From Methanomassiliicoccaceae archaeon (lineage in GTDB: Archaea; Thermoplasmatota; Thermoplasmata; Methanomassiliicoccales; UBA472), in the NCBI GenBank assembly GCA_003135935.1, contig PNBI01000074.1, positions 1-37,683 on the forward strand: 37,683 nt of DNA, in the 5' to 3' direction. The notes under the pieces were generated by a model. That model searched no databases. It saw only the letters and a list, made by a program, of their open reading frames with translations, and was not told the DNA's origin. Each line of letters begins with the position of its first letter. Position 1 is the first letter of the stretch. The position numbers and the translations under genes are program-made. This document shows positions 1 to 37,683 of the stretch, piece by piece.

Positions 1-974
1 CCGATGTCGATGCCCAGCTCGAGCGAGGAAGTGCAGATCAGGCCTTTCAGCTTCTCCTGCTTGAACGCCTCCTCCATCTCGATCCGTATCTCTTTGGAGA
101 GCGAGCCGTGATGGACCCCTATCGCCAGATCCTCGTCCCAGACGTGATAGCGGGCCGCGAGCGCCTCGGCGGTGTCGCGGGTGTTGACGAAAAGGAGCGT
201 CGAACGATGCGCCTCGATGATGTCTCGGCAGCGGCGCATGCAGGCGATCAGCTGCGGCTCGCTGAGCAGCGTGCCGGCGAGATCCTTGTCATTCGACAGC
301 ACCTCCGGGCTTTGGACCGTGATGCGGAGGTCCTTCGAGACATGCGCCCGTACTATCGTCACCTTCCGGCCCACCCCGCCAAGGTAATTGGCGACCTCCT
401 GAACGCTCCCGATGGTGGCGGAAAGGCCGATACGCTGGAACTCGCCGCCCTCCTTCACCATCCTCTCGAGGGCGATAGAGAGCTGCGCCCCCCTCTCATC
501 CTCGGCAAGCTCGTGGATCTCATCGATCACCACGAACCTGATGTTCTTCAGATGCTCCCGGAGCCGCTTGCCGGAGAACATGACTTGGAGCGTTTCCGGA
601 GTTGTGATAAGAATATCAGGCGCTTTCCGAGATTGCCTAGATCGCTCGCTGGTCGAGGTGTCCCCGTGCCGCACCGCCACCTCGATACCCAGGGCCTTGC
701 CGAATTCCTCTAGGCGTCTCAGCATGTCCCGGTTAAGCGCGCGGAGCGGGGTGACGTACAAGCAGCGGATGCCGGGGCTCTCAGACTGCAGGAGGGTATG
801 GAAGATCGGGAGCATGGCCGCCTCGGTCTTGCCGATGCCCGTCGGCGCGACCAGGAGAAGATGCTCGCCCTTCAGTACGTGAGGGATGGCCTGGCGCTGC
901 GGGCCAGTCGGCTCATGGATGTCCTTTTCCTTCAATACTTTGCGGATACGTTCATCCAGGAGCTCGAATACCAT
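1..974 (-). CDS. Lhr-like DEAD/DEAH-box helicase, partial (C-terminus lies beyond the window edge)
   Basis: Own translation of the minus strand from ATG at 974: MVFELLDERIRKVLKEKDIHEPTGPQRQAIPHVLKG...LLVAPTGIGKTEAA...VVIDEIHELAEDERGAQLS...SSLELGIDIG. Walker A, DEIH box and the SSLELGIDIG motif are visible. Not in the ORF track because it runs off the edge. Confidence 0.85.
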   Translation of the reverse strand, partial: MVFELLDERIRKVLKEKDIHEPTGPQRQAIPHVLKGEHLLLVAPTGIGKTEAAMLPIFHTLLQSESPGIRCLYVTPLRALNRDMLRRLEEFGKALGIEVAVRHGDTSTSERSRQSRKAPDILITTPETLQVMFSGKRLREHLKNIRFVVIDEIHELAEDERGAQLSIALERMVKEGGEFQRIGLSATIGSVQEVANYLGGVGRKVTIVRAHVSKDLRITVQSPEVLSNDKDLAGTLLSEPQLIACMRRCRDIIEAHRSTLLFVNTRDTAEALAARYHVWDEDLAIGVHHGSLSKEIRIEMEEAFKQEKLKGLICTSSLELGIDI

Positions 975-1059
975 AGGAAGCGCAGCGAAATCGAGAAGTT
1001 AAAAGTACTTCAACCTATCGAGTAGAAGCCCGAATTCTGCAACTAAAATGAGATTCTGC

Positions 1060-2250
1060 TCACTTCTTCTCGGTCAGGGCGGCTTCCGTCGGGTTCGTCG
1101 CTTCCACCAGCAGCTCTGCGAGGTCCATGACCTTGATGTTGGCGCCGATCTGCTTGGCGCCCTGCTGCAGGTTCAGCACGCAGAACGGGCAAGTGGTGAT
1201 GATACGCTCCGCCCCAGTGTCCACTGCATCCTTGACCCGCTTGGCGGCAATGTTGGTGGCGAACTCGTTGTACTGCGACTTGTAGCCGCCGCCAGCTCCG
1301 CAGCACTGCGAGTTCATGCGGTTCCGCCCCATCTCCACTAGCTCGATGCCCGGGATGGACTTGATGACCTCGCGCGGCGCATCGAAAACCCCCGAATGTC
1401 GACCGAGGTGGCACGGGTCGTGGTAGGTGACCTTGATCTTCATCTCCTTGGTCAGTTTCAGCTTCTTCTCCTTGAGGAGCTTCTGCATGTACTGTGAGTA
1501 GTGGAAGACCTCGAATGACGGATTGGAATAGAATCGGCCATAGTCGTGCGTCGTGGTCTTGAAGCAGCCAGCGCAGGCGGTAACCATGGCCTTCGCCCCC
1601 ATGTTCTCCGCGACCGTGATGTTGTTGAAAGCGAAATCCCGACTGGCATCGATCTGTCCGGTGCGGAGCATCGGAGAGGTGCAGCAGAACTCCTTCTCGT
1701 CCATGATGTTCTGTTTCACCCCTGCCCGGTCCAAGCTGATGACGGCCGCCTTGCTGATCTGCGTCATCCTGTAGGATGCGGTGCAGCCTGCAAAGAAGAC
1801 CACATCGGGGTTGACCTCCACCCGCTTGATGCTTTCAGGGAACCAAGCGCCTCGCTTCTCCGGCGGCTCTCCGTACGGATTGTTAGTGGCTAATATTCGC
1901 TCCCTGATCTTCTTGTGCGCCGGCATCGGCCCCATGCCCTGCTCGACGACCCATTCACGGACCTTCTCCCAGAACTCGGCGAACTCGATGCTGACGTGGC
2001 AGACCGTCCAGCAGGCAGCGCAGCCAGTGCAACGATAGAGCGCGTCGACGAACTCCTCATCGACCACGACCTTGCGCCCCAGGATGGTATCCATCGGGGT
2101 ACGGTTCTGCAGCTGCTTCAGATAATAGACCTTGCCCCGAGGGCTTATGGATTCCCACGGCTCTTGGCCATAGGTATCACAGACGCGCACGCAGTAGCCG
2201 CACTGGAGGCAGGCTGACAATTCTCGGTTGATATTTGGGAGCTTAACCAT
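1060..2250 (-). CDS. HdrD-like (Fe-S)-binding protein: two N-terminal 4Fe-4S motifs plus CCG domains
   Basis: CLQCGYCVRVC, CTGCAACWTVC, then CCG-type motifs (CCTSPM...CAGC; CCGAGGG...CPFC). Confidence 0.85.
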   Translation of the reverse strand: MVKLPNINRELSACLQCGYCVRVCDTYGQEPWESISPRGKVYYLKQLQNRTPMDTILGRKVVVDEEFVDALYRCTGCAACWTVCHVSIEFAEFWEKVREWVVEQGMGPMPAHKKIRERILATNNPYGEPPEKRGAWFPESIKRVEVNPDVVFFAGCTASYRMTQISKAAVISLDRAGVKQNIMDEKEFCCTSPMLRTGQIDASRDFAFNNITVAENMGAKAMVTACAGCFKTTTHDYGRFYSNPSFEVFHYSQYMQKLLKEKKLKLTKEMKIKVTYHDPCHLGRHSGVFDAPREVIKSIPGIELVEMGRNRMNSQCCGAGGGYKSQYNEFATNIAAKRVKDAVDTGAERIITTCPFCVLNLQQGAKQIGANIKVMDLAELLVEATNPTEAALTEKK

Positions 2251-2422
2251 CGATGCACCTCTGTGCGGTTTCCTATCGGCCGGAATGATAGTGAAAGGCC
2301 TATCGCGGATAGGCTGGTCTTAAGGCATGGAACGTGGGTATTTATTTGTTTGTCCGGCAGGCACTGGATGGCCCGGGTTCTGCAATCCTAACGCACTTAA
2401 TAATGATTTCGGGGATTACTTC

Positions 2423-2953
2423 CTATCCATCGAGTATTGGGCCGTAGCCGTACCAGGCCCCTTCGAGCTTCAGGAGGCGCAGGTTCTTCTCCAACAGGTC
2501 ACGGTGGGTGACCTCCCAGTCGGCGAGCGAGCGGAGCGTGGCTTTCAACCGGGGATCGTCGACTTTGCCTTCGGCCTCGACGTACATCGCAATGCTCCGC
2601 TTCTCCACCTCCAGCCCCTTCTCTAGGGCGTTTATCTCGTCCTGCAGCAGAATACAAGAATCGGGTTTTGGGATGAAGACTCGGCTCGGGACTATATCGA
2701 GATAATCGGGCGAAGGTTGAACGCACGAGACGTCGCATGTCGATTGGAAATGGGCTATTTCCTTTTCCAGGATTGCCTTGTGCTTGATCTCATCCTCCAT
2801 TAGGCTGCGCAACAACGCCGCGCCTCTCTCCTCTTTGACGCAGGTGCTGAAATTATCATAGAACTCGATACCGAACTTCTCGATTTCGAGGGCAGCCTTC
2901 AGGATGGATATCGCCTTCTCCGAGCCCTGGACCTTGGCATCGCCTTTCTGCAT
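2423..2953 (-). CDS. Ferritin-like/rubrerythrin-like di-iron protein
   Basis: Two helical repeats with E..E..H pattern: ALEIEKFGIEFYDNF...EDEIKHKAIL and GLEVEKRSIAMYVEA...DWEVTHRDLL. Confidence 0.75.
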   Translation of the reverse strand: MQKGDAKVQGSEKAISILKAALEIEKFGIEFYDNFSTCVKEERGAALLRSLMEDEIKHKAILEKEIAHFQSTCDVSCVQPSPDYLDIVPSRVFIPKPDSCILLQDEINALEKGLEVEKRSIAMYVEAEGKVDDPRLKATLRSLADWEVTHRDLLEKNLRLLKLEGAWYGYGPILDG

Positions 2954-3124
2954 GTTCCCTCGTCCGATTACATGAACACTGGACGTATATTAGCGCAACG
3001 GTCCGGTGACGGAGCGAAAAGCCAATGCTGGCAAATGAGCAATTAGGGCGTTGGTTCTATTCCATATACGCATTGGCCATGCAAGCCTTTTTGACCTGCT
3101 CAATCGCATTGATGAACGAATAGC

Positions 3125-3358
3125 ATGAAGGAATGCCGAAAGGACTTCAAGGTCGTTACCGAGGATGAGGTCAAAGCTGGAACAGGCAAAGCATGGAGTG
3201 AATGGTTCCGGATTCTGGACGAAGCTGGCATCGCAGAGAAAGGGCACGATATGATAGTGAAGCACCTGCGAAAGCACTACTCGCTGAACCAAACCTGGGC
3301 ACAGGCGGTTGCTTTGCGCTATGAGAACGATCAGGGCTTGCGCAATCTCATCGCTTGA
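3125..3358 (+). CDS. DUF4287-like small protein
   Basis: 77 aa; TGKAWSEWFRILDEAGIAEKGHDMIVKHLRKHYSLNQTWAQAVALRYENDQGLR resembles the DUF4287 pattern. Confidence 0.65.
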   Translation: MKECRKDFKVVTEDEVKAGTGKAWSEWFRILDEAGIAEKGHDMIVKHLRKHYSLNQTWAQAVALRYENDQGLRNLIA

Positions 3359-3435
3359 TCATTGATGCCATTCATGGCGAAACACTCGCTCAAGCGAGCA
3401 GCTAGCGTCCCATTGCCCAAAGTGAGTATTGGCGA

Positions 3436-3450
3436 AACCCTTATATCTGG
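3436..3450 (+). promoter_or_regulatory. Putative archaeal BRE/TATA promoter for the Ehr-like operon
   Basis: cgaaacccTTATATctgg about 60-95 nt upstream of candidate starts (TTG 3501 or GTG 3537). Confidence 0.35.
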
Positions 3451-3500
3451 TTAGGAATTAAGCGGCCGAATGGCGGGGGGTCAAACCTGCCTTTCGCTCA

Positions 3501-5582
3501 TTGGCGCTTGCATCCAATGGAACGCGAGATCAAGCTGTGAGAGCATTGCTCGGTGACTACCTATTCCCGTTGATGGTGATCCTAGCCTTGTGCGGAGGCT
3601 TCTCAGCCGTCATGTTGAACTCAAGGAACAAGGCGTGCATCGGCGTCGCCTTCGGCGCCGCCGCCGCATTCTCTGCCTGCGGGATCATGGTAGCGATTGA
3701 GGTTCTGGTCGAAGGCCCATTGATGCTCTCCTTGCCGATCACCAGTGTCATCGGACAGCTTTCCTTCGGTTTCAATATCGTTGTCGACCAGCTTTCTGCC
3801 TTCTTCCTTTTGGTCATCTGCACCCTTGCCCTCCCGGTTTCGATTTATTCCGTCGGCTACGTGAAAGAGTACGAGGGCCACTACGGGCTGGGGCGTTTTG
3901 GCCTGCTGTTCAACCTCTTCCTGCTCTCCATGGTTTTGGTCGTCACGGCTGGCAACATAATTGTATTCCTCATTGCCTGGGAGCTGATGTCCCTCTGCTC
4001 CTATTTCCTGGTGACTTTCGAGAGCCGGGACACCGAGAAAGCGTCCGCCGGCTTGCTCTACCTGGTCATGACGCATATTGGGAGCGCCCTCATCATGCTG
4101 GCGCTTTTATTGCTAGCGTTCCAGGCCAACTCATTCGAGTTCTCTGACTTGAAGAACATCGGACTGTTCATGGGCGTGGATGTCCGCAGCATTGCCTTCA
4201 TCCTCCTGCTCTTAGGATTCGGCACTAAGGCGGGGATTGTGCCGCTTCACGTATGGCTGCCGAAAGCCCATCCCGCAGCTCCCAGCAACATCAGCGCCCT
4301 GATGTCAGGCGTGATGATCAAGACCGCCATTTACATGCTGATACGAACATACTTCGATTTTCTCGGGATCAACGGACCGGGGGACGCTTGGCTCGGCCTT
4401 TTGTTCCTGCTGATTGCGTCGATCTCCGCGCTGATCGGCGTGCTCTATGCCCTGGTCGAGAAAGACATCAAGCGCATCCTGGCCTTCTCGAGCATCGAGA
4501 ACGTGGGCATAATACTCATAGCGTTTGGCGCGGCCATGGTCTTCAAGGCCTACGGTCTTAACGAATTGGCCGCCCTGGCTCTGATCGCGACCTTGCTCCA
4601 TGTCTTCTTCCATTCCCTCTTCAAAGGATTGCTTTTCCTCGGAGCCGGCTCGATACTGCATGCCACTGGGACGCGCAACCTCGAGAAACTGGGCGGCCTA
4701 AGCCATCGAATGAAGGTCACTAGCGTGCTCTTCTTCGTCGGCGTGCTATCCATCGTGGCGATCCCCCCATTCAATGGATTCGTCAGCGAGTGGCTGATCT
4801 TCCAATCGCTGCTACTGTCATTCAGCTTAAACGATGTGCTGGTGAACCTGCTTGTCGCCACTGCGCTTGGAATGCTCGCTCTGACCGGGGCGCTAGCCGC
4901 CACTTGCTTCGTCCGCTTCTACGGAATGGCCTTCTTAGCAAGACCTAGGAGCAGGGAAGCGGCTGAGGCCAAGGAGGTACCACGGAGCATGCTGCTGGGT
5001 ATGGCAGTGCTCGCTGCTTTATGCCTGTTGACCGGGCTGCTATCCACTTACATCATTCCAACGGTCGACCAGGTGACCGCCCCCCTCGTCGGGACTAGTA
5101 TCGCAGGAAGATTAGCTGGTGGCCTAGTGCTTCAGACACCGGTCTCTTCCTTCTCGAGCATGTCCCCGATTTTGATCTCGATCGTGCTGCTCGTCGCCCT
5201 GCCCTCCATTTACCTGATTGCCACCAGATACGGAGGGAGACGGTCGGAAAGAGTCGGCGATACCTGGGACTGCGGAACTCCCTTGAGCGAACGGAACGAA
5301 TATACCCCCACTGGCTTCACCCAGCCCTTGAAGCGCGTCTTCAACGGCTTCTATCATTCAAAGACTAGCACGTCCATCGAGACGGGATCGGACCCCTACT
5401 TGCGAAAACTGAGCTTCGAGACATCGATCCCCGAGGTCTTTGAGGATTACCTTTATCGACCTATTGCCAAGATCGTCACTGGACTGGCCCGCAAAGGCGG
5501 AGTGATCCAGACAGGCAGCATCCAGGCATACCTGGCCTACATCTTCGTCATTCTGCTGATACTATTGGTCATCTTCAGGTGA
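3501..5582 (+). CDS. HyfB/NuoL-like proton-antiporter-type membrane subunit of a group-4 hydrogenase-related complex
   Basis: 693 aa, multi-TM; GTKAGIVPLHVWLPKAHPAAPSNISALMSGVMIKTAIY; HyfB-type tail GDTWDCGTPLSERNEYTPTGFTQPLKRVFNGFY. Start may be GTG 3537. Confidence 0.92.
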   Translation: MALASNGTRDQAVRALLGDYLFPLMVILALCGGFSAVMLNSRNKACIGVAFGAAAAFSACGIMVAIEVLVEGPLMLSLPITSVIGQLSFGFNIVVDQLSAFFLLVICTLALPVSIYSVGYVKEYEGHYGLGRFGLLFNLFLLSMVLVVTAGNIIVFLIAWELMSLCSYFLVTFESRDTEKASAGLLYLVMTHIGSALIMLALLLLAFQANSFEFSDLKNIGLFMGVDVRSIAFILLLLGFGTKAGIVPLHVWLPKAHPAAPSNISALMSGVMIKTAIYMLIRTYFDFLGINGPGDAWLGLLFLLIASISALIGVLYALVEKDIKRILAFSSIENVGIILIAFGAAMVFKAYGLNELAALALIATLLHVFFHSLFKGLLFLGAGSILHATGTRNLEKLGGLSHRMKVTSVLFFVGVLSIVAIPPFNGFVSEWLIFQSLLLSFSLNDVLVNLLVATALGMLALTGALAATCFVRFYGMAFLARPRSREAAEAKEVPRSMLLGMAVLAALCLLTGLLSTYIIPTVDQVTAPLVGTSIAGRLAGGLVLQTPVSSFSSMSPILISIVLLVALPSIYLIATRYGGRRSERVGDTWDCGTPLSERNEYTPTGFTQPLKRVFNGFYHSKTSTSIETGSDPYLRKLSFETSIPEVFEDYLYRPIAKIVTGLARKGGVIQTGSIQAYLAYIFVILLILLVIFR

Positions 5583-5586
5583 CGCC

Positions 5587-6522
5587 TTGAACGACCCTCT
5601 CCTAGCCATCATCCAAGCCGCCCTTATCCTGGGCTTAGCACCGTTGGTCACGGGCATCATTCGCAAGGTGAAGGCAGTGCTGCAGTCGCGTCAAGGCCCG
5701 CCGATACTGCAACCCTATTACGATCTGCAGAAGCTATTCCGTAAATCATCCGTCGTCTCTTCCGACGCTTCTTGGGTCAGCATCATCACGCCATACGTTT
5801 GCATGGCGGCGATGGTGGTTGCGGCCCTTTTGGTGCCGGTGTTCGTCACGGCGTCCTTCGGCTCGCTGGGCGATCTGATAGTGGTAGTATATCTCTTCGC
5901 GACAGCTAGGTTCTTCATGGCCTTGGCGGCCTTAGACGCTGGGTCGACCTTCGGAGGCATGGGCAGCAGTCGGGAAATGATGATCTCTTCCATCATCGAG
6001 CCGGCTATCCTGCTCGCAATCTTCAGCGCGGCCCTGATCACCGGAACGACGGACCTGGCCGGGATATCGCAGGTGCTGGTGGTCGGCGGATACGACTTGG
6101 TCAGGCCAACGCTATTCTTGGCCTTTGCTGCGTTTTTCATTGCCACTCTGGCTGAGAACGCGCGGATCCCTTTCGACAATCCGGCCACTCATCTTGAGCT
6201 GACCATGATCCATGAGGCCATGCTGCTCGAGTACTCCGGTAAGAAGCTCGCCCTGATGGAAATGGCCAGCATGACCAAGCTGGTGCTATTCATCGCCATC
6301 GCCTGGAGCGCATTCTTCCCCTTCGGGATGGCCACGGAGGTAGCGATCCTGCCTGTGGCCATCGGGCTGATAGCATTCCTGGTGAAGTTGCTCCTCTTCG
6401 CATTGGCCATTGCCCTGATCGAGTCGTCCATGTCAAAGATGCGGCTGTTTCGACTGCCGAACCTGCTCACAGGTTCGTTCATCCTGGCCTTCCTGGCCGT
6501 TATGTCATTCTATATCCTATGA
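5587..6522 (+). CDS. HyfC/NuoH-like membrane subunit
   Basis: GIIRKVKAVLQSRQGPPILQPYYDLQKLFRK; FATLAENARIPFDNPATHLELTMIHEAMLLEYSGKKLALME, typical NuoH/HyfC signatures. Confidence 0.93.
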   Translation: MNDPLLAIIQAALILGLAPLVTGIIRKVKAVLQSRQGPPILQPYYDLQKLFRKSSVVSSDASWVSIITPYVCMAAMVVAALLVPVFVTASFGSLGDLIVVVYLFATARFFMALAALDAGSTFGGMGSSREMMISSIIEPAILLAIFSAALITGTTDLAGISQVLVVGGYDLVRPTLFLAFAAFFIATLAENARIPFDNPATHLELTMIHEAMLLEYSGKKLALMEMASMTKLVLFIAIAWSAFFPFGMATEVAILPVAIGLIAFLVKLLLFALAIALIESSMSKMRLFRLPNLLTGSFILAFLAVMSFYIL

Positions 6523-6555
6523 GGTGAGAAGACGAGCGCCCCCCTTGAGTTCAAC

Positions 6556-7191
6556 GTGATAAATGGCCTCGCCGCTCTTGTTCTGCTCTGCGCCTTCGTC
6601 GCGGTTTCCAGCAGCCGCATGCCTGCGCTGGTGCGCACGTTCGCTATCCAGTCCCTAGCCCTTGGCATGCTGGCGGCCAGCGTTGCCTATTTCACTGGTT
6701 CTCCTCAAATCTATGTGGTAGCAGGACTGACCATTGCCCTGAAGGCTATCCTGATCCCGCGCATGCTGGCCTACATAATGAAGCGGATCAAGGTCGAGAA
6801 GGAAGTAGATCCATTTCTCAACATCCCGTCATCATTGCTAGTCTCAGGCGGTCTGGCGGTCCTCGCATATTACATTACTGAGCCGTTGATCGTGCATGGA
6901 GGAGAGCTCACGCGCAACGCGCTCGCCCTCTCCCTCGCGGTCGTATTCATCGGTTTCTTCATCATGATCAGCCGACGAAAGGCGATCACCCAGGTGGTCG
7001 GCCTGCTGATCATGGAGAACGGACTGTTCATGGCAGCCATATCTGTAACTTACGGAATGCCGTTGATAGTCGAGCTGGGCATCTTCTTCGATGTGCTCGT
7101 CGCCGTTATCATTTTGGGGGTCTTCGCGTTCCGCATCAACAACACCTTCGATTCGCTGGACACCAGTTTCCTAAGGAGGCTGAAGGATTAG
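6556..7191 (+). CDS. HyfE-like (NuoK-related) membrane subunit
   Basis: 211 aa multi-TM between HyfC- and HyfF-like genes; GLLIMENGLFMAAISVTYGMPLIVELGIFFDVLVAVIILGVFAFRI. Confidence 0.88.
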   Translation: MINGLAALVLLCAFVAVSSSRMPALVRTFAIQSLALGMLAASVAYFTGSPQIYVVAGLTIALKAILIPRMLAYIMKRIKVEKEVDPFLNIPSSLLVSGGLAVLAYYITEPLIVHGGELTRNALALSLAVVFIGFFIMISRRKAITQVVGLLIMENGLFMAAISVTYGMPLIVELGIFFDVLVAVIILGVFAFRINNTFDSLDTSFLRRLKD

Positions 7192-8664
7192 ATGATCGAG
7201 CTTCTCCTCATCATACCAGTCATCACGGCCGCACTGTGCTTCCTCATGAATCGGGTCATGCATAATCGGCGCGCGATTGAGATCGCCAGCACCGTTGGCG
7301 CTGGAATCCTCTTCATCGCAGTCCTCCTCTTCGTGTACAAGGTTGTGGGGGAAGGGGCGATCTATGAGGGCGCCCTTTTCATGGACTCCCTGTCGGCCTA
7401 CATGCTGCTCATCGTCGCCTTCATGGTCTTCATCGGGGCGGTGTACTCGGTGGGTTACATGGGCCACGAATACGAAGAGAAGGCGTTTGGGCTGGGGAGG
7501 CTGGGGGACTACTACACTTTCCTCCACATCTTCGTCTTCACCATGATACTGGTGTGCGTCTCCAACAATCTGGGGATCATGTGGATCGCAATCGAGGGGA
7601 CCACACTGGCATCGGCGTTCCTGGTCAGCTTCTACAATCGCGACACGTCCCTCGAGGCGGCTTGGAAGTACATCATCATCTGCTCCGTCGGCATCACGCT
7701 GGCACTGCTCGGCACCATTCTGGTATATGCCTCCTCCGTCAACGTGGTCGGCGAGAGTTCGAGCGCTTTGGACTGGACGACCCTTCGGTCGATCGCCGGC
7801 AGCCTTGACAAGGACCTTCTGCGGATCGCCTTCATACTGGTCCTGGTCGGGTACGGCACCAAGGTCGGTCTGGCGCCGATGCATACCTGGCTTCCGGACG
7901 CTCACTCCCAAGCGCCAACTCCGGTTAGCGCCTTGCTCTCCGGCGTACTGTTGAACTGCGCTATGTATGGCATCCTGCGCTTCCACATCCTCAGCACCGA
8001 AGCGATGGGTCCAGGGTTCTCCGGGTCGCTTCTCCTTCTCTTCGGCGTCATTTCCATGGTGGTCGCAGCGGCCTTCATCATAATCGCGAGGGACATCAAA
8101 CGCTTGCTCGCCTACCATAGCATCGAGCACATGGGCATCATCGCCATAGGGTTCGGCCTGGGTGGGCCATTCGGCGTTTTCGGAGCGCTGCTGCACATGC
8201 TGAACCATGCCATGGCCAAATCGCTCTTGTTCTTCGGAGCAGGGAATGTGCTGCTCAAATTGAAGACTAAAATCATGGAGGACGTCAAGGGATTGAGTCA
8301 ACATATGGCAGCAACCGCAGTGTTACTCTTCATCGGGATGCTGGCGCTCGCTGGGTCTCCTCCCTTTGGGCTGTTCATCAGCGAGCTAAGCATCCTCTAT
8401 GCGGCAGTGACCCAGGGGCAGACCCTGGTAGCGGCGATCTATCTTTTACTGCTCATCATAATCTTCCCTGCCTTGCTCTGGCACATCGGAGGCATGATTT
8501 TCGGCAAGCCATCGGAGGAAGTCCCGCGCGGGGAGGTCAGCCGGCTCAACATCTGGGTAATGGTCGTGCTGGCTGCAGGGCTTCTGGTCTTGGGTCTAGT
8601 CATCCCTGGCCCGCTTGCAACGTTGATCGGGCAAGCGACCTCACTGTTCGGAGGGCTTCCATGA
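7192..8664 (+). CDS. HyfF/NuoN/L-like antiporter-type membrane subunit
   Basis: 490 aa; GYGTKVGLAPMHTWLPDAHSQAPTPVSALLSGVLLNCAMYGILR; YHSIEHMGIIAIGFG. Confidence 0.93.
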   Translation: MIELLLIIPVITAALCFLMNRVMHNRRAIEIASTVGAGILFIAVLLFVYKVVGEGAIYEGALFMDSLSAYMLLIVAFMVFIGAVYSVGYMGHEYEEKAFGLGRLGDYYTFLHIFVFTMILVCVSNNLGIMWIAIEGTTLASAFLVSFYNRDTSLEAAWKYIIICSVGITLALLGTILVYASSVNVVGESSSALDWTTLRSIAGSLDKDLLRIAFILVLVGYGTKVGLAPMHTWLPDAHSQAPTPVSALLSGVLLNCAMYGILRFHILSTEAMGPGFSGSLLLLFGVISMVVAAAFIIIARDIKRLLAYHSIEHMGIIAIGFGLGGPFGVFGALLHMLNHAMAKSLLFFGAGNVLLKLKTKIMEDVKGLSQHMAATAVLLFIGMLALAGSPPFGLFISELSILYAAVTQGQTLVAAIYLLLLIIIFPALLWHIGGMIFGKPSEEVPRGEVSRLNIWVMVVLAAGLLVLGLVIPGPLATLIGQATSLFGGLP

Positions 8665-10247
8665 ACGAGCGGCTGATGGGGGAGATCATTGCCTCTATGG
8701 AGGAGGAGCTGGCGAACGGAATCAAAAAGACGGGCATAAAGGGCAATCACGTATGGATGACGGTAGAGCAGTCTGTTTTTCCGAAGATCGCGGGACACAT
8801 CCACAATTCATGGGGAGCGACGTTGGTCAGCATGCATGCCGTCGACAATCGCTTCATTTCCTCCGATTACAAATTGTGCATCATCCTTGCGTTGAAGGGT
8901 GAGGACGATTTCGTGACATTGGTGACATCGGTTGACTCAAAGGATACGGTCTTTCCAAGCGTGACCCCCGAGATCTTCAGCGCCGATTGGTACGAAAGGG
9001 AGATCAACGATATGTTCGGGCTCCAAGCCAAAGGCCATCCGGACCTCAAGCCTTTGGTCCTCTACGACGATTGGCCAGAAGGAACTTACCCCCTGAGGAA
9101 GGATTTCGCCGCCGATTCCAGAGTCCTCAGGATTCCCAGGCCATACAATTACCGCAACGTCGAGGGGGAAGGTGTCTTCGTCATACCAGTAGGTCCGGTT
9201 CATGCTGGAGTGATCGAGCCGGGGCATTTCCGGTTCAGTGTCGCAGGCGAACCGATAATCGACCTGGAGCTCAGATTGGGGTATGTGCACAAAGGAATAG
9301 AGAAGATATCTGAGCGCATGCCATACAGCAAGGGAGTGCTGTTGGCAGAGCGCATCTCCGGAGATAACAGCTTCGCGCACTCCCTCGCTTATTGCCAAGC
9401 AGTAGAGGCGCTGTGCAATGCCAAGGTCCCGGAACGGTCGAGGTTCGTGCGCTGCATCTTCTCCGAGCTCGAAAGGATATACAATCATCTCGGGGACGTC
9501 GGAGGCATTGCCCTGGACACCGCTTTCAGCATTGGCGCCCAGCACGCATACATTTTGCGAGAGCGGGTAATGGACATCAATGACCTTCTCACTGGCAGTC
9601 GCTTCCTGAGAGGCGTCAATTGCTTGGGAGGGGTGTGGAAGGGCATTGATGAGCGCGGACGGTCAAAATTGATCGAGCGTTTGGTAATGGTCAAATTGGA
9701 CTTCCAGGAATTCTATGACGAGGTAATTGGCACGCCTTCGGTCATGGACCGTTTGGAGACGACCGGCGTTTTGTCGTACGAAGCGGCGAAAGACCTGAAC
9801 ATCGTTGGTCCGGGGGCAAGGGCGAGCGGTATCGACCGCGATGTCAGGCGAGACCATCCATACGCTGCCTATAGGGATCTCAGCTTCAAAGTGCCCATCC
9901 TGACGCAGGGCGACGTCAATGCTCGTTTCCAGGTCAAGTCGGAGGAAATATTCGAGTCGATCAGCATCATCGAGCAGGCGTTGTCAAATATGCCAGAGGG
10001 CGAACCAAGGATCGATATCCCGACGCCGGAACCCGGCAGAACCGCAATGAGCTTGGTGGAATCCCCTCGTGGGGAGCTGCTGCATTGGATCGTATCGGGC
10101 GAAGGGAAGCCTTTCCGGCATAAGATCAGGGATGCTTCCTTCCACAACTGGAGGGCGATGGAGGTGGCGGTGCTTGGCAACATCGTACCGGACTTCCCGC
10201 TTGTGAATAAATCATTCAGCCTTTCGTATTCGGGGAACGATCTTTGA
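8661..10247 (+). CDS. HyfG-like large subunit (fused NuoC + NuoD domains) lacking NiFe-site cysteines
   Basis: NuoC-like N-terminus (SADWYEREINDMFGLQAKGHPDLKPLVLYDDWPEGTYPLRKDF) fused to a NuoD/hydrogenase-large-like domain (LGYVHKGIEKISE). 4 bp ATGA overlap with the upstream gene. Confidence 0.92.
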   Translation: MNERLMGEIIASMEEELANGIKKTGIKGNHVWMTVEQSVFPKIAGHIHNSWGATLVSMHAVDNRFISSDYKLCIILALKGEDDFVTLVTSVDSKDTVFPSVTPEIFSADWYEREINDMFGLQAKGHPDLKPLVLYDDWPEGTYPLRKDFAADSRVLRIPRPYNYRNVEGEGVFVIPVGPVHAGVIEPGHFRFSVAGEPIIDLELRLGYVHKGIEKISERMPYSKGVLLAERISGDNSFAHSLAYCQAVEALCNAKVPERSRFVRCIFSELERIYNHLGDVGGIALDTAFSIGAQHAYILRERVMDINDLLTGSRFLRGVNCLGGVWKGIDERGRSKLIERLVMVKLDFQEFYDEVIGTPSVMDRLETTGVLSYEAAKDLNIVGPGARASGIDRDVRRDHPYAAYRDLSFKVPILTQGDVNARFQVKSEEIFESISIIEQALSNMPEGEPRIDIPTPEPGRTAMSLVESPRGELLHWIVSGEGKPFRHKIRDASFHNWRAMEVAVLGNIVPDFPLVNKSFSLSYSGNDL

Positions 10248-10585
10248 GGTGTGACATGCTCGAAACGATTAGGAAGGGAGTGTTGAAGAAGGGCGTGGTG
10301 ACCGATCGTTATCCATACGTTCCTTACATGCCCTATGACGGCCATCTTGGCATGCCTATGGTGGATGAGGCCAAGTGCACATCCGACAAAGTCTGCGAAC
10401 AGGTATGCCCTACCACCGCCATCCGTTTCGCACCAGGCCAATTGAGCATAGACCTCGGCCTCTGCATATTCTGCGGGGAGTGCGCCCGCCGTTGTCCGCA
10501 TCAGGCGATAATCATGTCCAAGGAGTTTGAACTCGCAAGCAAGAGAAGAGAAGGTTTGGTGAGGTTCTATGTCGTCCAGCAATGA
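10244..10585 (+). CDS. HyfH/NuoI-like 2x[4Fe-4S] ferredoxin subunit (start probably ATG 10256)
   Basis: CTSDKVCEQVCPTTAIRF and CIFCGECARRCPHQAI. Confidence 0.88.
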   Translation: MRCDMLETIRKGVLKKGVVTDRYPYVPYMPYDGHLGMPMVDEAKCTSDKVCEQVCPTTAIRFAPGQLSIDLGLCIFCGECARRCPHQAIIMSKEFELASKRREGLVRFYVVQQ

Positions 10586-11114
10586 TGAGCTCGAGCGGAG
10601 CGGGAGGCAATTGGAGGCCCGCATCAAGAAGGCTTTCGGACGTTCGTTGGCCATTCGCGAAGTCGACTCAGGGTCCTGCAATGCCTGTGAGGTGGAAGTA
10701 AACGCCCTGACTAATCCGATCTTTGACATTGAGCGGTTCGGCTTGCACATCGTGGCCTCACCGAGGCATGCTGACGCTCTTCTAGTGACCGGACCCGTCG
10801 CTAGGAATATGGAGCACGCCCTGATGCAAACTTACCTGGCAACGCCTGATCACAAGATAGTGATTGCCACGGGGGCTTGCGCGTGCAGCGGAGGCATCTT
10901 CAAGGACTGCTATGCCACCACTAACGGGTTGGACAAGCTTCTTCCGGTCGATGTCTACATCCCTGGATGCCCGCCTCGCCCGCAAGCTATAATCCAGGGG
11001 CTCATGGTTGCCTTGGACAAGATGAAGGAGAAGGCAGGGCACAGCACAACTTCGTCCAAGCGCTTACTTGACAACGATAACGGTGCATCGGGCGTTGCGC
11101 ACGACGTATTCTGA
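10569..11114 (+). CDS. HyfI/NuoB-like small subunit
   Basis: DSGSCNACEVEV, GACACSGGIF, VYIPGCPPRPQAIIQGL: the [4Fe-4S] ligand pattern of the NuoB/HyfI family. Confidence 0.92.
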   Translation: MSSSNDELERSGRQLEARIKKAFGRSLAIREVDSGSCNACEVEVNALTNPIFDIERFGLHIVASPRHADALLVTGPVARNMEHALMQTYLATPDHKIVIATGACACSGGIFKDCYATTNGLDKLLPVDVYIPGCPPRPQAIIQGLMVALDKMKEKAGHSTTSSKRLLDNDNGASGVAHDVF

Positions 11115-11453
11115 CACCGAGCCGATGAGCACCCTGTCGATGGCCGTCTTTCCAGATGTGCCAACGATGATCGTGTCCGCCTTGATCCTTTCCGATGCGG
11201 TTAGGATGGTTTCGTAAGGACTTCCAGCCTCCAACAGGGTGGTCACGCTTACGCCCTTCTGCGTGCCGCGTTGCTTGAGCTTGTCCAGCACTTCCATGCC
11301 GAACTTGATGATCTTCTCCTTCTCCTCCTCTGCCTTGGGGCTCACCACGAAGATGATGTACAAAGTGGCCTTTTGCAAAGAGGCGAAATCGAATGCATAG
11401 TTGATCGCCTTCTCAGAATGCTTCTTGCCATCCGTAGCCAATAACAAATTCAC
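11064..11453 (-). CDS. UspA-family universal stress protein
   Basis: MNLLLATDGKKHSEKAINYAFDFA...ADTIIVGTSGKTAIDRVLIGSVSEYVVRNARCTVIVVK. Confidence 0.9.
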   Translation of the reverse strand: MNLLLATDGKKHSEKAINYAFDFASLQKATLYIIFVVSPKAEEEKEKIIKFGMEVLDKLKQRGTQKGVSVTTLLEAGSPYETILTASERIKADTIIVGTSGKTAIDRVLIGSVSEYVVRNARCTVIVVK

Positions 11454-11806
11454 GCTCGCACCTTCCTACATGGCATTGCATTGCTTGGGCATTTATCTTT
11501 CTCTATCTACCATCAATCCAGTGATTTGGCGGTATCTCCAATTAGATCGGGCATCCGGCCAGACCAGAACAGATTATCAATCCTGCTGATCTCGAGTGCC
11601 ATCAACAATGAACAGCTCGGTCAGCGCAAATGCACAAAGTGGTCTAACTGGGACGAACCAATCATCACCGATCAAAAGGAGGCGAAGAAGTGGTATCGAG
11701 AACCAAGGCCTTTCAATAGCCGGTTTATGGGACAAATTAAATCTATTCATGCATCGCTTGAGTAGTCCGAGCTGATGCAAAGGGAAGTTGGCTAGAGCCT
11801 CGGATA

Positions 11807-11829
11807 TCACTTATCTCAGAGATAAGTGA
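11807..11829. promoter_or_regulatory. Perfect 11-bp inverted repeat with 1-nt centre (possible operator)
   Basis: TCACTTATCTC-A-GAGATAAGTGA, 66 bp upstream of the 11896 ORF. Confidence 0.5.
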
Positions 11830-11895
11830 CAATCAAATCCAGGCAATATTCCATTTGCAACGATGACATACGAAATGTGAAATTCAAACAGGGAG

Positions 11896-12225
11896 ATGGA
11901 TGAGATGATGACACTGACCGAGGCAAGGAAGAGCCAACTGGACGAGATATTAGATTTGATGAACCGTGAAGCGGAGATGATGTTGTATTTCGAGGAAGGG
12001 TCAAAGGAATGGAAGCATGCCGAGGACGTCCTCCTTTCATTGAAGCGTTTCGCTGAGAACCTGGAACAACACGAGCGCACCTATTTGGAGGCTGGGCTCA
12101 TGGAACACAAGGACATCCATGACCTCTATTGGTCCGAGGCCAAATCGAAGCACCAGAGGGAAAAATTCGCCAAACTGGATGCTGAGGGAAAATTGAGAAG
12201 CGACGAGGAGTGGCGAAGAGTCTGA
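11896..12225 (+). CDS. Uncharacterised small charged helical protein
   Basis: 109 aa, compositionally plausible; preceded by ggga-type RBS (aacagggagATGGATG). Confidence 0.55.
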   Translation: MDEMMTLTEARKSQLDEILDLMNREAEMMLYFEEGSKEWKHAEDVLLSLKRFAENLEQHERTYLEAGLMEHKDIHDLYWSEAKSKHQREKFAKLDAEGKLRSDEEWRRV

Positions 12226-12327
12226 AAGTTTCTAGCTCCGGTGCTTGATAAGGTCCATCAGCCATCGGAGTAAGGTTACTGGATCCACTCAAGCCGATCG
12301 TCGGTCGAAGAATCGGCTTTGTTCGGC

Positions 12328-12933
12328 TCAAGACCCATCCTTCGATCTCTTCGAATAGTAGCGCACGCCCGGATCGTCTTTGTATCCGATCTTCTCGAAC
12401 AGCCTCATTGACGAATCGCTATGGTCTTCGATGAGGCAAGAGAAGACCTCCAGTCCAAGGGCTTCGAATCGAGCCTCCATACTCTCGATCATCATTTTGG
12501 CCACGCCTTTCCTCCGTAATTCTGGCCTTACAGCTAGCCTGTTGATCCAGCCTTTCCTGCCATCGGTGGTGCCAAACAACGTTCCGACTATTTCCCCCTG
12601 GAATTCTGCCACCAGAAAGAGCGCGGTCGGCCTTCCCAACTCCTCGTTGATCCTCTCTCTGCTGTCCCGGCCGTTCGGTCGAAATGGAAGTCCGCAGGTG
12701 CACCACATCTCGATTACCTGGTCGTAATCTTCCATTTGGAAATCGCGCATCGCCAAATCTTGCTTGGAGAATTCGCTTGTCCCTTTCATCTCTTCCAAGA
12801 GATGATGGACGCCGGACTTGATAAAACTGGCCAGGTTCCGCCCAATCAAGGTGGGCGCGGAATAATCAGCTCCATTTGCTGGGCAAACCGGGGCAACCCT
12901 TTCGAGCAATGAGGTCGTCTCGCATTCACCCAA
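12328..12933 (-). CDS. GNAT-family N-acetyltransferase (start uncertain; ATG 12789 is an alternative to TTG 12933)
   Basis: FLVAEFQGEIVGTLFGTTDGRKGWINRLAVRPELRRKGVAKMMIESMEARFEALG...SSMRLFEKIGY. Confidence 0.85.
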   Translation of the reverse strand: MGECETTSLLERVAPVCPANGADYSAPTLIGRNLASFIKSGVHHLLEEMKGTSEFSKQDLAMRDFQMEDYDQVIEMWCTCGLPFRPNGRDSRERINEELGRPTALFLVAEFQGEIVGTLFGTTDGRKGWINRLAVRPELRRKGVAKMMIESMEARFEALGLEVFSCLIEDHSDSSMRLFEKIGYKDDPGVRYYSKRSKDGS

Positions 12934-12936
12934 GCA

Positions 12937-13599
12937 TCATTCCCTGATCACGAAATGGTCGAGATCGAGCTGCTTGCGCCTTGCTTCGATAATGGAAGCA
13001 TCGACGATGGCTTCGAGCCACAGCTGCGCCAGGAGCTCATTGGTATGGGCGCGGTGGCATACGACGCAAAGTGTCTTGAGGTTTGATGGATGATCGCTCC
13101 CGCCACGTTCCCTCGGCACAATATGATGCACTTCCGTGAACCACGAAGGTATGTCGGCTAGGGGTTTGTTGCACTCTTGGCAATGGGACCCATCTCGTGC
13201 AAGGACGCGCCGGCGCACCTCCCTCCATCCCAACGCCCTTAATGCCAAAGGCATGGTTTCGTGGGATAGATGCTCTCGACTGCCCTCGACGTTCCATCCA
13301 CCATTCTTCTCAAAAGCATTCTGGATTTCGTGCGATATCAGGCATCGCTTAAAGTCGAAAAGGGTGGAATGCCTTTTTCGGCATCTTACGCACCTTCCGA
13401 CGAAGGACGATCTGCCGCTCACAACTTCCAAACTGGTCTTGTGATCCCATGCTCTGTGGCCGCAATTCTTTTCGATCTTCGCGTCGCACATCCTTAGCTC
13501 GGGCTCAGTGCCAAGTTCGCCGCCAAGGATCCACGTATGATATTCCCTGAGGCACAGAGAACCCCTTCGAGGTCGGTCTTGGAAGTGGCAGCCGATCAT
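12937..13599 (-). CDS. HNH endonuclease-domain protein (start possibly ATG 13491)
   Basis: RVLARDGSHCQECNKPL...TEVHHIVPRERGGSDHPSNLKTLCVVCHRAHT, HNH core with CxxC pairs. Confidence 0.85.
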   Translation of the reverse strand: MIGCHFQDRPRRGSLCLREYHTWILGGELGTEPELRMCDAKIEKNCGHRAWDHKTSLEVVSGRSSFVGRCVRCRKRHSTLFDFKRCLISHEIQNAFEKNGGWNVEGSREHLSHETMPLALRALGWREVRRRVLARDGSHCQECNKPLADIPSWFTEVHHIVPRERGGSDHPSNLKTLCVVCHRAHTNELLAQLWLEAIVDASIIEARRKQLDLDHFVIRE

Positions 13600-13691
13600 A
13601 TTTGTGATATCAGGCCTCCTCCTAAATTAACCGGTCGGGTCAGCTATCAGTGGTGCCAAATTTCTTCTGAGGCGATTGAGCGCTCGTCAGC

Positions 13692-14108
13692 TCAAACCTC
13701 GATGAATGTCCGTTTTATCCAGGCAAGGATATCATCGCGCATGCTACGCATATCGTCCAAATGCCCTTTTTCCGTATTCGGAGTGCCCTTTGGCGCGTTC
13801 ACGCCATGATGCAGATGTTCCTTGGCATCAGGGAAGAAAGGGCAGAAGTCCTCATCATCGCTGCACAGTGTCACTGCGTAATCGAACCGTTTTCCTGTGA
13901 ACTCATTCAAGTGCTTCACCCGGTTCTTCGAGATGTCGATGCCCATCTCCCTCATCACCGCTATCGAGTAAGGGTTGATTTCGGTGGGGCTGCTTCCGGC
14001 GCTGCTTGCTTCCAGCCTGTCCCCAAAAAGGTTATTGGCAATGGCCTCGGCCATTTGCGATCTGGCACTGTTGTGCGAGCAAATGAATAATACCTTCGCT
14101 TTTGTCAT
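13692..14108 (-). CDS. arsC: ArsC-type (low-MW PTP fold) arsenate reductase / phosphatase
   Basis: VLFICSHNSARSQMAEAIANNLFGDRLEASSAGSSP; CFPxFPDA-type motif CPFFPDAKEH. Confidence 0.8.
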   Translation of the reverse strand: MTKAKVLFICSHNSARSQMAEAIANNLFGDRLEASSAGSSPTEINPYSIAVMREMGIDISKNRVKHLNEFTGKRFDYAVTLCSDDEDFCPFFPDAKEHLHHGVNAPKGTPNTEKGHLDDMRSMRDDILAWIKRTFIEV

Positions 14109-14118
14109 TTCTAGCCTC

Positions 14119-14946
14119 CTAAGGGATCGATGAAGGGTCCCATGAGACTCTCCTTTCCTTATCGATGGAATCGATCTCTTTCATATCCGAATCATCAATC
14201 TGGAAATCGAAGACGTTGGCATTCTCGATGATCCGATCCTTGTGGGTCGATTTCGGTATCTCTATCAATCCATGCTGCAATCCCCAGCGGATCATAACCT
14301 GGGCTGGGGTCTTGCGGTAATGGTCTCCGATGCTCTTTAGGATCGGGGAATCGAGCTTTCTGGCGCGGGTCAATGGACTGTATGCCTCCATCTGAATCTT
14401 CTCCTTCTGGCAATATTCCAGCAAATCCTTTTGGAATAGCCAGGGGTGGAATTCCACTTGGTTCACCGTTGGGATGACCTTTGCGTACCCCATCATCTCT
14501 TTGAGGTGCGTTATCGTATAATTGCTAACTCCGATGGCTCGGCATTTTCCATCTTCTAGTAGCTTCTCCAGCGCCTGCCAGGTCTCCTTCCTCAATCCCC
14601 CTCCAGGCCAATGAATCAGGTACAAGTCGACGTAATCCAACCCCAAGGCGGCCTGGCTTCGTTGGAATGCTTTGAGCGTCCGGTCGTAGCCGTGGTCGCT
14701 GTTCCAGACCTTGGTCGTGATGAACAATTCCTCGCGTTCCAGACCGCTCTGTGCCACCGCCTTGCCCACATCCATTTCATTGCCATACATGCTGGCCGTG
14801 TCTATCAATCGATATCCGACAGCCAGTGCCTCAAGGCATGCGGATCTGGTTTGGTCCCCGGATGACATTTGGTATACCCCGAGTCCCAGGATTGGCATTT
14901 CGACGCCATTATTCAGTTTCACCCTGGTTCCGATATTGGCTATCAT
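14119..14946 (-). CDS. Aldo/keto reductase
   Basis: MPILGLGVYQM...YRLIDTASMYGNEMDVGKAV...DLYLIHWPGG...IGVSNYTITHLKEM...NQVEFHPWL. ORF extends to 14982. Confidence 0.93.
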   Translation of the reverse strand: MIANIGTRVKLNNGVEMPILGLGVYQMSSGDQTRSACLEALAVGYRLIDTASMYGNEMDVGKAVAQSGLEREELFITTKVWNSDHGYDRTLKAFQRSQAALGLDYVDLYLIHWPGGGLRKETWQALEKLLEDGKCRAIGVSNYTITHLKEMMGYAKVIPTVNQVEFHPWLFQKDLLEYCQKEKIQMEAYSPLTRARKLDSPILKSIGDHYRKTPAQVMIRWGLQHGLIEIPKSTHKDRIIENANVFDFQIDDSDMKEIDSIDKERRVSWDPSSIP

Positions 14947-15072
14947 TTTCCGTACCTGATGATTAGTTGCAGCCACTGGCATATAAGCTCACGCACGAAA
15001 TCGAGCGAAAGATATCGGTGTTCACTTCGGCCTTGGATAAGAACGGGCTAGCTGGTTGTGGTTCTTATGGCA

Positions 15073-15771
15073 TTATGCCTTCAGCACGCTATCTAGACCG
15101 TTACCTTGGAGATGGATGTAGGGGATATATCTCAGGAGAACCTCCCCATAGCGCGTCATCGTTTCGATGTCGGGGCTTGGCATCGAAATCCCGTCGAAAG
15201 GGATATCATATCTGGAACTCATGAACTGGACTAGGTTTGCCTGATCTGCATATCCCTGCAACTGTTTTCCCAACCTCTCAATGCCTTCCTCTGTAACATA
15301 TCCAGGAATGATCCTAAGAAAAATCCGCAACTTCTGGTCTTTCAATATTTCCAAGCTCTCCTTCAGCGCGGCAAGATAGCCTTGGACCTCCGCCTCGTTC
15401 AACTGGGTAAGTCGCTGATACAAGGCGACATCATCCATTGGTCCCTTAATCTCGATGACATATCGCGAAACGAAGCCGATCGTTTCTTTGAGGGCCTTTG
15501 GGTCCGAACCGGTTGTTTTGAGCGTTATCTCCTTCCCTCTCCTTTTCAATGCCTTGATGAGATCGATCACCTCGGTCTTTTGCGACATTGGCTCCGCGCC
15601 GCCTATGTAGACCTTGTTCAGCTGGGGGTCAGAGAGGAAGGCTAAGGTCTTTTCATAACTGCTGTCAGTCCGAGGTAAGGAGATATGCGCGCAATAGCGG
15701 CATTTGAGGGGACAGCTGGGTGTATCAATGATGCCGTTCCCGATCTTCTTCTGAAGTGAGATCAAACGCAC
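15073..15771 (-). CDS. Radical SAM protein of unassigned function
   Basis: GIIDTPSCPLKCRYCAHISLPRTD (CxxxCxxC) and YIGGAEPMSQ. Confidence 0.75.
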   Translation of the reverse strand: MRLISLQKKIGNGIIDTPSCPLKCRYCAHISLPRTDSSYEKTLAFLSDPQLNKVYIGGAEPMSQKTEVIDLIKALKRRGKEITLKTTGSDPKALKETIGFVSRYVIEIKGPMDDVALYQRLTQLNEAEVQGYLAALKESLEILKDQKLRIFLRIIPGYVTEEGIERLGKQLQGYADQANLVQFMSSRYDIPFDGISMPSPDIETMTRYGEVLLRYIPYIHLQGNGLDSVLKA

Positions 15772-15824
15772 GCTACTTCATGTCGTTTTCCGGATGATAA
15801 TCCTTGCCATCAAAGAATCTAGGA

Positions 15825-15847
15825 GGGGGGGATCATGATGTCCCCCC
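15825..15847. terminator. GC-rich hairpin in the gap between the Lon-like gene and the radical SAM gene (terminator or 5' regulatory hairpin)
   Basis: GGGGGGG-ATCATGATGT-CCCCCC. Confidence 0.4.
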
Positions 15848-15865
15848 GATTCCTCGGAGAAAGGA

Positions 15866-18247
15866 CTACGGGCGGTATTCTTTGACCTTCTCCGCCATAT
15901 CCAGCAAGCGCGCCTGGACTAGATAGTTGATCGTTCCTTTCTCGAAGGAGCCATCGGATTTGCGCTCGCCCGCCTTCACGTCGGTCAGGACCTCGATCCC
16001 CTGCGCGATGCTCGCCACTGGATAGATGTGGAATTGGCCTTTCTTCACCGCTGCGACCACCTCATCCTTAAGCATCAGGTGCTGGACGTTGCTTTGTGGC
16101 ATCATCACTCCATTCTTGCCGTTGAGGCCGAGCAGCTTGCAGACCTCGAAGTAGCCCTCGATCTTCTCGTTGATCCCTCCGATGGCCTGAACCTCTCCCT
16201 TTTGATTGACGGAGCCAGTGACTGCGATGTACTGCTTGATAGGCTTATCAGCCAGAGCGGACAATATCGCGTAGAGTTCGGTGGACGACGCGGAATCGCC
16301 GTCCACGCCCGAATAGTTCTGCTCGAACACCAGTTTGGCCGTCAATGACAGTGGAGATTCCTTGGCGTACATTCCGTTCAGATAACCGATCAATATCATC
16401 ACACCCTTTGTGTGCGAGGGGCCGCTCATCTCCGCCTCCCTCTCGATATTGACGATGCCTTCTTTGCCGACACCTACCGACGCGGTGATCCGGCTTGGCA
16501 TCCCGAACGCGTAATCCCCTGTCGACATCACGCTCAGTCCATTGACCTGGCCAGCCTTATTTCCCGCGACATCGAGGATAACGATCCCTTTGGCAATGGC
16601 CTCTTCGATCTTCTTTTGGATTATGTTGGAACGATAGACCTTCTCCTCCAAGGCCTGATTGATGTGCTGCCGCTTGATCAGCCTGACCTTGGCGGTCTTT
16701 GCATAGAAATTCGCCTCTCGGATCAGGTCGGCTATGTCCGAGAACAGGGTCGAAAGTTTCGCCTGATCATCTGCAAGGCGGGAACCGTGCTCGACCACGG
16801 CCGAAAGCGCACCTGGATCCAGATGCAACAATTTCTCTTTCTGGCACAGGGTGCAGACGAACTGCGCGTACTGATTGATGTTGTCCTTGCTGCGCTCCAT
16901 GGTGGTATCGAAGGCGCCTTTGACCTTGAACAGCTCCTTGAATTCGCGGTCCGCGGAGTAGAGTATCTCATAGCTGTAAGGATCGCCCAGGATGATCACC
17001 TTGGCATCGAACGGTATCGCCTCCGGACGGAGCGACTTCGTCATGATATATCCGAATTTGACAGCCGGGTCCTCGATCTCCAGTTTGCCCGTGGACAAAG
17101 TTTGTTTTAGGCTAGGCCATGACAGCGCATCAGCGAATAGGCCTTCCACCGGGACAACGAGGAATCCTCCGTTGGCCTTGTGCATCGCCCCGGCTCGGAT
17201 CATGGTAAAATCAGTGAACAGCGCTCCGAACCTTGCCTCCTTTTCTGTCGCGCCGAACAACCTGAAGTAGGAGGGGTTGGTCTCGATGACGACCGGCGCC
17301 CCAATGGTCTTGGAATTATCAACGATAAGGTTCACGGCGTAATTATGTGCAGGGCTGTCCACCTGGATCGGAATGCCCATCGGGCCAGCCTGCTTCTGAT
17401 CCCCGGTGAGAACGCCGGCAAGGTTGTCGAGAATATTCGCTTGCACCTCTGCCAGGAATTCGATCACCTGCTGGAACGCTCCGAACTGTTCCCTCAGCAA
17501 TGACATTCGAGGCCCGACAATATATGAAGCGACGTCCCGGTTCAGCTTGTTCACCTTTTCCTCGGCCTCTTTGTCCAGGTCCCTGAGCTGGATCAGGGAT
17601 TTCTGCACATCCACCTGCAGCTCGTCCCTTTTATCTTCGATCTTCTTTCGATCCTTCGTTGGCATGTTGGCCAGATCTTCCTCGGAAATGGGCTTCCCGT
17701 CGACCACTGGCACTAGCAATAGCCCGATCGGGGACTGGGTTATCTGGAACCCGGCTTTGGAGGTCATTCGGCTCATGTTGGCGACGAACTCCTTCCGCTT
17801 CTCGTCCAGGCTGTGCAGTGCGGTCGTGCGTTGCTGAGTATATTCATTGCTCTCGAACGCTTCGCGCAGCGCGGTGGTCAGGCCAGCCACTAGCTTCTCC
17901 ATCTCTTTCTTTAGGTCCGCACCCTTTCCGGCCGGAAGCCTCAACGCACGCGGACTGGTCGGGTCCTTGAAATTGTTCACATAGCACCAATCGTCCGGAG
18001 CGCCCTTTTCTTTGGCCAGTTGCTCGATGAAGCTGACGATGGCCGTCTTGCGTCCGGTTCCTGGAAGGCCGGCCACGAAGATGTTGAATCCTTGATTTTG
18101 AATGCGTAGGCCGAATTGCAGGGCGCGCACCGCCCTATCCTGGCCGATTATCTCCATCAGGGGCGAAAGCTCCTCAGAGGACTTGCATTTGAATGTGATA
18201 TCTGGGCAAGTGTTGCGGCACTGCTCGGTCGTGAGTTCCTTCATCAT
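15866..18247 (-). CDS. Lon-like ATP-dependent protease (AAA + S16 Lon C-terminal domain)
   Basis: Walker A VAGLPGTGRKTAIV; C-terminal Lon catalytic motif GVDGDSASSTELYAILSALADKPIKQYIAVTGSVNQKGEVQAIGGINEKIEGYF. Confidence 0.92.
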   Translation of the reverse strand: MMKELTTEQCRNTCPDITFKCKSSEELSPLMEIIGQDRAVRALQFGLRIQNQGFNIFVAGLPGTGRKTAIVSFIEQLAKEKGAPDDWCYVNNFKDPTSPRALRLPAGKGADLKKEMEKLVAGLTTALREAFESNEYTQQRTTALHSLDEKRKEFVANMSRMTSKAGFQITQSPIGLLLVPVVDGKPISEEDLANMPTKDRKKIEDKRDELQVDVQKSLIQLRDLDKEAEEKVNKLNRDVASYIVGPRMSLLREQFGAFQQVIEFLAEVQANILDNLAGVLTGDQKQAGPMGIPIQVDSPAHNYAVNLIVDNSKTIGAPVVIETNPSYFRLFGATEKEARFGALFTDFTMIRAGAMHKANGGFLVVPVEGLFADALSWPSLKQTLSTGKLEIEDPAVKFGYIMTKSLRPEAIPFDAKVIILGDPYSYEILYSADREFKELFKVKGAFDTTMERSKDNINQYAQFVCTLCQKEKLLHLDPGALSAVVEHGSRLADDQAKLSTLFSDIADLIREANFYAKTAKVRLIKRQHINQALEEKVYRSNIIQKKIEEAIAKGIVILDVAGNKAGQVNGLSVMSTGDYAFGMPSRITASVGVGKEGIVNIEREAEMSGPSHTKGVMILIGYLNGMYAKESPLSLTAKLVFEQNYSGVDGDSASSTELYAILSALADKPIKQYIAVTGSVNQKGEVQAIGGINEKIEGYFEVCKLLGLNGKNGVMMPQSNVQHLMLKDEVVAAVKKGQFHIYPVASIAQGIEVLTDVKAGERKSDGSFEKGTINYLVQARLLDMAEKVKEYRP

Positions 18248-18380
18248 CTACGATTACCTCGTGGCGGAAAGATTGCATTAACCCCCTTGTAAAACCTACT
18301 ATTGGTCATCGAAAGTGGCGGGTGAAGAGCACCAGCACTCAGCAAAAAGTATTATCCGACAGCATCGCGTTGGTGCGGCA

Positions 18381-19394
18381 ATGGCGGGCAGGCAGAGAGT
18401 CAAGAAAAGCACTGGCAAGGACCTCAATTCCATTAGATCAGCGATATTGCTACGATTAGCCCAGAGCTCATTGATCCGCACGGACCTTCTGGCAGAGTTG
18501 AAGGAACAAGGCCTCGACCCCCGAGAGCTCACCCAGACCTTGAGCGGTTTGGTCAAGGGTGGTTCTATCCGGATGGAGGGAGCGAGGAAGGCAAAATGCA
18601 GCCTGCGCCAGGATTTCTCAACCTTCAAGATGGCATTCGGCATTTGTGCCGCGGAAGGGAAGGAGAACGATTTCCTGGCAACTCCATATTCCAAGTCGAT
18701 TCTTAGCGCTGACCTATTCCCTATCCTGACAAGAGAGTTCGTTCGCTCCGCCATACTATCCACGCTCATGCTCCTGACAATGCCTGCGGTGGACCGCGCA
18801 AAGAACTCCTCGTTGCTGCTCTTGCATAGGACGGTCTATAGCGACCCTTACACCACGGCCGCCATCCAGGGGATCGGCGGTTCCTTGGAAGCCATCGGTT
18901 TCTCAGAAGCGCTGAAGAAAAGCTTGACAGGCCTCAAGACCAAACAGGAGAGGGAGGCGCAGACCTATGTCATGCTTGAGCAACTGGCAGAAGATTACCT
19001 ATCGCGTTTCCTCGGCGGCAGGACCCCACTACCATCCGCGCTCGAGGGATGCCAATCGCTCCTGTTCCCAGAGAAGGAAAGGGCGGAGATATTGAAGACA
19101 TTGCGTAGCTCCCCATTCGCATTGAGCTTCGTGCTTGCCAACGAGGACATGTCTCAGGGGACGGTAATGTCCATCGTCACTCCGCTCCTTCTGCCGGCGC
19201 TGGAACACATGTTCACGCTTTTCGCCCTGTTCAAGCTGTTCTCGTCCGCGGACGTCGAGGCCTATATCGAGGACAAGACGAACAGGGCAGACAAGGAGTT
19301 CAAAGAGGTCGTGGAAAGGAGGAAGGCAGGAATGCAGCAGCCCTCGCACCTCCTGCTGGCGCTTCGATCCTGCCGTATGGCCGATGTGCCTTAA
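18381..19394 (+). CDS. Uncharacterised protein with putative N-terminal winged-helix-like segment
   Basis: ORF from 18315; ATG at 18381 more likely. SIRSAILLRLAQSSLIRTDLLAELKEQGLDPRELTQTLSGLVKGGSI resembles a wHTH. Confidence 0.6.
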   Translation: MAGRQRVKKSTGKDLNSIRSAILLRLAQSSLIRTDLLAELKEQGLDPRELTQTLSGLVKGGSIRMEGARKAKCSLRQDFSTFKMAFGICAAEGKENDFLATPYSKSILSADLFPILTREFVRSAILSTLMLLTMPAVDRAKNSSLLLLHRTVYSDPYTTAAIQGIGGSLEAIGFSEALKKSLTGLKTKQEREAQTYVMLEQLAEDYLSRFLGGRTPLPSALEGCQSLLFPEKERAEILKTLRSSPFALSFVLANEDMSQGTVMSIVTPLLLPALEHMFTLFALFKLFSSADVEAYIEDKTNRADKEFKEVVERRKAGMQQPSHLLLALRSCRMADVP

Positions 19395-19511
19395 TAGATC
19401 GGAATAAAGAACGACGCGATTCGTAACGAAAGCTGCGCTGTGAACAGGTCATCCGGTCTTGTTGAGTACAAGGATGAGCGCCCAAAACGATGAGCGCCGC
19501 TTTCTCAATGT

Positions 19512-20697
19512 TCAGCGAACGAAATCTATCCCTTCGTTGCTCTTTCGGTTCTCGGTCGAATTGTTGGTTCCTAGCTTGTCTGGGCGAATGCCCAATCTGG
19601 CGGCGACATCGTCACTCCCTCCGTTGAGCATGTACTTGGACTTGGCTCCGGTGAATATTACGAGCACCTGGACCTTTCCGGTGTTCTCAGGGTCGATGGA
19701 GCATCCCCAGATCAGCCTGGCGCGAGGATCGATGTTCTTGCCGACCAGTTCCGCCGATCGTTGCGCCTCCTCCACCGTCATGTCCGGTCCGCCCACCACG
19801 CGGATTAGCGCCCCCTTTGATTGCTTGACGTTGATATCGCCCAGCATAGGGGAATTGAGCGCTTCGGTGACCGCCGCCTTGATGCGATCGTCCGAATCCT
19901 GATCGCTCTCGCCCATGCCGACGAAGGCAACCCCGCCCTCGTTCATGATGGTCATGATATCCGCATAATCCAAATTGACCAGTCCGGGCTTGGTTATGAT
20001 CTCGGTCAAGCCCTTGATTGTCTGCATGAGCACCTCATCGGCCACTTTGAATGCGGCCTGGACCGGAAGGTTGGGGACGAGCTCCAACAACTTGTCGTTA
20101 GGCACTACGATGGTAGTGTCGGTCACCCGACGGAGCTTGTCCAACCCGTCCAGGGCGTTCTCCATCCTGACCGTTCCCTCTGATTTGAAGGGGAGGGTGA
20201 CTACGCCGATGGTCAGCGCCTTCAATTGCTCTTTGGCGATCCCCGCCACGAAATGCGCTGAGCCAGTTCCAGTTCCTCCGCCCATTCCAGAGGTCACGAA
20301 TACAATATTGGCGCCATTGAGGAAGGCGCGGATTTCCGGCTCGTTCTCTCGGGCGGCCTGCTCTCCGACCTCCGGAATCGCTCCGGCACCCATTCCGCGT
20401 GTGGAGACCTTGCCGATCAGGATCTTCGTCGGGGCATGTACAGTCAACAGATGTTTAGCATCGGTGTTGATGGCAGCCAATTGAGCCCCGTTTATCCCAG
20501 CTTCGACGCAGCGGTTAATGGTGTTGCATCCGCCTCCGCCACAACCTATGATCTTGATACTGACCTCAAGCTGGGCTGCGATCTTCCTAATCTCTTCGTC
20601 GGCCACGGAATCGGGTCCGGCGGCCTGCACGGTCGCTGCCTGTGCCTCTTTTTGTTTGATATTCTCTAGTGCGCTCTTTACCAAGGAGTTTGGCATG
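19512..20697 (-). CDS. ftsZ: FtsZ-family tubulin-like GTPase
   Basis: GCGGGGCNTINR, tubulin signature SGMGGGTGTGSAHFVAGIAKE, NTDAKHL. ORF extends to 20750; MPNSLVKSALENIKQ start at 20697. Confidence 0.93.
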
Positions 20698-22045
20698 TGC
20701 ATCCCTCGTAGGACATTTGTCTGACGGACGATATAAATGTTGGCATCCAAAAGCGCTGAACGGCGAAGGTCGGACAGCTCATTTCTTATTGGAGGTGCCT
20801 ATCGGGTATCTACCGAGGCAAGAGATCATAGGCCCTGATGCTAACCGACCGAAAGGGATTTTTCCGAAGGTACCACTTCAGGTAAAGCGCCTGATCTATC
20901 TCACCTCGTTCTCATCGGTCGCTTACGGCTACCTGATGATGTCCGTCGCCGCCTACCTTCCAGAGGTCGGGATCACCTCTAGCCAGGTCGGGCTATTGCT
21001 GGGTCTGAATGGGGCAGCATTGGTCATCACCGCGGTTCCCGTCGGCCTGCTGGCTGACCGGATCGGGCGGAAGAGCATCTTCATCTGGGGTCTGGCAGGC
21101 CTTTCTCCGATCATGCTGGTCTACGCCTTCACTACGGACTTCACCTTCCTGGCGATCGCCTCGATCTTCGCCGGGCTAGCGGAAGGGGCTTTCTTGAGCA
21201 CCTGGAACGCGATGATCGCGGACCAGACCGGCCATGGCGGTCGGGAGGAAGCGTTCTCGATGAGCTTCATCTTCAACACTTCCTCCACGTCCATCGGATA
21301 TGCTCTACCTTTGGCATTCCCAGCCCTTCAGGCATTGACCGGCTTGGATTCCAGGGGGATCCACTCCTCGGTCTTCTTCGTCCTTGCCATCGTGGCCTTC
21401 GTCTCCCCCTTGGCCTTGCGGTCGATGCTTCGCCACTATAATGATAAAGCAGAGTTCGGCAAAACGAGCATCAGGAAAATACGCAACCTACGCGTCATTC
21501 TCAAGTTCTCTGCCATCAATTCGCTGATCGGCTTGGGAGCGGGATTCGTCATCCCTCTTATTCCCACCTACCTCTTCCTGCGTTTCAGCCTTCCTGACAC
21601 TTACACAGGGCCTTTACTGGCATTGTCTGGGGTCACAATTGGACTGGTATCGGTGCTTAGTCCATGGCTGTCCCGCAAGTTTGGCATCGTGAGGGCGATC
21701 GTCATCACACAAGGGATCAGCACGGTCTTCATGTTCGCAATACCTTTCATGCCTGACGCGTCAACGGCGGCCGCGGTGTATCTGGTGAGGGCAGCGCTCA
21801 TGAACATGGGTGGCCCACTGGTCGACACCTTCATGATGGGCATAGTTGCCAAAGAGGAGAGGGGAGTAGCTAGCGCGATCAACATGGTCATTTGGCGTCT
21901 GCCCAATTCCGTCACCACGATTGCTGGAGGGATCTTGCTTGCCAGTGGTCAATTCGTTCTCCCGTTCATCATTGCGGCCCTGTTCTACATCCTCGCGATA
22001 ACGCTCTTCTTCTTCAACTTCAAGGACATCAAATTGAAATCGTGA
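20669..22045 (+). CDS. Major facilitator superfamily transporter (true start downstream, around 20789-20900)
   Basis: 12-TM-like; LLADRIGRKSIFIWG MFS loop; SRKFGIVRAIVITQG. Confidence 0.85.
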   Translation: MRSLPRSLACASLVGHLSDGRYKCWHPKALNGEGRTAHFLLEVPIGYLPRQEIIGPDANRPKGIFPKVPLQVKRLIYLTSFSSVAYGYLMMSVAAYLPEVGITSSQVGLLLGLNGAALVITAVPVGLLADRIGRKSIFIWGLAGLSPIMLVYAFTTDFTFLAIASIFAGLAEGAFLSTWNAMIADQTGHGGREEAFSMSFIFNTSSTSIGYALPLAFPALQALTGLDSRGIHSSVFFVLAIVAFVSPLALRSMLRHYNDKAEFGKTSIRKIRNLRVILKFSAINSLIGLGAGFVIPLIPTYLFLRFSLPDTYTGPLLALSGVTIGLVSVLSPWLSRKFGIVRAIVITQGISTVFMFAIPFMPDASTAAAVYLVRAALMNMGGPLVDTFMMGIVAKEERGVASAINMVIWRLPNSVTTIAGGILLASGQFVLPFIIAALFYILAITLFFFNFKDIKLKS

Positions 22046-22154
22046 GAAGCTCGACGCGATCTTGCTGGAATACAACAAGCAATGGCTCCAGCGCGTCTCG
22101 CAATTTGACGCGATATCCTTTTATCATTGATGCTTGAATCACGAGTCAATAATC

Positions 22155-22517
22155 ATGTCATTATTCACAAAGAAGCAGGCCGCGTCAATCGAGGGTAAAA
22201 GCAACGTTGTCGATCTCACGGAAGTCGATTTCGACGATAGTGTCCACAGGAATGACCTAGTCATGGTGATGTTCTGTAGGCCAGGATGCCCACATTGCAC
22301 GCGGATGGAACCGATCTATCAGGAATTGAGCGAAGAGCTGGTCGACCGAATCCTCTTCTGTCGGGTCAACATATTGACCAATGCCAGCCTAACGCGAAGA
22401 TACGAGATCGCCGGGACCCCGACATTCGTCTTAATTAAACACGGGTCGGTGGTGAGGTCGATGGCAGGCGAAAGGCCCAAGGACCTTTTGAGGGATGAGC
22501 TGGTAAAGCAACTTTAA
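22155..22517 (+). CDS. Thioredoxin-fold protein
   Basis: VMVMFCRPGCPHCTRMEPIYQEL (CPHC), RYEIAGTPTFVLIKHG (cis-Pro). ORF extends to 22134. Confidence 0.9.
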   Translation: MSLFTKKQAASIEGKSNVVDLTEVDFDDSVHRNDLVMVMFCRPGCPHCTRMEPIYQELSEELVDRILFCRVNILTNASLTRRYEIAGTPTFVLIKHGSVVRSMAGERPKDLLRDELVKQL

Positions 22518-22568
22518 CGAGCCATTCCCGCAATTCCGTACGGCCTCGTCCCACTTGGCCCGCCTGAA

Positions 22569-23411
22569 TCATCTCACGAAAGTGCCCTTCCTCAACTCAA
22601 GGGAAGCTTCCCTCAACTCCTCCTCGGTGTTCATGACTATCGGGCCCCCCCAGGCGATTGGCTCATGGAGCGGCTCACCAGATGCCAGGAGGAACCGCGC
22701 CCCTCCTTTTTCGGCCTCTAGAATTATCTCCTCGCCTGAGGAGATGATAGCCAATTGGCCGGTTCGAGCCGCTGATCCCTCACCATCGGAGACTCCACCT
22801 CGGAAGACATATGCGAAGGCGTTCCTTCCTTTCTGTATCTTGTGAGCGAATTTGCTATTTCCAGCCATGGAGACGTCGAAATAGTCGACAGGCACTACGA
22901 TGTCCTTCACCGGCCCCTCGGCATCGGACAGTTTTCCAGCGATAACCTTCACCTCAACGTCCTTCTCCAACTTGACCTTCGGGATCGTCTTTGAGGGAAT
23001 CTCTCGATAGCGAGGCGACATCAACTTATTCTTCTTCGGTAGGTTGACCCAGAGTTGGAATCCTTGGAGCATTCCATCATATCGTTCTGGCATTTCCTTA
23101 TGGATGATTCCACTGCCCGCAGTCATCCATTGGGCGTCTCCCGATCCGATGGTTCCCTTATTGCCCAAGTTGTCTCGGTGTGCGATGCTCCCTGATATCA
23201 TGTAAGTCAAGGTCTCCATTCCTCGGTGAGGATGCTTGGGGAACCCGGCAAGGTAATCGTCTGGATTGGAGGAATGGATGTCGTCCAACAAAAGGAAAGG
23301 ATCGAGCCTTTCGATCTGGTCATTGCCGAACACGCGATATAGGTGTACTCCTGCCCCGTCCACGGTTTGTCTTCCGTTGAGCACCTGTTCGAATGAGCGG
23401 TTCTTGGCCAT
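22569..23411 (-). CDS. Pirin-family bicupin protein
   Basis: DPFLLLDDIHSSNPDDYLAGFPKHPHRGMETLTYMISGSIAHRDNLGNKGTIGSGDAQWMTAGSGIIHKEMP. Confidence 0.95.
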   Translation of the reverse strand: MAKNRSFEQVLNGRQTVDGAGVHLYRVFGNDQIERLDPFLLLDDIHSSNPDDYLAGFPKHPHRGMETLTYMISGSIAHRDNLGNKGTIGSGDAQWMTAGSGIIHKEMPERYDGMLQGFQLWVNLPKKNKLMSPRYREIPSKTIPKVKLEKDVEVKVIAGKLSDAEGPVKDIVVPVDYFDVSMAGNSKFAHKIQKGRNAFAYVFRGGVSDGEGSAARTGQLAIISSGEEIILEAEKGGARFLLASGEPLHEPIAWGGPIVMNTEEELREASLELRKGTFVR

Positions 23412-23460
23412 GGTTATTGAGTCGTTCGCCCAGGGATATAAAGGATATGGAACGGGCAGC

Positions 23461-24957
23461 TCAATGCTCGAACGAGAGACCTTCAGTCATGTCTATGGCA
23501 GATAGCATCGTTCCCCTGTTCAGCAGGTCATCGGGATCGAAAAGATCCTTCAACTCACGAAATGCCTGGTAGGTCCTTTCACCAAACTCCTCTATGAGGA
23601 AAGGGGCGCGATTGCGTCCCATTCCATGCTCACCGGTCATGCTACCACCGTAGCTGAAAGTGATGTGGAAGCATTCCTTTGCCAATCGCCGAAGCCTTTC
23701 CTGCCAGCCTTCCACCGGGACCAATGGGCGCACGTGGACGTTGCCCTCTCCCACATGGCCGTAGATGATCACCATCAGGCCTTCCTTCTCGAACAAGCGT
23801 AATATCTCGTCTACGAACGGCTCCAATTGGTCAACAGGGACTGCTAGATCGTCGGCGAACGGGATGAATCGGTGCCGAGCATCCTCGTAAGCACGCCTGA
23901 TGCGCAGGAGCATCTCCCCCCGCATCCTCCAAAGCTCTGATTGCCGTTCTGGTCTCTTTATCTCCGTCGTTTTGATTACCCTATTTGCGAGCTGCTCCCC
24001 TAATGCCTTCCCCATTCGCACCGGGTCTTCATCGAGTTCCACTATGAGCGAAGCACGGGCCTCATCGGGCATTTTCCATCCAGCTTTGGCCAGTTCCGCA
24101 GTGCCATAGGAATCCATGAGCTCCAGGGATGAAGGCCGGAACCTCAAGATATCTGGAACTGCATGGCAAGCTTCCTTTAGTCCGCGGCAAAGGATGAGGA
24201 AAAGTGCTCGTTCAGTTGGCGTAGGGATGAGCTTTAGCTCCACTTCAGTTAGAACTCCCAATGTGCCGACAGAGCCTGACATGAGATGGATGAGAATCTG
24301 TCCAGGATCATCGTAATCTAGGAGGGCCGAAAGGTTATAACCGCTGCTGGATTTCAAGCCCTTTCGAGCTTTGAACTTGGCAACGATCTCCCCATCTTCT
24401 TGAAATCTGTCCTTGAGTTGCATCAAGCCGCGGGTCAGCTCATCAGGGAGCTCCTTTCTTGAATCGAGGATTCCAAACCTAGGGTTGAACAAGCGCACGG
24501 AGTTCAACCATCGGTCGACGCTACCGTATTTGACTCCCCGTAGGCCAGTCGCATTCGTTGCCACATTGCCCCCAATGGTGCAAAACAGGCTGGAGCTAGG
24601 GTCGTAGGGTATCATGGAGTTGAGCTCGTTCACCCTCCTCATCAGATCACCGTGCCATGCCCCAGCCTGCACCCTGGCCAGGTCCCGGCTAACACTGATG
24701 ATGGCATTGAGTTTCCTCGTTCCAAGGATCAGTCCCTTTCCCACGGCCGATCCAGACTGGTTGGAACCGCCTCCTCGAGTGGTGATCACCACTCCTCGTC
24801 TCCAGGCAGCCTCAACTAATCGATACAGCTCAGCCTCAATGGACGGCATCGCCACGCATGTGGGTTTGACTTGGTAGCCGCTCATGTCCCGGCTGAATCG
24901 GATCAATGTACTCTCGTCCTTGAGGACTTCGAACGCCGGAACTTCTTTTGGGCTCAA
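23461..24957 (-). CDS. FAD-binding oxidase/dehydrogenase (GlcD / D-lactate / D-2-hydroxyacid dehydrogenase-like)
   Basis: VVITTRGGGSNQSGSAVGKGLIL, SSSLFCTIGGNVATNATGLRGVKYGSVDRWL, YGHVGEGNVHVRPLVP, TGEHGMGRNRAPFLIEEFG. Confidence 0.92.
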   Translation of the reverse strand: MSPKEVPAFEVLKDESTLIRFSRDMSGYQVKPTCVAMPSIEAELYRLVEAAWRRGVVITTRGGGSNQSGSAVGKGLILGTRKLNAIISVSRDLARVQAGAWHGDLMRRVNELNSMIPYDPSSSLFCTIGGNVATNATGLRGVKYGSVDRWLNSVRLFNPRFGILDSRKELPDELTRGLMQLKDRFQEDGEIVAKFKARKGLKSSSGYNLSALLDYDDPGQILIHLMSGSVGTLGVLTEVELKLIPTPTERALFLILCRGLKEACHAVPDILRFRPSSLELMDSYGTAELAKAGWKMPDEARASLIVELDEDPVRMGKALGEQLANRVIKTTEIKRPERQSELWRMRGEMLLRIRRAYEDARHRFIPFADDLAVPVDQLEPFVDEILRLFEKEGLMVIIYGHVGEGNVHVRPLVPVEGWQERLRRLAKECFHITFSYGGSMTGEHGMGRNRAPFLIEEFGERTYQAFRELKDLFDPDDLLNRGTMLSAIDMTEGLSFEH

Positions 24958-26303
24958 GCTTGGGTCACCTCGTAGGTCAAAGGATTTGTGGCTTTGATGA
25001 TCGCACTCACGGAGCGTTGGTTGAAACCCTTGAATCCCTCGGCCCGTTGCGTAAGTTCTAGATGGCTCCCGACGGCCCCGTTCCTCTCCAGCTCATCGAT
25101 CTTGCTTACATCATAATGACCAGAGCTCCGGATCTGCTTCAGTTTCCGCGGGTCAACGGTCCACCTCTCTCCGATGGTGAAAAGCTGTCGGAGGAAAGCG
25201 AAGTCAGAGAAAGGAGTCATGCTCTGGACCCCACTCCCGGTTAGTGCCGTCCTCGCCCTCTCGAAGTCTACTCGTATCGCCATATGATGCATGCCAGCCT
25301 GAAGAAGGCTCTCTCCATGAAGCGCTACCCACAAACCGACCGTGCCACTTTTGTCCAGTTCAGTAAGCGATCGGCTACCAAAATCGCCAGAGTCCTCAGT
25401 TGGAGCGAGGTCGACGTCGGCGAATATAACTTTAGAAGATAGGGGATGCTCCATGATTTGGGCACCCCAACCTGCGACGTCACCGGCATAGAATCTCTCC
25501 CTTAGCTGAAAATCCATTACTTTGAGCAGACGGATCAGCCGATGGAAATTCAACCTGGAGCTTCGGAATGTTAGATGATCTTGATTCGCCCAACCCAATC
25601 CCAGCTCATCCTGAACCGTCTGCTGCATTCTGGCGGCCGAATTACGCGATAACCAGTAATCGATTTCGCTTCGCACAAAAGCATCGGCTAGGCGGGCTGG
25701 AGCCATCCTGCTCCTAAGGTTCGCGATTAGGTCTTCGATAGTCTGGACGCCCTCTTCGTCCGACAACTGGTTCCTTTTTCGAGAACGAAGTTCGGCCAGG
25801 GCATTTGCATATTCATCGATATCGTCTGATCGGGTCACATCGAAACCATTGTAGCCTCGTCGCTCAACTGCTGTCAGCAAAGCCCCTTCTTCTTTCAGTA
25901 TTTGCAACCGTCGGAAAGGAGCCAATCGAACACCTTCTACTTTCCTCGCTATCGACCAAGCTGATCTGAAGGTATCCAAGTCGTCAACTTTTAAGGCCAG
26001 TTCTGCCTCGCCGTGATGAAACCGCAAAGGGAACAGACAGGTTCCTGGTGCGGTGAAGACTTCCTTCTCTCCTGCCATCTCAACGAAACCATGTTTGGCA
26101 AGTTCGTCTTGGTCCAGCATCACGCTTGGAAGCGACAAGTGATCTATCCAATCAAAGATGCGCGTGGAGGTGACGGTCTCGATCATTGCGGCAATGCGAT
26201 CGGCTCGAGGGCATTGATCGATGAACCAATCTATCAAATGATGGAGGTGTTTGTCCGCCTCCGGAGCGAGCTGCCAATCGAAGGAGTTCAACCGTTTCGC
26301 CAC
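24954..26303 (-). CDS. Uncharacterised 449-aa protein coupled to the FAD oxidase
   Basis: Long ORF with 4-bp overlap (24954-24957) with the downstream FAD oxidase; no family recognised. Confidence 0.75.
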   Translation of the reverse strand: MAKRLNSFDWQLAPEADKHLHHLIDWFIDQCPRADRIAAMIETVTSTRIFDWIDHLSLPSVMLDQDELAKHGFVEMAGEKEVFTAPGTCLFPLRFHHGEAELALKVDDLDTFRSAWSIARKVEGVRLAPFRRLQILKEEGALLTAVERRGYNGFDVTRSDDIDEYANALAELRSRKRNQLSDEEGVQTIEDLIANLRSRMAPARLADAFVRSEIDYWLSRNSAARMQQTVQDELGLGWANQDHLTFRSSRLNFHRLIRLLKVMDFQLRERFYAGDVAGWGAQIMEHPLSSKVIFADVDLAPTEDSGDFGSRSLTELDKSGTVGLWVALHGESLLQAGMHHMAIRVDFERARTALTGSGVQSMTPFSDFAFLRQLFTIGERWTVDPRKLKQIRSSGHYDVSKIDELERNGAVGSHLELTQRAEGFKGFNQRSVSAIIKATNPLTYEVTQA

Positions 26304-26453
26304 CTGGCCTCTTTCGAGCCCGATGAATATGAACTTTTTCAGTCGGAACAGGGAATCAAGGCGCCTTCATGAACGGCCTCGGTCGAATTTCCTTAACAGG
26401 CAGTTTCAAGCACCCTTTTATGGGAGTTGAGCCAATCTTTCAACGATTAATAC

Positions 26454-26741
26454 ATGACGCTTGCGGAGTCGATTGCCAAAGATGTCATTCGCGGGATGGA
26501 CAAACCGGGGCGCGAGCGAATGATCGCATTGATACTTGACGAATTCCTCAAGACGATGACGATGGAAGAACGAAAGGAGATGATGGCCAAGTTCATTCCC
26601 GAGATCGTAAGCAGGGTCATGGAAGGTGTGTCTCCCGAAGACCGAAAGACCGTCATGGAGGCCGTGGTAGCGGCCACTCATCACCCAGAGCTCCATGGCA
26701 AGGAGAAGCGGCCAGATCATGAGGGGAAAGAAGCCAGATAA
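26454..26741 (+). CDS. Small uncharacterised helical protein
   Basis: 95 aa; MTLAESIAKDVIRGMDKPGRERMIALILDEFLKTMTMEERKEMMAKFIPEIVSRVM; plausible coding composition. Confidence 0.6.
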   Translation: MTLAESIAKDVIRGMDKPGRERMIALILDEFLKTMTMEERKEMMAKFIPEIVSRVMEGVSPEDRKTVMEAVVAATHHPELHGKEKRPDHEGKEAR

Positions 26742-26773
26742 AGCATTTGAATTTAATTTGAGAAAGGATTCAC

Positions 26774-27154
26774 ATGGACTGGATTGATGAGACCATCGCA
26801 ATCGGAAGTTGGTTCGATGCCCATTGCGTGCGCATCTTGAGAAAGGAGAAGATCGACCTGATAATCGATTCAAGAGCCCTCTTCACTAAACCTACGAATT
26901 TTAGGAACGAGCCGAGCTCAGAACGAGTCATTAGGGCGGCGGAGACGATGGTCGAGCTTTCTAAGCTCAAAGTGAAGGTGCTGGTATTCTGCAGACACGG
27001 GAAAGACCGCAGCCCTTTCCTGGCCATGATCTACTACAGTAAGAAGTACGGGATGTCGATCGATGAGGCTTACCAACTCATCAGGAGCAAACGGCCAAGG
27101 ACCGTTTATCATCCTGAATGGGTGGAGATGCTTGGCTTATCCAAGCCAAGATAG
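26774..27154 (+). CDS. Dual-specificity-type protein phosphatase
   Basis: Cx5R signature VLVFCRHGKDRSPFLAMIYY followed by SIDEAYQLIRSKRP, typical of the DSP fold. Confidence 0.82.
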   Translation: MDWIDETIAIGSWFDAHCVRILRKEKIDLIIDSRALFTKPTNFRNEPSSERVIRAAETMVELSKLKVKVLVFCRHGKDRSPFLAMIYYSKKYGMSIDEAYQLIRSKRPRTVYHPEWVEMLGLSKPR

Positions 27155-27207
27155 AGCGCAATCGAAGCGCCAAACCAGAGTTTATTAACAATTGGTAGTT
27201 GCACGGA

Positions 27208-28374
27208 TCACTGACGGCTCGCGCAAGCGAGCACTGCATCGTCCAGCACATAGCGAAGCCTGGGCGCTACCAGGAATATTGAACCATAACCGAAGAAGTT
27301 CTGCTCCGTGACATCGTAGATCGCCAGTCCGCAGTACTTGGTCTTGATCGCTCCAAGGTCTGGAATGTATTCGTCCTGGGCCTGCTTCCCATCGTCGTTG
27401 ATACATCTGTTCAACGGGCCAAGGACCTCTTTCTTCATCTCATCGATCCGATCCCTCAGAATGCTGAGCGCCATCCATCTGCTCGACATGCCCTGGAAAT
27501 GCCTCATGATGACCAATTGCGCTATGAAGATGGCAATGAGGTCAGGGATGTTCAAGGTCAATGGCATATCCTTTTCTGAGAAGAGCTGCAGGAGTGTGCT
27601 TCCTGGAAGGAGTATTGCGCCAAAGAAAAGGACGGTACAGACAAATAGCAGCCCCCCGACCAGGACCGATAGAAGAACAAATTCTAGCTTGTTGTCCGAA
27701 TGCGTCTTCTTTAATCTGGCCCTGATGGTCCTGGCGATTCTGGTTATCCCTTGGGCGTGAGGCTCTAATACGAGCATGAGCACGTAGAATAGGAGGATGA
27801 GGACGATCTGCGTCGCGATGTCCCCCGCCAATTGCACGCCGATCGTATTCGACAGGAATCCGAAATTGATGGCATAGATTAGACCGATGGCGAATATTAT
27901 CGAGAAGCTAAGCGCCAGGGGGACCATACCGCCAAGGAAAACGGTCAATCCGACCTCGATTGCCAGTCTTCTTCTCCTGAATATCAAATGAGTGGCAATC
28001 TCCTTAAACTGGACATAGAGCTTCTGGATGTCGAACCTGTCTTTTATCTTCGTCTTTTCAACGGTAGTGGTCGGGATTAGTAGGATGATGAAATTATACG
28101 AATACAGCAATATTCCGATGATCAACCACGGGAAGAGGACACTGGGCTTGAGATAGATCAAGGCTGCCCCGCCGACTATGAAGAGGCAGGCCAGCAGCGT
28201 TCCGAGGGTTTGGCCTTTAGCTCTCTTATTGACCCTTTCTATTAGCTCTTCTTCTCTCTTGATCTCGTTCTCTACTTCTTTCCTGAAAGCGGTCAGCTCG
28301 TCCGCGCCGCAGTAGCCGCCCTCATCCCCCCATATATTTATTTCGTCCGTAGACAACCTGAGAAAATCAACCAT
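27208..28374 (-). CDS. Multi-TM membrane protein of unknown function
   Basis: Several hydrophobic segments (TLLACLFIVGGAALIYL, LLYSYNFIILLIP, FVLLSVLVGGLLFVCTVLFFGAILL). ORF extends to 28452; MVDFLRLST start at 28374 likely. Confidence 0.7.
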   Translation of the reverse strand: MVDFLRLSTDEINIWGDEGGYCGADELTAFRKEVENEIKREEELIERVNKRAKGQTLGTLLACLFIVGGAALIYLKPSVLFPWLIIGILLYSYNFIILLIPTTTVEKTKIKDRFDIQKLYVQFKEIATHLIFRRRRLAIEVGLTVFLGGMVPLALSFSIIFAIGLIYAINFGFLSNTIGVQLAGDIATQIVLILLFYVLMLVLEPHAQGITRIARTIRARLKKTHSDNKLEFVLLSVLVGGLLFVCTVLFFGAILLPGSTLLQLFSEKDMPLTLNIPDLIAIFIAQLVIMRHFQGMSSRWMALSILRDRIDEMKKEVLGPLNRCINDDGKQAQDEYIPDLGAIKTKYCGLAIYDVTEQNFFGYGSIFLVAPRLRYVLDDAVLACASRQ

Positions 28375-28511
28375 TATAACTAATTTGCTAATGAGCCGAC
28401 ATTTAACCGAACCAAGATATGCCAGACGGCAGTCTTTTTCGATTCTGTTCAAGTAATCAAGAACAGAAAACGATATTAAACCGTGGTTGGCTTAGCAACA
28501 TCGGGTTTGGA

Positions 28512-28709
28512 ATGGGCAAGAAGGAGAAAGTAGCATCAGTCCTCCAATTGGTTGGTGGAAAGTCGGAGAACGTAGAGAAGATAGTGGACGAGCTGGATAG
28601 TTTCTTTGAAAGCCTCAATGCTGAGATGGAGGGTTGGAAGATCTCGATGGAAGAGTATCCGGACGGAACAAGGATTTTCGCCCGGTTTCAAATGCTAATG
28701 AAGAAGTAG
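28512..28709 (+). CDS. Small protein, paralogue A (WK[IF]S[MV]EExxxGxRI family)
   Basis: MGKKEKVASVLQLVGGKSENVEKIVDELDSFFESLNAEMEGWKISMEEYPDGTRIFARFQMLMKK; similar to the minus-strand ORF 30383-30559. Confidence 0.65.
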   Translation: MGKKEKVASVLQLVGGKSENVEKIVDELDSFFESLNAEMEGWKISMEEYPDGTRIFARFQMLMKK

Positions 28710-29518
28710 GTGCATTCTTGACCGAAGAAGAGCAGGCTAAGAAGGGCAGCGATACCGAAAAGCCAGAGATATGCACCAGTCCATTGCTTTGCCCGGAGGA
28801 ATGGGAGAAGCGCGAGGGAGAGAAAGTACTAGGGGAATATCACAAGGACGGCACTATTGGAATCTCAACGGAAGAGGCGGACCTGGCATCATTCGAGAAA
28901 TTTTGGGACAGTAACAGCGAGGGCAATTTAACTAGCGAATACCACAAGGAAGGCGCCCCCCACCTGCATGAACCAAAGATGGCTTCTCAAGAAAGGATGA
29001 TCCAAGCTCAGAAGGTCAAGGCAGAGGAACTTGAGAAGAGGGATGAGAAAGTCGGAAGCAAGCCAGTCATGGAGGAATCGAAAACCTCAGAAATCACGCC
29101 AAAAGATGCATTGGATAAATCCACGATCGACAGACCCATAGACCTCCATACCATCGAGGTGATAAGCTACGCAGTGGTCCGCGCCCTTTTCAGTCAAGGG
29201 ATCACCTTGCCGATTAAACGCGAGGGCGTAATCGATATGGAGTTGAGGGTGAGGGGCAAGGACATCATCATCGACACAAAGGAACTGTTCCCTATAACCG
29301 TCCCCGAGCTTGTTGTCTGGCGGATTATTTATGCCTACAAAGGCAAGCCGGTCGCCGAACTCGGCAGAGGAGTGAAGAAGGGGCTCAAGATCCATAGTTA
29401 CCGAGGTTTGGTGATGCTCATTGATATCTGGCGGGGGAATCGCAAGCAGCGCATCACGAAGAAGCGAATGGAACGCGCGAAATTGAGGAAAGAGGTTGAG
29501 GAGGTGGGCCAGGCATGA
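28634..29518 (+). CDS. Uncharacterised kinase-partner protein (start probably TTG 28718)
   Basis: Acidic N-terminal half with two EYHK(D/E)G motifs and a folded-looking C-terminal half; 4-bp ATGA overlap with the downstream kinase-like gene. Confidence 0.65.
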   Translation: MEDLDGRVSGRNKDFRPVSNANEEVGAFLTEEEQAKKGSDTEKPEICTSPLLCPEEWEKREGEKVLGEYHKDGTIGISTEEADLASFEKFWDSNSEGNLTSEYHKEGAPHLHEPKMASQERMIQAQKVKAEELEKRDEKVGSKPVMEESKTSEITPKDALDKSTIDRPIDLHTIEVISYAVVRALFSQGITLPIKREGVIDMELRVRGKDIIIDTKELFPITVPELVVWRIIYAYKGKPVAELGRGVKKGLKIHSYRGLVMLIDIWRGNRKQRITKKRMERAKLRKEVEEVGQA

Positions 29519-30351
29519 CTGAATTGAGCGACCCACCGGCAAACGCGCGAAAGGAGTTGTTCCGCAATATATTGCAAAGGATACGAGTCATAATGAACGA
29601 GGATTATAAACTCAAAAACGTATCGATCAGGCCAATCGGTGCTGGCGGTTCCAGGCTCTCGGTCCCCGTGAAGATTAGAGGGACCAATGAACGAGGGGCG
29701 GAACAAATCTATTTTGCTAAGATCATCGGCAACAGCGAGATAATCACGGAACGAACCATCCAGCTGTTCAAGAACTTGTATCTTGCCACGAGTGATAGGG
29801 AGATGATGTTCGGTGCCATTCAATCTCCGGAGGAGATGACAAAATATCAATTCCGAGTGCTCCAATCGATCTACGAGCTCGGGATCCCTACCGCAAAGCC
29901 ATTGGGCTACCATTCGATCGATGGGACATTCTATCTGTTGGTGGCGGAGTTCCTAAATGCCAAACCAATCTCCTCTGTGAAGGATGTAAGCCCGGACATA
30001 TTGGATACCGTCTTCGGCTACCTGAAGAAGATGCACAAACAGGGAATCTATCATGGCGATATCAAGCCCGAGAATATCATGCTCGGAGATCGCATTTATA
30101 TCATTGACATTGGCAATCTGTCCGAGACAGCCTCCCCAAATCTAAAGCAGGCTTATGACCTAGCTTGTCAAATCGCATCGTTCGCCGGCTGCTGCCAGCT
30201 TGATACAATCGTCAAGATCGCTCGCAAATACTATAACAGTAATGATTTGAAAGCAGCCGCAGAGTTCATGGACCTGGTTCAGAAGCGTCCGGACATCGAT
30301 CTTCCAGATGATAGGAAGAACTACCTGATCAGCCTCCTCAAGGGTCAATGA
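29515..30351 (+). CDS. Protein-kinase-like fold protein
   Basis: IYFAKII (candidate VAIK-like Lys), GYLKKMHKQGIYHGDIKPENIMLGDRIYIIDIGNL (HGDxKxxN catalytic loop, DFG replaced by DIG). Confidence 0.82.
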   Translation: MTELSDPPANARKELFRNILQRIRVIMNEDYKLKNVSIRPIGAGGSRLSVPVKIRGTNERGAEQIYFAKIIGNSEIITERTIQLFKNLYLATSDREMMFGAIQSPEEMTKYQFRVLQSIYELGIPTAKPLGYHSIDGTFYLLVAEFLNAKPISSVKDVSPDILDTVFGYLKKMHKQGIYHGDIKPENIMLGDRIYIIDIGNLSETASPNLKQAYDLACQIASFAGCCQLDTIVKIARKYYNSNDLKAAAEFMDLVQKRPDIDLPDDRKNYLISLLKGQ

Positions 30352-30382
30352 ACTCTGAATAAGAGATTGGGGATCGGCCCTG

Positions 30383-30559
30383 TTACTTCTCTTCCTTGCG
30401 CTTCACCAAGGCGACCGCATGGATCTCGATCCTCATGCCTTCCTTTGTCTCCTCGACCGAGAACTTCCATTGCTCGAGGACGGCCTTCATGTCCTTGAAC
30501 ATCTTCTTCAAATCTGCGCCTTTCTCGCTTAGAACTTCACTAACGTCCTTATCAGCCAT
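30383..30559 (-). CDS. Small protein, paralogue B, not in ORF track (58 aa)
   Basis: Own translation: MADKDVSEVLSEKGADLKKMFKDMKAVLEQWKFSVEETKEGMRIEIHAVALVKRKEEK*. Similarity WKFSVEETKEGMRI vs WKISMEEYPDGTRI. Confidence 0.65.
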   Translation of the reverse strand: MADKDVSEVLSEKGADLKKMFKDMKAVLEQWKFSVEETKEGMRIEIHAVALVKRKEEK

Positions 30560-30720
30560 AATTATGCCTCAGACTGAAGCTATTGAAGCCCAACCCTTAT
30601 TAAAGGTTCGGACGGGCCAGCTCCAAAATACTCGCTCAGTGGGGCCGAAAAGGATCGATATTGAGGGAGGGTTTGCCACTTCGAACGCCCGATTCATAAT
30701 AGACAGATGCTAATCGAATT

Positions 30721-32088
30721 TCAAAGCCCTTTGACCATCTGTTCATAGGCTTTGGTGTCATAGCTCAATCTCATGCCAGTATAGGTCAGTCTCTGCACCT
30801 TGCCAAGAACTTCTTTCGAACTCCAGGGCCGACCATAAAGGCCACCGATTACCATGGCTATGCCAGTATAACCGTTGGGGTCCCGACCATCCAGTTCATA
30901 TCGATCATTGAGGTATAGCGCGATCGCGAAAGCCTCCTCTGGGCTCTTGGTCCACTCCAATATCTTGTCTGCCCAATAGGCCCTTAGCGAACCATGGATC
31001 GTTCCGGTCTTCACCATCTCCATCTGGGCGGCATTCCAAAGCGGGTCTTGGGTCTGAGAATTCTCGAACTGCTCCAATGTAAAGATGTGCTCGCGCCGGT
31101 CAGAACGGTGGTCATTGAGGGATTTCCTTGCCCACTCCGGGAATGCTCCAACAGTGTCATATTCCGGGGTTCGAAGGCAGAAGTTGTCTGAGAGCTCTTT
31201 CTTGACGATCAATTGGTCCAGGAATTTCTGCTTGGCCGCCTCGGGGGCATCCGATCTCCCTACTCTTAGGGCGACGGTTTGGGACGAAAGCTGGCCGAAA
31301 TGGAGATACGGGGAAAGCTCTGATTGTCCTCGGGTAACAGGGTCATTAATCTTCTGATGATAGCTGGTCAACCGATCCTTGATGAAATTAGCTACTACGG
31401 TTTGGGCCGCGGCTTCACCAGGTATGAAACCTTTTACCTCTTTGACGGTGGGGTCGATCTTCAGATTGGAGAGCGCCCGCTCCCAATCTATCGACCGGTC
31501 ATCTAAGGTCCAAGGACGGTGCATCTTCTTCATCGGTGGATACTCTATCAAGAACTCGCCCAGAAGGGGCGTAATCCGAGCACGGAAAGTGTCATAGTTG
31601 GAAATCCTTCTTTTCGAAGTGACCCAGCAGGGAACGATGTTATGCGCGTCCACCTCGTCGATGGGGATTTCGACCTCGCCAGCTAGTCGCCTTTTCCACG
31701 CCCTTGTGATATGTAGGGGGTCGAAATCCGTGACCACGAGCCCGGCCCCGACCGCGTGCAGGAAGGAAGGCAGAAATATCTCTGGATAACCTTCCAAGAG
31801 ATAGAACCCGATCCCGAATGATCGGGCTTTGACTTCCAGCTCCTGAAGCCCTTTGATCATGAACCCATGTTGTCTGAGGGTTCCTCCCAGGAATTCCGGG
31901 GCGAGACAGAAGACGATACAAAGCTCCGCCTTATTCTCGATGGCCAGATCCATTGCATGGTCCAGCGCCCAGTTGTCACTGATTCGTTGGTCTCGGCTCA
32001 TCCAATAAACAATGTTGCCACCGGGGTATGGCCGGTCCCTAAGCTTTCTTACCCTTTTCAGAAGAGTGGCTTCAGGCAATTCAATCAA
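30721..32088 (-). CDS. phrB: Class II deoxyribodipyrimidine (CPD) photolyase
   Basis: YWMSRDQRISDNWALDHA; HGSLRAYWADKILEWTKSPEEAFAIALYLNDRYELDGRDPNGYTGIAMVIGGLYGRPW, class II signatures. Confidence 0.93.
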   Translation of the reverse strand: MIELPEATLLKRVRKLRDRPYPGGNIVYWMSRDQRISDNWALDHAMDLAIENKAELCIVFCLAPEFLGGTLRQHGFMIKGLQELEVKARSFGIGFYLLEGYPEIFLPSFLHAVGAGLVVTDFDPLHITRAWKRRLAGEVEIPIDEVDAHNIVPCWVTSKRRISNYDTFRARITPLLGEFLIEYPPMKKMHRPWTLDDRSIDWERALSNLKIDPTVKEVKGFIPGEAAAQTVVANFIKDRLTSYHQKINDPVTRGQSELSPYLHFGQLSSQTVALRVGRSDAPEAAKQKFLDQLIVKKELSDNFCLRTPEYDTVGAFPEWARKSLNDHRSDRREHIFTLEQFENSQTQDPLWNAAQMEMVKTGTIHGSLRAYWADKILEWTKSPEEAFAIALYLNDRYELDGRDPNGYTGIAMVIGGLYGRPWSSKEVLGKVQRLTYTGMRLSYDTKAYEQMVKGL

Positions 32089-32174
32089 CCCTTTTCACTT
32101 GTGCATGGTAATCTTGGCCAAGCCATGTTATTGAACCTTTCTACAAGACAAAGTACCCTATTCGTTTCATTGGA

Positions 32175-33056
32175 TTGATGGCTGATGACAACGGGGTCAT
32201 ATCCTTTCCAGATCAGCATCATCGCCCATGCATCTCGCCCAAGAAATCACGAGGGCGGGTATCAGACCGAAAACGTCATTCTGTCGAACCTCATCCTTCT
32301 CACGTGCGAGACGATTGCAGATTTTCTGAGGAGCAACTGCGCCGGCAGGCAACCTGGCTACGGGATTCCTGGGATTGGCTATTAAGGACCAGGATATTGG
32401 AGAATAGACCTCCAGAAGATACTAATCTCAAGGCACTAGACGTCGGCTGTGGCCCTGGATACGTAATGCAACTGTTGGCAAGGAATTTCGACGTGACTGG
32501 AGTCGATAAGGATCTGGGCGTTGTACAAAGTGCAAGACTCCGTGGGTTGCAGGTCGCTCGAGCGGATGTGTATGATCTCCCTTATGAGGACGACAGTTTC
32601 GATCTGGTCTATTGTTCATTTCTGATGCTATGGCTCAACGATCCCGTGAAAGCGATTGGTGAAATGAAACGAGTCGCCAAGCATTGGGTGGTTTGCTTGG
32701 CGGAACCGGATTATGGTGGCAGAGTCGATCAACCGGCCGAGCTGACCGAGCTGACGAGGTACCTTGCCGTCGAGATCAAAGAATTCGGGGGAGATCCCTT
32801 TGTCGGCAGGAAGCTCAGGTCGTTCTTCAACGAGAATGGGGTGAAGGCGGAAATCGGCGTTCATCAGGGCGTATGGAGCATCGATATGCTCCGGAATCAG
32901 TCGGGACAGGAATGGGGCAACATTGAGCGAGCTGCTGAAAGGCATGTCGACGGCGCTCCGTTGAGAACGGGGAAGACTGTTTGGGAAGAAGCCCTCAGAA
33001 CCGGCGATCTGTTCCAATTCAATCCAGTCTTTTACGCCTTCGGACGAAAGGCTTAG
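32175..33056 (+). CDS. SAM-dependent class I methyltransferase
   Basis: LKALDVGCGPGYVMQLLARNFDVTGVDKDLGVV...VARADVYDLPYEDDSFDLVYCSFLMLWLNDPVKAIGEMKRVAK. Confidence 0.88.
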   Translation: MMADDNGVISFPDQHHRPCISPKKSRGRVSDRKRHSVEPHPSHVRDDCRFSEEQLRRQATWLRDSWDWLLRTRILENRPPEDTNLKALDVGCGPGYVMQLLARNFDVTGVDKDLGVVQSARLRGLQVARADVYDLPYEDDSFDLVYCSFLMLWLNDPVKAIGEMKRVAKHWVVCLAEPDYGGRVDQPAELTELTRYLAVEIKEFGGDPFVGRKLRSFFNENGVKAEIGVHQGVWSIDMLRNQSGQEWGNIERAAERHVDGAPLRTGKTVWEEALRTGDLFQFNPVFYAFGRKA

Positions 33057-33062
33057 GTCGAA

Positions 33063-34415
33063 TCATGCAGACGAGTGCCGATCCATGCACATGTAGTCGC
33101 CGTGTTCCCGCGCCAAGGGACAACCGCCTCCGCAGGTGTCCATGAGGTTGCAGTCCAAACACTTGCCATCAAGGGACTTCCGTTCCCGGATGCTCTTGCA
33201 AAGATCGTGGTTCCATATCACCTTCCAATCGTCTTTCAAGATGTTGCCTACTGGCTTATAGTAACTTTGGCAAGGTAGCACAGTGCCATCAGGCTCGATT
33301 GCCATGTTCAGCGCGCAAGCAGTGCACTGCTTTATGCCGAAGCCGCTGGTGATGGGGTTGAGCTCGCAATACGGTGTCGGGGTGTACCATATCATCTTCA
33401 CGCCGCTCTCCCCAGCGAGTTTCTTCAATCGCTCGAGGATGGAAGACATCTCCTGATAGTCTATGCCCTCGGTCTCCTTTCCTCCACCGGAGCGGATGAT
33501 GCCGTTGAAGGCGATATGCTTCACACCTAATGATACTAGGAAGCGCATCGTTTCTTCGATCTCTGAGGCATTGGAGCGCATTATCGTGGTGTTCGTTGTG
33601 AGGTACACATCCTCCGAAACCGCCACTTTCAGCCCCTCCATCGTCTCCTTCCACGCCCCCTTTTCCCCTACCAGCGCATCATGGACCTCCTCTCTGTGAG
33701 AGAGGACCGTAATCTGTACGTGATCCAAACCTTTGGTGACCAGCTCTTTTAGAAAGCCAGGCTCTCGAAGCTTCCGACCATTCGTTACCAGCCCGGTCAC
33801 CTGCCCGAACTCCTCCGATTTGATGACGAGGTCGAGCAAGCCTGGGTAAAGGGTGGGTTCGCCACCAGTGAACACGACATGAGGGATGCCGATCTTCCAG
33901 AGCTTGGAGATGACCTCCTTCCACTGATCGACAGTTAGCTCCTCCAGCTGCCTGGGCTCATTGTAGCAGTGCTCGCATTTGTTCTGGCATCTATATGTCA
34001 GGATGAGGTCCATGCGATAGGGGGCTGGAAAATCATCCGACCCTAAGGTGAGCTTGTCAGAGCCAATGGTGTTGAGGACTTCTTGATCCCCGTTGACGAA
34101 CCGGACCAATTGCTCCTTGATCAGGGCGTAGTCCTGCACCGCTTTCGATCGCTCGAGGTTCTTGTACTTCCGGGTCATGTACTTTGCCATCTGGTCGTCG
34201 CTCCGGCCTTCGAGGGCAGACCTCACATGATCTATGCCCGTGCCATTCAGGAAAATGAGGCTGGACGCGTCGACCAGCAAGATGCCTTTCTGGGCGGAGT
34301 CTATCCTCAAATGGAATCGATGGTGGGCGAACTCCCCCTTTCCATCGAATTTGTAGATGCCAGGATCTAGGCCTTTGCCGTGAATCTCAGCCCACCATTG
34401 TCCCAAGCGGTTCAT
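33063..34415 (-). CDS. Radical SAM/SPASM enzyme with N-terminal RRE/PqqD-like region; putative protein-modifying maturase
   Basis: LTYRCQNKCEHCYNEP (CxxxCxxC), FTGGEPTLYPG, SPASM cysteines CTACALNMAIEPDGTVLPCQSYY...CLDCNLMDTCGGGCPLA. ATG at 34415 overlaps the upstream stop by 4 bp; the ORF-track extension to 34820 is out-of-frame read-through of the neighbour. Confidence 0.88.
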   Translation of the reverse strand: MNRLGQWWAEIHGKGLDPGIYKFDGKGEFAHHRFHLRIDSAQKGILLVDASSLIFLNGTGIDHVRSALEGRSDDQMAKYMTRKYKNLERSKAVQDYALIKEQLVRFVNGDQEVLNTIGSDKLTLGSDDFPAPYRMDLILTYRCQNKCEHCYNEPRQLEELTVDQWKEVISKLWKIGIPHVVFTGGEPTLYPGLLDLVIKSEEFGQVTGLVTNGRKLREPGFLKELVTKGLDHVQITVLSHREEVHDALVGEKGAWKETMEGLKVAVSEDVYLTTNTTIMRSNASEIEETMRFLVSLGVKHIAFNGIIRSGGGKETEGIDYQEMSSILERLKKLAGESGVKMIWYTPTPYCELNPITSGFGIKQCTACALNMAIEPDGTVLPCQSYYKPVGNILKDDWKVIWNHDLCKSIRERKSLDGKCLDCNLMDTCGGGCPLAREHGDYMCMDRHSSA

Positions 34416-36073
34416 CTTCCGCCCCCGGCGCAAGCACAGGCACAGGCGCAAGCGCAGGCACAATGGCAGGACGGGCCCGTGCCCCCGGCAGGCCTTTGGC
34501 TCAATGGAACGATCGGCGCAGGATTGGAGAGTGGCGCCACTTCCTTGGTAAGGCCGCGCATGTCGTTCACCAAGTTGTTGCTCGTGTTCTTCAATTTGCT
34601 GACGTAGTCGGTCGCTATATTCCCCACTCCCTTGCCAGAGGTCCCCACCGGACCAGGTCCTCCAGGGCGAACAATTATCGGCGGAATCAGGATGATGGTA
34701 CGGTTCATCCTCCTCTCGTAATCGGGCTCGAGCATCATCCAATCGTTCTTCTCGCTCAGCGCCTTGGCGAACTCCTCCGGAGTTCCCGCCTGCTGGACCT
34801 GCTGCCAGGCGGTGTCGCATATTCTCCCGTAGTAGCCCTTGGTCGCCACGAGGTCGAAGCCGTTCATCTTGTCTGAGGTGTTGCGTACCAGCGAGACCAT
34901 GGCCTGCTTCAGGAGGGTCCGGTCGATCGTCCCATCTGGTTTGATAGCACCTAAGTAGCTGGTCTCATAGGCATATTCCCCCTTGAGCGATACTCGCTCC
35001 AAACGCATCGGCATCTCCTCGGAAATGACTCGCACCAGGTTCTTCTTCACTAGGGCGAAGAGAATCATCGTGGCCACCATCTCGATCGGTCGCTCAAGGA
35101 CCACAGCGGCCTCCACGGCGGTCAGGTCGCGCCTCGGGCCGGCACCGATGACGTCCATCTTGGGCTCGAAGTAATCGGATGCTAGCTTTCTGGATTTGTT
35201 GATTCCGCTCACGATGATGACAGCGAATATCAGGGCGATGATCAGGATGGGCGCCAAGAGCACCAACAGATCGATGAAGTCTCCAATGATGTTGGGGCCA
35301 GGGGGCACCGGTGGCTCGAAGAATTGGTCCACGAACTGCATCGGGAATGCCGCGCCAACATCGTACAAGCCGCTGGCCTGGTCGCTCGGGCTGACCGATG
35401 TCCTCGTCCAGGTCGCCACGACCTTGCCAATGGTACCGTTCAATTCTATGTTATCCCAGGGACTGCTCTCCAGCCACATTGCCTGAGAGATGTTGGAGAA
35501 GCCCTGCGGGAAGATGATCTTCGATACCAGCAGATCGGTGCTCCCTACCTGATAAGCTGGGTCGAACCAGGTCGGCCGGAACTTGACCCCGACCGAATCA
35601 TTTGCCAGAACGTTCCGGTAGACCATATGAGGGACATTTACCGAGAAGTCCAATTGGAATGCCCGAGCTGTTTGAATGGCGAATATCGTCGAGGTCGAGA
35701 ACTCCACCGCCATTCCTGGATCGACGAAAGGTGACGCTCCGACCGAAAGGGGGGCGTACTCCAAGCCATCAATGAAGATGTGAGCAGAGGCTGACGAGGC
35801 ATCGTAATAGGAATTCGGCATCCCGATGTCGACTCCGTTCAGGAAGTCGACGTTCGTGAAGGCAAAGAAGTATCGGATATCGGCGCTTCCGTCTTTCTGG
35901 ATCGTCACATTGACCCGCTCCTCGGATACCGAGAACGAAATATTCTGTGCCTTGCAGTCTGTCGCGATGGGAGCGCCGAACGCGCTGAAGGCAATGAGAA
36001 GCAGCATCGAGGCGATGAGCGCGCAGGAGAAAATCCTGGTGATCTTGATACGAGACACTTTCAATCGCTCCAT
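34412..36073 (-). CDS. Membrane protein with predicted cytoplasmic domain ending in a Cys-Ala repeat tail (CHCACACACACACAGGGR)
   Basis: N-terminal hydrophobic segment IFSCALIASMLLLIAFSAFGA, second TM IGDFIDLLVLLAPILIIALIFAVIIVSGI, Pro/Gly linker, 7-Cys alternating tail. ORF extends to 36187; MERLKVSRIK at 36073 fits the 2-nt spacing from the upstream stop. Confidence 0.88.
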   Translation of the reverse strand: MERLKVSRIKITRIFSCALIASMLLLIAFSAFGAPIATDCKAQNISFSVSEERVNVTIQKDGSADIRYFFAFTNVDFLNGVDIGMPNSYYDASSASAHIFIDGLEYAPLSVGASPFVDPGMAVEFSTSTIFAIQTARAFQLDFSVNVPHMVYRNVLANDSVGVKFRPTWFDPAYQVGSTDLLVSKIIFPQGFSNISQAMWLESSPWDNIELNGTIGKVVATWTRTSVSPSDQASGLYDVGAAFPMQFVDQFFEPPVPPGPNIIGDFIDLLVLLAPILIIALIFAVIIVSGINKSRKLASDYFEPKMDVIGAGPRRDLTAVEAAVVLERPIEMVATMILFALVKKNLVRVISEEMPMRLERVSLKGEYAYETSYLGAIKPDGTIDRTLLKQAMVSLVRNTSDKMNGFDLVATKGYYGRICDTAWQQVQQAGTPEEFAKALSEKNDWMMLEPDYERRMNRTIILIPPIIVRPGGPGPVGTSGKGVGNIATDYVSKLKNTSNNLVNDMRGLTKEVAPLSNPAPIVPLSQRPAGGTGPSCHCACACACACACAGGGR

Positions 36074-36075
36074 CG

Positions 36076-36444
36076 TCACCACTTTGGTGCCTCTTCCAAT
36101 GCCGATACCGCTCCGCAGTAGGGACAGGTCATCATCACCCCTCCTTGTACGACCTTCAGATTCTTTTCGGTCAAGGGCGCTCCGCAAGATTTGCAGCGCA
36201 ATTCCTTCTCCTTTAGCTCGCCGGAGCCCTCCATCTTTACCTGGAAGGTTTGGTTAACTACCGAGGGCTTGGCCGCCTCGATCTTGGTGGTTCGGTAAGA
36301 GAAGATGAACAGTATCACCGCTATTATAACGAACGCCGCGCCAGTGGCGATGTTCTCCATCCCAGAGGCAATGATGAATATCATTCCAAGCAAGACCATG
36401 AATATGGCCAGGAAGAGTATAGCACCAGTGAGGAGCTTGTTCAA
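36076..36444 (-). CDS. Small two-TM protein with C-terminal zinc ribbon
   Basis: Two TMs (LLTGAILFLAIFMVLLGMIFIIASGM, IATGAAFVIIAVILFIFSY) then RCKSCGAPLTEKNLKVVQGGVMMTCPYCGA. Confidence 0.85.
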   Translation of the reverse strand: MNKLLTGAILFLAIFMVLLGMIFIIASGMENIATGAAFVIIAVILFIFSYRTTKIEAAKPSVVNQTFQVKMEGSGELKEKELRCKSCGAPLTEKNLKVVQGGVMMTCPYCGAVSALEEAPKW

Positions 36445-36558
36445 ATTCGCACCTTCCAGATAGATGCGATAATCTGCTCATAAACCTGATTGATGCTTCG
36501 CTTCGCTCTTTTCATGTTCGTTTTCTCATTTGTAACGGTACGCACCCCCTCTTGGAGC

Positions 36559-37521
36559 TTACCGATAGAATAGTTGCTTGAAAGGCTCTGGATTCTTGAT
36601 CGGGCCGAGCGCTGCTTTTGCCGTTCTTATGTAGCGGTCGATGAGCGCCTGCCCCTTCTCGAATCCCCTGTTGTGGGTGACAAGCTCAATGAGCTGCGTA
36701 AGCTCCTCGTCAGTGATTTGGCCATCCTTTGGCTTTGACCAGAAATCTCGTAACATCGTGCTTACCCTTTCATCCTTGAGCGAGTAGAGGACGGGGAGCG
36801 GCAAGCTCTCCCTAGTCAGCCTGGAACGGCACTCGACCAGATCGTTAAATGTATCAACGATATCGTCCCTGATTATACAGATCATTCCAAGATAGCGACC
36901 GAAAGTTCCGAGGGCATCGATCTCCCTGGTTGTCCCTCCACCGAGTATCGCTCCGACTCTGGTATATGACTCAACATCTGCCCCTTTCATGTGGACGATG
37001 CGCAAATAGCTCCTGGGTGTCGCATCGAGGTTTCTGACATACTGGAGCTCCTCCATCTCCGCTGATCCGAGTTCGAAGAGGCCGTCTTGGATGACCGCTA
37101 CCGCTTTCCTCGCGGTCTTTTCAGGCACGCCAGGCATATAGGAAAGCTGGATGAGCCCCTCGATCATCAGGGCGTCCCCGGTTAGCAGAGAAGCCTCCAT
37201 TCCATACATCCCCTGGATGCTCTTCTTAGATCTCTCAGTCCTTAGAAAAGAACGATCGATGATGTCATCGTGTAGATCGAAAGCACCGCCAGCTAGGACC
37301 AGTCCCTTTGCAGCTTGCCGCACCGATTTCGGATCACCGCCTACCGCCTGACAGGCCATCACCATCAATGCAGCGCGCGTATAATCTGTCCACCGACGAG
37401 AGAACCTCTTCAAAACCCTTTTGGCCATAGGGGAGGTTATCCGCCGTTCGAAAAGGTCATCGAACGCTTCTTTGACGATCGGCTCGCCCAGTGATCTTAG
37501 GGTTTCAGTGGCATCCTGCAT
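36559..37521 (-). CDS. Polyprenyl (isoprenyl diphosphate) synthetase
   Basis: Two DDxxD motifs: FDLHDDIIDRS and CIIRDDIVDTFND. Confidence 0.88.
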   Translation of the reverse strand: MQDATETLRSLGEPIVKEAFDDLFERRITSPMAKRVLKRFSRRWTDYTRAALMVMACQAVGGDPKSVRQAAKGLVLAGGAFDLHDDIIDRSFLRTERSKKSIQGMYGMEASLLTGDALMIEGLIQLSYMPGVPEKTARKAVAVIQDGLFELGSAEMEELQYVRNLDATPRSYLRIVHMKGADVESYTRVGAILGGGTTREIDALGTFGRYLGMICIIRDDIVDTFNDLVECRSRLTRESLPLPVLYSLKDERVSTMLRDFWSKPKDGQITDEELTQLIELVTHNRGFEKGQALIDRYIRTAKAALGPIKNPEPFKQLFYR

Positions 37522-37550
37522 CTCTATCGTATGCGTATCCGTTTTTAGGC

Positions 37551-37560
37551 TTTATATGGA
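37551..37560 (-). promoter_or_regulatory. Putative TATA box for the polyprenyl synthetase gene
   Basis: Minus strand TCCATATAAA about 30-40 nt upstream of ATG 37521, consistent with a short-leader archaeal transcript. Confidence 0.4.
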
Positions 37561-37599
37561 TGAGTGGCCTATTTGCTAGCAACAATAACCTTCAGAGTC

Positions 37600-37663
37600 G
37601 AATCTAGCTACAGATTCATATACCAATCAGAATGTGCCAGTCATCAGAATTATTTGGCACATT
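37600..37663. repeat. Two adjacent inverted repeats upstream of the polyprenyl synthetase promoter
   Basis: GAATCT-agctac-AGATTC (37600-37617) and AATGTGCCA-15 nt-TGGCACATT (37631-37663), both perfect. Confidence 0.55.
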
Positions 37664-37683
37664 AAAATACCACAAAGTTTATC

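Follow-up and report, generated by a model that had tools for sequence, protein, structure and literature searches.

The window, by which is meant the whole 37,683-nucleotide stretch of a Methanomassiliicoccaceae archaeon analysed here, has at 3501-11114 seven contiguous genes, overlapping or separated by short gaps, in the order HyfB-C-E-F-G(CD)-ferredoxin-NuoB (Table 1). Antiporter-like and NuoH-like membrane subunits are encoded in one operon with a NuoB-like subunit, as is expected of energy-converting hydrogenase-related (Ehr) complexes. The HyfB-like subunit conserves the motifs of TM5 (Glu), TM7 (Lys), TM11 (Lys) and TM12 (Glu), and the HyfF-like one its channel residues; the NuoB-like subunit has a hydrogenase-type CxxC plus two more cysteines (CNAC...GAC...PGC), these being the four Fe-S cysteines that the initial annotation had rightly described as retained. 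That annotation also had the large and small subunits correctly in its inventory, but overlooked the HyfH-like ferredoxin subunit between them (~10256-10585). In two families of the order the hdrD-like and rubrerythrin-like genes (1060-2953) stand divergently beside the Ehr operon, and a universal stress protein (Usp) gene adjoins Ehr in three families of Methanomassiliicoccales. In Methanoperedens and a Methanosarcinaceae archaeon a Usp gene follows Ehr immediately, in the same orientation (L116, 12114-12548; L118). No formate dehydrogenase was seen at the window locus. Clustering of the flanks of bacterial Ehr loci yielded mostly subunits of Ehr itself, with antisense-ORF noise and some few regulators besides; no oxidoreductase emerged as a common conserved partner.

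Table 1. Ehr operon of the window, its two replacement motifs and the adjoining genes
Feature	Coordinates	Strand	Remarks
hdrD-like gene (396 aa)	1060..2250	-	divergent neighbour of Ehr; Pfam CCG x2 + Fer4
rubrerythrin-like gene	2423..2953	-	lies between hdrD and Ehr; Pfam Rubrerythrin E 5e-10; conserved neighbour
HyfB-like antiporter-type membrane subunit (693 aa)	3501..5582	+	NCBIfam NF005086 hydrogenase 4 subunit B, 715 bits (cut-off 667)
HyfC/NuoH-like membrane subunit (311 aa)	5587..6522	+	Pfam NADHdh E 1e-43; PFDNPATHLELTMIHEA motif conserved
HyfE-like membrane subunit (211 aa)	6556..7191	+	NF008556 hydrogenase 4 membrane subunit E, 9e-32, under cut-off
HyfF-like antiporter-type membrane subunit (490 aa)	7192..8664	+	NF005044 hydrogenase 4 subunit F, E 2e-160, under cut-off
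Ehr large subunit, fused NuoC+NuoD type, without NiFe ligands (528 aa)	8661..10247	+	domains, HycE alignment, AF2 model, dN/dS
L1 replacement motif ERISGDNSFAH	9348..9380	+	Cys positions are S233, N236
L2 replacement motif, C-terminal, NKSFSLSYSGNDL-stop	10206..10247	+	Cys positions are S522, G525
HyfH-like ferredoxin subunit	10244..10585	+	likely start ATG 10256; CxxDxxCxxxCP + CxxCxxCxxxCP
NuoB-like small subunit	10569..11114	+	four [4Fe-4S] ligands retained (CNAC, GAC, PGC)
universal stress protein	11064..11453	-	Pfam Usp E 3e-28; convergent with NuoB-like gene, overlaps its end

The ORF of the large subunit begins with an ATG that overlaps the HyfF stop and ends with a TGA at 10245-10247. 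Its product matches Pfam Complex1_30kDa and Complex1_49kDa, and at 25.0 bits it is under the 25.8-bit cut-off of PF00374 (NiFeSe_Hases). The top match among solved structures is E. coli HycE (7z0s_E, E 1e-89), to which an AF2 model made from 65 family sequences (mean pLDDT 93.3) has a TM score of 0.95. HycE RVCGICGFAHS aligns with RISGDNSFAHS of the window protein, and SLDPCYSCTD with SFSLSYSGND, so that all four NiFe ligand cysteine positions are occupied by other residues, S233, N236, S522 and G525. The absence of these cysteines from a hydrogenase-like large subunit was what had first been noticed at the locus, and both the sequences quoted for it and their coordinates proved correct. The ligand motifs of group 4 [NiFe] hydrogenases, RxCGxC...H and DPCxxC, are thus lacking (S, N, S and G stand in their place), and there is also no cleavable C-terminal extension, as the chain ends NDL-stop at L528, three residues past the Gly that replaces the last Cys. 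It terminates at about the position where hydrogenase precursors are cleaved, though removal of a C-terminal extension by a maturation protease is not universal among group 4 hydrogenases.

Is the loss an artefact? A frameshift or misassembly was ruled out as its cause, for the same replacements are present in ~40 related assemblies, in Bacteria and in other Archaea; nor are there displaced Cys ligands, the only cysteines at ligand positions among the Ehr sequences being single ones in two loci (L040, L145). Neither of the circumstances which would have overturned the original observation was found, on the evidence of conservation across assemblies, of alignment and of substitution rates: between the window and a congener dN is 0.13 and dS 1.21, and purifying selection acts on the large-subunit gene. 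Further afield, a genome scan for Ehr relatives gave at least 574 loci, 80 of which were used along with members of the order, other relatives in the class and phylum, and plasmid-borne copies from Azospirillum, Rhizobium and Rhodococcus. With few exceptions these large subunits carry SGD in L1 and a C-terminal NKSxxxSYxGxD. In an alignment of 65 sequences, 62 from Ehr and three group 4f-like, N516, K517, S518, Y523 and D527 are invariant, and S233, D235, S522 and G525 are present at 90% or more. From the window archaeon to Nitrospira, Rhizobium and Rhodococcus the replacements are nearly invariant, and this points to a pocket that works, not to one in decay. As judged from these alignments, the S-x-S-G replacement signature is common to Ehr and is new here.

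The large subunit has 48% identity over 498 aa to that of Nitrospira moscoviensis, whose complex was described as Ehr (PMC12342949), and both by this identity and by its place in the same part of the tree it groups with published Ehr rather than with Ech, Fpo or Nuo. The Ehr-type assignment made at the outset holds, with gene order and lack of NiFe ligands in its favour in addition to that identity. An 'ehr' complex of function stated as unknown was noted earlier in a Methanomassiliicoccales genome (MALP; PMC6147122), and the Ehr of N. moscoviensis and that of MALP share with the window the gene order, the absence of NiFe ligands, S-x-S-G and the C-terminal stop. Ehr has also been reported in Nitrospirales (PMC12342949, PMC10284858), ammonia-oxidising archaea (PMC10432482), the M. 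tuberculosis complex (PMC6728331) and lineages sibling to Cyanobacteria (PMC6349859). The window Ehr is an additional member of an already known, widespread and functionally unsolved family.

In a tree built with both motifs masked and rooted on Fpo-like paralogs, Ehr and hydrogenases with all four cysteines (Cys4) stand together, apart from HycE, Ech and Fpo. The nearest such relatives (L121, L131, L140, L152, L156, L176 and L177) have the cysteines in an NKSFELCY(S/A)C context, and are here called, after the literature, 'group 4f-like'. Group 4f-like hydrogenases (Thermincola, Brocadia and others) have the NKSFxL context and the subunits in common with Ehr and differ in possessing all four cysteines. 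The initial description of Ehr as intermediate between hydrogenases and complex I does not match the rooted tree, which puts Ehr beyond Ech and HycE and with the Cys4 group 4f-like enzymes; it looks like a derived branch of hydrogenases. A free tree search nested the Cys4 sequences within Ehr, and when Ehr was held as one clade p-AU was 0.667 and the likelihood above that of the free search. Since a single Ehr clade is not rejected, one loss of the NiFe ligands may suffice.

How does the complex compare with better known machines? With E. coli HycE and HyfG it shares the fused CD large subunit, the fold and a HyfB-C-E-F membrane arm, whereas HycE has a NiFe site, C-terminal cleavage and maturation genes, and the window large subunit neither that site nor a cleavable extension. 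With complex I and the Fpo-like 11-subunit complex it shares the core fold, ion-translocating modules and the Asp at the ALD position (D286), and differs in having Gly234 where the quinone-site Tyr would be (alignment with Aquifex NuoCD), in the NuoB CxxC in place of a tandem CC, and in the absence of the Fpo/Nuo electron-input set; the two marks of complex I and Fpo, the NuoB tandem Cys and the NuoD quinone-site Tyr, are both missing.

In contrast to Nitrospira Ehr, in whose loci no ferredoxin subunit was found, the window has the HyfH-like subunit, in which the cluster II ligands are kept and an Asp is at the second ligand position of cluster I. Several relatives have D, H, E, S or T at that position of motif 1. 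Cluster II, formed of three motif-2 cysteines and the fourth motif-1 Cys, is kept in all ferredoxin-bearing loci in which both motifs are readable, and copies from Acidobacteria and Verrucomicrobia have lost exactly the four cluster I ligands, though L137 (Acidobacteriota) keeps them. Such coherent cluster-by-cluster retention points to cluster II as still handing electrons on to that of NuoB. Many bacterial Ehr loci are without a ferredoxin subunit.

The window's genome (2.08 Mb, 91.6% complete), that of a Methanomassiliicoccales methanogen, has mcrA and hypD, and an Fpo-like paralog on another contig, C39. The fpoD of that paralog (G000:C39:27188-28224, L044) is split over two reading frames. 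The proposed check for hyp maturation genes did find HypD, but it does not discriminate, being present in 95 of the 101 genomes searched, most of which have true NiFe hydrogenases too. No PF00374 match over cut-off was found in the window's own assembly, probably due to assembly incompleteness, and the notion of an organism devoid of NiFe hydrogenase was dropped, as both congeners carry such matches. Across the order Ehr is in nearly all genomes of family f1, most of f6 and about a third of f2; none was found in families f3-f5. Just downstream of Ehr in f6 is a true Ech hydrogenase (ERVCGICSYHH / DPCICCTDR).

What might it do? A 2025 study states the function of Ehr as unknown (PMC12342949). 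Our main reading, to which we give a probability of roughly one half, is that the window Ehr is a ferredoxin-fed ion pump whose acceptor is something other than protons. Reduced ferredoxin would donate electrons to the HyfH-like subunit, both the donor and the direction of flow being inferred, and from its cluster II they would pass via the [4Fe-4S] cluster of the NuoB-like subunit to the remodelled pocket of the large subunit, made up of S233-G234-D235 and S522-Y523-x-G525-x-D527. There a non-proton acceptor would be reduced, with no H2 chemistry, and the energy would drive ion translocation through the NuoH-like and the two antiporter-like subunits, pumping likewise being presumed. The contiguous subunits, the HycE fold, the conserved replacements, the Fe-S ligands, the channel residues and purifying selection argue for this. 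Against it are the non-Cys second ligand of cluster I in the window itself, the many bacterial Ehr with no ferredoxin subunit, and relatives that lack every predicted redox ligand, because of which redox chemistry is not essential to the Ehr family.

Those relatives bear on a different and less probable proposal, that Ehr is a non-redox ion transporter or a module for pH or ion homeostasis, whose hydrogenase-like arm binds a ligand or gates, with Fe-S clusters that are structural or vestigial. Ten related loci, with hosts in Methanosarcina, Methanoregula, Altiarchaeales, Micrarchaeota and CPR, have lost three or all four ligands of the NuoB cluster: the positions are D, T, D, N in L089 and L111-L115, P/S, V, G, N in L135 and L154 of Micrarchaeota, and T/D, C, D, D in L179 (Daviesbacteria) and L188 (bacterium). 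A single origin of this loss is rejected (p-AU 7e-10), which means at least two independent events. No ferredoxin gene was found near these Fe-S-less loci (0/9, versus 24/60 other loci; Fisher p 0.022, with kinship ignored). They keep the large-subunit signature and most antiporter and NuoH residues, i.e., TM5 Glu, TM7 Lys and the NuoH-like motifs, the TM12 Glu of HyfF often being Lys. Moreover, comparison of two Methanosarcina records shows the Fe-S-less small subunit to be strongly constrained by purifying selection (dN 0.027, dS 0.46), and aerobic bacteria have Ehr with no electron-input subunit. Such complexes may be without any redox cofactor, and it is mainly on their account that one can doubt whether every Ehr is a redox enzyme. 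However, in the window complex the NuoB cluster is retained, as is a ferredoxin subunit whose cluster II is intact, and the cluster-by-cluster retention suggests that electron transfer is selected in its subtype. A limited literature search found no published report of Fe-S-less Ehr. Beyond the Ehr operon on the Altiarchaeales contig of L111 comes a further HyfB-C-E-F cassette (15865-20891), and the locus ends before a large subunit.

A bolder and rather improbable reading has Ehr as a hydrogenase-like machine turned ion pump or transporter, whose cytoplasmic pocket would sense a non-hydrogen, possibly non-redox, ligand. All lineages would have shed NiFe, some of them also cluster I of the ferredoxin and others that of NuoB, one step at a time and with the ion machinery kept under selection, and the window would have the form still equipped with ferredoxin.

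A partner has also been considered. In Methanomassiliicoccales, Ehr with HdrD could take electrons from ferredoxin to the reduction of CoM-S-S-CoB, as an ion-pumping ferredoxin:heterodisulfide oxidoreductase without HdrE, which we hold to be improbable. The window HdrD has a ferredoxin-type domain and two CCG domains of the CX31-39CCX35-36CxxC form (spacings 32/35 and 35/36 by manual count on the protein sequence), both motifs being complete. In a tally of coordinates hdrD is divergent from Ehr and 6-9 kb from the large-subunit gene in 19 genomes (13 of f1 and six of f6), with one more case, L100, split by a contig end; the order is without HdrE, and an Fpo-like complex is so far a proposed partner of HdrD. 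The hdrD1/ech1 accession order given in PMC4153887 fits the hdrD neighbourhood of the window and suggests a like arrangement in M. luminyensis. Yet hdrD homologs are in all of the 101 genomes, many of them without Ehr, and in f2 hdrD and Ehr are far apart, single-contig genomes included. Across the order hdrD adjoins a gene of ~915 aa that is probably an Lhr-type helicase. Conserved adjacency can therefore be neutral at this locus, and part of the synteny, some of which exists without Ehr, probably is; being next to Ehr is thus no proof of partnership. In addition, no hdrD is within the examined flanks of Ehr in Methanoperedens and bacteria. In one genome without Ehr (G026), hdrD adjoins Ech.

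That the complex is a cryptic but active hydrogenase, or a decaying pseudo-enzyme, is very improbable despite its closeness in sequence to Cys4 group 4f-like hydrogenases, for Cys is at none of the four ligand positions and N. moscoviensis Ehr is not induced by H2 (PMC12342949), while the conserved replacements, a dN/dS near 0.1 and an operon found intact in dozens of genomes speak against decay.

New here are the signature, the relation to group 4f-like hydrogenases, the detail of the ferredoxin Asp, the adjacency of hdrD in 19 genomes and the cofactor-poor relatives. The signature provides a sequence test for Ehr membership and a set of residues to mutate. Ehr is spread over methanogens, methane-oxidising archaea, nitrifiers, rhizobia, mycobacteria (from the literature) and many soil bacteria, and its presence in Methanomassiliicoccales is relevant to how these archaea, which lack HdrE, couple ion pumping to the oxidation of ferredoxin and the reduction of the heterodisulfide. 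With cofactor-poor relatives to hand, one of them in what is apparently the genome of a Methanosarcina isolate, whether Ehr is a redox pump at all is now directly testable.
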